From Lacrimispora sphenoides (lineage in GTDB: Bacteria; Bacillota; Clostridia; Lachnospirales; Lachnospiraceae): a DNA stretch of 64,000 nucleotides. A program made the translations under genes and the position numbers. Positions 1-64,000 of the stretch are shown piece by piece (positions within the stretch are counted from its first letter, which is position 1; each line of letters begins with the position of its first letter). A model generated the notes under the pieces. The model worked only from the letters and a program-made list of their open reading frames with translations, did no database searches and was not told the DNA's origin. Location: assembly GCF_900105215.1 (NCBI RefSeq), contig NZ_FOIP01000001.1:3288501-3352500 (forward strand). The letters are read 5' to 3'.

Positions 1-54
1 TATGATTATAGAATTGTAGCTAATTGTATGAATGAAATTGATATTGACAGATAA
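1..54 (+). CDS. 3' end of an unidentified gene (partial)
   Basis: An open frame enters from the left edge and ends with TAA at 52-54. Only 17 residues are visible (ending NEIDIDR), too few to identify. Immediately after it, about 95-184, a second frame reads GGGYDAFMRPGIVKSDIASK-like coding sequence but lacks a start and is preceded by stops, so it may be the remnant of another gene. Confidence 0.4.
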   Translation, partial: YDYRIVANCMNEIDIDR

Positions 55-219
55 TTATGATGGCGCAATGATGGATAAATGAATTACTGTAGCAGGTAAA
101 GGGGCGGTGGTTACGATGCCTTTATGCGACCAGGTATCGTCAAGTCTGATATAGCTAGTAAGTTTGGCAAGGTTCGTTGTAATTAAATACTACAAGTGTA
201 ATATTAACAATAATATAAA

Positions 220-375
220 AAGATACTAACTATAATTTATATACTAACTTACTATAATATACTTAGTATCATATCAACCCTAACATCTTTGTTTCATGGT
301 ATATAAACAATACTAACTGCATAAAAGATAGTAAGTGTAAAAAAGATAATAACTATATAAAATATACTTAGTATA
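220..375. repeat. Iteron-like cluster of ATACTAACT and ATACTTAGTAT
   Basis: ATACTAACT occurs at 223-231, 241-249 and 310-318, with a variant ATAATAACT at 346-354 and ATAGTAAGT near 329. The 11-base palindrome ATACTTAGTAT occurs at 259-269 and again at 364-374. Such clustering in 150 bases with no coding frame suggests repeated protein-binding sites, for example an operator, replication origin or partition site. No function can be assigned from sequence alone. Confidence 0.5.
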
Positions 376-790
376 AAAAAGATACCATTGTGTCATATCA
401 AGGTTTCTTAGAATTTACATGATTATACCTTATTCATTTTACCACTCGGCCATCATATTATCATACACTCCACAACACATTTAAACGCTTAATTTCTCAT
501 CGTAATCGCATACCCTTACACTTTATCATTCATGCCATTACAAGCTGTATATGAGCCAAATAACAACACGTACAATCAATGCAACACCATCATATCCCAT
601 CAATAATTAATCTATATCAATCAGTCATATTCCGACACATTCCATCATACCATATCAATATCAGCGACATGATATCCAATAGTAACCAAAAAATATACAG
701 TTTATTCCATATTTCTTACTTGACAAAGTCGAACATACATACTATTATTGAACTCACAGACAAAGAACATACGTACTAGTGTTATGGCTT
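376..790. other. G-poor stretch without a convincing gene
   Basis: The plus strand is markedly poor in G over about 400 bases. Short open frames exist at 579-779 and 779-1000 but have no ribosome site, and the second is antisense to a better gene. The minus strand has no frame of useful length. I see no recognisable RNA gene; the skew may mark transcription of a non-coding leader or a degenerated region. Confidence 0.4.
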
Positions 791-1114
791 TTACATAATT
801 ACGTCATCGTCATCAAGATTAAGAAAGTCTTTTACTATGCCATCAATATCTTTGTTGCTGTTATCATGTGGTACATCAATCATATGATCCGTGTCTTTGT
901 TTCGCTCTCTAATAACAAGGTCACATTTATAGTTGATTGCAGCACAAAGCAATTGTACATCGGTTACAGTAAGTTCTTTCTTCTTAAATACATTTTGTAG
1001 TTGTTGGGGGCTTATTCCCATCATTCTAGCTACATGAGCGTTACTAATGCCATTTGTTAATAGGTACATGCGATAATCAATTATGAATTGTCCACTACTT
1101 ATAAATTGCAACAT
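791..1114 (-). CDS. Small helix-turn-helix (XRE-like) regulator
   Basis: The protein has 107 residues. The start at 1114 is chosen because a good AGGAGG-like site (GGAGGT) lies 7 bases before that ATG; a longer frame to 1171 has no such site. Residues about 18-65 carry a helix-turn-helix of the Cro/C1 type (ISNAHVARMMGISPQQLQNV), so it probably binds DNA as a local repressor. The C-terminal 40 residues are acidic and end in DDDD. It is transcribed against the main phage direction, as is usual for a lysogeny-phase regulator. The iteron cluster at 220-375 lies downstream of it and could be a target, but that is a guess. Confidence 0.7.
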   Translation of the reverse strand: MLQFISSGQFIIDYRMYLLTNGISNAHVARMMGISPQQLQNVFKKKELTVTDVQLLCAAINYKCDLVIRERNKDTDHMIDVPHDNSNKDIDGIVKDFLNLDDDDVIM

Positions 1115-1253
1115 ACTTTTACCTCCGTTATAGCGGTATATTATTATATCAAATTTATTTATATTTATCATTATATATGTTTACCTAAAATAATGCAAAC
1201 TTTTGTACAATGCCACGACATAAAATTATTTAATAAAAATGTAAATAAAACTA

Positions 1254-1282
1254 TTTACAAACATAAAGCAATGTGATATACT
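1254..1282 (+). promoter_or_regulatory. Promoter before the gene at 1334
   Basis: TTTACA at 1254-1259 and TATACT at 1277-1282 are separated by exactly 17 bases. The -10 context GATATACTTGTAT is shared with the promoter at 2774-2802. It diverges from the minus-strand regulator at 791-1114. Confidence 0.7.
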
Positions 1283-1333
1283 TGTATCAAGTTAAGAGAA
1301 ATAAGAGAAATAATGAAAGCGAGATAATCACCT

Positions 1334-1498
1334 ATGAAACATATTATCACATACTACAAAAACGAAAAGGCAGTTAAAACTTTAAATTATGAATGCAATC
1401 CAAACGCCACAAAATCTGAGATTAGCAGCAAATGTCTTCAGTTTGCAAAACAGAATAAGCCAGCAAATTATGATTATTACGAGATAGCACAAGTCTAA
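1334..1498 (+). CDS. Small protein, 54 residues, unknown
   Basis: ATG at 1334 to TAA at 1496. It begins MKHIITYYKNEKAVK and ends DYYEIAQV. The ribosome site is weak, but the frame follows directly on the promoter at 1254-1282. It is the first gene of a short leader transcript; no family is recognised. Confidence 0.5.
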   Translation: MKHIITYYKNEKAVKTLNYECNPNATKSEISSKCLQFAKQNKPANYDYYEIAQV

Positions 1499-1646
1499 AC
1501 GACAAGCGTTCCGTCGGGTGCAATTCCTGACTAGGCTCTCAACAAGTGATGATACTTGTTTCCATCAGTGGCACATTGATAATTTAATAGACTTTACACT
1601 ATCGCATATGATATAATAGGACTATATCAGAAAAGGATGTGATAGC
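1499..1646 (+). ncRNA. Structured intergenic stretch with AACAAGT/ACTTGTT hairpin, and a promoter
   Basis: AACAAGT (1541-1547) pairs with ACTTGTT (1554-1560) around the loop GATGAT. A near copy of this hairpin lies at 2223-2240. An extended -10 element (TGATATAAT, TATAAT at 1612-1617) without a clear -35 box follows and would drive the toxin-antitoxin pair. Whether the hairpin is a terminator, a leader or part of a small RNA cannot be told. Confidence 0.4.
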
Positions 1647-1865
1647 ATGAGTAACAAAGAACGCATTATGCAGTTAATAGATGGTGTACCAGACAGCAAA
1701 CTTGTATTTGTGGTTGACATGCTGGAATCACTAAAAGCATATGCAGGGGAATCCATAGAACCTGATAGCTGGGATTTACAAATGATTAAACAGGCAGAAT
1801 TATTAAACGATGGCGAAACAGTAACGTTTGATGATTTATGCAACGAATTAGGCATTAATCTATGA
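1647..1865 (+). CDS. Antitoxin of a RelE/ParE-type toxin-antitoxin pair
   Basis: The protein has 72 residues (MSNKERIMQLIDGVPDSK at the N terminus, FDDLCNELGINL at the end). The size, acidic character and a C-terminal segment resembling other type II antitoxins, together with a 4-base overlap with the RelE-like gene behind it, give the assignment. In this family the N-terminal part binds the operator and the C-terminal tail neutralises the toxin. The ribosome site is GGATGTG before ATG 1647. Confidence 0.75.
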   Translation: MSNKERIMQLIDGVPDSKLVFVVDMLESLKAYAGESIEPDSWDLQMIKQAELLNDGETVTFDDLCNELGINL

Positions 1866-2116
1866 GTGGTTACAAGACTATTTTTGAGAAAGCAGCTATA
1901 AAGTTTCTAAAAAAACAAACCCCTAAAATGCAAAGTATGATTCTGATGGCAATTTCAAAATTACCTGAAGGTACAGATATTAAGAAGTTGCAAGGTTATG
2001 AATTATATCGTATGCGTGTTGGAAATGTAAGAGTGATTTATTCAATTGATAATGACGTAAAAATCATTAACATAGAAAACATTGACAACCGAGGACAAAT
2101 ATACAAAAGATATTAA
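1862..2116 (+). CDS. RelE/ParE superfamily toxin
   Basis: The protein has 84 residues with the pattern of the family: an N-terminal helix rich in lysine (FEKAAIKFLKKQ), then LQGYELYRMRVGNVRVIYSID, then a final IENIDNRGQIYKRY. In RelE-type toxins the conserved arginines and the terminal tyrosine or histidine act in ribosome-dependent mRNA cleavage; here R and the C-terminal KRY are present. The start overlaps the antitoxin stop (ATGA), which indicates translational coupling. It may stabilise the prophage or act in exclusion of other phages; that part is inference. Confidence 0.85.
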   Translation: MSGYKTIFEKAAIKFLKKQTPKMQSMILMAISKLPEGTDIKKLQGYELYRMRVGNVRVIYSIDNDVKIINIENIDNRGQIYKRY

Positions 2117-2124
2117 AATCCAAA

Positions 2125-2169
2125 GGGTGTAAAGTCTGTTAGATTATCAACGGCTTTGCACTCTTTTTC
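2125..2169 (+). terminator. Intrinsic terminator of the toxin-antitoxin operon
   Basis: GGGTGTAAAGTC (2125-2136) pairs along all 12 positions, including three G-U pairs, with GGCTTTGCACTC (2152-2163) and is followed by TTTTTCTT. Confidence 0.85.
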
Positions 2170-2466
2170 TTATGAAGTCTATCAGGGCGAGCCTGTAGCG
2201 TCAAAGCAAATAGACGGTTTAACAAGTGGATGATCACTTGCACCAAAATGGACGGAATAACCAAAAAGAGCCTGACTACTCGCAATAGTCAGACCCTTGG
2301 GGAACACACTTGAAAATGTGATCACGTTACTAGTTTCATATCATATCACATTTCTATGATTTATTCAAGTGTTAATTCCAAACGTGCAAACTGTACCTTG
2401 AAAAGTGAATAGAAATGTATTAGATCAATTATTTTCATTTAATATATTCTGTTGGATTTACCATGA
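2170..2466 (+). ncRNA. Candidate small structured RNA with three consecutive hairpins
   Basis: No open frame is present. Hairpins are visible at 2177-2215 (GTCTAT/ATAGAC), 2223-2240 (CAAGTG-gatgat-CACTTG) and 2272-2292 (CTGACTA-ctcgca-TAGTCAG). The middle hairpin repeats the one at 1541-1560 with the same loop. A weak promoter (TTGGAT 2452, TACAAT 2473, spacer 15) at the end serves the next gene. Confidence 0.4.
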
Positions 2467-2505
2467 ATGTGGTACAATGTTACTGAAATGACAGGAGGTG
2501 TTAAA

Positions 2506-2766
2506 ATGATAACATACTATAAATTACTTGATATGCTCAACCGACAAGGAATGACAAGGGAACAGCTTAAAAATGCCGCTGGTTTATCTTCGGCGACTAT
2601 GACAAAAATATCTAAGCAAGAGTCGGTTACACTAAAAACTATCGATTCTATTTGTAGAGTAATGAAATGTCAGCCAGGAGATATATTGCAGTACAATGAT
2701 ATGACCTATGATGATTATGCTATATTGCAAAAAGAAAAACAACTAAAAAATAGAGAAAATCTTTAG
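2506..2766 (+). CDS. Cro/C1-type helix-turn-helix protein
   Basis: The protein has 86 residues. ATG 2506 is chosen because CAGGAGGTG lies 6 bases ahead; an in-frame TTG/ATG further upstream has no site. Residues about 1-65 form an XRE domain (KLLDMLNRQGMTREQLKNAA, GLSSATMTKISKQESVTLKTI, then VMKCQPGDIL), typical of small phage and conjugative-element regulators of the YozG type. It sits alone between the toxin-antitoxin operon and the promoter of the large RNA region and could regulate either. Confidence 0.85.
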   Translation: MITYYKLLDMLNRQGMTREQLKNAAGLSSATMTKISKQESVTLKTIDSICRVMKCQPGDILQYNDMTYDDYAILQKEKQLKNRENL

Positions 2767-2773
2767 AAAACAG

Positions 2774-2802
2774 TTGACATTGATTTGAAATCATGATATA
2801 CT
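2774..2802 (+). promoter_or_regulatory. Strong promoter facing the large RNA region
   Basis: Consensus TTGACA at 2774-2779, 17-base spacer, TATACT at 2797-2802. No gene follows for more than 1 kb, so the transcript must be non-coding. Confidence 0.85.
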
Positions 2803-2808
2803 TGTATT

Positions 2809-3835
2809 ATCAAAAGGAAATAGAAAAGGCGGTCACAGACACCGACCAAAGTATCAGACCACCTTTTCACACAACTTGATATACAAGCGTATAATCATTC
2901 TAATACATTTTTATTCGCTTTTCAAGTGCAATCGCACACAAATTTCCTTTAAGTAATATCTTTTCCAGTCGTGGAACTGGCCACAAAATGAACGGATCAC
3001 GCAACAGAGACTGAAACGTCCACGGAGCTTGTGATGGACAGGCCGTAAGGCTATAGCGAACCCTGACAACGCACATATGTAATAACGGTTTTATCTGGAG
3101 CAATTGGAGTAGTGTAACCATGTTATAGGTGAATCAATTAAGGAGAAAATACTTTTATCCGAAATTGTTACCTTGACAATAGTTGCATGAGGGCAAAGGG
3201 ATATGAGGACAGATAAATAATTCCTGAAAAATATGAAACTGCGCAATAGGTGTACCCTAACTATACGGTTTCTACCCTAGCTAACTAGTGAATGATGTCA
3301 CATGGGAGAAACAAGCAGACCTGTGAGAAGGTGGTCATTGACGGGAGCGAATAAAGCGAATAACCCCACAGAGGAATCATAAGGGAGCATACACCACTTA
3401 ATTATATTACTTCCAGATAAAGAGACTGGACAAGCAGAGGACGGAACAACGAGCCTATGAAGCAGTAGGCAACCAAAGAGAACGGAAAGCAAAATCCTAT
3501 TTGTTATAGGTAATTCAAATTAGTACGGAATAACGCAATTAAGATTTATTTGTAGCCATTAAAACATCATTCAGGCATCACAATGACAAGCCCTGAAATA
3601 TCGTTGATATGGCTATTTTGTTATAGGTTTTATCAGTTACACCACGCACGTAAACTAGGCACTATATATCGGTTCTTGGATTGTATACTCCTCAATCCTT
3701 ATTACTGATTGCGTGTAGTCAAATATATTCAGAACGTATGAAATCAAGTTGAATATTGGAAGCTCTTGACAACTACCCATCACGGGAGGCTCTGCTAGAC
3801 AATCTTTCATTGATTGACTTTTCTTATTTTGAAAT
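2809..3835 (+). ncRNA. Large structured non-coding RNA of about 1 kb (candidate ornate phage RNA)
   Basis: The stretch has a near-consensus promoter at its head, no frame with a ribosome site on either strand, and dense potential helices. Examples are GAAAAGGCGGTC 2823-2834 with GACCACCTTTTC 2857-2868, ACTTGA/TCAAGT 2874 and 2922 enclosing AAGCG/CGCTT, GTCCA/TGGAC 3018 and 3035, GCC-GTAA-GGC 3042-3051 (a GNRA tetraloop), CCTAT-ATAGG 3496-3510, CACGC/GCGTG 3653 and 3711 enclosing GGATTG/CAATCC 3678 and 3693, and CAATC-GATTG 3800-3816 followed by a U-rich tail that looks like a terminator. TGTTATAGGT is present three times (3121, 3502, 3619). Size, phage location and loop types recall the GOLLD and ROOL families of large RNAs, but I cannot confirm membership without a covariance search. 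Function unknown. Confidence 0.7.
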
Positions 3836-3886
3836 CATTGGCTTTTGTGTGCGTTAGTATCTGATAAAAAACAGGAGGAAAAGGAA

Positions 3887-4114
3887 ATGGAATATTACAA
3901 TAGCTTGGTTGATCGTATGGTAAGGGAAGCTAGAAGGTTATTGAGTAATAAGGGGTTAAGTTCAGAAAATGAGGTTATGACGATCTTAAAAGCGGCGCAG
4001 ATTATTATTGTAACAAATGAAGTATTTGAAACATCTTTCTTTGATGAAAAAGACGATATCATAGACGATATTTCCATTCTATATAAAGAACGATTAAATG
4101 AAGCCTTTGTATAA
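3887..4114 (+). CDS. Small hypothetical protein, 75 residues
   Basis: ATG 3887 follows CAGGAGGAAAAGG, which fixes the start. The sequence (MEYYNSLVDRMVREARRLL at the N terminus) is helical and charged, with an acidic run DEKDDIIDDI. It is the first gene of the long early operon downstream of the large RNA. No family recognised. Confidence 0.7.
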   Translation: MEYYNSLVDRMVREARRLLSNKGLSSENEVMTILKAAQIIIVTNEVFETSFFDEKDDIIDDISILYKERLNEAFV

Positions 4115-4223
4115 AACAAAATTTAGTATCTATTATGCAGATGATTATATGTATATTCTTACATTGTATCGCCTGTATAAGTACTTACTAAAGTGAGTAA
4201 TATTGCAGAAAGGAAATAAACAT

Positions 4224-5120
4224 ATGAAGGAAAATGAATTATTAGAAAGCAAGGAATTACGGGAAAAATTAGTTGCTAAAGTGGAAATTTTGGATAAGGT
4301 CAAAAAGTTGCTCCTTATTCCTGGCACTGAATTAGCAAATGCGCAGCAAGTAGCGGATTTTTACGAGGTAGAGAAGAATACCATTGAAGTCCTTTATTCA
4401 CGTAACAAAGATGAACTGGACGAAGACGGAACAGGACTTGTAAGTTATAAAGATTTTCTAAACTTACAAAATGTCAGTTTAGAGAAAAGCAGAGGTAAGA
4501 CAACATTCACATTCCAAAGTGGTGAAATTCTTAATGTTCCAAACAGGGGATTAAAAGTTTTCCCTCGTCGTGCAATTCTCCGCATAGGAATGCTACTTAG
4601 AGATTCAGCCATAGCGAAGGAGATCCGCACTCAATTACTTAATATAGAAGAAAAGACTTCTAATGAAACAAAAACAATGGACATCACAGAGGAACAGACT
4701 CTTGCCTTATCCGTCGGCATGGCATACGCAAGTGGAAACCCTGATGCAATCATGATAGCTACCACTAAAATGATGGACTTTAAAAACCGTCACATAGCAA
4801 AACTGAACGAGTCAAACAATGCTCTGGCAAACGGTATCCTAGCGTGGGACGATAGGGGACGAATTAATTTTGCAGTCCGTAAGATGGCAGCATACGCACA
4901 TATCACAGTAGGTAAAGCCTGGAGCGAGTTGTACAAGCAATTAAAGAACGGCTTTCATATTGATTTACAGAGCAGAGGAAAACAGCCATGGATACAACAC
5001 GTAGATGAAAAAGAATGGCAATGCGTGATTAAAGCATTTTCTGCCTTATGCAAGTATTATGAATTGGAACCTAGCGACATGTTTCATGACTTAAAAATTG
5101 AAGAAGAGGTTAAAGCATAA
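4224..5120 (+). CDS. Phage regulatory protein with antirepressor-like architecture
   Basis: The protein has 298 residues; ATG 4224 follows GAAAGGAAA. Residues about 30-65 (ANAQQVADFYEVEKNTIEVL) look like a helix-turn-helix, residues about 100-150 contain VFPRRAILRIGMLLRDS and EIRTQLLNIEE, and residues about 205-285 form a C-terminal domain with AWDDRGRINFAVRKMAAY. This order resembles the BRO/KilA-N and ORF6N/ORF6C antirepressors of temperate phages, which counter CI-type repressors. The exact family is not certain. Its place at the head of the early operon fits a regulatory role. Confidence 0.6.
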   Translation: MKENELLESKELREKLVAKVEILDKVKKLLLIPGTELANAQQVADFYEVEKNTIEVLYSRNKDELDEDGTGLVSYKDFLNLQNVSLEKSRGKTTFTFQSGEILNVPNRGLKVFPRRAILRIGMLLRDSAIAKEIRTQLLNIEEKTSNETKTMDITEEQTLALSVGMAYASGNPDAIMIATTKMMDFKNRHIAKLNESNNALANGILAWDDRGRINFAVRKMAAYAHITVGKAWSELYKQLKNGFHIDLQSRGKQPWIQHVDEKEWQCVIKAFSALCKYYELEPSDMFHDLKIEEEVKA

Positions 5121-5197
5121 GCCGAGGATTTGTAACCGTAAAAAGTTGCAGATCCATTTTTAGTTAGGAAAGAATATCTAGGAAAGAAGGTGTAATT

Positions 5198-5446
5198 TTG
5201 AAAGTAAACATATACACAATAGGCAAGAAAACGTTAATCGGAACTTACAATGTAAAATACGTTTATGATTCAAGTTTTTATTTTAGAGGTATGCCTACAT
5301 TGTCAGCAAAAAGGTGTAGAGAAATACTAAACATCGTATCGCCAAATTTCAAAATCGAATCGGAAACTTTGGTTATTGAAAACGTAGAAACAGGACATAC
5401 CGGAATACAAAAGATACACAGAGGCGGTACTATTTTAAACTTTTAA
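5198..5446 (+). CDS. Hypothetical protein, 82 residues, TTG start
   Basis: TTG 5198 is preceded by AAAGAAGGTG at a good distance. The sequence begins MKVNIYTIGKKTLIG and is beta-rich. No relative recognised. Part of the early operon. Confidence 0.65.
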   Translation: MKVNIYTIGKKTLIGTYNVKYVYDSSFYFRGMPTLSAKRCREILNIVSPNFKIESETLVIENVETGHTGIQKIHRGGTILNF

Positions 5447-5480
5447 CAAGCAAATATCCATTTCATAGGGAGGTAGAAAT

Positions 5481-5633
5481 ATGATAAACAAAATTAATAA
5501 AATATTAGAGGAAAAGGGAAGTAAATTCAGAACTAAGGACGGTTTTACAATTTGCATGTACATCGGTCATTTAACATTTTTAAAAAGAAGTTTTGAAACA
5601 CAAGAAGAGTGTTTACAATTTGTAAGCAGATAA
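5481..5633 (+). CDS. Small hypothetical protein, 50 residues
   Basis: ATG 5481 follows GGGAGGTAG. It begins MINKINKILEEKGSKF and ends CLQFVSR. The good ribosome site and codon use like its neighbours support it as a real gene. Confidence 0.65.
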   Translation: MINKINKILEEKGSKFRTKDGFTICMYIGHLTFLKRSFETQEECLQFVSR

Positions 5634-5660
5634 AACGATTATTTTCTAGGAGGTTTGCAT

Positions 5661-5876
5661 ATGAGCAGAGAGCGTAAAGAAAAATGGGCAGTATGCGGCG
5701 AATACGGCGGTAATTTTACGAACCTTAAAGACGCTAAACAGTGCGCAAAAGAAGCCAGTAAAACTCCAGAACATGACTATGAAGCAAGTGTTACATTGAT
5801 TGAAGAAGGTGCCCATTACATTGATTATAAAAATGGAAAATGTACTCGTGATGGCTGGACTATAAAACACAAATAA
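5661..5876 (+). CDS. Hypothetical protein, 71 residues
   Basis: ATG 5661 lies 6 bases after AGGAGGT (5648-5654). Lysine-rich N terminus and a GKCTRDGWTIKHK C terminus. Unknown function. Confidence 0.7.
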   Translation: MSRERKEKWAVCGEYGGNFTNLKDAKQCAKEASKTPEHDYEASVTLIEEGAHYIDYKNGKCTRDGWTIKHK

Positions 5877-5904
5877 AAACCGAATTTTAAAGGAGGACTC
5901 CATC

Positions 5905-6258
5905 ATGAGAAAGCAGGAAAATTTGAAGTGTGAAAAATTACTGAAAAGAGCTATAAGAGTAGCCAAACAGGCAGAAGAAGATTTTTCTCTATCCGAGAAA
6001 TATAATGTAATTAAAACTATTCATTCATTTGGAAATGGAGGATCGCAAAACATGGAAAAAGAAATACAAAAATTATTAGAGGAAAACAGTTATTCGGTAT
6101 CCGATGCAGAGGAAGCTATAAATTTTGTAGCTGCCTTACTAACAATCAGATTGGAAGATATTAAAAAGAATGAATCATATGCAACTAACAGCATTGATAG
6201 GTTAGATAAAGCTGTAACAGAAGTAAATGATCTACTTTGGTTAGAGGATTTACAATAA
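5905..6258 (+). CDS. Hypothetical helical protein, 117 residues
   Basis: ATG 5905 follows AAAGGAGGAC. The protein is mostly helical with many charged residues; no conserved motif is visible. A long inverted repeat directly behind its stop suggests that transcription or mRNA processing is controlled here. Confidence 0.7.
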   Translation: MRKQENLKCEKLLKRAIRVAKQAEEDFSLSEKYNVIKTIHSFGNGGSQNMEKEIQKLLEENSYSVSDAEEAINFVAALLTIRLEDIKKNESYATNSIDRLDKAVTEVNDLLWLEDLQ

Positions 6259-6328
6259 CATATTTTATTCCCAGTTTGAAGCCATTAGATCATGTGTCTA
6301 GTGGCTTTTATAGTGGGAATAAAATATT
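6259..6328. terminator. Long two-part hairpin between 6258 and 6354
   Basis: TATTTTATTCCCA (6261-6273) pairs perfectly with TGGGAATAAAATA (6314-6326); inside lies AAGCCATTAGA pairing with TCTAGTGGCTT. There is no run of T after the stem beyond ATTC, so it may be an mRNA-processing or stability element rather than a simple terminator. Confidence 0.6.
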
Positions 6329-6353
6329 CAATAATTAAACGGAGGTAATTACA

Positions 6354-8024
6354 ATGTCAAATTATTATAATTATAGGGAAGTTAAAGTGATGATCGCCCA
6401 TAGGTTGATGGCACTTGATGGTTGGAAAGTATATGACTATTCACCGGATCAGTCAGACAGTATGACAGACTATTATTGTCCTGCCACTTGGGGCGGTGTT
6501 GCAGAAAAGAACGGATATGTCCTTTGTGTTGACGTTTACGGAGCAAGGGAACCACAGGAAATTAGAAAATACAATCATACAGATTTTTCATATGATAGAA
6601 ACATAGCAGACAAAATCAAGAAGCTGGAGGCAATGACAGTTGAGCGAGGCGCATCTGAAGCAGAAGCGGAAAGTGCAATAGTAATGATTGAACGATTGCA
6701 GAAGAAATCAGAAGCAGCAACAGAGAATAAAGAGAAATATGTAGTTGTTGGTATGATACCAGGACACCAGGCACACCCGAATAAATGTAACTGGCACATA
6801 GAAAAAGATGGTATTATTATTGCAAAGGGTAACGGGATTCTGAAATATAGTGAAGTTGATTCATATTTCAGTCATGAAAATTACACCAAAGATATGCAGA
6901 ACTTTAAAAAACAGTCCAAAGATGAGTATATAAAAAAGAATGTTGATGATTTAATTTATCATAGATATTATTCAGACATTGAAAAGGCTACTAAATCAGC
7001 AGAAAGCCACTATGACGACATGATAAATAAAAGCAAATTAGTGGATCAGTTTAATACATTTATTAATAAGCTAGATACCACTTGCGGAGGTCTTCTTGGA
7101 GAAGGTGACGGTACTATATATGAAAAAGTTATCGTTACAGAATACAAGAACGAAACAAAGGCCGTAGAAGTGGAGACTGGAGAAATTAAAGAGGGTCAAT
7201 GTTTTATTCTAAAAACCAGTTTTATGTATGGAAAATATAAGGGTCTTGTTTACCGCATTCATGAAAGAAAAACGGAAAACGGATCTTATTTTTATGCTTA
7301 TAAACTCAATGGAAAACTTACAAAAGAGTGTACCGGAAGCGCCTCAAGTAATAACAAATGGGGAAGTTTTGGAGAAAGGTTTTTAAAGTGGATTGAAACA
7401 GGAGCTATTTCATGGTGTGAACTTAAGGAAGTAAAAACACCATATGAAGTGGAAAAGGTGGTTAAAAAGTCCATTGGCAATAGCAAGGTGGAGACAAAGA
7501 AAAAAGAAACCGCAACTACTACCTCAGAAGGAGAAGAACAGAGGGTAACTATTTCAACTACGTATACCTATGATATCTCAGAAGACATTGACACAAGAGA
7601 CAATTCTAATATTTGGGTTGTAAAGGTAAAAGAGTCATTAAGCAGAGAAGAGTATAAACAGCTTAACCAATCAATGAACGATATAGGCGGATATTATTCA
7701 CGCTTTAAGCATGGATTTATATTTAAAGAAAATCCAGAAGTTTTGTTAAACGTTGAGACGGTTGCAAAGGCCGATGATCCAACAGAAAGTAACCAAGAAG
7801 AGAAGAAGGGACCAGAAAAACAGAAACCCGCCATTGAATACGATATTACGGAAGATAAAAGTCCATCAGGTAAAATCAACTATTTACTAAAAATCAAAAA
7901 TGAATTATCTAAAGATGATTTTTCAGAAGTCAAGCGTAAATTTGCGAAGATACAAGGGTATCATAGCAGCCAAAAGGACGGTTTTATATTCAAGTACAAT
8001 CCAGCAGAAAAATTGATTATATAG
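6354..8024 (+). CDS. Large accessory protein with duplicated C-terminal domain
   Basis: The protein has 556 residues, ATG 6354 behind CGGAGGT. The N-terminal 100 residues (ALDGWKVYDYSPDQSDS region) are of an unknown type. The C terminus holds two tandem copies of about 60 residues: one from YDISEDIDTRDNSN to HGFIFKENPEVLL (residues about 405-465) and one from YDITEDKSPSGKIN to DGFIFKYNPAEKLI (about 498-555). The G-Y/F-hydrophobic-K-x-GFIF core resembles small domains attached to large polyvalent proteins of phages and mobile elements. It lies directly before a DNA methyltransferase and may act with it or protect incoming DNA; that is inference. Confidence 0.6.
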   Translation: MSNYYNYREVKVMIAHRLMALDGWKVYDYSPDQSDSMTDYYCPATWGGVAEKNGYVLCVDVYGAREPQEIRKYNHTDFSYDRNIADKIKKLEAMTVERGASEAEAESAIVMIERLQKKSEAATENKEKYVVVGMIPGHQAHPNKCNWHIEKDGIIIAKGNGILKYSEVDSYFSHENYTKDMQNFKKQSKDEYIKKNVDDLIYHRYYSDIEKATKSAESHYDDMINKSKLVDQFNTFINKLDTTCGGLLGEGDGTIYEKVIVTEYKNETKAVEVETGEIKEGQCFILKTSFMYGKYKGLVYRIHERKTENGSYFYAYKLNGKLTKECTGSASSNNKWGSFGERFLKWIETGAISWCELKEVKTPYEVEKVVKKSIGNSKVETKKKETATTTSEGEEQRVTISTTYTYDISEDIDTRDNSNIWVVKVKESLSREEYKQLNQSMNDIGGYYSRFKHGFIFKENPEVLLNVETVAKADDPTESNQEEKKGPEKQKPAIEYDITEDKSPSGKINYLLKIKNELSKDDFSEVKRKFAKIQGYHSSQKDGFIFKYNPAEKLII

Positions 8025-8036
8025 GAGTGAATGACA

Positions 8037-9683
8037 ATGTTTATATCAAATGCAGATTTTTACCCAACGCCAGGGCATCTTATTGAAAAGATGCTCTTTT
8101 CTTTGGACTTTAACAGGATCAAAAGTATCTTGGAGCCAGAGGCCGGGAAAGGGGACATAGTAGAAAGATTAAAGGAAAAAGAAAAGTCTATGTCTGACCG
8201 TTGGCAGAAGGTTTCCTTTGACATCGATTGCGTAGAGCAAGACGAAAATTTACGTCATATTCTCAAAGGTAAAGGATATCGGCTTGTACACAATGATTTT
8301 TTAACCTATGAGACTATGAAAGAATATGACCTTATAATCATGAATCCTCCTTTCTCTAATGGCTGTAAGCACCTTTTAAAAGCCTTAGAAATGCAGAAAC
8401 GGAACGGCGGTGCTATTGTTTGTTTACTTAATGCTGAAACGCTTAAAAATCAGTGTAATAATGATCGGATAATGCTTACTAGGCTGTTAGAGGAATACAA
8501 TTCAGATATTGAGTATATAAAAAATGCATTTACCGATGCAGAGCGAAAGACAGGCGTTGAAGTTGCCTTAATAAAGGTGCAGCTTCCAGTGGTCAAAAGA
8601 CAATCATTCATCTTTGACGGACTTAAAAGGGCACAGGAACAAAGAGAGTGTGAACAAGCAGAAAGCGCCTATTTGGCTGAAAATGATTTGTTTAAATCTA
8701 TAGTGGGGCAATACAAATTAGAGGTAGAAGCAGGCATAAAACTGATAAAAGAATACTACGCTATGTATCCTTATATTATGACTTCTTTCGGTAAAGATGA
8801 AAAAACTGGCGAGACAGTTCAGAAGGGCGGATGTATCCTGGATCTTGATTTGTCAATAAATACTGACAAATACAAAAGTGGTTTGTCTGTAAATGGCTAT
8901 ATCCGGGAAGTACGTGGCAAATACTGGACAGCGTTATTCCAAAATGAAAAATTTATTGGGCAGCTCACCGGAAACTTGCGGCAAGATTTTTATAATAGAC
9001 TTGAAGATTTAAAAGACTATGACTTCTCTTTGTATAATATTTATGAATTAAAAATTGAGATGCAGAAGAAAGTAGTGACCGGGATAGAAGATACTATTAT
9101 AGCTTTATTTGATGAACTAAGCCATAAACACTATTGGGATAAAGATACTTCTAGCAACATTCACTATTATAACGGCTGGAAGACAAATAAAAGCTGGTTT
9201 ATTAATGAAAAGGTTATTATTCCATTATCCGGTTGGGATTCAATATGGAACCAATTCAGGATTAACGATTATCAGATTGTAGAGAAGTTGCAAGATATTG
9301 AAAAATGTTTCAACTATCTTGACGGTGGATTAACTGAGGCCATAGATCTAAAGGAAACGTTGGAGTTTTCTCAAGAATATGGAGAAACAAGAAATATCAC
9401 GTTGAAGTATTTCAACATAACATTTTACAAAAAGGGAACTTGTCACATTATATTTACCAATCCTGAACTTTTAAAAAAGTTCAATATTTTTGGATCACAG
9501 AAGAAAGGCTGGCTCCCTCCTTCTTATGGCAAGAAGAAATATAAAGACATGACAGCGGAAGAAAAAACCGTTGTGAACGAATTTGAGGGAGAAAAAGAGT
9601 ATGCCAAGGTAATGAATAACACAAAGTATTATTTGTTTGATGGAGACAGAAGCATGAACTTGCTAGAAGATAAAACAGCATAA
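8037..9683 (+). CDS. Adenine-specific DNA methyltransferase-like protein (DUF4942 type)
   Basis: The protein has 548 residues. ATG 8037 is preferred over 8031 because AGGAG at 8023-8027 is then 9 bases away. Residues about 30-45 carry the SAM-binding motif (ILEPEAGKGDIVE) and residues about 105-112 the catalytic NPPF motif (IIMNPPFSNG), the arrangement of N6-adenine methyltransferases. The long C-terminal part resembles the DUF4942 region found on phage and plasmid methyltransferases. It would modify phage or element DNA to escape restriction. No cognate nuclease is adjacent, so it is an orphan enzyme. Confidence 0.8.
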   Translation: MFISNADFYPTPGHLIEKMLFSLDFNRIKSILEPEAGKGDIVERLKEKEKSMSDRWQKVSFDIDCVEQDENLRHILKGKGYRLVHNDFLTYETMKEYDLIIMNPPFSNGCKHLLKALEMQKRNGGAIVCLLNAETLKNQCNNDRIMLTRLLEEYNSDIEYIKNAFTDAERKTGVEVALIKVQLPVVKRQSFIFDGLKRAQEQRECEQAESAYLAENDLFKSIVGQYKLEVEAGIKLIKEYYAMYPYIMTSFGKDEKTGETVQKGGCILDLDLSINTDKYKSGLSVNGYIREVRGKYWTALFQNEKFIGQLTGNLRQDFYNRLEDLKDYDFSLYNIYELKIEMQKKVVTGIEDTIIALFDELSHKHYWDKDTSSNIHYYNGWKTNKSWFINEKVIIPLSGWDSIWNQFRINDYQIVEKLQDIEKCFNYLDGGLTEAIDLKETLEFSQEYGETRNITLKYFNITFYKKGTCHIIFTNPELLKKFNIFGSQKKGWLPPSYGKKKYKDMTAEEKTVVNEFEGEKEYAKVMNNTKYYLFDGDRSMNLLEDKTA

Positions 9684-9728
9684 AGAAATGAAAAGTAAGT
9701 TTCATTTGAGGATTGGAGGCCCAATAAT

Positions 9729-10034
9729 ATGGAAGTAAACAACTTATCACAGTTAAAGAAAACAATCGCAGAGGGTAAAGAATTTATCATTAAAGACCAT
9801 AGAATAAAGGAATTTATAGGACAGAGGCGTAAAGGCAACGTAATACAGACCAATGCAGTATATTTGGTTGTTCCTGGCGAACCTGACAACAAAGTGTCTC
9901 AGGCAAATGGAAAGCGTGGTAGCTTCCTAGAATATGGTAAAGCTTCAGCGTGGGAATTCAATAATAGTTTGTGTACACTTTATAACGGAGAACATAAACC
10001 GGAAAATCTGGTGATGTCCTTCGTTTTTGAATGA
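9729..10034 (+). CDS. Hypothetical protein, 101 residues
   Basis: ATG 9729 follows TTGGAGGCCC. It begins MEVNNLSQLKKTIAEGKEF; the middle contains basic residues (GQRRKGNVIQT). No recognised family; operon partner of the methyltransferase. Confidence 0.7.
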   Translation: MEVNNLSQLKKTIAEGKEFIIKDHRIKEFIGQRRKGNVIQTNAVYLVVPGEPDNKVSQANGKRGSFLEYGKASAWEFNNSLCTLYNGEHKPENLVMSFVFE

Positions 10035-10048
10035 TTGGAGGAATTAGA

Positions 10049-10525
10049 ATGATAAAATATAAAATGACAATTAATACAGACAAATATGTTTGTAGAAGAT
10101 GCAGTAAGAAGAATTGGGAACCAGGTACAAGGAACGATTATATGCTTGCCATTAATGGTATTACAAGAACATTAAACAGTATGAAAGAGGTAATGTGGCA
10201 ATTAGAATTATTTCGCGGAAATTCGTTTCTTTCTTCTGAATATGACGAAGAAAAGAACAAAGAAGAGAACTTTCACTTGTCGGATAAATATGTTGCATTT
10301 TTGAAAAAGAATACAATAACATATCATGATAGATTGTGCGGATTTGATAGAACACAATATTTGTCAGGATACGGGTGGATGCAAGGCTATTTTTGCATAG
10401 GCAATGTTTTGAGGGAATTAAAAGAAAATGGATCAGTTAAAGTACCTTTTGAATGGCTTTATGATATGAGGCAGTACTATAAAGGTATGAATGGTTGTTA
10501 TATGGAAATTAAAAGAGTCAGTTAA
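10049..10525 (+). CDS. Hypothetical protein, 158 residues
   Basis: ATG 10049 is taken because TTGGAGG lies just ahead; an upstream in-frame ATG at 10031 overlaps the preceding stop. An N-terminal CRRCSKKNW segment may bind metal. Aromatic-rich C terminus. Function unknown. Confidence 0.65.
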   Translation: MIKYKMTINTDKYVCRRCSKKNWEPGTRNDYMLAINGITRTLNSMKEVMWQLELFRGNSFLSSEYDEEKNKEENFHLSDKYVAFLKKNTITYHDRLCGFDRTQYLSGYGWMQGYFCIGNVLRELKENGSVKVPFEWLYDMRQYYKGMNGCYMEIKRVS

Positions 10526-10574
10526 AAGACGAATCAGGTTAAAAACGCAATTTCAAGTGAAGATGGAGGAAAAT

Positions 10575-10859
10575 ATGGTTAATATGAATATGAAAATTTT
10601 AGATGTAACTCATGCTGTGTTAGATTACCGGGCATATATTATTTCTGATAACATAGTGACGAATAAAATTGATATGTCTAAATTCGATAAAGATAAATTG
10701 ACATTTGAATATTATTGTTCTTTACCGCTTCCTGATGGGATGAATAAGAACCACTCTGATTTTCAGAGAATTTTAAACTATAAGAATTGGGAACGGCTTA
10801 CAGAATTAGACAATACAGAAGAAAAGGACTTGTGTCGTTATGTTTGGAAAATTGAATGA
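10575..10859 (+). CDS. Hypothetical protein, 94 residues
   Basis: ATG 10575 follows GATGGAGGAAA. It begins MVNMNMKILDVTHAVLDYR. Unknown; part of the early operon. Confidence 0.65.
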   Translation: MVNMNMKILDVTHAVLDYRAYIISDNIVTNKIDMSKFDKDKLTFEYYCSLPLPDGMNKNHSDFQRILNYKNWERLTELDNTEEKDLCRYVWKIE

Positions 10860-10891
10860 TGTCTTTCATTAGAAATCTGGAGGTTGATTTT

Positions 10892-11128
10892 ATGAAAAGA
10901 AAAACATATAACAATGTCCTTAAAGCTGGAAATCTTATTCAGAAAAAAGGATATGACGAAAAAGAAGCATTGGAACTTGCAGTAAGATTATTTGATAATT
11001 TACCAAAAGGGAAGGACGTTGAATTTATAATTGATAAGGTAGCGACTAAAGAAAAGTGGTTAGATGATCAACGGAAATATGGATATTTATTTCAGGGTGG
11101 TATGAAAAGTTATCCATCTGGATATTAG
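10892..11128 (+). CDS. Hypothetical protein, 78 residues
   Basis: ATG 10892 follows CTGGAGGTTG. Basic N terminus (MKRKTYNNVLKAGNL), helical, ends GGMKSYPSGY. Unknown. Confidence 0.65.
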   Translation: MKRKTYNNVLKAGNLIQKKGYDEKEALELAVRLFDNLPKGKDVEFIIDKVATKEKWLDDQRKYGYLFQGGMKSYPSGY

Positions 11129-11213
11129 GATGAAATGCACGTTTGATGGTGAGCGATCGAAGAATATTTAACCGGTTGCTTTTATTATGCTCAAAATCAA
11201 GAAGGAGATTGTA

Positions 11214-11600
11214 ATGGAGAAGTTTACAAATAAAGATCTGGAAATTATCAGCAATGGTTTATTATGCCTTATTGGGAATGCAGCGAAGGCAAAGGAGCTT
11301 GTGCTTGATAGCGCTTCACTGAATAGCATTGATGAATATATGAGAACTTTACAGGTGCTTAATTCAAAGGTTTGCAGATTTGACAGAAGTGAAGGTTATG
11401 ATAAAACTGAGAAAAATATGCTGAAACATGAGCATGAACCATTATGTTGCCTAAATTGTAGATTTTATGATAAGAACGATCAGATCAATGCTTTTGGTAC
11501 ATGTGAGCCACAAGATGAGGATTTTCATTGTACGTATGAGTGCAACTTATCTCAAGAGGAAATTAAAGAATTGGAAGGCCTCACGGGACACAGTAGATAA
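11214..11600 (+). CDS. Cysteine-rich hypothetical protein, 128 residues
   Basis: ATG 11214 follows AGAAGGAGAT. A helical N terminus is followed at residues about 78-115 by a cysteine-rich part (CCLNCRFYD, then GTCEPQDEDFHC) that could hold zinc. Unknown role. Confidence 0.65.
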   Translation: MEKFTNKDLEIISNGLLCLIGNAAKAKELVLDSASLNSIDEYMRTLQVLNSKVCRFDRSEGYDKTEKNMLKHEHEPLCCLNCRFYDKNDQINAFGTCEPQDEDFHCTYECNLSQEEIKELEGLTGHSR

Positions 11601-11649
11601 CATGAAATACATGATTTAACGGTTTATAGACCAGAAGGGAATTGATAAT

Positions 11650-11850
11650 ATGAAAAAATTATGGGCTAGGCTAGGTGTGATTTTTGAAGTAAACGACGAG
11701 GACTACAAATTGATTGATAAGGCAATGAAAAATAAAGATAATATAAAAGTAAGGGAAATTTTATCAAACAGTAAAAACTATGTTGGTGGAGATAGTTATT
11801 TTCCGTCTGACTGTGAAGACAATCCAAACGAGGAAGAGTATGATTTCTAA
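11650..11850 (+). CDS. Hypothetical protein, 66 residues
   Basis: ATG 11650 behind GAAGGGAATT. Basic start and acidic end (DCEDNPNEEEYDF). Unknown. Confidence 0.6.
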   Translation: MKKLWARLGVIFEVNDEDYKLIDKAMKNKDNIKVREILSNSKNYVGGDSYFPSDCEDNPNEEEYDF

Positions 11851-11901
11851 AATCAAATTGTAAATCGATAGTCTTTTTAAAAAGCCAGAAAGAGGGTAAT
11901 T

Positions 11902-12105
11902 ATGAAAATAAATATTAGAGGTAAAGAAACAAGCAACGGTACATTGGAAAAGGTTAAATTTGACACAGAAAAGAAAGTATATATGACTGGTAAATATAAT
12001 GTTATCGGTGGAGATATTCTCATACAGGCAACGTCAAATAAGGAAGTAAAGGACATTATAAAAGATTTAAAAATACAAGGTTTTCAATTAGTAGATGAAT
12101 TGTAA
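11902..12105 (+). CDS. Hypothetical protein, 67 residues
   Basis: ATG 11902 behind AGAGGGTAA. Beta-rich, begins MKINIRGKETSNGTLEK. Unknown. Confidence 0.6.
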   Translation: MKINIRGKETSNGTLEKVKFDTEKKVYMTGKYNVIGGDILIQATSNKEVKDIIKDLKIQGFQLVDEL

Positions 12106-12135
12106 TAGCAAATCAAAAATAGAATTGAAGGGAGC

Positions 12136-12399
12136 ACGGATTATAAGAAACAATATATCACTTATATCTGTGAAAAGTGTAATAAGGAATCTAGGAACGC
12201 AAACGATATAGAAGAGTGTGAAGCAGGACATTTAGGACTTACGATTGACGAAAAATTAAAGTATGATGCTCTACAAGAAATTGTTAGAAGACGAAGCTAT
12301 ACTGTTAGCGTAACCAAAAATGAAAAGACTGATAAAGAATTTGAAGATGCAATTATTGAAATCCTTGCGTTTGAAAGAAAGCATGGAATAATCAAGTAG
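12136..12399 (+). pseudogene. Zinc-knuckle protein gene without a normal start codon
   Basis: The frame from 12136 codes for a convincing small protein (KKQYITYICEKCNKES, then IEECEAGHLGLTIDEK, ending FERKHGIIK) but no ATG, GTG or TTG precedes it. A ribosome site GAAGGGAG lies at 12127-12134. Eight bases later comes ATA at 12143 in another frame; inserting a single A there would give ATA-AAG-AAA, a start directly before KKQY. Since ATA starts seem common in this element, a one-base deletion that disabled the gene is the simplest reading. Rare initiation at ACG 12136 is the alternative. Confidence 0.5.
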
Positions 12400-12465
12400 C
12401 TACATGAAAGACAGGTTTCAATCCTATAGTTATCGGTAAGCTTAAACCGTTAGAGAGGTGAGAAT

Positions 12466-12696
12466 ATGGATAGTCATTTAGCAGTACATTTTTATTCATT
12501 GAAAACAGGGGCTTATTGCGGAGAGGGATTTTTAATGCCAAATATGGATTTTTTTGAAACAGTATATGTACCAAAACATTTTCCAGAAGCCATTAAAATA
12601 GATACCAATAAATACAAAATTGATGATGGACAATATATTTGTTGTGAACCATCATTTATGGCACACATTTTAAAGGCGAAAGAGAGGGAAATGTAA
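12466..12696 (+). CDS. Hypothetical protein, 76 residues
   Basis: ATG 12466 behind AGAGGTGAG. Begins MDSHLAVHFYSLKTG. Its stop overlaps the next start by one base (TAATG), so the two genes are translationally coupled. Confidence 0.65.
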   Translation: MDSHLAVHFYSLKTGAYCGEGFLMPNMDFFETVYVPKHFPEAIKIDTNKYKIDDGQYICCEPSFMAHILKAKEREM

Positions 12697-13046
12697 TGAT
12701 CAAATGCAGCTATAAATTAAATGATGTATATGTTGATGGTTATGGATATGAACACTATATATCAAATAAGGAATTACTTATAGAAAAGTGTTGTAATCTT
12801 GAAGTAGGGGAAGGCTTTGACTGGAATGAATTTGACGATGGCGAAGTATTAACTAGTTATAGGGTTGATAAAATCGAATGGCACGACTCAGTGGTTATAT
12901 TAATTGGAGGATACGGAGGATTCACATTAAGTTGTTATTGTGAAAGTGAAAAATGTTGTGATAAATATGATATCACTGAAACGATTAAAGAATTTTTCGA
13001 TAACAGAGTTATAGATAGTGATGAAATTATTTTAATTAGTAAATAA
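12696..13046 (+). CDS. Hypothetical protein, 116 residues
   Basis: ATG 12696 coupled to the preceding stop. Acidic; FDWNEFDDGEVLTSYRV in the middle. Four cysteines in a CYCESEKCCDKY segment. Unknown. Confidence 0.65.
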   Translation: MIKCSYKLNDVYVDGYGYEHYISNKELLIEKCCNLEVGEGFDWNEFDDGEVLTSYRVDKIEWHDSVVILIGGYGGFTLSCYCESEKCCDKYDITETIKEFFDNRVIDSDEIILISK

Positions 13047-13056
13047 GGAGGATTCT

Positions 13057-13293
13057 ATGGTAAATACAATCAATGACTATGATAATTCATACAGTTATCA
13101 GCGCCTGAAACGGCGTAAGCAACGTAGAAATACAATCATATGGCAGCGAGTCATGGGAAGCATTTTAATTGTGCTTTCTATTTTTATACCTTATTTACTA
13201 TCAGACCAGGATGGAAACGGTGCTATTGCACTTATAGCGTTAATTATAAGCGTAGTATTATTTACACAAACGGGAGGATATGAGCACAAATGA
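13057..13293 (+). CDS. Small membrane protein, two transmembrane helices
   Basis: ATG 13057 behind AAGGAGGATT. The protein has 78 residues with a basic cytoplasmic stretch (RLKRRKQRRN) and two hydrophobic helices at about residues 32-48 and 55-70. No family recognised; a phage membrane protein such as an exclusion or accessory factor is possible. Confidence 0.65.
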   Translation: MVNTINDYDNSYSYQRLKRRKQRRNTIIWQRVMGSILIVLSIFIPYLLSDQDGNGAIALIALIISVVLFTQTGGYEHK

Positions 13294-13406
13294 AATTTTA
13301 TTATGAACTAGATAAAGATGGGCAAATCAAAATGTCTATAAATGGAAAGTACATAGGTACATTCAGTAATTTCACAGAAATATATGCTTTACATACTCTT
13401 ATTTGA
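13290..13406 (+). CDS. Very small protein, 38 residues
   Basis: ATG 13290 overlaps the stop of the membrane protein and has CGGGAGGATATG upstream. Begins MKFYYELDKDGQIKMS. Supported by the ribosome site and overlap only. Confidence 0.5.
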   Translation: MKFYYELDKDGQIKMSINGKYIGTFSNFTEIYALHTLI

Positions 13407-13411
13407 AAAAT

Positions 13412-13556
13412 ACATAGCCTTGTCGGTGATCTGGAAGGATAGATCGTGCTGCAAAAGTAAACAAGGCATTCCCGGCAGTCTGAAAGTGATTGCTGCTTAC
13501 CACAGATAATTAGTGGTTGACCTGGCGTAAGCCACTAACCGCACATAATTAGCGGT
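13412..13556 (+). ncRNA. Structured leader between 13406 and 13582
   Basis: GCCTTGT (13417-13423) pairs with ACAAGGC (13461-13467), TTAGTGG (13510-13516) with CCACTAA (13532-13538), and CCGC (13539) with GCGG (13552). ATAATTAGTGG and ATAATTAGCGG repeat. It may be a regulatory leader of the next gene; no known riboswitch was recognised. Confidence 0.45.
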
Positions 13557-13581
13557 ATATTATTTATAGGAGGTGTTTCGT

Positions 13582-13773
13582 ATGGAATATAGAGAATTAG
13601 AGCAATGTGAGGATTTTGACAAGCTGGAAGCAGTGTTTGACGATAATATGCTTAACTATTATGAAAAGCAGCTAGAAGGCTATTTGAGCGGATCAGAGGA
13701 GCGGCCGGTGGTTGCTTGTTGGTGGGAAGGTGCCATGAGTACAGAGGACTTTATAGAAATGTATGTATCTTAA
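13582..13773 (+). CDS. Hypothetical acidic protein, 63 residues
   Basis: ATG 13582 behind AGGAGGTG. Begins MEYRELEQCEDFDKLE. It follows the structured leader at 13412-13556. Unknown. Confidence 0.65.
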   Translation: MEYRELEQCEDFDKLEAVFDDNMLNYYEKQLEGYLSGSEERPVVACWWEGAMSTEDFIEMYVS

Positions 13774-13782
13774 TGGAAAAAA

Positions 13783-13834
13783 TTGGTAGTTAATTGTTAA
13801 GGAATAGATTGTATAATTAAGAAAAAACTACCAA
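13783..13834 (+). promoter_or_regulatory. Inverted repeat around a -10 box before 13847
   Basis: TTGGTAGTT (13783-13791) and AACTACCAA (13826-13834) are perfect inverted repeats. TATAAT lies between them at 13812-13817, without a good -35 box. The right arm abuts the ribosome site AAGGAGAAGG, so in RNA the stem would hide it. Either an operator or a translational switch. Confidence 0.6.
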
Positions 13835-13846
13835 GGAGAAGGTGCT

Positions 13847-14290
13847 ATGAGAGTAGTAAGAACACTTGAGTATATTTACAATAAAGATTTAAACAATTAT
13901 CTAGCATTAAAATTTGCTTATGCTTCCAATAAGGGGATGGAAGTGGAAATTGAGCTTACAGAACCAATTATTGATCTACTTATTGAATTTAAGGATTATA
14001 AAAAAATCTTAGACAAGGCATTCAAGTATGCATTTAGAACAGTTAAAAAGTGTGATGAAAAGAAACTAGTTTTTTGCATGTTTTATAATTATGGTCATTT
14101 ATATTTGGCTATAATTTATCCTGCTTTTACTAAAACGGATAGAATGGTATTTGCGAAAGATATTGAAAAAAAGATGTATCGAGTTATAAAAAAATATGAA
14201 AACGTTCATCAACATATTGTAAATGAGAAATCTAAAATTGCACATCAAATAGCAATAGCATGTAACGATCAGGATATAGTTTTTTATTAA
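13847..14290 (+). CDS. Hypothetical protein in its own transcription unit, 147 residues
   Basis: ATG 13847 behind AAGGAGAAGG. The protein is helical with charged residues (NDLNNYLALKFAYASNKG-like start, IVNEKSKIAHQIAIAC near the end). A putative -10 box ahead and an intrinsic terminator behind give it a separate unit inside the early operon, as seen for independently expressed accessory genes. No family recognised. Confidence 0.7.
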   Translation: MRVVRTLEYIYNKDLNNYLALKFAYASNKGMEVEIELTEPIIDLLIEFKDYKKILDKAFKYAFRTVKKCDEKKLVFCMFYNYGHLYLAIIYPAFTKTDRMVFAKDIEKKMYRVIKKYENVHQHIVNEKSKIAHQIAIACNDQDIVFY

Positions 14291-14292
14291 AG

Positions 14293-14315
14293 AGGAACCT
14301 TTGGGCTCCTTTTTT
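14293..14315 (+). terminator. Intrinsic terminator
   Basis: AGGAACC (14293-14299) pairs with GGCTCCT (14304-14310) with one A-C mismatch, followed by TTTTTT. It closes the 13847 gene. Confidence 0.8.
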
Positions 14316-14358
14316 AGTGGGTAAAATTAATATTTTGGTAAGAAGAGGAGAAAATGAT

Positions 14359-14550
14359 ATGAGCATTAAATCTAATAGTAAAAGAAAAGAAGTTATTCGT
14401 TTAATATTGCAGGAAGGTTTTCTTCCACTGAATATGCAAATTATAAGAGAAGATTCAGATTTCAGAGCAGCCATGTACGAGATGATAGCGGAAGGCACGT
14501 TAAGATTTAGGAATTGTGAGGGTGCTGCCGTTGAATTAAATGAGGCGTAG
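14359..14550 (+). CDS. Hypothetical basic protein, 63 residues
   Basis: ATG 14359 behind GAGGAGAAAATG. Begins MSIKSNSKRKEVIRLILQEG. Possibly nucleic-acid binding from its basic N terminus. Unknown. Confidence 0.6.
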   Translation: MSIKSNSKRKEVIRLILQEGFLPLNMQIIREDSDFRAAMYEMIAEGTLRFRNCEGAAVELNEA

Positions 14551-14566
14551 TTGAAAGGAGAAAATA

Positions 14567-14758
14567 ATGAACAAATATAACGTGCAAGTAATATTAAGAC
14601 CTGTAAGGACAGATTTGGGTAGAGGAAGTAGGCGATTAAATATTATATTTGATGCTAAATCAAAAGAAGAAGCAGAAGATTTTGGAAAACAATATTTTGA
14701 AGGATTTTTACGTGATGGCGTTGAAATTATAACTAACGCCACTATCACAACTGGGTAA
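14567..14758 (+). CDS. Hypothetical protein, 63 residues
   Basis: ATG 14567 behind AAAGGAGAAAATA. Begins MNKYNVQVILRPVRTD. Unknown. Confidence 0.6.
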   Translation: MNKYNVQVILRPVRTDLGRGSRRLNIIFDAKSKEEAEDFGKQYFEGFLRDGVEIITNATITTG

Positions 14759-14822
14759 GTGAGATGCTACTGAATCAAAAGATATTCAGTTAAAAGAGAT
14801 ATTTTATAGAAAGGATTAAAAT

Positions 14823-15008
14823 ATGTGCAAAGATTGTTATTTTGTGGATAAAGGGGAAGATGGAAGATTTCTCTGTACGTGTGAATCTAGCGAGAAACTT
14901 TATAAATACGTATCAGATATTTTTGTTTGTGATGAGTATGTAACAAAAATCGCACATGATTATAGGACAATGAATCCATTTGAATTTGCATCAAAGTATT
15001 ATGGATAA
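14823..15008 (+). CDS. Small cysteine-containing protein, 61 residues
   Basis: ATG 14823 behind AAAGGATTAAA. CKDCYF at the start, then CTCES and FVCDEY; the four or five cysteines could bind zinc. Unknown. Confidence 0.6.
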   Translation: MCKDCYFVDKGEDGRFLCTCESSEKLYKYVSDIFVCDEYVTKIAHDYRTMNPFEFASKYYG

Positions 15009-15042
15009 AAACAAGATTTGATCTTGAAGAGAGGTGACTACA

Positions 15043-15270
15043 ATGTCGTTTTATTTTCCGATGATATCAAGCGATATCGAGAGAAAAGAATATAAGCAGA
15101 GGGTAGATGAAAAACTAGAAGATCTTTATGAGGATCTAAAATGGTTGATACATTGGGAAGATACTTTTAATTCAGAGGTTAGTTTTTATAGAGATGAAAA
15201 CATGGTATCTGATTATACATATTTAAAAAATGTAATTGATAAAATATTAAAAAGGAGAATAAAAAAATGA
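15043..15270 (+). CDS. Hypothetical helical protein, 75 residues
   Basis: ATG 15043 behind AGAGGTGAC. Begins MSFYFPMISSDIERKE. Overlaps the next gene by 4 bases (ATGA), so the two are translationally coupled. Confidence 0.6.
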   Translation: MSFYFPMISSDIERKEYKQRVDEKLEDLYEDLKWLIHWEDTFNSEVSFYRDENMVSDYTYLKNVIDKILKRRIKK

Positions 15271-15599
15271 GCAAATTAAGAGTGTGGTGGATTCCACAGA
15301 TAGGTATTAAAGAGACATTTTATATCCCAGTAAACACACCGGAGGAAGGGAAGAAATTTTTAGATGCCTTGGCTGCATATGACGCTTTTCAGTTGCAGAA
15401 TAATGTAAAACCAGATTATTGCAACGTCGGAGGGCTACAGATGTTTGATGAAAGCGAACAGGAATGGAATGATTGGTGCCTAGAGTACTACGATGATGTA
15501 GATGATTATTGTGAATCAAAAGATTGTCAACTAAGAGAAGAGCTGACACGGTTTAATCAGGAATTATTTGAACAAATTGATTGGAACAGATGCAAATAA
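15267..15599 (+). CDS. Superinfection-exclusion-like protein, 110 residues
   Basis: Begins MSKLRVWWIPQIG and contains ALAAYDAFQLQNN and KPDYCNVGGLQMFDE, features I recall from a widespread phage family that is often annotated as superinfection exclusion protein. That label rests on memory of the family name, not on proven function. Acidic C-terminal half. Coupled to the preceding gene by an ATGA overlap. Confidence 0.55.
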   Translation: MSKLRVWWIPQIGIKETFYIPVNTPEEGKKFLDALAAYDAFQLQNNVKPDYCNVGGLQMFDESEQEWNDWCLEYYDDVDDYCESKDCQLREELTRFNQELFEQIDWNRCK

Positions 15600-15630
15600 A
15601 TCCACAATTTAAAGCAGGAAAGGATAACAC

Positions 15631-15870
15631 ATGAATAAGAAATTTTACGAATATTCAAATGCGTCTAGATATCCGACTGTAAATGAAGTTGTATCTCCTC
15701 ATTGTCCTACTGGTGAAGACGATCCTGTTACATTTCTAGCATATGCAGAAGGTAGGAAAGCAGCTTTTTATCTGGCTATGGCTCATATTTACGATGGGAA
15801 GCCTCTACAAAGGTTCTATGGAGAATATAATGGTGAGAATTACCACGGAGAGGTATCGTGTGTAATGTAA
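15631..15870 (+). CDS. Hypothetical protein, 79 residues
   Basis: ATG 15631 behind AGGAAAGGATA. Begins MNKKFYEYSNASRYPT. Unknown. Confidence 0.6.
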   Translation: MNKKFYEYSNASRYPTVNEVVSPHCPTGEDDPVTFLAYAEGRKAAFYLAMAHIYDGKPLQRFYGEYNGENYHGEVSCVM

Positions 15871-15899
15871 ATGAAATCAGGATTTTAAAGGAGGTTTAA

Positions 15900-16043
15900 A
15901 TGAAAATTGGAAAAGTAGACTTATCACCGCTATATGACTACTTGAATGGAAGCCAAATCGAGGGAGAAAGAGTAGTAGTTTATGACAACAGCAACGCTAA
16001 ACATGTGTGGAACTATAGGGGTGGTAAATATATAACCGAATAA
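15900..16043 (+). CDS. Small hypothetical protein, 47 residues
   Basis: ATG 15900 behind AAAGGAGGTTT. Begins MKIGKVDLSPLYDYLNG, ends GGKYITE. The strong ribosome site supports it. Confidence 0.6.
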   Translation: MKIGKVDLSPLYDYLNGSQIEGERVVVYDNSNAKHVWNYRGGKYITE

Positions 16044-16079
16044 ACCGAGATTAGTCGGAATAAATACGGAGGTAAAACA

Positions 16080-17108
16080 ATGACATATCACGAACAGAAT
16101 GATATCCAGAATATAAAAAAACTTAGAAGTATTATATCCGCTTTGCCAGCTTATTGTGAAGACTTCTTTCGAGGAATCGAGCCGAGAACTTCTTCCAAGA
16201 CAAGGATTGCTTATGCCGGTTATTTAAGGCTCTTCTTTGATTATTTAATTAGAAGCAGTAAAGCTACAAATATGGAGTCAATTACTCTTGATGTGTTGGA
16301 AAACCTGAAAGTCATTGATTTTGAAAAATATATGGAATGGCTAAAATGTTGGAGTGATGATTCAGGGAATGAAAATACAAACGGGGAATATAGCCTAAAG
16401 AGCAAAATATCGGCATTAAGAGCATTCTACAAATATCTTTATCAGAATGAGAGGATAAAGAATAACGTAGCGTCGCTTGTGCAGCTTCCCAAATTGCATG
16501 ACAAAGAAATAGTACGTCTTGACAGTGACGAAATGAAAGCATTTATCCAGGTTGTAGAAACTGGTGAAGGTTTAGAAGGAAGAGAACGTGCCTTCTTTGA
16601 ATTGACCCGGAAGCGAGACTTAGCAATAATTATGTTGCTGCTCACTACGGGAATCCGTGTTTCAGAATGTGTTGGTTTAGACATCAAAGATGCGGATTTC
16701 AAAAAAAGCGGGATTAGAATATACCGGAAGGGAGGAAAAGAAGAAACCGTATATTTTAGCGATGATGCCAGAGAAGTCTTAGAATCTTATATAGAAGAAA
16801 GAAAACAAGCAGAGGCAATCAAAGGGCATGAAAATGCTCTATTTTTATCTTTGCAGAACAAACGGATATCAACCAGAAGCGTAGAAGATTTAATTCCTAA
16901 GTATGCAAGGTTGGCAGGAATCCAGAAGAAGGTTACTCCTCATACACTACGTAGAAGCTATGGAACGGCCTTATATAACGCCACAGGGGACATTTACCTA
17001 GTCGCTGGTACATTGGGCCACGCAGATGTGAACACCGCCAAACGGCACTATGTGGCATTAGAAGACGAGAAAAAAAGAGAAAATAGGAACGCTGTTAAAC
17101 TGAGATAG
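16080..17108 (+). CDS. Tyrosine recombinase (second, internal)
   Basis: The protein has 342 residues, ATG 16080 behind CGGAGGT. An N-terminal SAM-like core-binding domain (residues about 20-140) is followed by a catalytic domain. The catalytic residues are visible: R in TTGIRVSE (about 200), HTLRR (about 281), GH in LGHADVNT and the nucleophile Y in KRHY (about 315). The last residues read VALEDEKKRENRNAVKLR. It lies inside the early operon, far from the tRNA attachment site, so it is probably not the integrase; SPbeta also carries a second recombinase-like gene (yopP). It may resolve multimers or invert a segment. Confidence 0.9.
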   Translation: MTYHEQNDIQNIKKLRSIISALPAYCEDFFRGIEPRTSSKTRIAYAGYLRLFFDYLIRSSKATNMESITLDVLENLKVIDFEKYMEWLKCWSDDSGNENTNGEYSLKSKISALRAFYKYLYQNERIKNNVASLVQLPKLHDKEIVRLDSDEMKAFIQVVETGEGLEGRERAFFELTRKRDLAIIMLLLTTGIRVSECVGLDIKDADFKKSGIRIYRKGGKEETVYFSDDAREVLESYIEERKQAEAIKGHENALFLSLQNKRISTRSVEDLIPKYARLAGIQKKVTPHTLRRSYGTALYNATGDIYLVAGTLGHADVNTAKRHYVALEDEKKRENRNAVKLR

Positions 17109-17141
17109 AAGACATGTTAAATGAGAATGGAGAAAAATAAT

Positions 17142-17279
17142 ATGAACAAGAATAATCAGCTGGTATTAGATCCGGGAGATAAGATAATTTGTAATGAAAA
17201 CGATCCACATGTATGGTATGATAATATGAAAGAAGCACTTGAAAACGCAGGATTTACACTATCGAAGGAGGTGGCATAA
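17142..17279 (+). CDS. Small hypothetical protein, 45 residues
   Basis: ATG 17142 behind ATGGAGAAAAA; TAA overlaps the next ATG by one base. Begins MNKNNQLVLDPGDKII. Unknown. Confidence 0.6.
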   Translation: MNKNNQLVLDPGDKIICNENDPHVWYDNMKEALENAGFTLSKEVA

Positions 17280-17524
17280 TGGCAGGACTTATTGTTATTA
17301 TTTTAATGGTTGCATATTACAAATATGCAACTCGTAGGCCGAGATATGGCACTCAAGAGTATCTTGATTGGAAATATAAGAATTATCCAGGCGGTGGCGA
17401 GTATATGAAATCATTAGAAAAGAAGAATATGACATGCTCATATGGGGATATCCTGATGACACCATCTGAAAAAGCGGCCTATAATAAGCACGAAAAAGAA
17501 AATGGAAGACCTGGAATTGAATAA
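17279..17524 (+). CDS. Small membrane-anchored protein, 81 residues
   Basis: ATG 17279 behind AAGGAGGTGG. One hydrophobic segment at residues 2-14 (GLIVIILMVAYY), then a charged soluble part. A single-pass N-anchored protein of unknown role. Confidence 0.65.
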   Translation: MAGLIVIILMVAYYKYATRRPRYGTQEYLDWKYKNYPGGGEYMKSLEKKNMTCSYGDILMTPSEKAAYNKHEKENGRPGIE

Positions 17525-17603
17525 TCTAAAATTGCAAGTAATCCTAGATTTTACTGTGTTGCATGGTTAAAAGGATTGTTTTATTGTAAAAGGAGTAAAT
17601 ATT

Positions 17604-18296
17604 ATGAGCGAATATAAAAAAGAGCAAACAAAATTTGGTGAAAAGACAACTCATCCTGCGTACGGTATGTTATCATTTAGCAGAAGAACCGGTAGTAAAA
17701 CTCCCTTGTTTGGTAGCAGCATAGAACACAGAGATACGATTGCTATGACGCTTACACATGGAGATATTACCAGAGGTTTAAACTCAGATTGGTATCATGG
17801 TAACGAAATTATTGCTGAAGTTGAAATGAGTTATTCTCAATTTGCAGAAGCAATCACATCTATGAATATGGGAAGTGGAGTTCCAGTTACTGTACGACGA
17901 ACTGAAAAAGACGGTAGGATACCAGAATGTGATTTTGTAAATAAGAAGGAACAGTTTCAAGATGAATTAAAAGAAAGATTATCAAATGCAACAAAAATGT
18001 CTCGCTGTTTGATTAAAGAAGTCCAAACGCTTTTTGATGAAGAGAAAACGTTGACTAAGTCAGACAAAGCAGAAATTATTAATAAACTCACGAAAGTATC
18101 TTCTGAAATTAATGGCAATGTTAATTTTACTTACGAGATGTTTAATGAGCAGATGGATAAGACGGTTATGGAAGCTAAAGGTGAGATCGAAGCATTTTAT
18201 CAGAATAAGATAAATTCGATTGCACAAGCTACTTTGGTAGAGCATAAAGATTACTTAGTTGGATTAGAAAATCCGGTTGAAGTTGACTTGAAATGA
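17604..18296 (+). CDS. Hypothetical protein, 230 residues
   Basis: ATG 17604 behind AAAAGGAG. The N-terminal half (residues about 15-110, HPAYGMLSFSRRTGSK to VTVRRTEKDGRIPECDF) is beta-rich, the C-terminal half is a long helical region likely to form a coiled coil. I know similar proteins from clostridial phages but no function for them. Confidence 0.7.
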   Translation: MSEYKKEQTKFGEKTTHPAYGMLSFSRRTGSKTPLFGSSIEHRDTIAMTLTHGDITRGLNSDWYHGNEIIAEVEMSYSQFAEAITSMNMGSGVPVTVRRTEKDGRIPECDFVNKKEQFQDELKERLSNATKMSRCLIKEVQTLFDEEKTLTKSDKAEIINKLTKVSSEINGNVNFTYEMFNEQMDKTVMEAKGEIEAFYQNKINSIAQATLVEHKDYLVGLENPVEVDLK

Positions 18297-18318
18297 TTAT
18301 TTGATTGGGGGATAAAGA

Positions 18319-18483
18319 GTGAAAGATCAGTTAAGCAGGATCAATAATAAAGTACAAGTAACTGGGAGTCTTGATAGGTTAAGACTAGCTCTTCTGCTTA
18401 ATGATGTTAAAGAAAACCCAGATAAATATCCGCGTGATACAAATGATTGGGTAGAGTGGTTAAATAGAAGACAGTTGGGATAG
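18319..18483 (+). CDS. Small hypothetical protein, 54 residues, GTG start
   Basis: GTG 18319 behind TGGGGGATAAA. Begins MKDQLSRINNKVQVTG and ends WVEWLNRRQLG. A further frame from 18480 (ATA overlapping the TAG stop) reads IELIEHIIESDKLLDG to 18557 and might be an additional tiny gene. Confidence 0.55.
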   Translation: MKDQLSRINNKVQVTGSLDRLRLALLLNDVKENPDKYPRDTNDWVEWLNRRQLG

Positions 18484-18586
18484 AGTTAATCGAACATATC
18501 ATTGAATCGGATAAGTTATTAGATGGATTATATAAAGATGAAGATCAGTTAAAATAATAGTTTTAAATCTAACGTGGAGGATTTAT

Positions 18587-19027
18587 ATGAGTAACAATAT
18601 ATTTACGAAGCCAGAGCGTCCATTTCTGCTAATATATGAAGATGAGGAGCATAATGTAAGTTATTCTTGGCTTGAAACAGTAGAAGAATTACTAGAAGTT
18701 GCAAAAGAAATTAGAGGTAGTGATGGAAGAATCATAAATTCTATAGAAATTGGAAGTAGTCGAGAGGTTAATAGTGAAGATGTTATCCGAGATGCAGGAA
18801 ATTTTGTCGAAAATGTTATTTCTACTTATCAAAGAGCATGTGAGCTGGGATTTGATAGCATTGTGATTGCAATAGATACAGATATCGAAAAAGCATATTA
18901 TATTAATGATACCGAAAATGGATTCCAGTGCGATAATTTTGACTATTACTTTGATGATATAGATTCAATTGCAGAAGAACTGTTTAATGAAATACATGGA
19001 AATGTCACAGAGATAAGAATAGAGTAG
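18587..19027 (+). CDS. Hypothetical acidic protein, 146 residues
   Basis: ATG 18587 behind GTGGAGGATT. Acidic, alternating helix and strand, with IVIAIDTDIEKAYYIND. Unknown. Confidence 0.65.
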   Translation: MSNNIFTKPERPFLLIYEDEEHNVSYSWLETVEELLEVAKEIRGSDGRIINSIEIGSSREVNSEDVIRDAGNFVENVISTYQRACELGFDSIVIAIDTDIEKAYYINDTENGFQCDNFDYYFDDIDSIAEELFNEIHGNVTEIRIE

Positions 19028-19037
19028 GAGAAATGAA

Positions 19038-19256
19038 ATGGCAAGATATAGGGTAGGGGCTTTAGTAAGTTCTATGATTTATGACGAATTTGATGCAGAT
19101 AATGAAGAACAGGCAAAGGAAATGATGTGTGATAAATATGGAGATATGTCTATTACCTTGTGTGCACATTGCTCAACTAAAATTGATGGTTTGTCAGTAA
19201 GTGAAAATACTGAAGATTATGAAGTTGAAGAAATAAATAAGCAGGATGAAATTTGA
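19038..19256 (+). CDS. Hypothetical protein, 72 residues
   Basis: ATG 19038 behind TAGGAGAAATG. Contains CAHCSTKIDG, a possible metal pair. Unknown. Confidence 0.6.
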   Translation: MARYRVGALVSSMIYDEFDADNEEQAKEMMCDKYGDMSITLCAHCSTKIDGLSVSENTEDYEVEEINKQDEI

Positions 19257-19274
19257 GTTTGAATTAGAAAGGTT

Positions 19275-19490
19275 GTGATTTATTTGCAAGAACAATATAG
19301 ACTTGTTAAAGACTTAAATACAGAAGATACATGGGAATTTGATAAAGGAAATGCCACTCTTAAAAAAGGACTCATGTGTTATTTAGACACTTGGGAAAGA
19401 TGTCCGACTATTATGTATGATGGAAAGGCTATTTGTGATTTTGATAGTAAGATGGCTAACGAATGTTTTGAAAAGGTTAATGAAATCTAA
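19275..19490 (+). CDS. Hypothetical protein, 71 residues
   Basis: GTG 19275 or TTG 19284 behind GAAAGG; the latter has the better spacing. Contains YLDTWERCPTIMYDGKAIC. Unknown. Confidence 0.55.
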   Translation: MIYLQEQYRLVKDLNTEDTWEFDKGNATLKKGLMCYLDTWERCPTIMYDGKAICDFDSKMANECFEKVNEI

Positions 19491-19515
19491 GATTCATATG
19501 GAGAAGGGGCATAAT

Positions 19516-19866
19516 ATGTACATAATTAAAGATAGCAACGACAGGTATTTTGTACAGTGGATTGGTAGCATACCGGTTTTTAATGGGGATATATCTTCTG
19601 CAAAAGTACTTAATGAGAAAGATGCAAATAAGGCAATAAGATCGTTGAAAATGATAATTAAAGGTAATTACGAAAAAATATTGTGCGATGAGGAATTTAT
19701 AAAAAGGATGAATAGGGATAATCCTGAGTGGTATCGTCAACAGATAGAAGAATTACTGAAGCAATATGAACAGAAATCAAAAGACACCTATAATTCCAAT
19801 GGAGGAGCGTATTTGATATACAAACAAATTATTGACGATTTGGAAACGGTTTTATATAGTAATTAG
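19516..19866 (+). CDS. Hypothetical protein, 116 residues
   Basis: ATG 19516 is chosen because GAGAAGGGGC is ahead; a longer frame from 19417 runs through the previous gene. Begins MYIIKDSNDRYFVQW. Last gene before the operator-flanked promoter at 19921-19992. Confidence 0.65.
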   Translation: MYIIKDSNDRYFVQWIGSIPVFNGDISSAKVLNEKDANKAIRSLKMIIKGNYEKILCDEEFIKRMNRDNPEWYRQQIEELLKQYEQKSKDTYNSNGGAYLIYKQIIDDLETVLYSN

Positions 19867-19920
19867 GACTTTGGAGGTGAATGGTATCTCGTAGTAAGGG
19901 TCATAGTAAAGTTTTTACAA

Positions 19921-19992
19921 ATAAATAAAGAAAACTGTTGACATGGTGTGAAATTAGTGATATAGTTACGTCAGATGGAAATAAAGAAAACC
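19921..19992 (+). promoter_or_regulatory. Operator-flanked promoter 1 (repressor operon)
   Basis: ATAAATAAAGAAAAC at 19921-19935 ends two bases before TTGACA (19938-19943). A 17-base spacer leads to TATAGT (19961-19966). A second copy, ATAAAGAAAACC with preceding AA, lies at 19979-19992, just after the expected start point. Promoters at 32928 and 46494 have the same build. A protein bound at both copies would block or loop the promoter. Confidence 0.85.
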
Positions 19993-20030
19993 AAAAAAAC
20001 AGATTGGTATGAAAAGGAGGATATGTATAA

Positions 20031-20582
20031 GTGTCAACAGTAAAAGTGATTGGAAATAATGTGTGTTTATTAAATAATGATAGGGTGGTTCACAGCAGGA
20101 GCATAGCGGAAACTATATATTGCGGAGAGGTGAGATATGCATATCTTCCCAAAATGCCTACTGTTGAGGGATTAAAGTTCCACATTCAAGAGAAAGCAAG
20201 ACCTGTTTTGATCGTATCAAACAACGCTAACAATAGAGCCACCAACGGTAACGTCCAAGTTATTCCGTTTACATCAAAAGACAAGACCAGTTTGCCAACT
20301 CATTTATCATTCAAGGCAGGAGAATTTGGGCTTGCAGAAGATTCAATTTTGATGGCCGAGTGTGAGACGCAGATTCCAGCAATGTTTGTTTTTGAAAAAA
20401 TCGGCGAAGTAAATGATAATAAAATTATTGAAGATATCGTCCAAACGATAATTATTCAGCATGGCTTGTTTGCAAAACTTATGAAAAAGAGATATAATAA
20501 GTCGAATGTGAACCGATCAGTGTCTGATTATAAGGTTATCGAAGGGAGAAAACATAATGACTTCGAAAGAAATATTGGATAA
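20031..20582 (+). CDS. MazF/PemK-fold protein
   Basis: The protein has 183 residues, GTG 20031 behind AAAGGAGG with a stop just upstream in frame. Residues about 30-150 have the MazF core: GEVRYAYLPK, ARPVLIVSNNANN, VQVIPFTSKDK and AECETQI. In MazF the conserved arginine after the first strand and a threonine or serine in the TS motif form the RNase site; both are present here. It overlaps the next gene by 26 bases and no classical antitoxin is found in front. It could be a toxin kept in check by the neighbouring protein, or a MazF-like DNA- or RNA-binding co-regulator. A C-terminal tail of about 30 basic residues is extra. Confidence 0.8.
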   Translation: MSTVKVIGNNVCLLNNDRVVHSRSIAETIYCGEVRYAYLPKMPTVEGLKFHIQEKARPVLIVSNNANNRATNGNVQVIPFTSKDKTSLPTHLSFKAGEFGLAEDSILMAECETQIPAMFVFEKIGEVNDNKIIEDIVQTIIIQHGLFAKLMKKRYNKSNVNRSVSDYKVIEGRKHNDFERNIG

Positions 20583-21516
20583 TTTTTCGAAAATAGACTC
20601 AAAATCTACAGCAGCAGCAAAATACATCAATGGACAGAATCCTTTTCAATATGAGGAAGAGTTTGGAGCAGACTTTATTCACTTTACTGATAAGATGATA
20701 TCAGATATGTTGCTTGAAAAGAAGAGGTATTATAGATTATTCTATTTATCGAAAGCAATAACATATTACCGTCAATTCTACGACTACTGTAGGAGTTGTG
20801 GATATATTAATAATAATCCTGTAAGCGATAATTCCATATATTTTACTTATTCATATATGTTGCAAAAAATTGTTAAACTCGGAAACGTAGAATTATATTC
20901 AAGAAATTATATTACAAGTAAATGCAACGGGTTTGACGAAAATACTCCATATTACAAATCAATTGCACTGTCCATCTATGAAGGTGTTAAAGACTTTAAC
21001 TCTCTATCTAAAATCAAGTACAGCGATATTGATTTTGAAAAAGGTATTATTAAAGTAGCCGATGATCATATAAAAATATCAGAAGAATTGCTTCAGACAT
21101 ATAAAGATATGTATGATATGAATTCCTTTAAGAATATGTCAAGACAAGAATACTTTTTATTTGATGATTCTATTGATTCTTTAATAAGGCAGTTTCAGAA
21201 AAGAGGAGAAGGAAAATCAAGTAATGACTTGGTTAGATTTGCAAGATTTATGAGTTTAAAAATTGTCGAAACAGGCTTAGACTGTAATTTCATTTATGAT
21301 TCTGGATTGATATTTAGGTTATCAGAAATTCTTGGAAAAGAAAGATTATTAGAAATTCTTGAATATGATAGTGGCTTAAGTAAAAAAGAAAAAATAGAAA
21401 ATAATAAGGCTATGCAAGCTGCCCTTATAAAAGCAGGAAGCAATCTTCTGTGCAAAAACTTCTTGTTTGACTATAGAGTATATGGCGTTTGTTTGAAAAA
21501 TAATTTAATAAAGTAA
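20557..21516 (+). CDS. Catalytically dead tyrosine-recombinase-fold regulator (MrpR/YopR-like repressor)
   Basis: The protein has 319 residues, ATG 20557 behind CGAAGGGAG. The fold is readable: an N-terminal core-binding region (KAITYYRQFYDYCRSCG) and a catalytic-domain-like part with YEGVKDFNSLSKIKYSDIDFE, which corresponds to the TGLRxSE-LxxLxxxDID segment of recombinases. The catalytic arginine is missing (VKDF), no H-x-x-R box follows, and no terminal tyrosine is seen. The SPbeta master repressor MrpR has exactly this kind of inactive recombinase fold and binds operators spread over the phage genome. The location between copies of the repeated AATAAAGAAAAC element supports this role. Assignment by architecture; sequence identity to MrpR cannot be judged here. 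Confidence 0.75.
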   Translation: MTSKEILDNFSKIDSKSTAAAKYINGQNPFQYEEEFGADFIHFTDKMISDMLLEKKRYYRLFYLSKAITYYRQFYDYCRSCGYINNNPVSDNSIYFTYSYMLQKIVKLGNVELYSRNYITSKCNGFDENTPYYKSIALSIYEGVKDFNSLSKIKYSDIDFEKGIIKVADDHIKISEELLQTYKDMYDMNSFKNMSRQEYFLFDDSIDSLIRQFQKRGEGKSSNDLVRFARFMSLKIVETGLDCNFIYDSGLIFRLSEILGKERLLEILEYDSGLSKKEKIENNKAMQAALIKAGSNLLCKNFLFDYRVYGVCLKNNLIK

Positions 21517-21560
21517 TCCTTGAGTCTAAACGTCTATTAATGGCGTTTAAATTCAAGGGA
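21516..21560 (+). terminator. Long hairpin behind the repressor gene
   Basis: CCTTGAGTCTAAACG pairs with CGTTTAAATTCAAGG (about 14 of 15 positions including a G-U pair). No T run follows; the next repeat element begins four bases later. Possibly a transcription stop or mRNA end. Confidence 0.6.
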
Positions 21561-21563
21561 TTG

Positions 21564-21581
21564 AAATAAATAAAGAAAACC
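21564..21581 (+). promoter_or_regulatory. Single repeat element before the 21598 gene
   Basis: AAATAAATAAAGAAAACC, directly ahead of the ribosome site ATGGAGGAA. It matches the right-hand copies of the three operator-flanked promoters. No clear -35/-10 pair is visible here. Confidence 0.7.
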
Positions 21582-21597
21582 ATAATGGAGGAATATA

Positions 21598-21924
21598 ATG
21601 GCTGAAATCGTTGAAGAGATTTTAAACAATCAATCAAGAGGTTGTATAATTAGTATATTTACACCAACCGATAGCGATAAATACTATATGAGAAAATATT
21701 GTGCATCAATTGACTGTAATGGTATGCATTTAATATTAAAAGATGATAAAAATAATGATTTAAGTATTAGCATTTCTATCGGCAATATTAAACTTCTGAA
21801 TAAAGAGGAACTTTTTGAAAATTCAATATTACTGGATTTTTTGACGGAAGATAATATTAGATATGAAATGTACATAGCCGATTCATTTTACTCATCGGAC
21901 ATGCGGATCAAGCGCCATAATTAA
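21598..21924 (+). CDS. Hypothetical protein, 108 residues
   Basis: ATG 21598 behind GGAGGAATATA. Beta-rich (CIISIFTPTDSDKYYMRKY, ISISIGNIKLLNKEELFE). The IKLLNKEELFE ending of the core is matched in the next gene by VELLSKEEMLG, so the two are probably distant relatives. Each follows a copy of the repeat element. Confidence 0.65.
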   Translation: MAEIVEEILNNQSRGCIISIFTPTDSDKYYMRKYCASIDCNGMHLILKDDKNNDLSISISIGNIKLLNKEELFENSILLDFLTEDNIRYEMYIADSFYSSDMRIKRHN

Positions 21925-21937
21925 TGGTGTATTTTTT
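21912..21937 (+). terminator. Intrinsic terminator
   Basis: GCGCCAT (21912-21918) pairs with ATGGTGT (21924-21930) with two G-U pairs and is followed by ATTTTTT. The stem overlaps the end of the 21598 gene. Confidence 0.8.
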
Positions 21938-21950
21938 AATAGCATACACG

Positions 21951-21965
21951 AAAATAAAGAAAACC
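21951..21965 (+). promoter_or_regulatory. Single repeat element before the 21981 gene
   Basis: AAAATAAAGAAAACC, directly ahead of GCGAGGGTTAAATG. As it follows a terminator, a promoter must lie nearby, but none of consensus quality is visible. Confidence 0.65.
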
Positions 21966-21980
21966 AAAAGCGAGGGTTAA

Positions 21981-22304
21981 ATGATTTCTTTCAAAGAACT
22001 AATAATGTCAAATCAATTAAAGGACATAGTTATTCATGTGGATTATATGTCAGGTGAATGTGTGGAAGTTGATATAAAAAAATATAAGCTTTTTAAATGC
22101 GAAGAACCAGGACAAGCACTGGTGGTGGGCGATACACCGATTCCATCAATTAGAATATTTACAGATAATGTGGAGCTGTTGAGTAAGGAAGAAATGCTGG
22201 GAAAAGTAATTGCAATAGAAGCCAGGCACAAAGATACATATTATAACTTTTACATACATAGTGGGCTTGACTTTACGAAAACAACAATTGAAGATGTTGC
22301 TTGA
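21981..22304 (+). CDS. Hypothetical protein, 107 residues
   Basis: ATG 21981 behind CGAGGGTT. Beta-rich, VELLSKEEMLGKVIAIEA parallels the preceding gene, so the pair may come from a duplication. Unknown. Confidence 0.65.
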   Translation: MISFKELIMSNQLKDIVIHVDYMSGECVEVDIKKYKLFKCEEPGQALVVGDTPIPSIRIFTDNVELLSKEEMLGKVIAIEARHKDTYYNFYIHSGLDFTKTTIEDVA

Positions 22305-22385
22305 AAATGCGTATTTGCTAGTGAGATATAGCAATTAAAAACAGAATCTTATTTGAAATAAAAATCTAAATAGAGAAAGGATATT

Positions 22386-22625
22386 ATGGAGAAAAAGTTA
22401 ATGTGCATTGATGCACTTGGAAGCAATACACCGGATGATTTGATTCCGATAGTAGAGAAATATCACAAAAAATTAAATGAGTTTACAGATGAGTTTGTAG
22501 ACGATTGTATTAAGGAGAATATTGAATATTGTTCTGCCTTTGGCTTTCTGTTTTCTCACTTAGATCATCTGTTAGCTATGAAGTATGCCAAAAGAAATTA
22601 TGAAATAAAAAAGGGGAATGTATGA
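22386..22625 (+). CDS. Hypothetical protein, 79 residues
   Basis: ATG 22386 behind AGAAAGGATATT. Acidic and helical. Overlaps the next gene by 4 bases (ATGA). Confidence 0.65.
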   Translation: MEKKLMCIDALGSNTPDDLIPIVEKYHKKLNEFTDEFVDDCIKENIEYCSAFGFLFSHLDHLLAMKYAKRNYEIKKGNV

Positions 22626-22939
22626 ACGCAGAAGAATACATGAAGCAATATGAACCCAATGCATATATTAGATATCTGAATTATCGCAGAAAAGATAATA
22701 TTCCTAAACCTGGCACCATTATAAAAACACTGAAGGGCGGATTCGGCTCTTTATATGAAGGAAGAATATTTGTAATATATGAAATAAATGAACGGTACAT
22801 AGTTCTTGTCTCTCCTAATTGGGAAGACGAACTTGATGATTGGGACATTGAAGCTGGGATTAATGAACCACAAGATTGCTACTTGTCTGACATAAATGAG
22901 TGGTGGGAAGAACTTGAAATTTTATCTGAGAAGAACTGA
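22622..22939 (+). CDS. Hypothetical protein, 105 residues
   Basis: Coupled to the gene before it. Contains IIKTLKGGFGSLYEGRIFVIYEI and VLVSPNWEDELDDWD. Unknown. Confidence 0.65.
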   Translation: MNAEEYMKQYEPNAYIRYLNYRRKDNIPKPGTIIKTLKGGFGSLYEGRIFVIYEINERYIVLVSPNWEDELDDWDIEAGINEPQDCYLSDINEWWEELEILSEKN

Positions 22940-22975
22940 TGAGTTGAACCTTTTAATGAGAGATGGGAGAAAATA

Positions 22976-23272
22976 ATGGGATATTACGGTAATAATGTAG
23001 AGCCAGAAAAGAAAATAGTAAAGATCAAGGTTGAATTTGAAGCCATACCAATTAGACATATGGCTGTGCAATGCTCAGACTGCAAAAATTGGTTTCATGG
23101 GAATGATATTTACAAAGATGGCTGTAGCTATAAGCATGATATTTTTTGGAACGAATGTGAATGTCCAAAATGCGGAAACCGTTTTATAGTATCAGAGAAC
23201 AGCGATTTAGGTAGCGCTAATTTTCCTGAGTTTTATAAAGAATGTCTTCAGAAGAAGGAGGTTTGGGAATGA
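22976..23272 (+). CDS. Zinc-ribbon protein, 98 residues
   Basis: ATG 22976 behind GGGAGAAAATA. Residues about 33-68 hold CSDC, a distant C and CPKCGNRF, a likely zinc-binding set. It may act in nucleic-acid or protein binding. Overlaps the next gene by 4 bases. Confidence 0.65.
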   Translation: MGYYGNNVEPEKKIVKIKVEFEAIPIRHMAVQCSDCKNWFHGNDIYKDGCSYKHDIFWNECECPKCGNRFIVSENSDLGSANFPEFYKECLQKKEVWE

Positions 23273-23511
23273 CTTTAGAAAAAGTGAACGAACTGATGGT
23301 GCTTTGTGAATTAGAACAGTCAATCTTATGTTTGGGAAAAATTGAAGAGGCGAAAGAAGGCTACTTTGCTGATGAAATTGAAAATCCTCGGCTAGAAAGG
23401 TTCTATCAGCTACAAAACAAATACCATTATGGTTGGTACATAGCTCGTGACGATATAGATGAACAGATAGTTCAAATCAATAAGTTTAAGGAGTATATTC
23501 TTAAACAATAA
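23269..23511 (+). CDS. Hypothetical protein, 80 residues
   Basis: ATG 23269 behind GAAGGAGGTTT, overlapping the stop before it. Helical; ends NKFKEYILKQ. Unknown. Confidence 0.65.
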   Translation: MTLEKVNELMVLCELEQSILCLGKIEEAKEGYFADEIENPRLERFYQLQNKYHYGWYIARDDIDEQIVQINKFKEYILKQ

Positions 23512-23557
23512 TTGCGAACAAACTCGTGTTTGATAGTAAATGAAAGGAAGGCTTAAA

Positions 23558-23848
23558 ATGAAAAAGGAATATGAAACCGAGCAATTTATAAAAGGGGCAA
23601 TTGCCATAAGAGTAGTGTCCGATGAACAATCGAGATTTTTAATAAAACTCTCAGTAGAGAATGGTTTTGAAAACGGCGATAGTAATGATTACATTACTGA
23701 GGACACCTATAAAAGATATCCATATTATTACATAGAAGATGACTATCAATTACAGGCATCGCAGTATAAAGAAACCGCCATAGAGGAGTGTGGTGAAGTA
23801 ATGGAATTTGAAACTTGGTTTGGGCAGATTTTGGACAAGGATAAGTAG
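23558..23848 (+). CDS. Hypothetical protein, 96 residues
   Basis: ATG 23558 behind GAAAGGAAGG. Contains VSDEQSRFLIKLSVENGF and many tyrosines (KRYPYYYIEDDY). Unknown. Confidence 0.65.
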   Translation: MKKEYETEQFIKGAIAIRVVSDEQSRFLIKLSVENGFENGDSNDYITEDTYKRYPYYYIEDDYQLQASQYKETAIEECGEVMEFETWFGQILDKDK

Positions 23849-23877
23849 ATAAAATCTTTGTTTGGTGAGGAGGTATA

Positions 23878-24113
23878 ATGCTTATAGAAAAGCGAATTTG
23901 TGATATATGTAAGAAAAATGATCAAGTAGAAGTTTTAAAATAAAACAGAGCCTTAAGGGTCACTATGAAAGGACTGGATATGGAGGGCGATGGAATCCAT
24001 TATCTTGGACATCATATGAAACTATTGATATCTGCGGAGACTGCGCCGAGAAAATACTTGGATTGTCGTACAGGGATAGTAATGGCTATGGCAAAAGCCC
24101 TGGGTTAAAATAG
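23878..24113 (+). CDS. Two-knuckle zinc protein requiring a -1 frameshift
   Basis: ATG 23878 behind GAGGAGGTA. The first frame reads MLIEKRICDICKKNDQVEV-LK and stops with TAA at 23941. The codons at the stop are T-TTA-AAA-TAA, a classical -1 slippery heptamer. Slipping back one base gives ATA-AAA-CAG from 23940 and continues KQSLKGHYERTGYGG to DICGDCAEKILGLSY, ending at TAG 24113. The CDIC pair before and the CGDC pair after the junction are the two halves of one zinc-binding unit, so the halves belong to one 78-residue protein. Either programmed frameshifting or a one-base indel explains the break. Confidence 0.65.
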
Positions 24114-24122
24114 GAGGTAAGC

Positions 24123-24302
24123 ATGAATATATATTTAAAGTTGATTAAGCCAATTTTGGGATTGGATTGTAATAATTTTGAGTTTAGAGATGTTGATTCA
24201 ATTTCAAATGACACGCATTTGGAAATTATAGATAAAGCAAGTATGCAGCTTGAATTTAAATGTAGGTTGGATAATATTGATAGTCTTGTAAAGGAAGAAT
24301 AA
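24123..24302 (+). CDS. Small hypothetical protein, 59 residues
   Basis: ATG 24123 behind TAGGAGGTAAG, a strong site. Begins MNIYLKLIKPILGLDC. Unknown. Confidence 0.65.
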   Translation: MNIYLKLIKPILGLDCNNFEFRDVDSISNDTHLEIIDKASMQLEFKCRLDNIDSLVKEE

Positions 24303-24346
24303 TTTACTATAGAAGGATAATTTTATAAAAAGATGGAGGAATATGA

Positions 24347-24826
24347 ATGGGGAGTTTTAGTTGGTTAAAAGCAGACAATTTAACTAAAGTGGCGAATGTA
24401 TTAGAAGGAAAGCCTTTCAAGTTTTTGATTCCAAAAGAGTTTGGTGGAGGTTTTATTAAAGATTATTACCAGGATTATGGTTATCTGGGTTCTAAGAAAG
24501 ACGGTAAACCAAAATATGATATGTATGAGGTATTGGCATTTTGGAATAGTGTGAGAAATGTTCCATTTGGGAAATTATCAATTAAAAAAGAATTAAAATA
24601 TGACGAAGAATTTCCGTTAATGAAAGAAATAGACCAATATACGGGCGATAATAGGCACTTAGGAATTGACATTGGTTGCCATAAGGAAGAAATTGATAAA
24701 TTAAAATATCCTCTTAAATTAGTTTCGGCCTCATATAGTGGCACATATGAAGAATGTGAAGGTAGGAGTTACGGAGATCCTAATCAGGGGTGGGCACCAG
24801 TGTACAGAAAAGAAGAGGTTGTTTAA
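24347..24826 (+). CDS. Hypothetical protein, 159 residues
   Basis: ATG 24347 behind ATGGAGGAAT. Begins MGSFSWLKADNLTKVAN and contains FLIPKEFGGGFIKDYYQDYG and HLGIDIGCHKEEID. It looks like a family shared among clostridial phages; function unknown. Confidence 0.7.
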   Translation: MGSFSWLKADNLTKVANVLEGKPFKFLIPKEFGGGFIKDYYQDYGYLGSKKDGKPKYDMYEVLAFWNSVRNVPFGKLSIKKELKYDEEFPLMKEIDQYTGDNRHLGIDIGCHKEEIDKLKYPLKLVSASYSGTYEECEGRSYGDPNQGWAPVYRKEEVV

Positions 24827-25096
24827 GTGAAGAGATTGACAAGAAGAAGTAACGTTGGAGAAGGGCTTCCTGCAAGTCACTTGAATTTAATGGTTATGGA
24901 CACTACAAGTCAAGATACACTCACAGAAATTCTGGAATTATTAGCGGCCTATGAAGATACTGGATTATCACCAGAAGAGATAGAAACTGCTAAGAGTGCG
25001 GCGAAGCTGTTTTATAAGGATTTTCCTAAAAATGTTGGGAAAGCAACTGATATGTTACCGACAGCACTTTTCAATGCTGATCTAAAAACTGATTAA
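24827..25096 (+). CDS. Hypothetical protein with AYEDTGLSPEEI motif, 89 residues
   Basis: GTG 24827 directly after the previous stop. Contains LELLAAYEDTGLSPEEIE, a motif that recurs in the gene at 47233 (LKAYEDTGLEPEEIG) and in many phage proteins of clostridia. Function unknown. Confidence 0.65.
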   Translation: MKRLTRRSNVGEGLPASHLNLMVMDTTSQDTLTEILELLAAYEDTGLSPEEIETAKSAAKLFYKDFPKNVGKATDMLPTALFNADLKTD

Positions 25097-25128
25097 AGGT
25101 GCATTTGATGAGGAATGGAGGCAGGTAA

Positions 25129-25338
25129 GTGAAAAGAGAAAACTATGACATAAAACAGGGGGCTAAAATAAATACTATAAAATTTGAAGGTCTGATTGCT
25201 CTTATAAAGGAAATAAATGATTCGGAGAACGTAGATGTCGTACATGTGATAAATTCTTTGCCTACAGAATTGGGAAGGAATCTTGCGAGATATATACTTG
25301 TGAAAATGAGAAATATGGATAGAATCGGAATTCTCTAA
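25129..25338 (+). CDS. Hypothetical protein, 69 residues
   Basis: GTG 25129 behind ATGGAGGCAGG. Begins MKRENYDIKQGAKIN. Unknown. Confidence 0.55.
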   Translation: MKRENYDIKQGAKINTIKFEGLIALIKEINDSENVDVVHVINSLPTELGRNLARYILVKMRNMDRIGIL

Positions 25339-25355
25339 AGAAAGGAGAGTTGTTA

Positions 25356-25784
25356 ATGGACGTTGTAGTTCAGTCAGATTATCAGGACATATATAGAATT
25401 ACTGGCGGTGTCTTACTTGTGGTAAATAAGTTTAAACAGATGGAGATAGATGGAGTAAAATATCCAAGGGTGGACTACTGTAGAAGGAATAACTCAAGAT
25501 TATATAAACAAGGCTGCCAGAATCATTTAAAGATGTTGACAAAAGAATACGTAAAAGAGAAATCCTGTTTCGGGCCAGCATGGAGTGTACCATCAGGAAC
25601 AGTATGTTATTGCGACATACCAGTTGAAATTGCTTCAAAAGATGAATGGGAGTATCAGATCAAGACAAGTGGAGAGTCGTTTTCTGGAAGAGATGAAAAT
25701 ATGATTGAATTTTTGAGGGAGATTGAATTGATAATTAAAAAGACAGGTGAAGGAAGTTTGGTCGCCAACTCCACCTGTCAGTAA
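25356..25784 (+). CDS. Hypothetical protein, 142 residues
   Basis: ATG 25356 behind AAAGGAGAG; TTG 25350 upstream is less well placed. Cysteine-containing, with FGPAWSVPSGTVCYCDIP. Unknown. Confidence 0.65.
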   Translation: MDVVVQSDYQDIYRITGGVLLVVNKFKQMEIDGVKYPRVDYCRRNNSRLYKQGCQNHLKMLTKEYVKEKSCFGPAWSVPSGTVCYCDIPVEIASKDEWEYQIKTSGESFSGRDENMIEFLREIELIIKKTGEGSLVANSTCQ

Positions 25785-26000
25785 GCAACACCTAGCGGAT
25801 AGCATAAGTGTTATTTCTAATATAACATTTCTAATGGCTTATTTCAAGCCGGTTATCCATCTATGAAAATTACAATGAAACTCCGCTTTTATTCGGTGGT
25901 TGCAAACACTGAGTTTAAGCGTAACAAATAAAAAATAAGAAAGGTAAAACAGTAAATTCTAGGATAAAGAGAATGCGCATTCCCTGTATATAGGGAAAAT
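25785..26000 (+). other. Spacer before the cytosine methyltransferase gene
   Basis: 216 bases without a gene. AACAC/GTGTT form a loose hairpin near 25788-25814, and TCCCTGTATATAGGGA (25980-25995) forms a hairpin that includes the weak ribosome site (AGGGA) of the next gene, which could limit its translation. Confidence 0.4.
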
Positions 26001-27629
26001 TTGAATACAGAAAATAAATGCGGAGCTTTAAATAAAGTAAGGTTAACTGGAAATATTTTATTTTCAGGAATTGGTGCTCAGGAACGAGGATTTGAAGACT
26101 CAGGATTGTTTGAAATAGAAGTATTAACTACATCTGACATTTGTAAGGAAGCAGTTCTATCTTACGCTGCTATCCATTGTGGATTGACATGTAAAATGGT
26201 TGAAAACTACCCTGATTATCCAACTAGGGAAGAAATGGCACAGCATTTAACAAATATCAACTTGGGATATGAACCAGACAAAAATAAGTATTACGATTGG
26301 TTCAAACTAATAAAGAAGAAAAATAAAGAACTTGAAAAGTATTGGTTGGCATGTAAATTAAGTAACAATCTTGGTGATATTAGTAAAATTGAGGAATTAC
26401 CATATGCTGACTTTTGGACAGTAAGTTTCTGTTGCCAAGATATTTCGGTGGCTGGAAAAATGAAGGGGTTAAAGCCCGACAGTGGAACGAGGAGTAGTTT
26501 GCTTTGGGATAATATTAAGTTATTAGAGAGAGCAAAAAATAATAGTACTCTTCCAAAATACATTATGTTTGAAAATGTAAAGAATTTGGTAAGCAAGAAG
26601 TTTATTAATGATTTTAATGATTTAATTGATGTGCTTGGAGAACTTGGATTCAATACATATTGGAAAGTGATTAATGGAAAAGACTGTGGGATTCCTCAAA
26701 ATCGTGAAAGAGTTTTTGTTATCGCAATTCGTAAAGATATTGATACTGAGAAATTTGAGTTTCCGACTCCATTTGATAATGGATTAAGGCTCAGAGATAT
26801 TCTTGATACTGTTGTCGATGAGAGGTTTTATCTATCAGATGAAAAGGTAAAAGATATGATCTCTAATATGAGTCCTTGTTGCAAAAATAAAAACTCTGTT
26901 ATTCGAATTGGTAAAATCAATTCATCTCAGGACGGACTGGTTGTTGACATCAATGGATTGTCTCCAACCCATACATCTGGGCATGGAAATTCACCTAAGA
27001 TTATAACAGTTGGTAATGTTAATCCGTCTGGTAACGGAATGAATGGTAATGTATTTTCTGACAATGGTTTGGCACCCACATTAACTACTAATAAAGGTGA
27101 AGGGAATAAGATTCTAATCAATAAGGAGTCGAATGAACTTCAGCAGGTTGGCTCCATAAACAATTATAACGATGATGCTAATCGTGTTTATAGTGATAAT
27201 CTTGCAAGAACGCTAAAAAGTGAAGCTGGTGGAGGGGGTGCTAAAACTGGCTGGTGTCAAACCAGCGTAGAATGTAACCACACAGAATTTCCTTGTATTT
27301 ATGATGATAGGGATAAGGGGTTTGGAGTAAAAACGTCTGATTATTGTCCCACTCAAAGAGCTGAAAGATTTGGAATTAAGTGTATTGAAGTAACCAAGAG
27401 GGTGAGAAAACTTATTCCTAAAGAATGCTGGAGACTCATGGGGTTCAGAGACTCAGATTGCGAAGCAGCTTCGAATATTGGAGTAGCAGATTCACATTTA
27501 TATAAGGAAGCTGGCAATTCTATTATAACAAACTGCGTCAGACTTCTGGCGGAGCATTTGTATAAGGCTCAATATGATAATACATATAAGTGTACCGATG
27601 AAAATTTTACACAACCACAGGTGGATTAA
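26001..27629 (+). CDS. C5-cytosine DNA methyltransferase
   Basis: The protein has 542 residues, TTG 26001 behind AGGGAAAA. Motif I is ILFSGIGAQERGF (residues about 18-30), motif VI is FENVKNL (about 192-198), motif VIII is QNRERVFVIAI (about 231-241), and motifs IX-X are KECWRLMGFRD and EAGNSIITNCVRLL near the end. Motif IV reads SFCCQDISVAG in place of the usual SFPCQDLS: the catalytic cysteine is present but the proline before it is replaced by cysteine. The target-recognition region (about 300-460) contains repeated segments with LAPTLTT and LARTLK. It is an orphan phage methyltransferase, probably protecting against restriction. Confidence 0.9.
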   Translation: MNTENKCGALNKVRLTGNILFSGIGAQERGFEDSGLFEIEVLTTSDICKEAVLSYAAIHCGLTCKMVENYPDYPTREEMAQHLTNINLGYEPDKNKYYDWFKLIKKKNKELEKYWLACKLSNNLGDISKIEELPYADFWTVSFCCQDISVAGKMKGLKPDSGTRSSLLWDNIKLLERAKNNSTLPKYIMFENVKNLVSKKFINDFNDLIDVLGELGFNTYWKVINGKDCGIPQNRERVFVIAIRKDIDTEKFEFPTPFDNGLRLRDILDTVVDERFYLSDEKVKDMISNMSPCCKNKNSVIRIGKINSSQDGLVVDINGLSPTHTSGHGNSPKIITVGNVNPSGNGMNGNVFSDNGLAPTLTTNKGEGNKILINKESNELQQVGSINNYNDDANRVYSDNLARTLKSEAGGGGAKTGWCQTSVECNHTEFPCIYDDRDKGFGVKTSDYCPTQRAERFGIKCIEVTKRVRKLIPKECWRLMGFRDSDCEAASNIGVADSHLYKEAGNSIITNCVRLLAEHLYKAQYDNTYKCTDENFTQPQVD

Positions 27630-27937
27630 ATTCTGCTTGTGGAGATCAACCAGTGTTATTAGGCGGAGTTGGAGAAATAAACTTTGGGAAGCAATACAGA
27701 CAAGGGAATCGAATTTATGATTCAAATCATATTGCAATGTGTGTTCTGTCTCAACCAGTGGGAAATGCGGGGGGATATAGTTACTTATATGCAGTATATG
27801 AACCAATTTGTGCTGCTATGAGAGGCAGATACGATGAAGATGGCAAGATTCAACAGCAATTAGAACCGAGATATGATGGTTTAACCAACACAATTACAAC
27901 GGTTACTAAGGACAATTTAATTGTAGAGAACAGATGA
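27602..27937 (+). pseudogene. Fragment of a second cytosine methyltransferase
   Basis: In another frame, overlapping the end of the preceding gene, the sequence reads TTTGGLNSACGDQPVLLGGV, then a DSNHIAMCVLSQP part, then AMRGRYDEDGKIQQQLEPRYD and TNTITTVTKDNLIVE. These are segments typical of the target-recognition region of phage cytosine methyltransferases, but no catalytic motif or start is present. It looks like a displaced piece left by recombination between methyltransferase genes. Confidence 0.7.
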
Positions 27938-27971
27938 AATTAAAGTTTGCTTCAGAATGGAGGTAATTAAA

Positions 27972-28196
27972 ATAAAGAAAGGTATCGTCGGTTTTATCAA
28001 AAGAATTATTGGATATTGTGACGGTTGCAGAGACTGTAAGAATAGATTTTTTAAATATCCTAAGAGGTTTCGTATGAGAACTATGTACGAAGATGAAGAA
28101 TCAAATTACATAACGTGTTGTAAGGGATATTTCGAAAATGTTATTAAACCATATTGGGACGAAAGATGGGAAGAGTTTTATTCTTCCAGATTGTAG
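27972..28196 (+). CDS. Cysteine-containing protein with apparent ATA start, 74 residues
   Basis: GGAGGT (27959-27964) is followed after 7 bases by ATA at 27972; the only in-frame ATG (27957) lies upstream of and within the ribosome site, so it cannot be the start used with it. The protein reads KKGIVGFIKRIIGYCDGCRDC, then TCCKGYFENVIKPYWDERWEEF. Two cysteine pairs suggest metal binding. Unknown function. Confidence 0.65.
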   Translation: MKKGIVGFIKRIIGYCDGCRDCKNRFFKYPKRFRMRTMYEDEESNYITCCKGYFENVIKPYWDERWEEFYSSRL

Positions 28197-28207
28197 GGAG
28201 GAATTGA

Positions 28208-28783
28208 TTGAAAACTGTAGCTAACTTTAGATGTAAAGAATGTGATGATATTTTTTGGGCGGAATCCGGCAAATGGACGAAGTGTAAATGTGGAAAGTGC
28301 GAAGTTGAACCGCTTGAAATGGGTAGCACGGCGTATAGGGGTAAACAGTGCTTCGAGAGGCTTAAAGATGGTGAAGACCACACATATTACGATGAAAGCG
28401 ATTTTTATATTATGGAAGGGGAGGTGCTAGATTTATTTAATAAGATGAAGCAGATGTGCGAAGAACTAGACTTTCACATATACGAATCATTCAAGAAAAG
28501 CGAAGATGGAGATGAATATTTATCTTATATAAATTACACAAACTCAGACCTGATTAATCATAATGAGATGAACGAAGTACAATTTTGCGTAAGATTTGAT
28601 AAGTATTTTAATGCAGGGGACTATATTGGCAGACTAAATTCCTTTTACGAATTTCTTTTATATTTAAAAAATAATCCGGAGCTTCTAAAAAAGCGAAAAG
28701 AATTATTGGACTATTCTTATAAAAATGATGTTGAGTGGGATAGGAAACAAGTAAAAGATTATGATTATACGTTTTATTTTTAG
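28208..28783 (+). CDS. Zinc-ribbon N-terminal protein, 191 residues
   Basis: TTG 28208 behind GGGAGGAATTGA. Residues about 8-32 contain CKECDD and CKCGKCE. The rest is acidic and aromatic, with HIYESFKKSEDGDEYLSY. Unknown. Confidence 0.65.
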   Translation: MKTVANFRCKECDDIFWAESGKWTKCKCGKCEVEPLEMGSTAYRGKQCFERLKDGEDHTYYDESDFYIMEGEVLDLFNKMKQMCEELDFHIYESFKKSEDGDEYLSYINYTNSDLINHNEMNEVQFCVRFDKYFNAGDYIGRLNSFYEFLLYLKNNPELLKKRKELLDYSYKNDVEWDRKQVKDYDYTFYF

Positions 28784-28927
28784 AATAGAAACAGAGTTTA
28801 ATTGGAGGGAAGACGTAAACATTAGAAGACTTGGTTTTGAGAGAATTATGAAATGACGATTTCAATTGGTAAACCCATATTTAGCCGAGAAAAGTGCGAG
28901 GGAATAAAACTCCCTCGCAGGTGAAAA
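28784..28927 (-). terminator. Gap with a strong hairpin serving the minus-strand gene
   Basis: TGCGAGGGA (28895-28903) and TCCCTCGCA (28911-28919) pair perfectly. On the minus strand the stem is followed by CTTTTCTC, so it fits a terminator for the gene at 28928-29134. Confidence 0.65.
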
Positions 28928-29134
28928 CTATCGAACAATGCTATATTTTCTATTACAATTTGGACAACAAAGACCTACACTAGGCCAGTCCTGTTCGAGT
29001 TTGTCCTTCCAATATGTGATTGGAACACGACCGCTGCAATTTGAATAATGGCATTCAAAAGTATCATCTTCATTTTGAACAGTACTTAATGGCCCAGCAA
29101 TTGAGCGTTCTTCTTCTACTAATATCTCATGCAT
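28928..29134 (-). CDS. Zinc-binding small protein on the minus strand, 68 residues
   Basis: ATG at 29134 with ATGGAGGTGG ahead on the minus strand. C-terminal half contains FECHYSNCSGR and LCCPNCNRKY, two cysteine pairs that probably bind zinc. One of only three minus-strand phage genes in the window; its own terminator lies behind it. The opposite orientation suggests expression apart from the lytic operons. Confidence 0.75.
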   Translation of the reverse strand: MHEILVEEERSIAGPLSTVQNEDDTFECHYSNCSGRVPITYWKDKLEQDWPSVGLCCPNCNRKYSIVR

Positions 29135-29270
29135 AATACCACCTCCATATTTGATTCTTAAATTATACAGGTTTTTAGCGGTGGTGGCAATGCATTATGA
29201 GAAAGGGATGCTTTATATGACTGTACATTTATTGTAAGAGTGTAAATTTTTGAAAACGGAGAAGTAAATT

Positions 29271-29561
29271 ATGGAAGTTACTATCGGGGATAAGATTTAT
29301 ATTTCAAATGAAAAGAAGCCGTATACCGTAAAAGCTAGAGACAATAGATACATCATTTGTACAAAACCATTCAATCCTCAAAGAACAGTCTTATATTTCA
29401 TAATTGATTTAGAAGCAAAACGTAGAGCACCAGATGATAGAGTATTTTGTTCTGGGTATGAGACAGATGAACATTGTATGGCAAGATTAAGAGAATTACA
29501 GAGTGGCAAGATTGGATTGAGTTGGCGGAGAGGTATTCCACTGGACGTTGATGTGGAATAG
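29271..29561 (+). CDS. Hypothetical protein, 96 residues
   Basis: ATG 29271 behind ACGGAGAAG. Beta-rich and basic, with FIIDLEAKRRAPDDRVFCSGYE-like core (shortened to FIIDLEAKRRAPDD and RVFCSGYE). Unknown. Confidence 0.65.
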   Translation: MEVTIGDKIYISNEKKPYTVKARDNRYIICTKPFNPQRTVLYFIIDLEAKRRAPDDRVFCSGYETDEHCMARLRELQSGKIGLSWRRGIPLDVDVE

Positions 29562-29631
29562 AAATTGAGATATTGCCAATAGAAGTAACGATTCAACGGA
29601 GAATTAAATTATTGAAAGGTGGTGAAAAGTA

Positions 29632-29991
29632 GTGCATCCGAACAAATTTTTTAAGGAAGTATCCTGCAAGACAGGGTTAGATATTTTTGAAATATTCGAT
29701 GAAGATATTAAATTGAAATTGCAGAATGTTCATCCTAAGAACTTCCTTAAAACAAAAATAACGTTACCTGTCTATAAGGTCACACTAGATTATTATACAG
29801 AAAATGATAATCACAAGATTGTCGAGCGATATATGGTTATGGATAGCCCTGGTGAAGAAGAATTTTCTGATTTTTGGGCAGATATTTATTGCCGCGATTA
29901 TAACCAAGAGAATCCGGATAGGCAAATGAAAAATTTGACTATAAATGATGTTGTACATATATGTGACGCTGTGCTACCAATTGGTTGTTGA
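29632..29991 (+). CDS. Hypothetical protein, 119 residues, GTG start
   Basis: GTG 29632 behind GAAAGGTGGTG. Contains GLDIFEIFDEDIKLKLQNV and DDV-like C terminus. Unknown. Confidence 0.6.
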   Translation: MHPNKFFKEVSCKTGLDIFEIFDEDIKLKLQNVHPKNFLKTKITLPVYKVTLDYYTENDNHKIVERYMVMDSPGEEEFSDFWADIYCRDYNQENPDRQMKNLTINDVVHICDAVLPIGC

Positions 29992-30167
29992 TAGATGTCG
30001 ATTGTATTTAGAACCTTTATTTATTAAAGGTTGTCACGAGGTTGCAAAAATGGATCGTTGATTTAAAGCAATCGAAAAAGGAATGTGATAGTGACGTAAA
30101 AAGACACTCACTAAGTATGGCTTTACCTCATAAAAAGCGAAATTGATTTTTATGAGGAGAATACATA
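29992..30167 (+). promoter_or_regulatory. Leader with hairpins, one covering a ribosome site
   Basis: AACCTTTA-TTTAT-TAAAGGTT forms a hairpin near 30010-30031. CTCATAAAAA (30127-30136) pairs perfectly with TTTTTATGAG (30147-30156); the right arm includes the first part of the ribosome site ATGAGGAG of the PAPS-reductase-like gene. Translation of that gene is probably switched by this stem. Confidence 0.6.
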
Positions 30168-31253
30168 TTGACATTAGAACTAGGTGAGATTTTTAATACA
30201 TTGCCTAAAGACGTAATAATAACCAACAATTTTATAAAGGCATGGAAAATAATAAATAACCCAGATTACGAAAAGATAGTTTGCTCTATTTCCGGTGGCT
30301 CAGATAGCGATGATATGTTAGATATTTGCTATAAATGCGACATAAATAAAAAGATTGATTATGTGTGGTTCAATACCGGCCTGGAATATGAAGCTACCAA
30401 AGAACACTTAAAATACTTGGAAGAAAAATATGATGTTGTTATCAAGGAAATTAAAGCAATAAAGCCAATTCCAGTATCTTGTAAAGAATACGGGCAGCCG
30501 TTCATTTCTAAGCAGGTTAGTGAATTTATCGGACGATTGCAAAAATACGGGTTTAAGTGGGAGGATAGAACTTTTGATGAATTACTTGTTAAATATTGTG
30601 TTGAAATTCCTGAATCCGAAGCAGTTAAAAACGGGAAGATTAAAAAAGGAATTGCAAAACATCAGGATAAGTATTGGAGAGGTTGCGTTTCAGCTCTAGA
30701 GTGGTGGTGTAATACTAAGAAGTCTAAGAAATTAGGAATTACACAAAACAAATGGTTAAAGGAATTTTTAATTGCCTATCCTCCGTTAGATATACCAATA
30801 TCAAATAAGTGTTGCATAGGAGCTAAAAAGGCTGTCATTCATAAATTACTCAAAGAAGGAGGTTATGGACTTAGCATCGTCGGAATTAGGAAAGCAGAAG
30901 GTGGAGCAAGAGCAACTGCTTATAAGAATTGCTTTGACGAAAACGATGATTCTTGTGATAATTATAGGCCATTATTCTTTTATAAGAATGATACGAAAAC
31001 TGTCTATGAAAATCATTTTAATATTTGCCATAGTAAATGTTATATGGAGTATGGTCTGAAAAGAACTGGTTGTGCCGGTTGCCCCTTTGGTAGAGATTTT
31101 GAGTTTGAACTAGAAGTAATACAGAAATATGAGCCAAAACTATTTGCGGCGGTAAATTACATATTCGGCAAAAGTTATGAGTACACAAGACGCTATAGAG
31201 AATTCTGTAAGATGATGAATGAGCAAGAGAAACAAAATAAACCAAGGAAATAA
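30168..31253 (+). CDS. PAPS-reductase-like PP-loop protein (DndC-like fold)
   Basis: The protein has 361 residues, TTG 30168 behind GAGGAG. The PP-loop is SISGGSDSDDML (residues about 42-53), followed by VWFNTGLEYEATKEHL. The C-terminal half has KCCIGAKKAVI, SIVGIRKAEGGARA and GCAGCPFGRDFE, with cysteines that could hold an iron-sulfur cluster or metal. Phage members of the PAPS reductase/DndC group are common; they adenylate or sulfurate a substrate, but none of the other Dnd genes is here, so phosphorothioation of DNA is not supported. The leader hairpin at 30127-30156 suggests controlled translation. Confidence 0.8.
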   Translation: MTLELGEIFNTLPKDVIITNNFIKAWKIINNPDYEKIVCSISGGSDSDDMLDICYKCDINKKIDYVWFNTGLEYEATKEHLKYLEEKYDVVIKEIKAIKPIPVSCKEYGQPFISKQVSEFIGRLQKYGFKWEDRTFDELLVKYCVEIPESEAVKNGKIKKGIAKHQDKYWRGCVSALEWWCNTKKSKKLGITQNKWLKEFLIAYPPLDIPISNKCCIGAKKAVIHKLLKEGGYGLSIVGIRKAEGGARATAYKNCFDENDDSCDNYRPLFFYKNDTKTVYENHFNICHSKCYMEYGLKRTGCAGCPFGRDFEFELEVIQKYEPKLFAAVNYIFGKSYEYTRRYREFCKMMNEQEKQNKPRK

Positions 31254-31274
31254 TTCTTTGATTGGAGGATAGAT

Positions 31275-31505
31275 TTGAAAACCAAAATATACCGTCTAAA
31301 CTATGCGCACGAAGAAAACATTATGGGTAAAAGGATTGAAATAAAAGCAAGTGATTATCCAAATACCTTACATATACCAACAGAACAAGAGTTGGTATCA
31401 GTTGTAAAGAAAAATGGAGAGCCGTGTGTCATAGATAAAATCAATGAAATAATTGACTATATTAAATTACCTTGGTATAAGAAGTTATTTTATAAAAGCC
31501 AATGA
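31275..31505 (+). CDS. Hypothetical protein, 76 residues, TTG start
   Basis: TTG 31275 behind TTGGAGGATAG. Basic, begins MKTKIYRLNYAHEEN. Unknown. Confidence 0.6.
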   Translation: MKTKIYRLNYAHEENIMGKRIEIKASDYPNTLHIPTEQELVSVVKKNGEPCVIDKINEIIDYIKLPWYKKLFYKSQ

Positions 31506-31532
31506 AACAGTACTTTGCTTGGAGGTGATAAG

Positions 31533-31802
31533 GTGTCATGTGATTTTTGCAATGTAAAATGTAATACGTGTATCCATAAGGGAGAGGAGTATGATATCTC
31601 TGATTCATGGGAGGATTCTGGCCCAATAATGGTATCATACTGTAGTAATGATGAGAACTGCAACGATTACGAAAGAGACGGTAACTTTTGTAAGATGTGT
31701 GGAAAAAAATTAAATTTGAATATTCGGAGGAGATATGAACAGAGAAGACGAATTAAAATTAGAAGCAACAATCAAAGAAAACATGGAGAAGGTAAGATTT
31801 GA
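31533..31802 (+). CDS. Cysteine-rich protein, 89 residues
   Basis: GTG 31533 behind TTGGAGGTGATAAG. Residues 3-14 read CDFCNVKCNTC; further CSNDENC and CKMCGK follow. Basic C terminus RRRYEQRRRIK. A zinc-binding small protein; the final 22 codons overlap the next gene in another frame. Confidence 0.65.
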   Translation: MSCDFCNVKCNTCIHKGEEYDISDSWEDSGPIMVSYCSNDENCNDYERDGNFCKMCGKKLNLNIRRRYEQRRRIKIRSNNQRKHGEGKI

Positions 31803-31950
31803 AGGATTGGCTGCTGGAGCAAAAGGGATTGCCGGTGCCATCTTGGAAATTTGCAATGATAAGAATATTAAGAACGATACTGTCAGGATCAATAAGATTA
31901 GAGATTTCTGTGTGACAGGACTTGGATTGAAGAAAGGAAACAATCAGTGA
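31735..31950 (+). CDS. Hypothetical helical protein, 71 residues
   Basis: ATG 31735 behind CGGAGGAGAT. Helical with GLAAGAKGIAGAILEIC. Overlaps the genes on both sides. Confidence 0.65.
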   Translation: MNREDELKLEATIKENMEKVRFEGLAAGAKGIAGAILEICNDKNIKNDTVRINKIRDFCVTGLGLKKGNNQ

Positions 31951-32177
31951 ATCTAGTTGAATGTTATATTGAAAAAGTATTATCTGTTGAGGATAATACC
32001 TCAGAATTTACTACATACATGCAAACAGAAGGGGATCACCCAGAATTTATTGCAAACGAGCCATACTTAAATGTAATTTGTGTGGTAAATTGCTATGGGA
32101 GAAGATCAACAGAATTACATTTATGGAGAAAATCAGAGTATGAAAAGTATTTAGAGCAAGGATATTATCTTGCATAG
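31947..32177 (+). CDS. Hypothetical protein, 76 residues, GTG start
   Basis: GTG 31947 overlaps the stop of the gene before it (GTGA). Acidic; ends KYLEQGYYLA. Last gene before the inverted moron-like gene. Confidence 0.6.
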   Translation: MNLVECYIEKVLSVEDNTSEFTTYMQTEGDHPEFIANEPYLNVICVVNCYGRRSTELHLWRKSEYEKYLEQGYYLA

Positions 32178-32196
32178 TTACCATAAAAACATTCTT

Positions 32197-32727
32197 CTAT
32201 ACAATAATAGAACCTTTACTCTCCTCTGGGCATTTTGCAACTAAAGTTTTTTGACCTTTATTAGTCGTAAATTTTAATTTTATCCTGTTATTCTCATCAA
32301 AAATAGTAACACCTCTTTCAATAGGGAAAGATATAAAACCTATAAAACACTGGTTCCCAGTTAGTTGAATCGGAAGATTTTCAGAAAAGAAACGCTCAGT
32401 CCGTGGAATATCTGATTCTGGGAATTTTGGATAATAACGTTCACCTATCCACTTATGATTTACATAACAGGGATATTCCTTATCTGAGGTGACTATTGAG
32501 ATTCTTGTAATTGCAAATGGACTTGTTGAGTGGTTAATGATACATAAAAGGAAGGTATATTCATCTCTCAGAGATATATCGCTAAATTCATAATTTTGAA
32601 TGTCTATAGAGAAACGAGTGAGTTTCCTTAATGCCGTGTAAATTATCTGAGATATGGATAGAAATAAACTTAAAATAGCAATTGTAAGTGTAACTAAATC
32701 TTTATGAGAAACCAAATAATTAATCAT
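32197..32727 (-). CDS. Membrane-anchored protein in its own unit (moron-like), 176 residues
   Basis: ATG at 32727 on the minus strand with AAGGAGAAT ahead and a -10 box TATAAT (plus-strand ATTATA near 32756) upstream. Residues about 10-32 are one transmembrane helix (LVTLTIAILSLFLSISQIIY). The remainder is a beta-rich soluble domain with no cysteine motif. It runs against both flanking operons and has its own promoter, the pattern of a gene expressed in the lysogen. Superinfection exclusion or a host-fitness role is possible; I do not recognise the family. Confidence 0.65.
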   Translation of the reverse strand: MINYLVSHKDLVTLTIAILSLFLSISQIIYTALRKLTRFSIDIQNYEFSDISLRDEYTFLLCIINHSTSPFAITRISIVTSDKEYPCYVNHKWIGERYYPKFPESDIPRTERFFSENLPIQLTGNQCFIGFISFPIERGVTIFDENNRIKLKFTTNKGQKTLVAKCPEESKGSIIV

Positions 32728-32910
32728 TAATATTCTCCTTAGATTTTATACACTGATTATATCACATTATTAAAAAAACTAAAAGAATAAAATATCAATT
32801 TGCTATACGATATCAAGAACGTAGAGACAATTAGTGCCAGGAAAAAGAAAGTTAAGACAATAACAATATTTCAATAATCACAAGCAAAGTGTAGTTTTAT
32901 AAACTTAGAA
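32728..32910. other. Divergent control region
   Basis: It holds the minus-strand promoter of the membrane protein gene and AT-rich DNA leading to operator-flanked promoter 2. No gene is seen. Confidence 0.5.
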
Positions 32911-32985
32911 ATAAATAAAGAAAACTGTTGACATGCACCGAGATAGGTGTTATCATTATGAATGTACAGATAAATAAAGAAAACC
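32911..32985 (+). promoter_or_regulatory. Operator-flanked promoter 2 (replication operon)
   Basis: ATAAATAAAGAAAAC at 32911-32925, then TG, TTGACA 32928-32933, a 17-base spacer, TATCAT 32951-32956, and a second copy ATAAATAAAGAAAACC at 32970-32985. Twelve bases later the ribosome site AGGAGG starts. Same build as 19921-19992 and 46477-46550. Confidence 0.9.
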
Positions 32986-33002
32986 AAGAAGGAGGTAACA
33001 AG

Positions 33003-33116
33003 ATGAAAGGTAGTAAAACAGAGTATGCAAAATTCAAAAGTATCATGAGCAAGGTAAAGAAGAACAGGCCAGAGGTTGCAGCCAACGGAAAGGTTAAATG
33101 GGGAGCTGGTAAGTAG
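33003..33116 (+). CDS. Small basic protein, 37 residues
   Basis: ATG 33003 behind AAGGAGGTAAC. Lysine-rich (MKGSKTEYAKFKSIMSKVK). First gene after promoter 2; a possible leader or nucleic-acid-binding peptide. Confidence 0.65.
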   Translation: MKGSKTEYAKFKSIMSKVKKNRPEVAANGKVKWGAGK

Positions 33117-33132
33117 AGAGGGGTATTACATA

Positions 33133-33234
33133 ATGATGATTAGTTTATTTGATGGATTCTTTGCTTTTAACATTGATTGGAAGGCAGTGGTGGCAATGTC
33201 GGCAGCACTGGCCGTAATTACATTATGGAGTTAG
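33133..33234 (+). CDS. Small membrane peptide, 33 residues
   Basis: ATG 33133 behind AGAGGGGT. Hydrophobic segment AVVAMSAALAVITLW at the C terminus. Overlapping the next frame at its end. Confidence 0.5.
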   Translation: MMISLFDGFFAFNIDWKAVVAMSAALAVITLWS

Positions 33235-33251
33235 AGAGAGGAAAGAAGTCA

Positions 33252-33440
33252 ATGGTTGCTATAATATGTATTTTACTTGGAGTGGCATTAGAGATCATTA
33301 AGGCTAATAACTGGTTTATTGTTCCAGATGTTGCCACATATGTTGTGTTTGGACTTGGCGGATTCTTAGCTTTGGTCAATGTTATCACATGGATTGGAGC
33401 AAAAAGATCTGTGAACAAAGTAGCAAAGAGGTTCAGATAG
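33252..33440 (+). CDS. Small membrane protein with two helices, 62 residues
   Basis: ATG 33252 behind AGAGGAAAG; ATG 33225 is the alternative. Hydrophobic segments MVAIICILLGVALEII and YVVFGLGGFLALVNVITW are separated by a short loop, and the C terminus is basic. Holin-like in build, but in an early operon; function unknown. Confidence 0.6.
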   Translation: MVAIICILLGVALEIIKANNWFIVPDVATYVVFGLGGFLALVNVITWIGAKRSVNKVAKRFR

Positions 33441-33484
33441 AATTGTGATTTAATCCTAAAAAGATAATAAAAAGAAGGTGAAGC

Positions 33485-33781
33485 ATGTACGAAGAAATGG
33501 AAGAGGAGTTTCAACAGTTTCTAATTGATATGGAAGAAACTGAAAACGCAATGGTATTCGCCCGATACATGGACGAATACGATTATGAAGACAGCTATGG
33601 AAACAATGAAATTTACGAATATCAAGAAAAATTCGCTGAAAAGGTTGAGGATTGGTTAAGAGAAAATAAGCCTGGTAAGTACATAGTAACCCGTGGATAT
33701 TATATTGGGATCATGATACCAGATGAAGCAAGACAACGCAGAATGTCACAAAATACAATTGAAGAAATGATTATAAGATAG
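33485..33781 (+). CDS. Hypothetical acidic protein, 98 residues
   Basis: ATG 33485 behind AGAAGGTGAAG. Strongly acidic first half (MYEEMEEEFQQFLIDME). Unknown; DNA mimicry is only a thought. Confidence 0.6.
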   Translation: MYEEMEEEFQQFLIDMEETENAMVFARYMDEYDYEDSYGNNEIYEYQEKFAEKVEDWLRENKPGKYIVTRGYYIGIMIPDEARQRRMSQNTIEEMIIR

Positions 33782-33792
33782 GAGGTATTGCA

Positions 33793-34137
33793 TTGGCAAT
33801 CAATATTAACGGAAACAATTTTACAGATATGAAAAAAGCAACAGAGTATTTTGAGAAGAAGTTGGCAGAAAACAAAACTCCATTAAATATCATCAATATG
33901 GAAACGGCGAAACGTACTTCTTTTGATAATATTAGGAACAACAAGTTAGCGCCCGTTCTCGAAGTTGTAGATGAAATGGTTCGTGAATCTATTACCAAAG
34001 GGGAATTCAATTGCTTCTTGAAAAATGATATTTTCTCTGATGAAAGCGATGATTCGAGAAACTTGATAGATATATTAGAATCATTAGGATACCATGTAAT
34101 TCAAAGTTGTCAGGGATTAAAAATCAAATGGGATTAA
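33793..34137 (+). CDS. Hypothetical protein, 114 residues, TTG start
   Basis: TTG 33793 behind TAGGAGGTATT. Begins MAININGNNFTDMKKATEYFE. Unknown. Confidence 0.6.
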   Translation: MAININGNNFTDMKKATEYFEKKLAENKTPLNIINMETAKRTSFDNIRNNKLAPVLEVVDEMVRESITKGEFNCFLKNDIFSDESDDSRNLIDILESLGYHVIQSCQGLKIKWD

Positions 34138-34181
34138 TTAGTAACTCGTCAACAAGTCAACTTACATAATGGAGGAATTTA

Positions 34182-34283
34182 ATAGTAACGCAAAAAGTAT
34201 GGATAATACCGTTTTTGGTAGGGTATTTCGGATACCTTATTATTTTTGCACCTTTTTTAAGGTTTAATATAGATTTTCCATAG
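34182..34283 (+). CDS. Membrane peptide with apparent ATA start, 33 residues
   Basis: ATGGAGGAATTTA precedes ATA 34182 with 6 bases between GGAGG and the codon. The peptide (VTQKVWIIPFLVGYFGYLI, then IFAPFLRFNIDFP) is one hydrophobic helix. No other start is available in this frame. It fills most of the gap between 34137 and 34356. Confidence 0.5.
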   Translation: MVTQKVWIIPFLVGYFGYLIIFAPFLRFNIDFP

Positions 34284-34355
34284 AGTGAGGCTCATGTTAT
34301 CGCCGGTGAGAGCTGGTGTTTACATAAAAAATAATTTAAGAAAGAGGTGTTTACC

Positions 34356-34781
34356 ATAGGAGGAGAATTAGGAATTAAGGTAATGAAAGTTAATCCCGAT
34401 CGTGACATTGTAAGGCCATATAAAGGTATTGGAGTTAAGAGCATGATGGATTTATCTCTATTTGGAGATGACAATCACTGGTTGCATATTTGCGGAGATA
34501 ATGATTGGGGATATTTGTCGTTGGAAGTAATTAAACCGATCTTACAAGAAGCAAACAGCATTTATTGTGAAATTCTTAAGAATATTGATGACTGTAAACC
34601 AGAAGTCATACTTGTTGGAAGAAACGAATTTAGAATGCTGGACATTTTACATATAGCTAGAGACGGTGAAGAGGGTATTTCTATTATCAAGGGCATACCC
34701 GTTGTTAAAGGAAATTTCGATAATGGAACCAAGTATCTGGGAACTAAGAATGAAGAAGATTCAGAATTACCATTTAAATAA
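34356..34781 (+). CDS. Hypothetical protein, 141 residues, possible ATA start
   Basis: AAGAGGTG (34342-34349) is followed after 6 bases by ATA 34356; GTG 34347 lies inside the ribosome site and ATG 34383 has none at proper distance (but GGAGGA lies 16 bases ahead). Contains NPDRDIVRPYKGIGVKSMMD and HWLHICGDNDWGYLSLEV. Unknown; first gene before the recombination protein. Confidence 0.6.
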   Translation: MGGELGIKVMKVNPDRDIVRPYKGIGVKSMMDLSLFGDDNHWLHICGDNDWGYLSLEVIKPILQEANSIYCEILKNIDDCKPEVILVGRNEFRMLDILHIARDGEEGISIIKGIPVVKGNFDNGTKYLGTKNEEDSELPFK

Positions 34782-34795
34782 TAAGGAGAAATTGA

Positions 34796-35416
34796 ATGTC
34801 AGAAAATTATTTTAAGGAACTTTACAATGTTGATGTTAAGGAAAAGGTAAAACAGAAAAATGGATTGAATTATTTATCCTGGGCTGCTTGCTGGGCAGAG
34901 GTAAAAAAACTCCACCCTGACGCTACTTATCGAATTTATGAGGAAGTGCTTTCTTATGCTCCAGATGGAACTACTCCAATGAAAACTCGTCCCTGGTTTG
35001 ATGATGGGAGAACTGGTTGGGTAAAGACAGGAGTTACAATCAACGGTATTGAGCATGTTGAGGAATTGCCTATAATGGATTTTAAAAATAATTCCATTTC
35101 TTCAGAAAATATTAAATCTTCAGAAGCAAACAAATCTATTCAGAGGTCATTAACAAAAGCCTGTGCTCGACATGGGTTGGGATTATACATATATGAAGGT
35201 GAGGATCTCCCGGAAGAGAGTAAAGAGTTAGAAAAACTCAGAACTGAATGTTACAAGCTGGTCACTGAAAGAGCCAAATTATCAGAGGCGGCAAAGAATA
35301 AAGTTGCTGATTTCTGCAAGTCTGCTGATGAAAAAGCAAACGGAGATCCAAGAATTATGGAAGATATTGACACATTAAAGACACTGAAAACGCAGCTTAT
35401 GGGAATTAGAAAATAG
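34796..35416 (+). CDS. Single-strand annealing protein, Sak/DUF1071 type
   Basis: The protein has 206 residues, ATG 34796 behind AAGGAGAAA. Residues about 20-130 match the DUF1071 pattern: NGLNYLSWAACWAEVKKLHP, DGRTGWVKTGVTING, ELPIMDFKNNS, ANKSIQRSLTKACARHGLGLYI. Members belong to the Rad52-like annealases of phages and promote pairing of complementary strands in recombination. A helical C-terminal tail follows. It opens the replication-recombination block and lies next to SSB, as usual. Confidence 0.85.
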   Translation: MSENYFKELYNVDVKEKVKQKNGLNYLSWAACWAEVKKLHPDATYRIYEEVLSYAPDGTTPMKTRPWFDDGRTGWVKTGVTINGIEHVEELPIMDFKNNSISSENIKSSEANKSIQRSLTKACARHGLGLYIYEGEDLPEESKELEKLRTECYKLVTERAKLSEAAKNKVADFCKSADEKANGDPRIMEDIDTLKTLKTQLMGIRK

Positions 35417-35430
35417 GAGGAATTTAGAAT

Positions 35431-35841
35431 ATGGGACTTAGATCAGGGAATCAGTATGGAACCTTAGCAACGGTATGGAAAGTAAATGCTCCAAGCTCAA
35501 ATGGTAAAACGGTTGATGTACAGATTACAACAAGTAAGAAGAATAGGCAAACAGACCAGTATGAAACGGATTTTAATGGGTATGTAAGGTTCTGTGGTGA
35601 TAGAATGGTTGAATTTGCTTCCAAGTTAAAAGAGAAAGATAAGATTGATATTGAGGCATTTGATGTAACAAATAAATACGATAAAGAGAAGAAGATTACT
35701 TATTATAACGTATCGGTATTTGCTGCAAAAATGCACGAGTATGATAACCAGAACAATTCTTCTCCATCAAATTCGGCAACCGGAGATGGATTTATGAGTA
35801 TTCCAGACGGAGTAGAAGATGAGGGACTTCCATTTAACTAA
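35431..35841 (+). CDS. ssb: Single-stranded DNA-binding protein-like (OB fold)
   Basis: The protein has 136 residues, ATG 35431 behind TAGGAGGAAT. A beta-rich OB-type core (residues about 8-105, ATVWKVNAPSSNGKTVDVQI, KKITYYNVSVFAAK) is followed by a flexible tail and the C-terminal DEGLPFN, which matches the acidic D-x-x-PF tip by which SSBs recruit partners. It would coat single strands during replication and recombination. Confidence 0.75.
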   Translation: MGLRSGNQYGTLATVWKVNAPSSNGKTVDVQITTSKKNRQTDQYETDFNGYVRFCGDRMVEFASKLKEKDKIDIEAFDVTNKYDKEKKITYYNVSVFAAKMHEYDNQNNSSPSNSATGDGFMSIPDGVEDEGLPFN

Positions 35842-35851
35842 GAGGTGAATT

Positions 35852-36340
35852 ATGTCAGATAAAACATACAAATGCGCCTTTAAGCATTGTAAACATGAGT
35901 CCTGCGAAATACCGCAGGACGAAGCTATAAAAGTTGGCAATAGATATATGCACCCTGACTGTGCAAAAATCAGTGAGAATATAGCAAAGGTTAGAGATTT
36001 TTACTATGAAAACATTAGCAAAACTGTTGTCATGAAGCAGTTGGTAAGTGTCATTAACAACCTTGTATTTACAAAAGAAATTGACTCCGAATATTTACTA
36101 TTTGCATTGACTCATTCGGTATCAGCAAAGATTCCTGTTAAAAGTCCATATGGACTTCATTATCTAGTGGACAATCAGAGAATCAAGGATTTATGGAAAA
36201 AGAAAAAGGCTACAGAGATTGCCAATGAGATAAAAAAAACTGCTGACTCTGCTGAGATGGAGCCAGTTAAGTCCACTGGATTTAATTATAGTTCATCTGG
36301 CAAGGTTGGTTTTGGAGGTATATTGAAGGGAGGAAATTAG
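35852..36340 (+). CDS. Unknown protein of the replication operon, 162 residues
   Basis: ATG 35852 behind AAGAGGTGAA. CAFKHCKHESC at residues 8-18 with H and C behind may bind zinc. The middle is helical; the end is rich in glycine (SGKVGFGGILKGGN). Its position before the helicase suggests a helicase loader or replication initiator, without sequence proof. Confidence 0.6.
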   Translation: MSDKTYKCAFKHCKHESCEIPQDEAIKVGNRYMHPDCAKISENIAKVRDFYYENISKTVVMKQLVSVINNLVFTKEIDSEYLLFALTHSVSAKIPVKSPYGLHYLVDNQRIKDLWKKKKATEIANEIKKTADSAEMEPVKSTGFNYSSSGKVGFGGILKGGN

Positions 36341-37686
36341 TGGATTTAAGCGAAATTTCTGACTATAAAGCAGAAGCCGGTGTGATATCAACTTTAGTGT
36401 ATCACCCAGAATTCATTTTACATAGCAACTATTTACATGAAAAGTATTTTTACAACGTTGACAATGCCTGTATTTATTGGGCGATTAAGGAACTTTTTGC
36501 TCAAAAGATCACAAACATAACAGCTTTGAATATTGAACAAATGCTTGATTCTAATAAGGCTGTGAGAAAGAAAGTTCAGGAATACAATTTGCCAAGTATC
36601 CAAGAGTACATTGACCTTTGCTTTAATACGAAGAGAGATAGTGTTGAAGAGTATCTACTTCTTGTTAATCGTGTTGTGGAGTTGGCGTTTAAACGTTCTT
36701 TTTATAAAAAAGCAAGTGACTGGCAGAGAATGTGTTCTAACGAAGACATTCATTTAGACGATATGAGTAACACCGTTTATAAGGAACTCAATGAACTGAC
36801 AACGAGTTTTGTAACTGATGGAGAGATAACAACTTTTGGCTCAAAAATTAAAGATATTTGGCAGAAGATAAAAGAAAAGAAAGAACGTGGAGAATCTTAT
36901 GGGCTACCTTCATTTTTTCCTAGTATAAATGAATTTTTTACATATGAAGAAACTGAATTGGTTGTAATAGAAGCAAGAATGAAAAAAGGTAAGAGCTGGC
37001 TGGCAATGATTGAAGCTCTACATAAAGCAATGAACGGGGTCCCCACATTCGTTCAGGATAGTGAGATGAGCGACGAAAACTGGTACGTAAGAGTTTTGTC
37101 TTACTTAAGTGGTATATCAGTCTATCGGATTAAGAATTCTATTTTAACAGAGGAAGAAGAATTAAAGGCAGAAGAAACCAACAATTATATTGAGTCGTTA
37201 CCTTTGTTTCATAATTTTGACCCATATATTACAAAAGAGAAATTTTACTCTATCTGTGCACAAAAGAAAAGTGAAATGGATTTGAAGTTTGTTGTGTGGG
37301 ATTATATCAAGTGCGCCGACTCTATTCTTAATTCTGCTGAAAGAAGTGCTTATATGGCAGGTATTACTAACTGGCTAAAAAACATTATTGCCGGTGATTT
37401 AAAAATGTCTGTTCTAGCATTCTGCCAATTGAGCCGCCAAAACGAGGTTGCTGAATCAGATGGTATAGAAAAGTATTGCTCAGTAGCCTGTAAGTGGGAA
37501 GAAAAAACGAATGAAGAGTTGGTTGCAGATGGTAAAGAATGTGGGACCCATAAGTTTACAGTGAAATTAAATAGATTAGGAAAGCCACATTCGGGAAGCG
37601 GAGATTATATTGATATGATGTTTACCTCTGAAAAAGTCGGAATCAGAGAAGCCAAGCAGCATACTGAAAGCACACCATTTAGTTAG
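36340..37686 (+). CDS. Replicative DNA helicase, DnaB-like
   Basis: The protein has 448 residues, GTG 36340 behind AGGGAGG, overlapping the preceding stop. An N-terminal helical domain (residues about 1-150) is followed by a RecA-like ATPase. The Walker A segment reads ARMKKGKSW (about 211-219), in which the first glycine of GxxGxGKS is replaced by alanine. Walker B-type LKFVVWDYIKCAD and the LSRQNE motif (SVLAFCQLSRQNE) follow. It unwinds the fork for the phage polymerase encoded downstream. Confidence 0.85.
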   Translation: MDLSEISDYKAEAGVISTLVYHPEFILHSNYLHEKYFYNVDNACIYWAIKELFAQKITNITALNIEQMLDSNKAVRKKVQEYNLPSIQEYIDLCFNTKRDSVEEYLLLVNRVVELAFKRSFYKKASDWQRMCSNEDIHLDDMSNTVYKELNELTTSFVTDGEITTFGSKIKDIWQKIKEKKERGESYGLPSFFPSINEFFTYEETELVVIEARMKKGKSWLAMIEALHKAMNGVPTFVQDSEMSDENWYVRVLSYLSGISVYRIKNSILTEEEELKAEETNNYIESLPLFHNFDPYITKEKFYSICAQKKSEMDLKFVVWDYIKCADSILNSAERSAYMAGITNWLKNIIAGDLKMSVLAFCQLSRQNEVAESDGIEKYCSVACKWEEKTNEELVADGKECGTHKFTVKLNRLGKPHSGSGDYIDMMFTSEKVGIREAKQHTESTPFS

Positions 37687-37698
37687 GAGGTGAGTCCC

Positions 37699-38715
37699 GT
37701 GGCTCTATATGATGAAGATATGCTAGAAGAAATTAATAGCAACGTTGATCTGCTTGATTATATTGGAAACACCATGGAGTTAAAACAACGAGGTAAAGAT
37801 TATTTTGGGCATTGTACTTTACATATAGACCGCACCTCTTCATTTTCGTTAACTCCATCTAAAAACAAGTTCTTTTGCTTTAGTTGTGGAGCAGGCGGAG
37901 GAATTATCCAATATCTGATGCTTTATGAGAAGTTAGGTTTTGATGATGCAGTACAAAAAGCTTCACGGTTAGCTGATGTAGATTTAAAGGCGATGTGCCA
38001 ATCGGAGACAGTTAAGCTCAACAAGGTTATACGAAAAATTCGTAACAACAAGACAGAGGATATTTCTTCTCATGAGATTTTAGATATAGAGAAATTACTT
38101 AAATACCAAGATGTTGAGATTCATGAGTGGATAGAAGAGGGGATAGATTCAAGCGTATTAAGACTGTTTGGAGTCAGACTTGATAATCGTGGAAATAGAA
38201 TCGTATATCCTGTTTTCGATATGGACGGAAATCTGATCAACATTAAGGGAAGAACCTTATGCAAAGAATTTAAGTTTTTTGGTATTCAAAAGTACATAAA
38301 TTACTACCCTGTGGGAACGGTTGACTATTTCCAAGGAATGAATATTACATTTCAACACATTAAAGAATCTGGCGAAATAAAGATTTTTGAAAGCATAAAG
38401 AGCGTTATGAAACTTTTCACCTGGGGAATTAAAGACAGTGCTTCCGCTGAAAAGCACACTTTAACTCCAGAGCAGATAAAGATCTTGATCTCTACAAGAG
38501 AAATTAAAAATGTTGTTTTTTGTTATGACTCTGACGTGTCTTATAAGGAACGGAAAGTTAAGGAGAATATTGATCTGTTAAAGCGTTTTGTAAATGTGTA
38601 CGTGATTATTGATAGAGAAAATCTACTGGGAGGAGTAGGAGCAAAAAATGCTCCGGTAGATTTGGGTCGAGATATATGGGAGTCGCTTTATGCAACAAAA
38701 GTGAAAATCAAATAA
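37699..38715 (+). CDS. DNA primase, DnaG-type
   Basis: The protein has 338 residues. GTG 37699 is chosen because AGGAGGTG lies 7 bases ahead; GTG 37690 is within the site. A CHC2-type zinc finger is seen at residues about 32-62 (GHCTLHIDRTSSF and FFCFSCGAGGG). A TOPRIM-like part follows (KIFESIKSVMKLFTWGI, NVVFCYDSDVSY). It makes primers for the phage replisome and is shorter than bacterial DnaG, lacking an obvious helicase-binding C-terminal domain. Confidence 0.85.
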   Translation: MALYDEDMLEEINSNVDLLDYIGNTMELKQRGKDYFGHCTLHIDRTSSFSLTPSKNKFFCFSCGAGGGIIQYLMLYEKLGFDDAVQKASRLADVDLKAMCQSETVKLNKVIRKIRNNKTEDISSHEILDIEKLLKYQDVEIHEWIEEGIDSSVLRLFGVRLDNRGNRIVYPVFDMDGNLINIKGRTLCKEFKFFGIQKYINYYPVGTVDYFQGMNITFQHIKESGEIKIFESIKSVMKLFTWGIKDSASAEKHTLTPEQIKILISTREIKNVVFCYDSDVSYKERKVKENIDLLKRFVNVYVIIDRENLLGGVGAKNAPVDLGRDIWESLYATKVKIK

Positions 38716-38727
38716 AGGAGGATATGA

Positions 38728-39540
38728 TTGGGAGAATATAGAGAGAAGATACAAGATATGAGGTTTTCGTTTAGTAGATGCCACTCATTCGAAGGGTGTA
38801 AGTATGAGTGGTACTTAAACTATCTTTTGAAAGACGAAAATGGGAAAAGAATATATGAGAACGAACAGAATTTTTATGCAGCATTTGGACATTTCTGCCA
38901 TAGTATTTTAGAAAAGATTTCCCTGAATGAAATTGGATTAGCTGAAGCAGTTGAATACTATAAAGAAAAATATGATGAAGAAATTCAATGTTGGGATATC
39001 CCTGAATCTACAAGAGAAAAGTACTTTTTTCAGGGGCTAGATTATTTTGCAACATTGGAGATGGATTGGCTTGAAAAATATAAAATTCTCGGGGTAGAGA
39101 AAAAATGTGAGTTCTCAATAGGAATCAGGAGCTTCGTGGGATATATAGATTTATTACTTCAAGATAAAGAAACTGGGGGAATTGTAGTCTTGGATCACAA
39201 ATCAAGCGAATATCCCATTGGTAAAAAAGGTAAGGTATTAAAGAAAAAAATAGCTGATTATGAAAGTTATAAGAAGCAGTTATACATATATAGCATTCAA
39301 GTATTCAATGAATATGGCGTATATCCAGAAAAAATTGTCTGGAACTATTTTAGAGATAAGGAATGGCTTGAACTTCCTTTTATAAAAGAGGAATATGAAG
39401 AATCTTTATCATGGGCGAACAATTTGATTGATCTGATAGAGGAAGAGGAGAATTTTGTCCCAACAATGGATTATTTTTACTGCCGCAATCTGTGTGGTTT
39501 TAGAAACTCCTGTGATTACAAGTTGATGGGAGGCGAGTAA
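38728..39540 (+). CDS. PD-(D/E)XK nuclease, RecB/Cas4-like
   Basis: The protein has 270 residues, TTG 38728 behind AAGGAGGATA. Begins with RFSFSRCHSFEGCKYEWY, the usual N-terminal motif of this family, with GHFCHSILEK behind it. The catalytic core is GYIDLLLQDK (about 132-141) with VLDHKSS (about 149-155). A C-terminal cysteine set (FYCRNLCGFRNSC) probably holds an Fe-S cluster as in AddB and Cas4. Probably an exonuclease that makes ends for the annealase. Confidence 0.85.
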   Translation: MGEYREKIQDMRFSFSRCHSFEGCKYEWYLNYLLKDENGKRIYENEQNFYAAFGHFCHSILEKISLNEIGLAEAVEYYKEKYDEEIQCWDIPESTREKYFFQGLDYFATLEMDWLEKYKILGVEKKCEFSIGIRSFVGYIDLLLQDKETGGIVVLDHKSSEYPIGKKGKVLKKKIADYESYKKQLYIYSIQVFNEYGVYPEKIVWNYFRDKEWLELPFIKEEYEESLSWANNLIDLIEEEENFVPTMDYFYCRNLCGFRNSCDYKLMGGE

Positions 39541-42500
39541 TTGTCTTTACTGGAAGATGCAAAAAAAGCAGTAGGAAGACTCAACTTTAAATTCCCATAT
39601 GCTTTAGAAACATGGATTAACGATATGAATATGCTTATGGAAAATTATCATAAGCACACTACTTGGTCTGATTTGATACAGATTGATTCTGCGACTGACA
39701 TTCATGAGTTTATGGAACATTCTAATTCGTATGGTTGTCAATGCTACTTTTCAGGAGAACATGGTTATCCAGGAGAATGGCTATATGTATATGACGTATG
39801 TAAAAATTCACAAGACGTAGAATATCGCAAAAAACATAAGTTATCGAAAGAAATTAAGTTCAGGTATTCTGCTGAAGTGTATTGGGTCAAAGACATAAAT
39901 GAGATTAACCGAGAAGAATATGTTGATAAAAAGGGTAAGACACAAGTAAGTGAAAAACGAGATAAGACAAATTGCCATATGGTAATTGTTGCTCGAACAT
40001 ATCATGCTATGAGAAAACTGAATTACATAATCTCATGCGCTCATGGTGAAGGATTTTACGCAAAACCAAGGATAGACTTAAACATGTTATTCCAGCTTGA
40101 TAAAGATGATGTTTATATCACCTCTGCATGTGTTGCAGGTTGGAAATATGAAAACGCAGAAGATATATGGCTAAAAATATGGGAGCATTTTGGAGACAAT
40201 TTCTTTCTTGAATATCAGACCCATAATACCATGCCACAGAAATTATTGAATGACAGAATATATAAAATGTCTAAAAAATATGGCATTCAAACGATTGTAG
40301 GACTGGACACTCATTACATAAATGAGGAGGATCGGATTAAAAGAGAAAATCTTCTTCAACGAAAAGGGCAACATTACGATGATGAAGAAGGCTGGTATAT
40401 GGATTTTCCTATCGGCAAGGAGACATATAGGAGGTTAATTGAACAAGCAGTTTTGCCTTCAGAAGAAATTGTTTATGCGATGATGAATACCCATGTTTTC
40501 ATTGACGGTTGCGAAGAACTAACATACAAGACAAATTTTAAAATACCAATTGCCCCAATGTACGAACAATATAATTATGATGAAAGAGTAAAAATTCTCA
40601 AGGATATTTTATATGAGAAATATGGCGAGGAAGATATAGATCATAGGACTAAAGATAGAGAAGAGGGCATGTTATATGAGCATGGAGAAATTGAGTCTAG
40701 TGGAACTACCGATTACTTTTTAACCAACTACGAGCTTGTAAAACTGGCCGTTAACAAATATGGTGGGCAGCTGACAACTACATCAAGAGGGAGTGCGAGT
40801 TCATATTATTCAAGCAAGTTGCTAGGGTTTACCACAATGGATAGATTCGAATCTGAAGTTCCGATATATCCAGAACGTTTTATTACAAAAGATAGGATAT
40901 TATCTTCCCATCAAATGCCAGATATAGACTTTAATGTTTCAAATCAGGAACCTTTTGTTTTTGCTGGGAGAGAACTGGTGGGAGAACATGGTTGCTATCC
41001 CCTGTTGGCAGTCGGTAAATTGGGTGAAAAGTCGGGTTTTAAGCTATATGCAGATATAAAAGGACTTGAACCCAGTGTGGCAAATGAGATCACTTCTTCT
41101 ATTGACCAGTACAACGAGGCTCTGAAACAGGTAGATGACGAAGAAGATAAAAAAGATATTCACATAGAAGACTATATTACCAATAAAGAGCATTTAAAGA
41201 TATTTAATGATAGTAAGCCGTACCAAGGAATTATTGAACAAGCAAAGGTTCATGCTTGTGGGTTCTTCTTATTCAATGGAAATCTTGAAGAACAAGATGT
41301 TATCGGATATGGAGATATTCGTTATGAGATAGGGTTAATAAGGTGTCATTCTGAAAGCACTGGAAAATCCACTGTTGTAGCGAATATCGAGGGAGGTTTG
41401 CTTGATTCATATGGTTATGTAAAAGATGATTTTCTTATCGTAGATGTCGTAGGGATTATTCATAAATTATATGAGAGTATCGGAAGAAAAGTGCCAACGG
41501 TTGCAGAGTTGCGGAAGATGGTTTCTGAAGATGAAAAGGTTTGGAAGCTATATGAAATCGGAGCTACTTGTTGTCTAAATCAGTGTGAGAAAGCAAGCAC
41601 CACAAAGAAAGTAATGAAGTTCAAACCTAAGAATATCAAAGAATTGGCTGCATTTATTGCAGGTATTCGCCCGGGATTTAAGTCCCTAATTGATGGTTTC
41701 CTAAATAGGATTGATTATAGCAACGGAGAAAAAGCTATCGATAAACTCCTAGAAGATTGTTTTCACTATATGCTGTATCAAGAAGCAGTTATGAAAATCT
41801 TCTCTTATCTAGGTATTCCGATGAAGGATAGTTATGACACCATCAAGAAAATCAGTAAGAAGAAGTTAAAAGGCGAAGCACTTGCAAAAGTCGAGACTAG
41901 CCTAAAAGAACATTGGTTGCAAAATATCGGAAATCTGGATAATTTCGAGCCAGTGTATAAAGTTATCAAAGATAGTGCCAGATATAGTTTTAATGCTCCT
42001 CATGCTTTGGCTATGGCAAATGATTCTCTCTATGAAGCATGGCCTAAAGCTCATTATCTTTCTAAATTCTATGAAGTGACATTAAATCATTATCAGGATA
42101 AGGGGGATAAGAATAAAGTAGCTGCCTTAACAAAAGAAGCTATGACAATGTTTGGGTATACTATGGGAACATATGAGTATGGTAAAGACAACACTAAATT
42201 CACGGTTGATGATGAAAGCAAGATTATTTATCCTAATCTGTCCAGTGTTAAGGGGATAGGAGAAAAAGCCGTTCGTGCAATTATGGATATTTATGAACAG
42301 GGGGTAGATGATTTTGTTGATATTTACGTATCCATTAAAGGTACAAATATAAATGTGACGGTATTTAAAGACTTAGTAAAGATAGGTTATTTTAATAAAT
42401 TCGGTTCTATTAAAAAACTTCTTACCATTACTGGAATAGTTGATTATTGGAAGGGAAGTGAAGGAAAGGGAAGAAAAACTGTAAAGAAGGCAGAAATTCC

Positions 42501-43002
42501 CGATCTCCATATTGACGAAGAAATAGTCAAAAAATATGCCACAGACAGATTGGCTTCTGGAAAAATTAGCGACGCACAATACAGTAACTTGAACTGGGTT
42601 GGGCTATGTAAGGAACTGGCGAGTTACATTGACGAGGAGGAGTTTGGTGTAATTCAGCTTGTGAAATTCCAGTATGAAGTGTTGGGTTACGTTGATTATG
42701 TAGATGATACTCTTGAATGGAGATATGTAGTAATTACAGATATAAACACGACATATTCGCCTAAATTCAACGCTTATAGTATTGGCAAAGGTAAGACCAC
42801 CGAAATGAAGATACATAAGACCATAAACAAAAGAGATAAAGCAATAAAGACGAGTTTTAATGAAATACCTGTTCAAGATGGAGACATTATTTACATAAAG
42901 GATGTTAAAAAACAGCCTAAAAAACAAAAGGTTAATGACGAGTGGCAAATAGTCCCCGATGTTTACGAATGGTGGATTAAAGATTATATAAAAATGGCAT
43001 AG
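39541..43002 (+). CDS. DNA polymerase III alpha subunit (DnaE-type)
   Basis: The protein has 1153 residues, TTG 39541 behind GGGAGGCGAG and directly after the nuclease stop. An N-terminal PHP-type domain begins with NYHKHTTWSDLI (residues about 34-45). The palm motif is QMPDIDFNVSN (about 459-469): the two catalytic aspartates of PDxD are kept while the third acidic position is asparagine. A tandem helix-hairpin-helix part is suggested near residue 905 (NLSSVKGIGEKAVRAIMDIY), then an OB-type region. The phage carries its own replicase, as SPbeta does. No clamp or clamp loader is in the window, so host DnaN is probably borrowed. Confidence 0.92.
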   Translation: MSLLEDAKKAVGRLNFKFPYALETWINDMNMLMENYHKHTTWSDLIQIDSATDIHEFMEHSNSYGCQCYFSGEHGYPGEWLYVYDVCKNSQDVEYRKKHKLSKEIKFRYSAEVYWVKDINEINREEYVDKKGKTQVSEKRDKTNCHMVIVARTYHAMRKLNYIISCAHGEGFYAKPRIDLNMLFQLDKDDVYITSACVAGWKYENAEDIWLKIWEHFGDNFFLEYQTHNTMPQKLLNDRIYKMSKKYGIQTIVGLDTHYINEEDRIKRENLLQRKGQHYDDEEGWYMDFPIGKETYRRLIEQAVLPSEEIVYAMMNTHVFIDGCEELTYKTNFKIPIAPMYEQYNYDERVKILKDILYEKYGEEDIDHRTKDREEGMLYEHGEIESSGTTDYFLTNYELVKLAVNKYGGQLTTTSRGSASSYYSSKLLGFTTMDRFESEVPIYPERFITKDRILSSHQMPDIDFNVSNQEPFVFAGRELVGEHGCYPLLAVGKLGEKSGFKLYADIKGLEPSVANEITSSIDQYNEALKQVDDEEDKKDIHIEDYITNKEHLKIFNDSKPYQGIIEQAKVHACGFFLFNGNLEEQDVIGYGDIRYEIGLIRCHSESTGKSTVVANIEGGLLDSYGYVKDDFLIVDVVGIIHKLYESIGRKVPTVAELRKMVSEDEKVWKLYEIGATCCLNQCEKASTTKKVMKFKPKNIKELAAFIAGIRPGFKSLIDGFLNRIDYSNGEKAIDKLLEDCFHYMLYQEAVMKIFSYLGIPMKDSYDTIKKISKKKLKGEALAKVETSLKEHWLQNIGNLDNFEPVYKVIKDSARYSFNAPHALAMANDSLYEAWPKAHYLSKFYEVTLNHYQDKGDKNKVAALTKEAMTMFGYTMGTYEYGKDNTKFTVDDESKIIYPNLSSVKGIGEKAVRAIMDIYEQGVDDFVDIYVSIKGTNINVTVFKDLVKIGYFNKFGSIKKLLTITGIVDYWKGSEGKGRKTVKKAEIPDLHIDEEIVKKYATDRLASGKISDAQYSNLNWVGLCKELASYIDEEEFGVIQLVKFQYEVLGYVDYVDDTLEWRYVVITDINTTYSPKFNAYSIGKGKTTEMKIHKTINKRDKAIKTSFNEIPVQDGDIIYIKDVKKQPKKQKVNDEWQIVPDVYEWWIKDYIKMA

Positions 43003-43015
43003 GACGGTGAATCGT

Positions 43016-43552
43016 ATTAAAAATTATTACACAGATAAGAAATACAAGGAACTTTTATCTCACATGGTTATACTCTGCGATACGAAAGAAAAGAGCAATG
43101 AAAATATAATAAAATATTTTGATGAAAATGGAATTGCGTATAAAAAACGTTCTCTTAAAACAGGCGATTATTCAATTATGGTAGAGGCTTGCCCGGAGTT
43201 GGGGTTTCTTATAGACACATATTTTACCGATGAATTGGTGATTGAGCGTAAAAACGGATTAAAGGAACTGGCTGGTAATTTGTCGAACAATCAAGATGAT
43301 GACCGATTTATGAAGGAATTAAACAGAATGATTAATGTCTCAAACGTTTATCTTGTGGTAGAGAACGATAGACTGGACGATATTATGGAACACAATTACG
43401 ATTCCAAATATAATGAAGATTCGTTTTTGAGAACATTACTAACATGGCAAAAGCGGAGCAATTTCTATCTGAATTTTGTTAATCGTGAGAACATGGGAAA
43501 ATTCATTTATGAGATTTGCAAAAACTGTTTAGATAATAGCATTTTAAAATAG
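43016..43552 (+). CDS. ERCC4-type nuclease, apparent ATT start
   Basis: The protein has 178 residues from ATT 43016, which lies 5 bases after AGGACGGTGA; GTG 43007 falls within that site. The fold is seen in MVILCDTKEKSNENIIKYF, KTGDYSI and the catalytic VIERKNGLKEL (ERK motif, residues about 78-81). ERCC4/XPF/Mus81 nucleases cut branched DNA; in a phage replisome the enzyme would resolve forks or recombination intermediates. Confidence 0.85.
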   Translation: MKNYYTDKKYKELLSHMVILCDTKEKSNENIIKYFDENGIAYKKRSLKTGDYSIMVEACPELGFLIDTYFTDELVIERKNGLKELAGNLSNNQDDDRFMKELNRMINVSNVYLVVENDRLDDIMEHNYDSKYNEDSFLRTLLTWQKRSNFYLNFVNRENMGKFIYEICKNCLDNSILK

Positions 43553-43563
43553 GAGGATAAAAT

Positions 43564-44295
43564 TTGAAGAAAGAAATGTTTGAGAAAGAATTGGGATATA
43601 TTGCAACAGAAGAAGTAAGAAAATTGGTCGAAGTTGGTTTAGAGAATTTGCCAGACTATTTCTTTTCAATGGCCGCTTCCACCACCGGAAAATATCATCC
43701 GTCATATGCTCTTGGAGAAGGTGGACTTGTTAGGCATACAAAAGCAGTTGCGTTATTTGCTAACTATATTTGCCAGCTAGAACAGACACAAAATGATCTT
43801 ACTCAGGAAGAACGAGATTGTATGATTGCAGGTTCTATCTTGCACGATGGATTTAAAGAGGGGACTGGTGGGAGTAAATTCACCGTACATGACCACCCAC
43901 AAATTTGTGCGAATTGGATATTAAGCAATGAGATTTTCAATGATTTCAATATGGACTACAGGAATAAAATTGCGGAAGTTATTTCCTCTCATATGGGACA
44001 GTGGAATGAAAATAAAAGAAGCAAGGTTGTTTTGCAGAAGCCAACAACGTCCATGCAGAAAATTGTTCATCTTTGTGATTATCTGGCATCAAGGAAAGAT
44101 ATTGAAATCCTATTTGATTCCAATGTGGAAGTGACAAAGCCAGACATTAATACATATACGTTTTCTTTCGGTAAGTATAAAGGACAGTTGATTACAGAAG
44201 TGGCAAAAGAGCATAAAGATTACTTAGAGTGGATGAATGGGAACATGACTATGAAAGAGCCGTTGAAAACATTTGTTTCCGAACTGCTTAAATGA
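43564..44295 (+). CDS. HD-domain hydrolase fused to an ExoX-like C-terminal domain
   Basis: The protein has 243 residues, TTG 43564 behind TAGGAGGATAA. HD residues are visible: HTKAVALF (about 58), SILHDGFKEG (about 98-107) and ISSHMGQWN (about 140). The last 45 residues (FSFGKYKGQLITEVAKEH, DYLEWM) match the small C-terminal domain found on exonuclease X and quorum-sensing-related proteins. HD phosphohydrolases act on nucleotides or nucleic acids. The fusion suggests a nucleotide-pool or DNA-end function in replication. Confidence 0.8.
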   Translation: MKKEMFEKELGYIATEEVRKLVEVGLENLPDYFFSMAASTTGKYHPSYALGEGGLVRHTKAVALFANYICQLEQTQNDLTQEERDCMIAGSILHDGFKEGTGGSKFTVHDHPQICANWILSNEIFNDFNMDYRNKIAEVISSHMGQWNENKRSKVVLQKPTTSMQKIVHLCDYLASRKDIEILFDSNVEVTKPDINTYTFSFGKYKGQLITEVAKEHKDYLEWMNGNMTMKEPLKTFVSELLK

Positions 44296-44519
44296 AATGT
44301 GAATATATAGGTGGATTACCTTTTTATGAACCAAGCAATGAAAGGAGAATTGAGTTGAATATCGGAGAGGTTGTTGAAGAACTGATTAACTATAAAAGAG
44401 AATTTGGCATCTCATATCCTAGAGATGCAGCCATAAACGATGCTTGCAATATATTAAGCAGGTTGCCAAGAGATAAGAAAGCGGTAGACTGGATAATCGA
44501 AAATGGAGGAACCGAATGA
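44292..44519 (+). CDS. Hypothetical protein, 75 residues
   Basis: ATG 44292 overlaps the preceding stop (ATGA). A TTG at 44355 with AAAGGAG ahead is an alternative start giving 54 residues. Ends DWIIENGGTE and overlaps the ligase start by 4 bases. Confidence 0.6.
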   Translation: MKCEYIGGLPFYEPSNERRIELNIGEVVEELINYKREFGISYPRDAAINDACNILSRLPRDKKAVDWIIENGGTE

Positions 44520-46465
44520 CGGATATTGAAAGAATCAAGGAGCTGACAAATCTCCTGAATCACCACAGAAATCAATATTATAACAAAAATAACTCTGAAA
44601 TCAGCGACCAGGAGTACGATAAGCTGTTTGATGAGTTAAAAGAAAAAGAAGATAAAACAGGTTTTTGCTTGGCAAATTCACCGACGCAATCGGTAGGATA
44701 TTTGGTGCAGAGCAAGCTTCAGAAGAGTATTCATGAGTATCCGATGTTATCCCTGGACAAAACAAAATCACCAGATGAGTTGTTGAAATTTATTGGGAAA
44801 AGAGACGCTGTTCTTATGCTTAAACTTGATGGGCTGACTGTATGTCTTACATACGATAATGGAGTGTTGCTTAAAGCAGAATCTCGCGGAGATGGTGCAG
44901 TCGGAGAGGATATTACCGAAAATGCGAAAACATTTTGCAATATTCCTCTTACAATACCATACAAGAATAAGCTTGTAGTATTTGGAGAAGCAATTATTGA
45001 TTATAATACTTTCTACAAGATTAATAGTGAACTGCCCGACGAAAAGAATTATAAGAATCCACGTAATTTATGTAGCGGTACCGTAAGACAGTTAGATAGT
45101 AAGATATGTGCTGATAGAAAAGTGAAATTTATAGCATGGAGACTGGTTGAGGGGAGTGACGAAAACAACTTTTTCACAAGGTTAAATAAACTTGATGAAT
45201 ATGGCTTCGACGTTGTTCCATGGAGATTGATAGGTGAAGATATTCTAAATCAGTTGCAAAACATGAGAGTTACTGCCGAATCTTACGATTACCCCATTGA
45301 TGGTTGCGTGGTGTCGTTTACTGATATTTCCTACATGGAATCGCTTGGAGCCACATCACATCATTTAAGAGGACAGCTTGCGTTTAAGTATGCAGAAGAC
45401 CAGGAGTCTACTATATTAAGAGAAATCGAGTGGTCTATGGGTAAGACTGGTAATTTAACACCTGTTGCTATATTCGATCCGGTAGAACTTGCAGGAACTA
45501 CAGTCAGCCGTGCATCCCTACATAATATCAGTATAATGAAGGATTTGGATATTAAAGTTGGTGCCAACGTGACGGTAGTTAAGAAGAACGAGATCATTCC
45601 GCAGATTATTGAATGTGACGCTGATGTAGCAGAGTTTGAAATTCCTGACACATGTCCAATATGTGGTGGTAAAACAGCGATAGTTAAAGTTAACGATACA
45701 GAGGTGCTTACATGTACTGACGCTGACTGCAAAGGAAAATTGCTTGGTAGGCTTACACATTATTCTAGTAAAAATGCATTGAATATTGACGGGTTATCTG
45801 AAGCCACGTTAGAAAAGTTCATGGAATTAGGTTGGCTAAATCAACTATCAGATATTTACACATTAGATTCCCATAAAGAAAAAATGGTCAAATTAGACGG
45901 TTTTGGCAAGAAATCAGCAGAGAAGTTATTAGCAGCAATTGAAAAATCAAAGAATACTACACTTGAACGATATCTCTATGGACTATCTATAGCCCTGATT
46001 GGCAAGACGGCCAGCAAAACTATCAGTAAGCAATTCAATGGAGATTATTCAAAATTCATCGAGGCGTTAGAAGATGGCTTTGACTTTACGCAACTTAACG
46101 ATTTTGGAGCAACTATGAATAGTAGTATCTATGCATGGTACGAAAAATATAGCGATTCTGAGGACGCTTATATTCCAACGCTACTTGATTTTGAGAAGCC
46201 AAAAGCAGTTATAGTTGCTGATAATAATAAAGATTTATCAGGAATGGTATTTGTAATCACTGGTAACTTGACGCATTATTCCAATAGGAACGAATTGGTA
46301 GAAGAAATTGAGCGACTTGGTGGTAAAGTATCAGGTTCAGTGTCAGTGAAAACTACATACCTCATCAATAATAGCTTAGAAAGTAATTCTGGGAAAAATA
46401 AAAAGGCAAAAGAACTTGGAGTATCTATTATAACAGAAGAACAATTTATTTCCATGATTAAATAA
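44516..46465 (+). CDS. ligA: NAD-dependent DNA ligase
   Basis: The protein has 649 residues, close to the usual length of LigA. The adenylation lysine lies in LKLDGLTVC (K-x-DG, residues about 103-111). An OB domain, a zinc finger (CPICGG and CTDADCKGK, about 382-410), helix-hairpin-helix repeats (LDGFGKKSAEKLLAAI) and a C-terminal BRCT domain (LSGMVFVITGNLTHYS to the end) follow in order. It seals nicks in phage DNA. NAD ligases are less common in phages than ATP ligases; SPbeta-type phages also carry a ligase in their replication block. Confidence 0.95.
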   Translation: MTDIERIKELTNLLNHHRNQYYNKNNSEISDQEYDKLFDELKEKEDKTGFCLANSPTQSVGYLVQSKLQKSIHEYPMLSLDKTKSPDELLKFIGKRDAVLMLKLDGLTVCLTYDNGVLLKAESRGDGAVGEDITENAKTFCNIPLTIPYKNKLVVFGEAIIDYNTFYKINSELPDEKNYKNPRNLCSGTVRQLDSKICADRKVKFIAWRLVEGSDENNFFTRLNKLDEYGFDVVPWRLIGEDILNQLQNMRVTAESYDYPIDGCVVSFTDISYMESLGATSHHLRGQLAFKYAEDQESTILREIEWSMGKTGNLTPVAIFDPVELAGTTVSRASLHNISIMKDLDIKVGANVTVVKKNEIIPQIIECDADVAEFEIPDTCPICGGKTAIVKVNDTEVLTCTDADCKGKLLGRLTHYSSKNALNIDGLSEATLEKFMELGWLNQLSDIYTLDSHKEKMVKLDGFGKKSAEKLLAAIEKSKNTTLERYLYGLSIALIGKTASKTISKQFNGDYSKFIEALEDGFDFTQLNDFGATMNSSIYAWYEKYSDSEDAYIPTLLDFEKPKAVIVADNNKDLSGMVFVITGNLTHYSNRNELVEEIERLGGKVSGSVSVKTTYLINNSLESNSGKNKKAKELGVSIITEEQFISMIK

Positions 46466-46476
46466 ACTTGATAGAT

Positions 46477-46550
46477 ATAAATAAAGAAAACCATTGACAA
46501 GAGATTGTTATGGTGATATCATTAATTCGTAGTAATAAATAAAGAAAACC
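46477..46550 (+). promoter_or_regulatory. Operator-flanked promoter 3 (tRNA-nucleotide metabolism operon)
   Basis: ATAAATAAAGAAAACC at 46477-46492, TTGACA 46494-46499, a 17-base spacer, TATCAT 46517-46522, second copy ATAAATAAAGAAAACC at 46535-46550. The -10 box is identical to that of promoter 2. The transcript starts with tRNA-Gln. Confidence 0.9.
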
Positions 46551-46575
46551 GAAAGCGCATTAAGTTGTACTTTCT

Positions 46576-46647
46576 AGCGGTATAGTGAACAGGTTATCAC
46601 GCTGGTCTTTGACACCAGAGAAGATGGTTCGATACCATCTACCGCCG
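46576..46647 (+). tRNA. tRNA-Gln (anticodon TTG)
   Basis: The cloverleaf is complete: D stem GTGA/TCAC, anticodon stem CTGGT/ACCAG with loop CTTTGAC, T stem GATGG/CCATC with loop TTCGATA, acceptor AGCGGTA/TACCGCC with an A-C mismatch at the first pair and discriminator G. CCA is not encoded. Gln-TTG reads CAA, a codon favoured by AT-rich phage genes. Carried in the early operon right after promoter 3. Confidence 0.93.
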
Positions 46648-46676
46648 TTACTTAATATAGAAGGAAGGAGAGAGTC

Positions 46677-46892
46677 ATGTTAAAAGAATTGTTGGTTTAC
46701 TTACATATTTTATGGGCTACAGAAAAAGAATTACGGTTGGAATTGTCACTCCTTAAACATCAATCCAAAATGGTAGATATCCATGAAAAGTATAAGGAAT
46801 TTGAATTTAAGAACGGCGCGGCAAGAAATGAGTTTGATTATTTGCACACCGAGATCATGAACCGATTTTATCGTCGAAAGGAGGACGACTGA
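46677..46892 (+). CDS. Hypothetical helical protein, 71 residues
   Basis: ATG 46677 behind AAGGAAGGAGAGAG. Helical and charged, overlaps the next gene by one base. Unknown. Confidence 0.65.
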   Translation: MLKELLVYLHILWATEKELRLELSLLKHQSKMVDIHEKYKEFEFKNGAARNEFDYLHTEIMNRFYRRKEDD

Positions 46893-47065
46893 TGATTTGT
46901 ACATCATGTGGAAGCAATGCAGTTATACAGGTAACACATTTTGAGAAAGATAAACAAAGTAAATACTACAAGTGTAAGAATTGTAAAGCCAGAACTAACG
47001 AAAGCAAAACGTCATTTTATGAGATTTTAAAGAGGGAGGAGGAAAAGAGAGATGCCTACATATGA
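46892..47065 (+). CDS. Small zinc-ribbon protein, 57 residues
   Basis: ATG 46892 behind AAAGGAGGACG, overlapping the stop before. CTSCGSN at residues 3-9 and CKNCKAR about 27-33 form a zinc ribbon. Charged C terminus. Possibly nucleic-acid binding. Confidence 0.7.
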   Translation: MICTSCGSNAVIQVTHFEKDKQSKYYKCKNCKARTNESKTSFYEILKREEEKRDAYI

Positions 47066-47210
47066 AATTAAATTTTACAGAGATAATGAAGAGATAGAGA
47101 TTGATGAAATTCCAGAAGAATACTTGAACGGCATAATTCAGTCTTGTAGAAGTGAAATTGCCAGTAGAGAAAGATTTGAAAAAGTATTTAAGAGAATGGT
47201 AGGCAAGTAA
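47052..47210 (+). CDS. Small acidic protein, 52 residues
   Basis: ATG 47052 behind GAGGAGGAAAAG, overlapping the end of the zinc ribbon gene in another frame. Begins MPTYEIKFYRDNEEIEI. Unknown. Confidence 0.6.
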   Translation: MPTYEIKFYRDNEEIEIDEIPEEYLNGIIQSCRSEIASRERFEKVFKRMVGK

Positions 47211-47232
47211 CTAAGGTTTCGAGGAGGTAAAA

Positions 47233-47571
47233 ATGGAGAGACTCACGACGGTTCCACAAGCGTCCATGATCAAATGTTGTGGTTGCATAGAAGAATCCAA
47301 TTGCTATAGTGATATATCATGTGATGAAATATTTGAGGGAATTAAAAAACTGAAAGCATATGAAGATACAGGATTGGAACCGGAAGAAATTGGATTCTTA
47401 GAACGAGATTTGGAGAAAAAAGTATGTACGGGATGTTGGCTTAAGGAGGGCAAAAAAATAGCTGAGAAGATATCTATGTTAAAGGAATTGCTTGAAGCGG
47501 CATCAGAAGAGATAGAAAATGTGTACGGTCATGATACAGAACTTATGGAGCGAATCAGGAATGCACTTTAA
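47233..47571 (+). CDS. Hypothetical protein with AYEDTGLEPEEI motif, 112 residues
   Basis: ATG 47233 behind CGAGGAGGT. Contains CCGCIEESNCY and LKAYEDTGLEPEEIG, shared in part with the gene at 24827, and VCTGCWLKEG. A family frequent in clostridial phages; function unknown. Confidence 0.7.
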   Translation: MERLTTVPQASMIKCCGCIEESNCYSDISCDEIFEGIKKLKAYEDTGLEPEEIGFLERDLEKKVCTGCWLKEGKKIAEKISMLKELLEAASEEIENVYGHDTELMERIRNAL

Positions 47572-47618
47572 TTCAGAAAACTGTGGTTTTATAGTGAAAC
47601 GGGAAAAGGAGATAATAT

Positions 47619-48242
47619 TTGGAAGATATTTTAGGAAGAGAATTACATGATGGAGATATTTGTGTTGGTAAAGGAACCGGTAGAAATGTAAGGGGAATGG
47701 ACATAGGAGTATGGTCTGGTAAATCAATTGCATTCAAGGGTGGCAATAAGCGTTCCATGGGAGATGTATTTCTTGTGGTTAATCCTACAGAAGAGGAAAT
47801 GGCAATTAAAAGAGATATTGAATCATCTCTTCAGAAAATAGAAAATAAGCGACAAGAACGAGATTCTATGAATACCATTCCATTATCCAAGCTTGAAGTT
47901 GGTGGAATTTACAAATGCACAAATGGACATTGCTATGTGTATCTTGGTAAGCGAAAAGTGACACTGAAAGATTTAGGTTATCACGAGAAAAAAGAAGATG
48001 TTCAGGAAGGTCATTGTTTCGTGTTTGTCTGCGAGAGCTATACAGACAAAGAGGTCAAAGAAGCTATTTTAAGTATTGGTACATATCATGGGAATCATTC
48101 GATTGCAGTGTTAAAAGGCGGTAAGAAACTTACGGATTTTGTAAGAAAGGCTGATTTACAATTTCCAATGGAGAATGAAGTAGAAAACCATTCCAGTTCA
48201 AGATACAGTTTCAGTTATCATTATAAATTAATTGTTGAGTAA
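47619..48242 (+). CDS. Hypothetical protein, 207 residues, TTG start
   Basis: TTG 47619 behind AAAGGAGATAA. N-terminal beta-rich domain (GREL-HDGDICVGKG start) and a middle KLEVGGIYKCTNGHCYVYLGK. Unknown. Confidence 0.65.
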   Translation: MEDILGRELHDGDICVGKGTGRNVRGMDIGVWSGKSIAFKGGNKRSMGDVFLVVNPTEEEMAIKRDIESSLQKIENKRQERDSMNTIPLSKLEVGGIYKCTNGHCYVYLGKRKVTLKDLGYHEKKEDVQEGHCFVFVCESYTDKEVKEAILSIGTYHGNHSIAVLKGGKKLTDFVRKADLQFPMENEVENHSSSRYSFSYHYKLIVE

Positions 48243-48253
48243 GGAGAGCCTGA

Positions 48254-48484
48254 ATGCGTTGGAATAGTAATACTACTGACGAAAATATTCTTGAAGATTT
48301 TATGTCTCACTTTCCATATGATTACGATAATATTAAACAACGAAAATTTGTATTTGAAAGTCTGATGTTTAAAAGGTATTTATTGGCAGTAAGATGGCAA
48401 ATCCTGAAAGATGTCATTGAGGAAGATTTTGAAGAGATAAGATGTTTTGTATATAAAATTGTTAAGAAATTTTCGGAAATATGA
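48254..48484 (+). CDS. Hypothetical protein, 76 residues
   Basis: ATG 48254 behind AAGGAGAGCC. Helical. Ends VYKIVKKFSEI. Unknown. Confidence 0.65.
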   Translation: MRWNSNTTDENILEDFMSHFPYDYDNIKQRKFVFESLMFKRYLLAVRWQILKDVIEEDFEEIRCFVYKIVKKFSEI

Positions 48485-48494
48485 AAGGAGTAAA

Positions 48495-48671
48495 ATGAGT
48501 CATAATAAGGCATTAAGTTATCGAGAAAAGATAGAGAATTGGCGAAGAGTAAATCAGCCTGTTTTTGATGAATGGAACAGAAAAATATGTAAGTATTTCG
48601 AGGACAATCCAGAAGTAAAATCTATTACATTTACTATCGGAGACTCTGCACCGATAACAATTTGCCGTTAA
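48495..48671 (+). CDS. Hypothetical basic protein, 58 residues
   Basis: ATG 48495 behind GAAAGGAGTAA; a longer upstream frame overlaps the previous gene. Begins MSHNKALSYREKIENW. Unknown. Confidence 0.65.
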   Translation: MSHNKALSYREKIENWRRVNQPVFDEWNRKICKYFEDNPEVKSITFTIGDSAPITICR

Positions 48672-48714
48672 TATTCTTTAGCAAATTATTGTTTTATAAG
48701 GAGGAACGACGAGT

Positions 48715-49053
48715 TTGAGATTTTACTATGAAAACAACATGGGCGATTCAGGATTCTTTACATTAAAGAAATCAGAGATTGTAAAAGCAATTCAGTCTGC
48801 ATGGAATATTGAGGCAAACCTATATATGGTCCCATCTGGAACAAATAATAAGAATCTTTTGAATCAATTTATTCATGGTAATATAAAACCTATTTTACTG
48901 CCAGATGAGGATAATGAGGTTATTAACGATTACCTAGAAGAATTTGGATTATATTTGATCGATGGTGATGAATATAGAGAGCTACGTTATATTAAATCAG
49001 GAGAATTAGCAATTGATCCTAATGACTATTCAGATATTTTGAGATTAAATTAG
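48715..49053 (+). CDS. Hypothetical protein, 112 residues, TTG start
   Basis: TTG 48715 behind AAGGAGGAACG. Contains NMGDSGFFTLKKSEIVKAI. Unknown. Confidence 0.65.
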   Translation: MRFYYENNMGDSGFFTLKKSEIVKAIQSAWNIEANLYMVPSGTNNKNLLNQFIHGNIKPILLPDEDNEVINDYLEEFGLYLIDGDEYRELRYIKSGELAIDPNDYSDILRLN

Positions 49054-49068
49054 GTGGAGGTGATATAT

Positions 49069-49323
49069 ATTAAGACATTTTTAAAAGGATTATTGGCAAC
49101 GGCAATTGGAATTTTATTGACTACATTAGAATTTGTACTGGTGATTTCATTTATAGCAGCCATTGTAGCAGCAATCATATTTCTGGTAAGTTTACTACCG
49201 TCAATCATTATCGGACTCAGGTTGATTGGAATAATAATTTTGTTACTGATATTACTGTTGTGGATTGCTGCGAATTCAGTAGATGCCTATAGAAATTTAA
49301 AAATGAGGGTTGAAAATGATTGA
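49069..49323 (+). CDS. Membrane protein with apparent ATT start, 84 residues
   Basis: GGTGGAGGTGA (49053-49063) is followed by ATT 49069; the in-frame GTGs at 49054 and 49060 lie inside the site. The protein has two to three hydrophobic segments (GLLATAIGILLTTLEF, VLVISFIAAIVAAIIFLVS, and LIGIIILLLILLLWIA) and an acidic end. Overlaps the next start by 8 bases. Unknown function. Confidence 0.65.
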   Translation: MKTFLKGLLATAIGILLTTLEFVLVISFIAAIVAAIIFLVSLLPSIIIGLRLIGIIILLLILLLWIAANSVDAYRNLKMRVEND

Positions 49324-49648
49324 TAAAAGCAAATTAAAAGAGGGAGATATTGTATGGGCATGTGCTTTCAATATTGACTTAGATAGACAATCTCATTTTG
49401 GAGGCAAGGTAGTTCATTCGAAACAGGAACCTATCAAGGGAATCATACATAATAAATATTTCCATGTCTTAAAGCAAGATGGTACTCCAAGAGCAAACGG
49501 TGTCAGTTTATATAGTAGGGATTTTGCTGAAACATACGAGGAATGCGTGGAGATTTACAATAAAAAGATTGGTGAAAAGATTAATAAGTTATGTAGAACA
49601 GTAAAGGAATTAAGGAAGGAATTGATTGAACGGGAGGAGAATATTTGA
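49316..49648 (+). CDS. Hypothetical protein, 110 residues
   Basis: ATG 49316 behind ATGAGGGTTG within the end of the membrane protein gene. Contains KLKEGDIVWACAFNIDLDRQ. Unknown; overlaps the next gene by 4 bases. Confidence 0.65.
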   Translation: MIDKSKLKEGDIVWACAFNIDLDRQSHFGGKVVHSKQEPIKGIIHNKYFHVLKQDGTPRANGVSLYSRDFAETYEECVEIYNKKIGEKINKLCRTVKELRKELIEREENI

Positions 49649-49920
49649 AAACAATTTCAAAGGTGATTTTTGAGAAGCACTATACAAGTCCTTCAAAATG
49701 GGGGCAGAAAATAGAAACCTACATTAAGATTGAACGACATTTTGATTTTAAGGAAGGAATCAAATATTCCGTTTGCACTCCAAATCATTCATGCTGTAAG
49801 AAGAAATTATTTGACGCTATGGTTTGGGCAATGGAACACGAAAGTATAAAAGGTATGAAGTATGAAGGACTTAAAGAGAAGATCTATAAACATAAATTAT
49901 GGAACAAAATTGCTGAGTAA
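49645..49920 (+). CDS. Hypothetical basic protein, 91 residues, TTG start
   Basis: TTG 49645 behind GGGAGGAGAAT. Basic and aromatic. Unknown. Confidence 0.65.
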   Translation: MKTISKVIFEKHYTSPSKWGQKIETYIKIERHFDFKEGIKYSVCTPNHSCCKKKLFDAMVWAMEHESIKGMKYEGLKEKIYKHKLWNKIAE

Positions 49921-49957
49921 ATGTCCATTTGGTTAAAATTATAGGAGGATAAATAAA

Positions 49958-50434
49958 ATGGCGTATTTAAGTTATAACAATAAGTATATTGATATCAGCG
50001 ATGAACTGGCTGAAAGATTAGAATTAGTAAATGATATTTGCAAGATACATAACGATGATATTCCTAAAGTAATCGAGTCTATGGCAAAAGAACCAAATTA
50101 TATGATGGAGACATTGGAGGAAAATGTTTTAAAGTTGAAGCTATTCTCTAAAGATATTGCCAAGAAGTATAAGGAAGCAGTTGTTGAAGAAACAAATGCC
50201 TTATATGAAATCTGGGATAGCTGCGAAGAAAAACGAACTGCGGCCTATAACAAAGCAAAAGAAGTAAATGAGGTGCTTTATCAGACCTCCGATGTTATTA
50301 CCAGTATTAAAAAATCATTAGATGGTTTCAACATATATGGGGCAGAAAAGGTATTGAGTTTACTTGAAAAGTTTAACTCTATGTCTGAGAAAGAAAAAAG
50401 TTTGTTTGAAAAATTATTGGAGGTTTCAAGATAA
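49958..50434 (+). CDS. Hypothetical coiled-coil protein, 158 residues
   Basis: ATG 49958 behind TAGGAGGATAA. Almost fully helical with heptad-like spacing from residue about 55 onward. Unknown. Confidence 0.65.
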   Translation: MAYLSYNNKYIDISDELAERLELVNDICKIHNDDIPKVIESMAKEPNYMMETLEENVLKLKLFSKDIAKKYKEAVVEETNALYEIWDSCEEKRTAAYNKAKEVNEVLYQTSDVITSIKKSLDGFNIYGAEKVLSLLEKFNSMSEKEKSLFEKLLEVSR

Positions 50435-50477
50435 AATGATTCATTGGTTGCAATTTTAAAAGAAAGGATAGTACATA

Positions 50478-50825
50478 ATGGCAAAAGTATATTTAGTAGA
50501 AGAATCGTGGGGAATATGCTCTGACTGTAGTACCGTAGCCGCATTTTTAGACGAAGCAAAGTGCGATAAATTTATTGAAGAACATATGATTCCAAGAAAT
50601 GAAGAGATGGAACGACTAGAAACGTGTCGTAGGTGTAGATGCCATGATAAAGAGGATTTTAGTTACACTCATAAATATGACGAAATATTTTTATTAGAGA
50701 ATGAATGTCCTCTTGCAAAAATTGGTGTTGATAGAAATGGTAAATATTGTGAAAACGAAAATGCCGATTATTATTTAATGAGTACGAATGACTATTCAAA
50801 ATGGTCTATTGATATAACAGAATGA
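50478..50825 (+). CDS. Cysteine-containing hypothetical protein, 115 residues
   Basis: ATG 50478 behind AAAGGATAG. CSDCSTVAAFLDEAKC and CRRCRCHD may bind metal. Unknown. Confidence 0.65.
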   Translation: MAKVYLVEESWGICSDCSTVAAFLDEAKCDKFIEEHMIPRNEEMERLETCRRCRCHDKEDFSYTHKYDEIFLLENECPLAKIGVDRNGKYCENENADYYLMSTNDYSKWSIDITE

Positions 50826-50853
50826 GAGGAGAATTAATTGAAGATCTTTGATT

Positions 50854-51279
50854 ATGCGGATTTGGGTGGAAAAATTCTCTTGGGATTATTCAAGGCTTGG
50901 GATTACACCAGAATCAGACGGTATAACACCCATCGCTGAAACTAATAAATCCATAGAAATGGGTGATGTACTTGTTATTGACGATATGGCTTATACAGTT
51001 TCTTCCATGTCTGGTAGAGGTGATACATATTATGCGGCCTATGTTCAAAAACTGAAGAATCAAGATATTTTCGTCGGGAACAAAGAGCCAGCAAATCAGA
51101 ACTATAAATCAGAAATTACCTGCCCTTACTGTGGCTGTGAAACCGAAAGCTGGGAAATGGACGACGAAGAAGATGATTATACATGTGGGAACTGTGGAAG
51201 TACATTTTCCTATCAGAGACATGTAACTGTTGAATATTGTAGTCAGCCTAAATATAAGGCTGAATCTAAGAGGTTGTGA
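50854..51279 (+). CDS. Zinc-ribbon protein, 141 residues, uncertain N terminus
   Basis: The frame reads MRIWVEKFSWDYSRLG from ATG 50854. A better ribosome site (GAGAGGAG) serves TTG 50838 in another frame, which encodes MKIFDYADLGGKILLG and ends at 50939. So either a 33-codon leader overlaps this gene or a frameshift lies in the first 30 codons. Residues about 91-122 contain CPYCGCETE and CGNCGSTF, a zinc ribbon. Confidence 0.6.
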   Translation: MRIWVEKFSWDYSRLGITPESDGITPIAETNKSIEMGDVLVIDDMAYTVSSMSGRGDTYYAAYVQKLKNQDIFVGNKEPANQNYKSEITCPYCGCETESWEMDDEEDDYTCGNCGSTFSYQRHVTVEYCSQPKYKAESKRL

Positions 51280-51287
51280 GGTAAATA

Positions 51288-51578
51288 ATGGAGAAAACCA
51301 AAGAATGGCATTATCTTGAAAATGAAAACAGGTGGTTACTATTATTTTGTCCATATTATAATGAGGAGATCGTTGCTCAATTACATAAAGATCAATGTGG
51401 AGATTGGTTACTTGATTCAATAGTTTTGAGATTAAAAGATGAATATATTGATAATTTCAATGACCACGAATGTCTGGAAGTAATACAAAGCAAGGTAGAA
51501 GAAAAGATTCATGAGCACTATCTAGAAGAGGCCAAGTATTATAAAGAATTGGCGGACAAATTTATGGAGGCGGAATGA
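51288..51578 (+). CDS. Hypothetical protein, 96 residues
   Basis: ATG 51288 behind GAGGTAAATA. Aromatic and acidic; overlaps the next small gene. Unknown. Confidence 0.65.
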   Translation: MEKTKEWHYLENENRWLLLFCPYYNEEIVAQLHKDQCGDWLLDSIVLRLKDEYIDNFNDHECLEVIQSKVEEKIHEHYLEEAKYYKELADKFMEAE

Positions 51579-51688
51579 TGGATTTATATTTCAAATTTAA
51601 GTTTGCTTTTGAATATCTGTTGCCACTACTCCTTATTGGGATGACTACACTATATTTTATGTTTAAGCATTTTAAGAAACGTAAGTAG
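51575..51688 (+). CDS. Small single-pass membrane protein, 37 residues
   Basis: ATG 51575 behind ATGGAGGCGG, overlapping the stop before. One hydrophobic helix (YLLPLLLIGMTTLYFMF) followed by KHFKKRK. Unknown. Confidence 0.6.
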   Translation: MMDLYFKFKFAFEYLLPLLLIGMTTLYFMFKHFKKRK

Positions 51689-51705
51689 AAGAAATTGGAG
51701 AAGAT

Positions 51706-51936
51706 ATGAGTAAAAGAACAAAATCGAATCTTGTTGGAATAGGAACTGTTTCACTATTGTCGATGTGTTTTGCCTTATCATTTGCTGCTCTTGCTACTAA
51801 TTCATTACTATTAGCATTGATTAGCTTCACCACCGCAATTGTTCGGTCAGAAATGAAGGAGTGGTATGGTAAGTGCAGAATGGAAGAGATTGATGAGTTA
51901 TTTGACGATATTAATAGTTCGGATTTATATTTGTGA
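51706..51936 (+). CDS. Small membrane protein, 76 residues
   Basis: ATG 51706 behind TTGGAGAAG. Two hydrophobic stretches (VSLLSMCFALSFAALA and LLLALISFTTAIV), then a charged tail. Unknown. Confidence 0.6.
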   Translation: MSKRTKSNLVGIGTVSLLSMCFALSFAALATNSLLLALISFTTAIVRSEMKEWYGKCRMEEIDELFDDINSSDLYL

Positions 51937-51992
51937 TTTACCATAAAACAGATATTTTATAAAGAAAATTAACAAGAAAGGAGATGTAGAAA

Positions 51993-52148
51993 ATAGATAA
52001 ATTAAAAGACAAGTTCTTGATATTTTGCAATGAATGTAGCTGGAAAGAAAATACAATTGGTTTAAAATATGAATTTTGCCCGAAATGTGGGCATGTAAAT
52101 ATTGGATTCAGTAAGATCAAAGAAGCATTAAAAGAGTCTGAAAACTAG
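51993..52148 (+). CDS. Zinc-ribbon protein with apparent ATA start, 51 residues
   Basis: AAGGAGATG (51978-51986) is followed after 6 bases by ATA 51993; no standard start lies upstream in frame. The product reads DKLKDKFLIFCNECSWKE, then FCPKCGHVNIGFSK. CNEC and CPKC form a zinc ribbon. Clear coding character despite the unusual start. Confidence 0.65.
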   Translation: MDKLKDKFLIFCNECSWKENTIGLKYEFCPKCGHVNIGFSKIKEALKESEN

Positions 52149-52183
52149 AAGCTGTTATTTTTGTACCCAAAATTAAAGATGAT

Positions 52184-52227
52184 ACACAATATATAGCATT
52201 TAAAAAATATTAAAACACAATATATAG
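52184..52227 (+). repeat. Direct repeat ACACAATATATAG, two copies
   Basis: Exact copies at 52184-52196 and 52215-52227, 31 bases apart or about three helix turns, in the gap before the guanylate-kinase-like gene. Possibly an operator. Confidence 0.5.
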
Positions 52228-52287
52228 TAATGAAAATACTAGCAAATGGCTCTTTTATGAGCTTTGGATAAGAAAGGAGAATAACTA

Positions 52288-52845
52288 TTGATACTCCTCA
52301 TTGGAAAGACCTGTTCGGGAAAAGACACAATATTAAATGAAATAGTAAAACTTGGCTACAAGAAAATAGTAACTTATACAACACGCCCCATGCGTCCAGG
52401 CGAAGTCGACGGTGTCAATTATCATTACATATCAAGAGAGAGCTTCTTAGCAAAAGAAACTAATGGGTTCTTTGCTGAAACCACAAGTTATAATGTTGCT
52501 ACCGGAGACACATGGTATTATGGTTCCGCTATTGAGGATTACGATAATGACAAAGTGATGATTGTTAATCCAGATGGTATTAAGCAAATCGCTAAGATTA
52601 AATCGTTGAATCCGGTTGTATCTTATATTCAAGCAAATGAAGATATTATCAGAAAGAGATTGTCCGAAAGAGGAGACAATCCTTTGGAAGCTGATAGGAG
52701 AATCGAAGCAGATGATAAGGATTTCTTTGAAATTGAAAAATATGTGGATTATTATGTTGTGAACAATGGAGAATTTACGCCATTGGAATTAGCTAAAGAT
52801 ATTATTGGTATATATAAATTTGCAAAGGGAGGTATTTTTTCATAG
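52288..52845 (+). CDS. Guanylate-kinase-like nucleotide kinase
   Basis: The protein has 185 residues, TTG 52288 behind AAAGGAGAATA. P-loop LIGKTCSGKDT at residues 4-14, then the guanylate kinase signature YTTRPMRPGEVDGVNYHYI (about 34-52). It would phosphorylate (d)GMP to feed phage DNA synthesis. The TAG stop overlaps the apparent start of the deoxyribosyltransferase frame. Confidence 0.85.
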   Translation: MILLIGKTCSGKDTILNEIVKLGYKKIVTYTTRPMRPGEVDGVNYHYISRESFLAKETNGFFAETTSYNVATGDTWYYGSAIEDYDNDKVMIVNPDGIKQIAKIKSLNPVVSYIQANEDIIRKRLSERGDNPLEADRRIEADDKDFFEIEKYVDYYVVNNGEFTPLELAKDIIGIYKFAKGGIFS

Positions 52846-53291
52846 AAAACTATTACGTATATCTCGCCGGGAGCATGACTGCTTTTGGTGTAGATAGATA
52901 TCATTAAGGAAACCAATGGAGAAAAGAAGCAAAGAGAAAGCTGTTTCGGTTGGCTGACTTATATGGAGCAATTAAAAAACCGGTGACTATCAATCCTAAC
53001 GATCACTTTTCTTTCCTAGATGATACTGCATATAAAAGTCAAAGGGAAATTAAAGAACTAGACTTACATAAGGCAAAGAATAGTGATTTGATTATTGTTA
53101 ATTTCAATACTAATAACAGCATTGGCACATCAAAGGAGATTGCCATTTGCCACGATAAGGGGGTTCCTGTTATCGGCTTGAATGAGCAGAACTTAGAGCT
53201 GCACCCATGGGATATTGACGATTGCAACAGGATATTTGATGATATGGACGAAATGCTTGAATATGTAGCTAAGCATTATTTGATGGATTAG
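52842..53291 (+). pseudogene. Nucleoside 2-deoxyribosyltransferase gene with in-frame TAA
   Basis: From ATA 52842 (behind GGGAGGT) the frame reads ENYYVYLAGSMTAFGVDRYH, stops at TAA 52905-52907, and continues in the same frame with GNQWRKEAKRKLFRLADLYG and SIGTSKEIAICHDKGVPVIG. YLAGSM and the SxGTxxEI segment with its catalytic Glu are hallmarks of the family, so both parts are one gene. GAA to TAA by one base change would explain the stop. The enzyme exchanges bases between deoxynucleosides; with the stop it is probably inactive unless readthrough or reinitiation (TTG 52950) occurs. Confidence 0.8.
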
Positions 53292-53306
53292 GAGGTAAAT
53301 ACAAAA

Positions 53307-53546
53307 ATGAAATATTCAATAGAAACAATTAAAGGTGGCTGTGTCGAAACCATTATTTTAAGTGACGGAAGTACATATTTAAAGAAACATGTGAAAACAG
53401 ATTTCGGATCTGAATGCTGTGATAAAGATTTTTCGGAACAGATGGAGAGCGATGGGATTTGTCCTGAAATACTTGAAAAAGTATATGATTCGTTTGACGG
53501 ATTCCTTGCAAGCGACTTCATGAGTATTGGCGAGTTAGATTGCTAA
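53307..53546 (+). CDS. Hypothetical acidic protein, 79 residues
   Basis: ATG 53307 behind TTAGGAGGTAAA. Acidic; CCDKDFSEQMESDGIC in the middle. Unknown. Confidence 0.65.
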   Translation: MKYSIETIKGGCVETIILSDGSTYLKKHVKTDFGSECCDKDFSEQMESDGICPEILEKVYDSFDGFLASDFMSIGELDC

Positions 53547-53604
53547 AAGCTAAATAATCGGAGATTTTGTGATGATTATTTGAATTAAAAATAGGAGTAT
53601 AAAA

Positions 53605-53763
53605 ATGGATATGTTTAAAGATATGTGCGTAAAACAAGGTTATGTGCCACCTACCTGCTTATTGGAAGGTCAGCTTTGTTGGCTACTAGTTCAAAGCCAA
53701 GGAGACCCGTGTAAAGGCTGTAATTGTGACCGAGAAAAGTGTAATGGAAGAAATAGAGAGTAA
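53605..53763 (+). CDS. Small cysteine-rich protein, 52 residues
   Basis: ATG 53605 behind ATAGGAGTAT. Begins MDMFKDMCVKQGYVPP and ends with CKGCNCDREKCNGRNRE; seven cysteines suggest metal binding. Unknown. Confidence 0.65.
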   Translation: MDMFKDMCVKQGYVPPTCLLEGQLCWLLVQSQGDPCKGCNCDREKCNGRNRE

Positions 53764-53817
53764 CTAAATCTTAAGATAGAAGGGTTATTTTATTAGGAAT
53801 GAGAGAGGAGCGATCAT

Positions 53818-54303
53818 ATAAAAATTATATTTTTAGATATTGATGGGGTCTTGAATTGTCAATCTTCAAAGTCTAAGTGTAACGGACTAATTGGGATTGA
53901 TAATGATAAGGTTAATAACCTTGCTGACATAGTAAAGCATACTGAAGCCAAAATAGTTCTTTGCTCTTCGTGGAAAGATTGTTGGGAGAGGGTAAATAAA
54001 GAAGATCAACATGTGTTAGGTAACTACTTGGATAAAAAACTAAGAAGAAAAAAACTGTTTATATTCGATAAGACAACTGACGACGGAAGCAATCGAGGAG
54101 ATGGTATAACAAACTGGCTTAATAATGTCAAGGCTCATCACAAAGTAGAATCGTGGATTGTCATAGATGATGAAATCTTCAAAGACTATGACCACTATGG
54201 AATTATGAAGCATTTGGTTAAGACGGAGTTCTATAACAGTAGCGGAGGACTTCAATGTGAGCATGTAGGTAAGGCGATCCAATTATTAAATAATTGCGAC
54301 TAA
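53818..54303 (+). CDS. HAD-like phosphatase with apparent ATA start
   Basis: The protein has 161 residues from ATA 53818, 7 bases behind GAGAGGAG. The first codons give KIIFLDIDGVLNCQSSK; the DxDG motif of HAD phosphatases lies at residues 7-10 and must follow a short start exactly as here, which rules out the internal TTG at 53851. LCSSWKDCW and a later WIVIDDEIF (acidic motif IV) complete the set. Probably a nucleotidase or phosphatase of the phage nucleotide metabolism. Confidence 0.85.
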   Translation: MKIIFLDIDGVLNCQSSKSKCNGLIGIDNDKVNNLADIVKHTEAKIVLCSSWKDCWERVNKEDQHVLGNYLDKKLRRKKLFIFDKTTDDGSNRGDGITNWLNNVKAHHKVESWIVIDDEIFKDYDHYGIMKHLVKTEFYNSSGGLQCEHVGKAIQLLNNCD

Positions 54304-54354
54304 AGGAGATTTCTATTAGATAAATGAAAGGATTAAAGAGTGAATAATTTTTAG

Positions 54355-54594
54355 ATGATGGTAATGATTGATGATTTACACGCAGAATTAGAGAGAATTA
54401 TAAAGAGAGACGGACACGGGAAGACATGGATTCTGTGTGGCAGTGAAAATGTATCTGATAACAATGACAAAGTGATTGATCACATTGCAAGAAAACCAAT
54501 CGGATTTGATGAAAGTAATAGTTTTTGCTATGTGTTATGTACAAAAGAAGCAGGTAAAGGCTGCATGAAATATACCCGTGAAAATTCACGTTGA
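54355..54594 (+). CDS. Hypothetical protein, 79 residues
   Basis: ATG 54355, 54358 or 54364; no strong ribosome site. Contains LERIIKRDGHGKTWILCG. Two seven-codon frames directly ahead have the better ribosome site. Unknown. Confidence 0.5.
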   Translation: MMVMIDDLHAELERIIKRDGHGKTWILCGSENVSDNNDKVIDHIARKPIGFDESNSFCYVLCTKEAGKGCMKYTRENSR

Positions 54595-54632
54595 TATAGA
54601 TATTACATAAATGAATGGAGGAGCTTTATAGA

Positions 54633-57600
54633 TTGAAAATTATTAAAAGAGATGGTAGTAAGGTTGACTTTGACAAGAGTAAGATTAAGAAAGCAATTTT
54701 AAAAGCGTTTATTGATGTTGACGGAGAAGAAAGCCCTTATGCAAAAGAGAAGGCAAGAGATATTGCGAATTACATAGAATCCTTAAGTAAAGAAATGTCA
54801 GTAGAGAATATCCAGGATGTTGTTGAAGAAAAGCTCATGTCCAGCAACCGGAAAGATGTGGCAAGAGCATATATTCAGTATCGACTTAAAAGAAGTTTGA
54901 TCAGAGAAAGTAACACTACCGATAAAAGCATTCTGGAGTTGCTTGATGGAAATAGCGAGTATTGGAATACGGAAAATTCAAATAAAAATGCCAGATTAAA
55001 CACAACCATTAGAGATTATACGGCAGGGGTAGTAAGCAAGGATTTAACAGAAAGAATTTTGCTTCCAAAAGATATTGTTGAAGCTCATAATGCTGGAATT
55101 ATTCATTTTCATGATGAAGATTACTATATGCAACGAATGCATAACTGTGATCTGGTGAATCTAGAAGATATGCTCCAAAACGGAACTGTGATATCTGAGA
55201 CATTGATTGAGAAACCGCATAGTTTTTCTACGGCATGTAATATTGCAACGCAAATTATTGCACAGGTTGCAAGTTCGCAATATGGCGGTCAGAGTATTTC
55301 TCTTGCACATTTAGCACCTTTTGTTGACATTAGTAGAAAGTCTATCAGGAATGATGTAATAAAAGAACGTACAGTTACCGGCGACGATTTAGATGAAGAG
55401 AAAATTAACACAACTGTCAAGATGAGACTTGCTAAAGAGATAAAGAAGGGCATTCAAACTATTCAATATCAGGTAATCACGTTGATGACAACAAATGGAC
55501 AGGCCCCATTTTTATCAGTCAATATGTATCTTAACGAAGTTAAAGATAGTCAGACAAAGGAAGATCTGGCATTAATTATTGAGGAAGTATTGAAACAAAG
55601 ATTGCAAGGTGTAAAAAATGAGGTGGGCGTATGGATAACGCCAGCATTTCCAAAGCTATTATATTTTCTTGAAGAAGATAATGTCTGTGAAAACAGCCCT
55701 TATTGGTATTTGACGGAATTGGCTGCAAAATGTACTGCAAAAAGAATGGTTCCAGACTACATATCTGAAAAAATTATGTTGAGAAATAAAATTGATAAGA
55801 ATGGAAATGGAAATGCGTATCCATGCATGGGCTGCGTAGAAAGTAATGAAATAATTACATACAAACACAAAGGTAAATTATATGTAGAATCTTTTAAAAG
55901 AATGTGGACGAGGCTTTCCGACAATTTCTGCGCAAAAAGACAGTTTGAAGATAGCGAGGACTATCTATATATAGACTTAGATGATGTGCAGATTTATGAC
56001 ACCGAAAAGGGTTTTGTAAATACGAAAAGAATTATTCGTAATAAAAGTGATAAGTGGGTGAATGTAAAATTATCACATGGCAGATCTCTTATATGCACCC
56101 CTGATCATCCATTCCATACAGAGAGGGGGAGAATAAGGGCTGATAGTTTAAAAAATACAGATACTGTTAATATTAATTCTTCTCAGTATTTTGAAGAATC
56201 GCAATTATTTGATGATGACAAGGCGTGGCTGTTAGGTTTTATTTTGTGTGACGGTTGTTATGACGGACATGTATCCTCATCTATTGCATTTGACAGCGAA
56301 AACGATATTGAAGCAGCTTATATAGAAAGAATGAAAAATTGTTTTGATTCTAAGGTGGAAGTTGTTGAAAGACATCGGGGGGTAAAAGGAAAATATAAAG
56401 ACTTGTGTTCTATCGGCAACGTATCGGATATAATTGATTATTTATCAATTAAATTCGAAGGGTTAACAAAATTGAGAAGACATATACCCAATGAAGTTTT
56501 TTCATGGAATTATACTGCCAAACTAAGCTTTCTAGCAGGAATGGTCGACGCCGATGGATACATTAATCCGACCACTCATAATGGCTCAGTAGTACAGATA
56601 GGCTCTACAAATAAAGAGCTTGCTTTGCAGCAAGCGGCGTTAGCGAGAGCACTTGGTATGCCAGCAGCGGTATACCAAAATCATTATTCAAAGAAAAATC
56701 CTAATGCAATCAGATATAGAGTAGAATTCGCCCCGTCCGAAGAATTGCTCACATATATCGTATCAAATAAAAAAGTTGATAATTACATAGAAAATGGCAC
56801 TGATTATCATTTTTATAAGTCAAAGGTAAATAGTGTAGAAATAATTAATGGTATGTCAGACTATAGTTATGATGTTACTACAGACAGTGATCACTTTGAG
56901 GTTAGCGGTATTTATAGTCACAATTGTAGAAGCTTCTTAACTCCATATGTTGATGAAAATGGAAATCCGAAATACTATGGTAGATTTAATCAGGGCGTTG
57001 TAACTATTTCGCTTCCGGATATCGCATTGTCATCAAATGGTGATGTTGAAACATTCTGGACGATTTTTGAGGAGAGAATGGAATTGTGCCACAAAGCATT
57101 GCGATGTAGACATGAAAGATTAATGGGTACAACGTCAGATGTTGCACCAATACTATGGCAAAATGGTGCGTTAGCCAGGCTTAATAAGGGAGAAAAAATA
57201 GATAAATTGCTCTACGGAGGATATTCGACTTTATCACTTGGGTACGGTGGATTATATGAATGCGTAAAATTCATGACCGAACATTCTCATACTGATAATG
57301 GAATTGGCAAGGAATTCGGATTAGAAGTAATGAGAGCACTTAATCAGAAATGTAATCAATGGAAAGCCGAAGAGGACATTGATTATAGCATCTACGGTTC
57401 TCCGATTGAATCTACTACATATAAATTTGCTAAATGTCTTAAAAAGAGATTTGGCATCATTGAAGGAATCACCGATCGTGATTACATAACAAATTCATAT
57501 CATGTTCCAGTATTTGAAGCAATTGACCCATTTGAAAAGTTGGCATTAGAAAGTGAATTTCAGGCATTAAGTCCAGGAGGAGCAATTAGCTATATCGAAT

Positions 57601-57926
57601 GCGCTGATCTAACAAATAACACACAAGCCGTTCTGGAAGTTATGAAATTTATTTATGATCACATTATGTATGCAGAATTAAATACAAAGAGTGATTATTG
57701 TCAGGTTTGTGGTTACAATGGAGAAATAAAAATAGTAGATATCGATGGTAGCTTAGATTGGGAGTGTCCTAATTGTGGAAATCGCGACCACTCTAAAATG
57801 AATGTATCAAGACGTACCTGTGGATACATTGGAACAAACTTCTGGAATCCTGGACGCACAGATGAGATGAGATCGAGATATGTTCATCTTGACGATCACG
57901 AATTAAAAGAAGGTGATTGCAATTAG
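54633..57926 (+). CDS. nrdD: Anaerobic (class III) ribonucleoside-triphosphate reductase with intein
   Basis: The precursor has 1097 residues. TTG 54633 is chosen because GGAGGAG lies 9 bases ahead and the product then starts MKIIKRDGSKVDFD, as in other NrdD. An ATP-cone (residues about 1-90) is followed by the catalytic barrel, the intein (see 55833-56924), then CRSFLTPYVDENGNP and the rest of the barrel. At the C terminus lie a zinc site (CQVCGYNGE and CPNCGN) and the glycyl radical loop RRTCGYIGTNFWNPG. Without the intein it is 733 residues, normal for the family. It makes deoxynucleotides under anaerobic conditions and needs NrdG, encoded next. Confidence 0.95.
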   Translation: MKIIKRDGSKVDFDKSKIKKAILKAFIDVDGEESPYAKEKARDIANYIESLSKEMSVENIQDVVEEKLMSSNRKDVARAYIQYRLKRSLIRESNTTDKSILELLDGNSEYWNTENSNKNARLNTTIRDYTAGVVSKDLTERILLPKDIVEAHNAGIIHFHDEDYYMQRMHNCDLVNLEDMLQNGTVISETLIEKPHSFSTACNIATQIIAQVASSQYGGQSISLAHLAPFVDISRKSIRNDVIKERTVTGDDLDEEKINTTVKMRLAKEIKKGIQTIQYQVITLMTTNGQAPFLSVNMYLNEVKDSQTKEDLALIIEEVLKQRLQGVKNEVGVWITPAFPKLLYFLEEDNVCENSPYWYLTELAAKCTAKRMVPDYISEKIMLRNKIDKNGNGNAYPCMGCVESNEIITYKHKGKLYVESFKRMWTRLSDNFCAKRQFEDSEDYLYIDLDDVQIYDTEKGFVNTKRIIRNKSDKWVNVKLSHGRSLICTPDHPFHTERGRIRADSLKNTDTVNINSSQYFEESQLFDDDKAWLLGFILCDGCYDGHVSSSIAFDSENDIEAAYIERMKNCFDSKVEVVERHRGVKGKYKDLCSIGNVSDIIDYLSIKFEGLTKLRRHIPNEVFSWNYTAKLSFLAGMVDADGYINPTTHNGSVVQIGSTNKELALQQAALARALGMPAAVYQNHYSKKNPNAIRYRVEFAPSEELLTYIVSNKKVDNYIENGTDYHFYKSKVNSVEIINGMSDYSYDVTTDSDHFEVSGIYSHNCRSFLTPYVDENGNPKYYGRFNQGVVTISLPDIALSSNGDVETFWTIFEERMELCHKALRCRHERLMGTTSDVAPILWQNGALARLNKGEKIDKLLYGGYSTLSLGYGGLYECVKFMTEHSHTDNGIGKEFGLEVMRALNQKCNQWKAEEDIDYSIYGSPIESTTYKFAKCLKKRFGIIEGITDRDYITNSYHVPVFEAIDPFEKLALESEFQALSPGGAISYIECADLTNNTQAVLEVMKFIYDHIMYAELNTKSDYCQVCGYNGEIKIVDIDGSLDWECPNCGNRDHSKMNVSRRTCGYIGTNFWNPGRTDEMRSRYVHLDDHELKEGDCN
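55833..56924 (+). other. LAGLIDADG intein inside NrdD, 364 residues
   Basis: The intein starts with Cys (CVESNEIITYKHKG), has a B-block-like CTPDHPFHT part, two LAGLIDADG motifs (WLLGFILCDGCYDG and FLAGMVDADGYI), an F-block DYSYDVTTDSDHFEVSG and ends with SHN before Cys+1 at 56925. All residues needed for splicing are present. The insertion splits the conserved GNAYPCMG and CRSFL segments near the active site, a typical intein position. Both endonuclease motifs keep an acidic residue, so homing activity is plausible. Confidence 0.95.
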
Positions 57927-58467
57927 ATATGCAAGCATAAGGCCACTAGATATCAGCAACGGAGAGGGAGTAGGTGTTTCTCTCTTCGTGCAAGGTTGTC
58001 ATTTTCATTGTGAAAATTGCTTCAATCAGTCTACATGGGATTTTAATGGTGGCAAAGAATGGACTGAAGACAATGAGAACAAATTCTTTAAATTAATAGA
58101 CAGACCACATATAAAGCGTGTGAGTATCCTCGGAGGCGAACCATTGGCTGATGAAAACACGTCGGAAGTCCTAAAAATTTGCAAGCAAATTCGTCTTTTA
58201 TTTGGAAACACAAAAACAATATGGCTATATACGGGCTACTCTTGGAATGAAGTCTTTGATAAAGTCGGCTGTATTTACCAACAAAATTTTAGTACTGATA
58301 AAATTATAAGAAGAGAAATAATAAAACATTGTGATGTATTAGTTGATGGTAGATACTTAGATGAATTAAAAGACCAGTCTTATCCATATGCAGGTAGCAC
58401 CAATCAAAGAGTTATTGACGTAACGAAATCATTACAGAGGAGCCAGATAGTTTTATGGAACAAGTAG
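57922..58467 (+). CDS. nrdG: NrdD-activating radical SAM protein, apparent ATT start
   Basis: The protein has 181 residues. RYASIRPLDISNGEGVGVSLF is the family N terminus and fixes the start at ATT 57922, 6 bases behind GAAGGTG; GTG 57913 lies in the ribosome site. CHFHCENCFN (residues about 26-35) is the CxxxCxxC site of the 4Fe-4S cluster. It generates the glycyl radical of NrdD. The two genes overlap by 5 bases. Confidence 0.92.
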   Translation: MRYASIRPLDISNGEGVGVSLFVQGCHFHCENCFNQSTWDFNGGKEWTEDNENKFFKLIDRPHIKRVSILGGEPLADENTSEVLKICKQIRLLFGNTKTIWLYTGYSWNEVFDKVGCIYQQNFSTDKIIRREIIKHCDVLVDGRYLDELKDQSYPYAGSTNQRVIDVTKSLQRSQIVLWNK

Positions 58468-58643
58468 ACACTAATCTTTTAGAACAAGCAAAAAGATACT
58501 TTAATGATGAAATATATCAAATTAATATTATGCTTGGAGGTAGACTGTATGATGACTACAAAGAATTTATTCTAAACAAAAAAGAATATTATCGAATCGC
58601 TAGTGAATTAATAGAAAGGCTGCTATATGAAGACGACAAGTGA
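58455..58643 (+). CDS. Hypothetical protein, 62 residues
   Basis: ATG 58455 overlaps the end of nrdG; no strong ribosome site but AGAGGAGCC lies ahead. Helical. Unknown. Confidence 0.6.
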   Translation: MEQVDTNLLEQAKRYFNDEIYQINIMLGGRLYDDYKEFILNKKEYYRIASELIERLLYEDDK

Positions 58644-58773
58644 ATGTAGTAAATGTAAGCATTGCGAAATTGATGATTCAGATAAGAAAAAGTGGATTAT
58701 CACTTGTAAACTGACTGATAAGAAATACGTGTATGGACAAAAAATTCCATGTGATGAAAAGATTGAACGATAA
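58627..58773 (+). CDS. Small zinc-binding protein, 48 residues
   Basis: ATG 58627 behind AGAAAGGC, overlapping the gene before. CSKCKHCEI near the start, ITCKLTD and IPCDEKIE later: a four-cysteine set found in small phage proteins. Unknown. Confidence 0.65.
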   Translation: MKTTSECSKCKHCEIDDSDKKKWIITCKLTDKKYVYGQKIPCDEKIER

Positions 58774-58783
58774 GGAGAATTTA

Positions 58784-59377
58784 ATGACGGTAAACGATAA
58801 CAAGTTGTTGTGGGCAAAAGTTAAACCGGATGCAATTATTCCAACAAAGAGAACTGAAGATGCTGGATATGATATTTATCCTTGCTTTGAAGAAGATTAT
58901 ATTATAGTTCCCACTCATGAAACGAGATTAATTCCAACAGGAATTGCGAGTGCGTTTTCAAATGATTATGTTGCCGTATTAAAAGAGAGGGGGTCTACGG
59001 GGACAAAAGGAATCGCTCAGAGATGCGGAATTTTAGATTCAGGGTTCCGCAATGAGTGGTTTGTGCCTATTACAAATGCCTCCAATAGAGAGTTGATTAT
59101 TTCAAAACTTTCAATTGCTGAGTTAATTAATAAATATTCTATGTCAGATGATGAAGGAGATAAATATATTCTTGATGGAAAGGTGAGGGTTTATTTGGAT
59201 TTTGGAGAATTTACCGAAGAAGAGGATCTTCCAACTATCTATTCATATTCTAAAGCAATTTGTCAGGCGCTAATTTTACCAGTTCCAAAGATGAACTCAA
59301 AAGAAATCTCATATGAGGAATTAAAATCAGTTACCAGCGAACGAGGTATGGGAATGCTTGGTAGCAGCAACAAATAA
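58784..59377 (+). CDS. dut: dUTP diphosphatase (trimeric dUTPase-like)
   Basis: The protein has 197 residues; ATG 58784 behind AAGGAGAAT is preferred to an upstream frame. Motifs in order: DAGYDIYP (about 25-32, motif I), ERGSTGTKGI (about 69-78, motif II), GILDSGFRNEWFVPITN (about 84-100, motif III). The C terminus is longer than in minimal dUTPases and contains RGMGMLGSS, motif V. It lowers dUTP in phage DNA synthesis. Confidence 0.9.
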   Translation: MTVNDNKLLWAKVKPDAIIPTKRTEDAGYDIYPCFEEDYIIVPTHETRLIPTGIASAFSNDYVAVLKERGSTGTKGIAQRCGILDSGFRNEWFVPITNASNRELIISKLSIAELINKYSMSDDEGDKYILDGKVRVYLDFGEFTEEEDLPTIYSYSKAICQALILPVPKMNSKEISYEELKSVTSERGMGMLGSSNK

Positions 59378-59386
59378 TCAGCAAAC

Positions 59387-59448
59387 GTCTATGGTTGCAA
59401 ACATAGGCTTTACATAAATTAATAAAAACTATAGGATACCGGTATCCT
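59387..59448 (+). terminator. Terminator-like hairpin and a perfect palindrome
   Basis: GTCTATG (59387-59393) pairs with CATAGGC (59402-59408) followed by TTTA: a probable end of the nucleotide operon. Behind it AGGATACCGGTATCCT (59433-59448) is a perfect 16-base palindrome next to a weak promoter-like TTTACA (59409) and TATAGG (59430). The palindrome may be an operator of the hydrolase gene. Confidence 0.55.
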
Positions 59449-59474
59449 TCAAATCAAAAATTTGGAGGATTGTA

Positions 59475-60161
59475 ATGAGAAAATTAATAACAGTAGGCAT
59501 GACATCATTCTGTCTAGCCTTTACGATGCCCATGGTAACATGGGCGAATAATATAGGTGAAACCGTTACCACGGCACAGTTTGAGAAAGTATTACCTTAT
59601 GTAACAGATATGACACCTAAATACACGGCAGGAAATGTGAACATTCGTAAAGAACCGAATATCAACTCAGAAGTTTATGGACAAACAATACTTAATGGAA
59701 CGGTAGATGTGGTGGTCGAACTTGGTGGTTGGAGCATGATATTTGCTGAAGATGCCGAAGATAATTTCGCGTACATAAATTCAGAATATCTGTCTGACGC
59801 GGAGATTACATATTCTCAGGAAGATTTATTAGTATTTGCAAAGACTGCTTGTGGAGAAGCACAGTCATGTGACGATCAAGAACAAAGATATGTACTATCA
59901 GTATTAAAGAATAGGATTAATCATAAGGATTATCCGAATACAGCTATTGAGGTCGCAAAGGATAAAAGATGGGGAATACAGTATTTGTCTTGGTATGACG
60001 GAAATGTAGAAAGGGAGATACAGCAGAGCAACTGGGATAATGCAAGATATATCTTGCAATATGGTAGTATGTTACCTGATTATGTGATTGGGCAATCTCA
60101 GTCAGTGCCAAAAGGAAAAACATTGTATTTAAAAACAAAGTATCATTGTTATTGGTATTAA
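59475..60161 (+). CDS. Secreted cell-wall hydrolase (SH3 plus SleB/Hydrolase_2-like)
   Basis: The protein has 228 residues, ATG 59475 behind TTTGGAGGATT. Residues 1-25 are a signal peptide (MRKLITVGMTSFCLAF, cleavage near TWA-NN). A bacterial SH3 domain (about 55-107) contains GNVNIRKEPNINSEVYG. A C-terminal part with LVFAKTACGEAQSC, VLSVLKNRINH and DYPNTAIEV resembles SleB-type spore or cell-wall hydrolases. It is not in a lysis cassette and is followed by its own terminator; it may be expressed from the prophage and act on the host wall or at germination. Confidence 0.85.
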   Translation: MRKLITVGMTSFCLAFTMPMVTWANNIGETVTTAQFEKVLPYVTDMTPKYTAGNVNIRKEPNINSEVYGQTILNGTVDVVVELGGWSMIFAEDAEDNFAYINSEYLSDAEITYSQEDLLVFAKTACGEAQSCDDQEQRYVLSVLKNRINHKDYPNTAIEVAKDKRWGIQYLSWYDGNVEREIQQSNWDNARYILQYGSMLPDYVIGQSQSVPKGKTLYLKTKYHCYWY

Positions 60162-60168
60162 ATTATAT

Positions 60169-60193
60169 CCGTCCTTCGGGGCGGTATTTTCTT
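60169..60193 (+). terminator. Intrinsic terminator with UUCG loop
   Basis: CCGTCC (60169-60174), TTCG, GGGCGG (60179-60184), then TATTTTCTT. It closes the hydrolase unit. Confidence 0.9.
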
Positions 60194-60198
60194 ACAGA

Positions 60199-61527
60199 AT
60201 GGAGATGAAAGTATTTAACAAAGAAGTTAGTGATTCACAGTTGTTGAATTATTTATTGAAAAATAGTAATATAGATATCAACGATGTGCGAAACAGTATT
60301 GTTGATATGGAAAAACAAAAAATATTAGACTCTCACAAGTATGAAATTTGGCAAGGGAAGGACGGGTATTGGAGAACATATTTGCCGAAAGAGGGTAAAA
60401 GGGTATTAGTTAAGAAAAAAACATTGGAAAAAATTAATGAGAAAGTTGTCGAATTTTACCAACAAGAAGATGAAGGTAAAAACAGAGTCACTTTTAAAGT
60501 TGCATATGACAGTTGGTTACAATCCTATTCCGTTAGATTCACAACTGAAAATACTCTAAATAAATATGCAACTGACTATGATAGATATTTTAAAAATACT
60601 GATTTTGAAGAATTAGACATAGCTAAAATTAACGAAGAAGTAATCACCGAGTTTATAATTACAATAGTTAAACAAAAGAAATTATGTCAAAAGGCTTGTA
60701 AGACATTATGTGGCTATATTAGAAACACTCTAAAAAGTGCAAAAATAAACAAATTAATTAATGATAATCCGTTTGACAATCTTGAAACCAAAAGTTTTTA
60801 TCCCTATTGTACAAGAAAGATTAAAACAATTGAGGAAAGAACTATATCAAATGAAGAATACAAGTTATTATATGAAAAGTTTGAAGAAGATCATTTGAAA
60901 CAGCCAAATTATATCCCAACGTATGCTGTAGAATTTGCAAGTTTAACTGGATTTAGAGTTAGTGAAATTGCGGCTTTAAAGTGGAGTGATATACAAAATG
61001 GAATGATTGTAGTTAATAAATCGGAAAAATACGTTAGAGATAAGAAAGAGTATTTTATTGGTGAAACTAAAAATGGGAAAACAAGATATATGCCAATGAC
61101 CGAAGAAATAACCAAACTTTTAATAAGGCTGAGAAGAGTTGAAGAAGAATACGGATATCTTGGTGAATTTATTTTTTCTAATGAAAACGGAAGAATACAT
61201 GCTCCGATAATATCTGATTGTGCCAGAAACAAATGTATTCAAGTAGGGATTCCAAATAAGAGTATTCATGCCTATAGACGTACATTCTCATCTAAATTAA
61301 AATGTAATGGCATATCATCAACAATAGTAAGTTCGTTAATGGGACACACGGAAGATGTTAACGAGCAATACTATACTTATGATGTAAGCAGTATGCACGA
61401 AAAACAGGTATTCGTTCAGATGATTACTAAAGAAATAGCTATGTCAAGATTTGAAAACAACTCTAATGAAAAGGTAATCAATAGTAATCAATATGATCCG
61501 ACTCATATTATGCTTGAAACCCTTTAA
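60199..61527 (+). CDS. int: Integrase, tyrosine recombinase
   Basis: The protein has 442 residues, ATG 60199 or 60205. An N-terminal arm-binding part (KYEIWQGKDGYWRTYLP, residues about 47-63) and a core-binding domain precede the catalytic domain. Catalytic residues: R in LTGFRVSE (about 250), HAYRRT (about 356), GH in LMGHTEDV and Y in EQYYTYD (about 395). It lies 13 bases from the tRNA-Pro 3' end, so it is the enzyme of integration. The C-terminal tail after Y is about 45 residues long. Confidence 0.95.
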   Translation: MEMKVFNKEVSDSQLLNYLLKNSNIDINDVRNSIVDMEKQKILDSHKYEIWQGKDGYWRTYLPKEGKRVLVKKKTLEKINEKVVEFYQQEDEGKNRVTFKVAYDSWLQSYSVRFTTENTLNKYATDYDRYFKNTDFEELDIAKINEEVITEFIITIVKQKKLCQKACKTLCGYIRNTLKSAKINKLINDNPFDNLETKSFYPYCTRKIKTIEERTISNEEYKLLYEKFEEDHLKQPNYIPTYAVEFASLTGFRVSEIAALKWSDIQNGMIVVNKSEKYVRDKKEYFIGETKNGKTRYMPMTEEITKLLIRLRRVEEEYGYLGEFIFSNENGRIHAPIISDCARNKCIQVGIPNKSIHAYRRTFSSKLKCNGISSTIVSSLMGHTEDVNEQYYTYDVSSMHEKQVFVQMITKEIAMSRFENNSNEKVINSNQYDPTHIMLETL

Positions 61528-61540
61528 ATATAAGGAAAAA

Positions 61541-61570
61541 TCGGAGTAACAGGATTTGAACCTGCGACCT
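61541..61570 (+). other. Probable attachment site at the tRNA-Pro 3' end
   Basis: The element ends at the 3' part of the tRNA-Pro gene and its integrase faces it. Integration into a tRNA 3' end restores the gene from a copy carried by the element, so the core should lie within the T arm and acceptor (about 61541-61570). The partner copy would be at the left end, outside this window; I found no copy within it. Confidence 0.7.
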
Positions 61571-61614
61571 CTCGGCCCCCAGCCGAGCGCGCTACCAAGC
61601 TACGCCATACTCCG
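61541..61614 (-). tRNA. tRNA-Pro (anticodon GGG)
   Basis: On the minus strand it begins CGGAGTATGGCGTAGC and has anticodon stem CTCGG/CCGAG with loop CTGGGGG, T arm GCAGG-TTCAAAT-CCTGT and acceptor CGGAGTA/TACTCCG plus discriminator A. CCA is not encoded. Its promoter is visible: -35 TTTACC (plus 61657-61662), 17-base spacer, -10 TATAAT (plus 61634-61639). The gene is intact and is the integration target. Confidence 0.95.
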
Positions 61615-61743
61615 TTTTCTTGACACATATGGTATTATAGCAGAAAGTTTCCGATTGGTAAAGTATATTTCTTGAAAAAATTTCAAATTTAATATATTAT
61701 GGTAAGGAGACAATTATTTAGGAAGAAAAATAGGTGAAGATAG
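61615..61743. promoter_or_regulatory. tRNA-Pro promoter and leader of the host HAD gene
   Basis: The minus strand holds the tRNA promoter described under tRNA-Pro. The plus strand leads to AGGTGAAGATAG before ATG 61744. Composition changes toward the host here. Confidence 0.6.
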
Positions 61744-62535
61744 ATGAAGCCAATTGTAAGCTTTGATGTAGATATGACACTGCTGGACCATAAAGACTGG
61801 ACAATTCCTGCCAGTGCCTTAGAAACCATAGAAAAGTTGAGAGAAAATTATACCATCGTACTGGCAACAGGCAGAGACATGGATTCTATTTTCAGCACTG
61901 CCATCCGGGATCAGGTAAGACCGGATGCGATCATCCATCTCAATGGGACGAAGGTAACTGTGGGGGATAAGGCCATTTATGAACATACCTTTGATAAGGT
62001 ACTGCTGAGAAATATTCTGGCTTATACTGAGAAAACTCCATATAGCGTTGGAACTACAGTTGGGGAATGGGACTATTATGTTAATCCCGAAGTGGTAAAA
62101 AGGCATGATGCAACGCTTTGGGGAGAATGCGGAAGAAGATTTGAAGATCCTGGAAAGCTTGTGGAGCTTGAAGTGAGGACTATGGCCTATATTGGAGATG
62201 AGGCTGGAGCAAAAGCCATGGAGGAGGAATTTCCGGAAATCCATGTACATATGTTTGCTGATAAACGGGGAGCAGATGTGGTGGAACGGAAGGCTTCAAA
62301 AGCTATGGGCCTGATGAGGCTTTGCGAATATTATAAAATACCACTTACGGATACAATAGCATTTGGAGACAGCATGAATGACTACGATATCATTAAAATA
62401 GCAGGCAAGGGAATTGCCATGGGCAATGCCATGACTGAATTAAAGAAAGCAGCCGATTACGTCACGGATCCCATTGATCAAGAGGGAATTAAAAATGCCT
62501 GCCTCCATTTTGGAATGATCCGGCAGGAGGACTAA
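61744..62535 (+). CDS. Cof-type HAD hydrolase (host)
   Basis: The protein has 263 residues. Motif I FDVDMTLLDHKD (about 7-18), VLATGRDMDS (motif II), and the C-terminal KASKAMGLMRLCEYY, IAFGDSMNDYDII (motif IV, about 213-225) and GIAMGNAMTELKKAADYVT are those of Cof/YidA-type sugar or nucleotide phosphatases. Chromosomal, more G+C rich than the phage genes, 2 bases ahead of the next gene and probably in one operon with it. Confidence 0.9.
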   Translation: MKPIVSFDVDMTLLDHKDWTIPASALETIEKLRENYTIVLATGRDMDSIFSTAIRDQVRPDAIIHLNGTKVTVGDKAIYEHTFDKVLLRNILAYTEKTPYSVGTTVGEWDYYVNPEVVKRHDATLWGECGRRFEDPGKLVELEVRTMAYIGDEAGAKAMEEEFPEIHVHMFADKRGADVVERKASKAMGLMRLCEYYKIPLTDTIAFGDSMNDYDIIKIAGKGIAMGNAMTELKKAADYVTDPIDQEGIKNACLHFGMIRQED

Positions 62536-62537
62536 AA

Positions 62538-63971
62538 ATGGCAGAACATTACGATATACTTGTGATCGGCGGAGGGCCAGGCGGATACACAGCTGCTTTA
62601 AAAGCCGCCGGTCTGGGACTTAAGACTGCCATTGTGGAGAAGGAAAGACTGGGAGGTACCTGTATTAACAAAGGCTGCATTCCTACAAAGGCCTTACTTC
62701 ATGCCTCCAGTATATTTGAATCTCTTCAAAACAGCGATGAATTCGGGGTGTCCACAGATTTTATTTCTTTTGATTTTAAAAAGATGCAGAATTATAAAAA
62801 ACGTTCTGTAAAAGCGTATCGCAAGGAAGTGGAGGAGCTTGTTAAAGCAGCAGGAATAGCTATCATCTGCGGGACAGCAACCATACGCCGGGGGCGGACT
62901 ATAGAGGTGAACGGCCTGGAAGGCAAGGATTATTATGAAGCAGATCACATCATCATTGCCACCGGGGCAAAACCGGTGATGCTGAAGATTCCGGGAGCGG
63001 ACCTTTCCGGGGTTCTGACCAGTGACCGCCTGTTAGCTTCTGATACGTGGAATTACGACCGCCTCACGATCATTGGAGGCGGGGTGATCGGAGTGGAATT
63101 TGCTACTATTTTCAGCGCCCTCTGTTCCCATGTGACTATATTAGAGAACAAAGCTCATTTACTAGGGCCTATGGATTCTGAAGTCTCCCAGGCCCTGGAA
63201 GAGGAGCTTAAAAGAAAAGGAATCGCGATCCATTGCAGGGCAAATGTTAAGGAAATCCGGGAGGAATCCAATCAGGGGCTGACTTGCATCTTTGAAGTAA
63301 ATGGAGAGGAACAAACCATCCGTTCCGGGCAGGTCCTCATGGCAGCAGGACGGGCTCCTTATCTGGATGGACTGATGGGACCGGATGTGAATCTTGAGAT
63401 GGAAAATGGCCGTCTGAAAGTAGATACAGAATTCAGAACCAGTGAGCCGGGGATTTATGCCATCGGCGATGTAGCGGCTGATATCAAGCTTGCCCATGTG
63501 GCGGCCGCACAGGGGACCTATGTAATAGAAAAGATTGCAGGAGTTGAACATACCACCCGGCTTTCTGTGGTGCCAAACGGTATGTTTGTCAAGCTTCCTG
63601 TGGTACCGAGCTGCATTTACACGGAACCGGAAATCGCCTCCGTAGGGCTTACCAGGGAGGCGGCTATCGCCTGCAGCATGAAGGTGAGATGCGGACGCTA
63701 CTCCATGAGCGGAAACGGAAAATCCATTATAGCCAGAGAGCAAAATGGGTTTATCCATCTGGTATTTGAAGAATATTCCGGTACTCTCGTGGGAGCCCAG
63801 ATCGTATGCCCCAGGGCAACCGATATGATCAGTGAGATGGCGACGGCAATTGCGAACGGCCTGACAGCAGAACAGCTTATGCTTGCCATGCGAGCCCATC
63901 CTACCTACAGTGAAGGAATTGGGTCTGCTATAGAAAATTATTATGAAACCAAAGGAGAGATAAAGCGATGA
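62538..63971 (+). CDS. lpdA: Dihydrolipoyl dehydrogenase
   Basis: The protein has 477 residues, ATG 62538 behind CAGGAGG. FAD-binding GGGPGGYTAALKAAG (about 11-25), the redox-active disulfide GGTCINKGCIPTK (about 39-51), NAD-binding IGGGVIGVEF, GIYAIGDVA and the C-terminal interface AHPTYSEGIGSAIE with the catalytic His-Glu pair (H454 region) are all present. E3 component of 2-oxo acid dehydrogenase or glycine-cleavage complexes; no other subunit is in the window. Chromosomal. Confidence 0.95.
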   Translation: MAEHYDILVIGGGPGGYTAALKAAGLGLKTAIVEKERLGGTCINKGCIPTKALLHASSIFESLQNSDEFGVSTDFISFDFKKMQNYKKRSVKAYRKEVEELVKAAGIAIICGTATIRRGRTIEVNGLEGKDYYEADHIIIATGAKPVMLKIPGADLSGVLTSDRLLASDTWNYDRLTIIGGGVIGVEFATIFSALCSHVTILENKAHLLGPMDSEVSQALEEELKRKGIAIHCRANVKEIREESNQGLTCIFEVNGEEQTIRSGQVLMAAGRAPYLDGLMGPDVNLEMENGRLKVDTEFRTSEPGIYAIGDVAADIKLAHVAAAQGTYVIEKIAGVEHTTRLSVVPNGMFVKLPVVPSCIYTEPEIASVGLTREAAIACSMKVRCGRYSMSGNGKSIIAREQNGFIHLVFEEYSGTLVGAQIVCPRATDMISEMATAIANGLTAEQLMLAMRAHPTYSEGIGSAIENYYETKGEIKR

Positions 63972-64000
63972 TTCAGGAAAGACTGGAACAGTTAAGAATA
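63968..64000 (+). CDS. Start of next gene (partial), possibly an aminopeptidase P
   Basis: ATG 63968 overlaps the stop of lpdA by 4 bases behind AGGAGAGATAAAG. Only MIQERLEQLRI is visible. That beginning is common in Xaa-Pro aminopeptidases, but eleven residues do not allow an assignment. Confidence 0.4.
   Translation, partial: MIQERLEQLRI

Follow-up and report, generated by a model that had tools for sequence, protein, structure and literature searches.

The window analyzed here is a stretch of 64,000 nucleotides, positions 3,288,501 to 3,352,500 of contig 1 in the 5.93-Mb genome of Lacrimispora sphenoides. The DNA around the RNA described below is also carried in IMG/VR, within a 116-kb viral contig (L025). 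The locus comprises, in order, an 86-amino-acid (aa) HTH_26 gene, a promoter, ~1.06 kb without a credible gene, a 75-aa open reading frame (ORF), a short hairpin, the gene for a 298-aa protein, and a terminator-like site. Its features, in window coordinates, are as follows (G022a is one of the homologous loci, and R1 is a model built from relatives).

2506 to 2766, + strand: 86-aa Cro/C1-type HTH protein (Pfam HTH_26, E 6e-16), whose gene ends 7 bases 5' of the RNA promoter
2774 to 2802, + strand: sigma-70-type promoter with an extended -10 (promoter scan; same place in homologues)
2809 to 3867, + strand: predicted large structured noncoding RNA of about 1059 nt (homologues, covariation, and lengths; the promoter sets the presumed start and the closing helix the end)
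2823 to 2868, + strand: 5' hairpin with arms GAAAAGGCGGTC/GACCACCTTTTC and loop CGACCAAAG (inverted repeat; the arms differ yet pair in relatives)
2891 to 2926, + strand: segment with an inverted copy at 2397 to 2432, 5' of the HTH gene (86% identity, opposite strand)
2963 to 3070, + strand: conserved 5'-middle block with a CCAG/CTGG hairpin, a GAACGG motif, and a GTAA hairpin (alignment; 75% identical to G022a over 108 bp)
3401 to 3534, + strand: conserved core with hairpins CCAG/CTGG, GCCTA/TAGGC, and CCTAT/ATAGG and with ACGGAA between and after them (4-sequence alignment; 78% identical to G022a over 135 bp)
3628 to 3869, + strand: 3' domain with a two-part closing helix, arms 3628 to 3654 and 3844 to 3869 (MFE fold, covariation including the window, inverted repeat)
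3887 to 4114, + strand: 75-aa ORF with a ribosome site, directly 3' of the RNA (ORF list)
4120 to 4194, + strand: second, smaller version of the closing-helix hairpin, immediately 5' of the 298-aa gene (found by model R1 with 42.9 bits and E 9.6e-6, the model itself being built without the window)
4224 to 5120, + strand: 298-aa protein, antirepressor-like by place only (no match in the Pfam search)
5126 to 5155, + strand: first + strand terminator-like site after the promoter (scan; alone not above chance)

The promoter (TTGACA-17-TATACT) agrees with the consensus at 11 of 12 positions, and TG precedes its second hexamer. A single site alone is weak evidence, as the scan returned 61 sites in 10 kb versus 42.4 expected; the consensus promoter claimed by the initial annotation is conserved among the homologous loci. 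The claimed gene-free stretch of ~1 kb also held: no credible gene was found from 2809 to 3867, and the longest listed ORFs (of at least 30 aa) inside it have 41 aa on the + strand and 73 aa on the - strand, and a TTG start at 3845 would extend the next ORF. Searches of Pfam, PHROG, and NCBIfam with the 75-aa ORF gave zero matches. The inverted repeat listed above flanks the HTH gene, and similar repeats occur in L003/G020, L028, and L029. At 1647 to 2116, the window holds two short genes resembling a toxin-antitoxin pair, the second of which matches Pfam ParE_toxin (E 2.6e-5).

The DNA of 145 related genomes was searched (E up to 0.01), and 15 of them, including the source genome itself, had matches. 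Long matches were found only in G022 (two places, G022a and G022b) and G020, and the others were 23 to 47 bases. Pattern and protein searches of IMG/VR and GTDB contigs added L026, L028, L030, L054, and L055; the L028 RNA is 99.6% identical to the window RNA. G020 and L030 were aligned by motif because their divergence is so strong that BLAST finds only pieces. No place in annotated phages and plasmids covered 80% of the query. Three stretches matched the pattern GAACGGNANNNCAAANTCCTAT, of which L026 is a true member and two (L039 and L040) lie inside a coding gene and were rejected. Relatives of the 298-aa gene are present in L031, L032, L059, and L061 to L063, where the large RNA was unmatched beyond short pieces. 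Leader hairpins resembling the one at the 5' end of the RNA are found at places that lack the large RNA: before a 298-aa-type gene in L031 and L032 (with the CGACCAAAG loop) and after a small HTH gene in L041 (G334).

The clostridial prophage loci share a common order: a small HTH gene, a promoter, and a noncoding RNA of 0.67 to 1.19 kb, followed in most cases by a ribosome site and a gene that differs between loci. Measured from the inferred +1 position to the end of the closing helix, the RNAs would be 1059 nt long in the window, 693 in L026, 816 and 827 in G022, 667 in G020, 868 in L054, 834 in L055, and 1192 in L075; the lengths for L030 (1167) and L082 (1497) rest on less certain promoters, and L070 and L072 showed no promoter pattern within the DNA examined. 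At 8 of 10 loci (the window, L026, G022a, G022b, G020, L054, L055, and L075, but not L030 or L082), a small HTH-like gene, in most relatives named by eye or by PHROG, has its end near the promoter, anywhere from 30 bases 5' of it to 11 bases inside it. The downstream genes comprise the 75-aa ORF in the window, the 298-aa family, a P22_AR_N/ORF6C protein in G022b (Pfam antirepressor), a toxin-antitoxin-like pair recognized by eye in L055, and other ORFs in L070, L072, L075, L081, and L082.

Comparison of the window with L028 showed 98 to 100% identity per 150-base bin over the block from 2251 to 3750, which includes the HTH gene and almost the entire RNA, versus 51 to 95% in the flanking bins of 451 to 2100 and 3901 to 5400. 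Such a near-identical block between diverged flanks suggests that the HTH gene and the RNA travel as one unit. Over 2251 to 3860, the comparison looks like a cassette exchange between prophages with widely differing flanks.

The middle of the RNA aligns poorly across members; the covarying helices belong to the 3' domain. In the RNAalifold consensus of eight members including the window, 10 of the 24 closing-helix pairs are changed on both sides; 92.2% of the cells in this alignment pair (31 to 55% when slid), and among 500 shuffles, 2 reach 10 both-side pairs and 10 reach the number of pair types. The closing helix is also present in the single-sequence MFE folds of all eight. A 10-sequence alignment that leaves out the window, L026, and L030 has 42 supported pairs in six helices, with 94.0% of cells paired versus 33.3 to 43.5% when slid; 21 of the 42 pairs are changed on both sides, compared with 9.4 +/- 1.9 in shuffles, none of 500 of which reaches 21, bearing in mind that shuffles ignore relatedness and that slid controls keep it but favor a structure derived from the same alignment. 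The compensatory changes that the initial annotation had proposed to look for in homologous regions were thus found both with the window (10 of 24) and without it (21 of 42), and homology and covariation together support its central claim, a promoter of its own in front of a large structured noncoding RNA.

Model R1, built from the 10 sequences, found L026 (E 1.8e-5) and L030 (E 0.016), and the main 3' domain of the window, which has long inserts, went unreported. Carriers were few, 2 of 145 and 1 of 397 genomes, under stricter filters that missed the known G016. Short hairpins consisting of the closing helix without the surrounding large RNA were seen at 4120 to 4194 of the window, at 2362 to 2420 of L069, and in L094. 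The L094 hairpin (G258; 1501 to 1631, R1 E 3.4e-4) has a different inner sequence and lies 3' of a gene judged by eye to be of the antirepressor type. Two further candidates (L092 and L093) had no R1 hit and by eye look like chance matches.

Taken by itself, the full-length RNA of the window shows no unusual stability. Against 40 dinucleotide shuffles each, the whole-RNA z scores were -7.21 (L054), -6.85 (G020), -3.13 (G022a), -2.10 (L026), -1.32 (window), and -0.67 (L075); the controls gave -1.10 for the opposite strand of the window RNA, +0.51 for the 298-aa gene, and -1.97 for window positions 151 to 1150. The 3' domain of the window alone had a z score of -2.34. The evidence for structure is comparative.

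Two smaller elements noted by the initial annotation were also recovered. The motif TGTTATAGGT does occur three times in the RNA (3121, 3502, and 3619); only the copy at 3502 is kept in all four window-type sequences, and L026 keeps part of the third. The reported GNRA tetraloop corresponds to a GTAA hairpin at 3041 to 3052, with GTAA-loop hairpins also in G020 and L082 and GAAA in L030, but TCAC in G022. A 5' hairpin with differing arms stands at the equivalent place in seven of the eight folded loci, and L054 forms another. In the core hairpins of the window type (four sequences), one compensatory change stands out clearly, in L026, from CCTA/TAGG to CCTG/CAGG (GCCTG/CAGGC).

Near the top of the 3' domain, G020, G022, L054, and L055 share an apical motif, AACCACNGC(N)AAACRGGACATA. 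This 22-base motif, AACCACNGC(N)AAACRGGACAUA, is near-invariant in most members and diverged in the window, where the exact form, AACCACNGCN(1,2)AAACRGGACATA, is replaced by CAACTACCCATCACGGGAGGC; the source genome has no exact match. On this motif the window is an outlying member, as it carries a diverged form. Exact matches were found in 2 of 25 genomes of the genus and in 0 of 391 of the class. A motif scan of viral contigs returned 18 stretches: four (L066, L071, L079, and L080) lie within frames of 455 to 474 aa and were dropped as coding, two (L073 and L074) are further copies of the L054 and L055 RNAs, and 12 are new. No long frame runs over the motif in the relatives that were kept (longest, 136 aa stop to stop).

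The same 3' domain is formed by five of the 12 new stretches (L070, L072, L075, L081, and L082). Five others (L065, L067, L069, L076, and L077), here called subgroup II, have the motif inside another folded domain. Model R1 hits them at the motif with E values of 0.044 to 0.6, and because these hits are weak, we grade their kinship with the RNA family, which rests on the shared motif, as likely; they were left out of the covariation counts, as were the uncertain L068 (E 0.00038) and L078 (E 0.02). In L076, 465 bases separate the motif from the next + strand ORF of at least 55 aa, so the motif need not directly precede an ORF.

In most loci seen, the RNA lies directly 5' of a ribosome site and a gene, a feature that the initial annotation does not mention. 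A pattern search gave 11 distinct closing helices, and the sequence that comes within tens of bases of them mostly has a ribosome site. The terminator that the initial annotation had assigned to the RNA was not recovered: a scan of the + strand from 2774 to 3900 found none, at a low power (5 sites found versus 4.6 expected), and the next + strand site lies past the 298-aa gene, at 5126 to 5155. Because most of these helices end close to a ribosome site, and because in the window the scan placed no terminator between the helix and the next gene, the RNA probably forms the 5' portion of an operon transcript.

This arrangement is what would be expected of a cis-acting leader, a giant 5' untranslated region controlling translation of, or elongation into, the next early gene, and the small helix copy directly 5' of the 298-aa gene at 4224 fits such a role as well. 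We give the leader a considerable chance, short of even. Against it, the downstream gene differs from member to member, the HTH-RNA block moves without it, and the subgroup II motif of L076 is far from the next ORF. Moreover, pairing of the RNA with the downstream ribosome-site region is inconsistent: in eight members, z ranges from -1.92 to +0.52 with differing RNA positions (the start-codon anchor being 1 to 2 bases off in the window and L030). Because the downstream gene varies while the HTH gene is steady (8 of 10), the HTH gene and the RNA seem to move as a unit, and the ribosome-site pairing is not consistent, we prefer a trans-acting structural RNA to a leader, with modest confidence.

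Antisense control of a phage antirepressor, as exerted by the c4 RNA of P1, would suit an RNA flanked by a C1/Cro-like gene and an antirepressor-like one, with a Pfam antirepressor in G022b. Rfam holds a C4 family, and no C4 row appeared in the scans of the window and its relatives. The c4 RNA of phages P1 and P7 resembles the present RNA in its part in phage immunity control and in its adjoining antirepressor-type gene; PMC12197685 describes it as a 77-nt RNA that pairs with the ant mRNA around the ribosome binding site, whereas the RNA here, at about 1059 nt, is >10 times larger and has no consistent antisense match to a ribosome site in the eight members. Antisense control is therefore very improbable.

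The RNA might instead be a divergent GOLLD or ROOL, being likewise large, structured, and prophage borne. However, Rfam 15 scans of the window and 19 relative loci found no family at the RNA (whole window at gathering thresholds, window 2700 to 3900 at E 10, 3 loci at E 1, and 16 loci at E 0.1). Below-gathering minus-strand rows for ctRNA_pT181 (22.3 bits) and GcvB (21.5 bits) were taken as chance, as were two + strand snoRNA rows (17.7 and 15.5 bits). The GOLLD model (RF02032) matched 0 of 18 records and, likewise, nothing in 14 control genomes. The ROOL model (RF03087) matched 1 of 18, the contig of L076 at 66314 to 66928 (E 5e-68), outside the L076 stretch bearing our RNA, so that ROOL and the new RNA coexist there. 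Membership in either family, one option of the initial annotation, is thus very improbable, and the data (no Rfam match, homology, and covariation) favor its other option, a new class. A decayed gene or nonfunctional spacer with a few regulatory hairpins, for which the weak stability of the window copy and the poorly aligned middle might speak, is scarcely credible, as homologues keep their helices through compensatory changes, which already contradicts it for the 3' domain, and long frames are absent from the window stretch and from over the motif of the relatives.

Several other elements were seen in these scans and contigs. The 131-kb phage contig of L076 (G854) holds ROOL (L091) plus the subgroup II relative. 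The same phages carry skipping-rope RNAs (in L022 and L023) and twister ribozymes (in L026, L053, L055, and L082 and, below gathering, in L067). Two group-II-D1D4-1 (RF01998) matches lie in the host genome (G000; C1:1998831-1998909 and C2:1238872-1238950). The - strand of L022 encodes at 1283 to 3868 an 861-aa phage protein of PHROG 8308 (unknown function), without a Pfam match, which has a DEDGD stretch that we take to resemble RNA polymerase motifs. A literature search returned no title or abstract on the RNA; preprints as such and supplements were outside its scope, and a prior description is possible.

On balance, with slightly better than even confidence, we favor a new family of large (about 0.67- to 1.19-kb) structured RNAs of clostridial prophages that are freed at or near the closing helix and act in trans. 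We infer their transcription, processing, and trans action as follows. The strong promoter at the end of the small Cro/C1-type HTH gene would transcribe the RNA, which would thus open an operon of the early or immunity region. The RNA has the 5' hairpin, a variable modular middle, and the 3' domain, whose long two-part closing helix stops a short distance 5' of the next gene's ribosome site. It could be cut free at or near this helix, for example by RNase III, and the freed RNA might then be abundant and play a structural role in trans, as ROOL and GOLLD are supposed to do; the apical motif would be its contact surface. Some observations run against the trans-acting family: the helix is mostly followed by a ribosome site, as expected of a leader; the window and L075 copies are not unusually stable, whereas those of G020 and L054 are; L030 lacks an HTH gene at its promoter; R1 misses the main 3' domain of the window; hairpins of the helix alone exist; and carriers are few.

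Few large structured phage RNAs are known, and one more family suggests that the RNA catalogue still lacks some of kilobase size. The location in an apparent lysogeny-control region, tied to a small regulator gene, provides a testable handle, and the conservation of the apical motif hints that a specific partner binds it. GOLLD forms a homo-14-mer nanocage and ROOL a homo-octameric one. Tentatively, the present RNAs may be a third class beside these two: a large, possibly self-assembling phage RNA from the immunity region, part of a mobile HTH-plus-RNA cassette, whose 22-base surface, near-invariant in most members, would bind a conserved host partner. It differs from both in having no match to their models. 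It also lacks the adjoining tRNA array of GOLLD, which is often near tRNA islands, and, unlike ROOL, does not lie near tRNA genes in the window, where the only tRNAs are at 46575 and 61541. According to PMC12286853, neither GOLLD nor ROOL has yet been assigned a function; our RNA resembles ROOL as characterized there, in being large, highly structured, and located in prophages or phages, and it resembles GOLLD, many examples of which are >800 nt by the same account, in its prophage setting and in a 3' part that is conserved and a 5' part that is less so.
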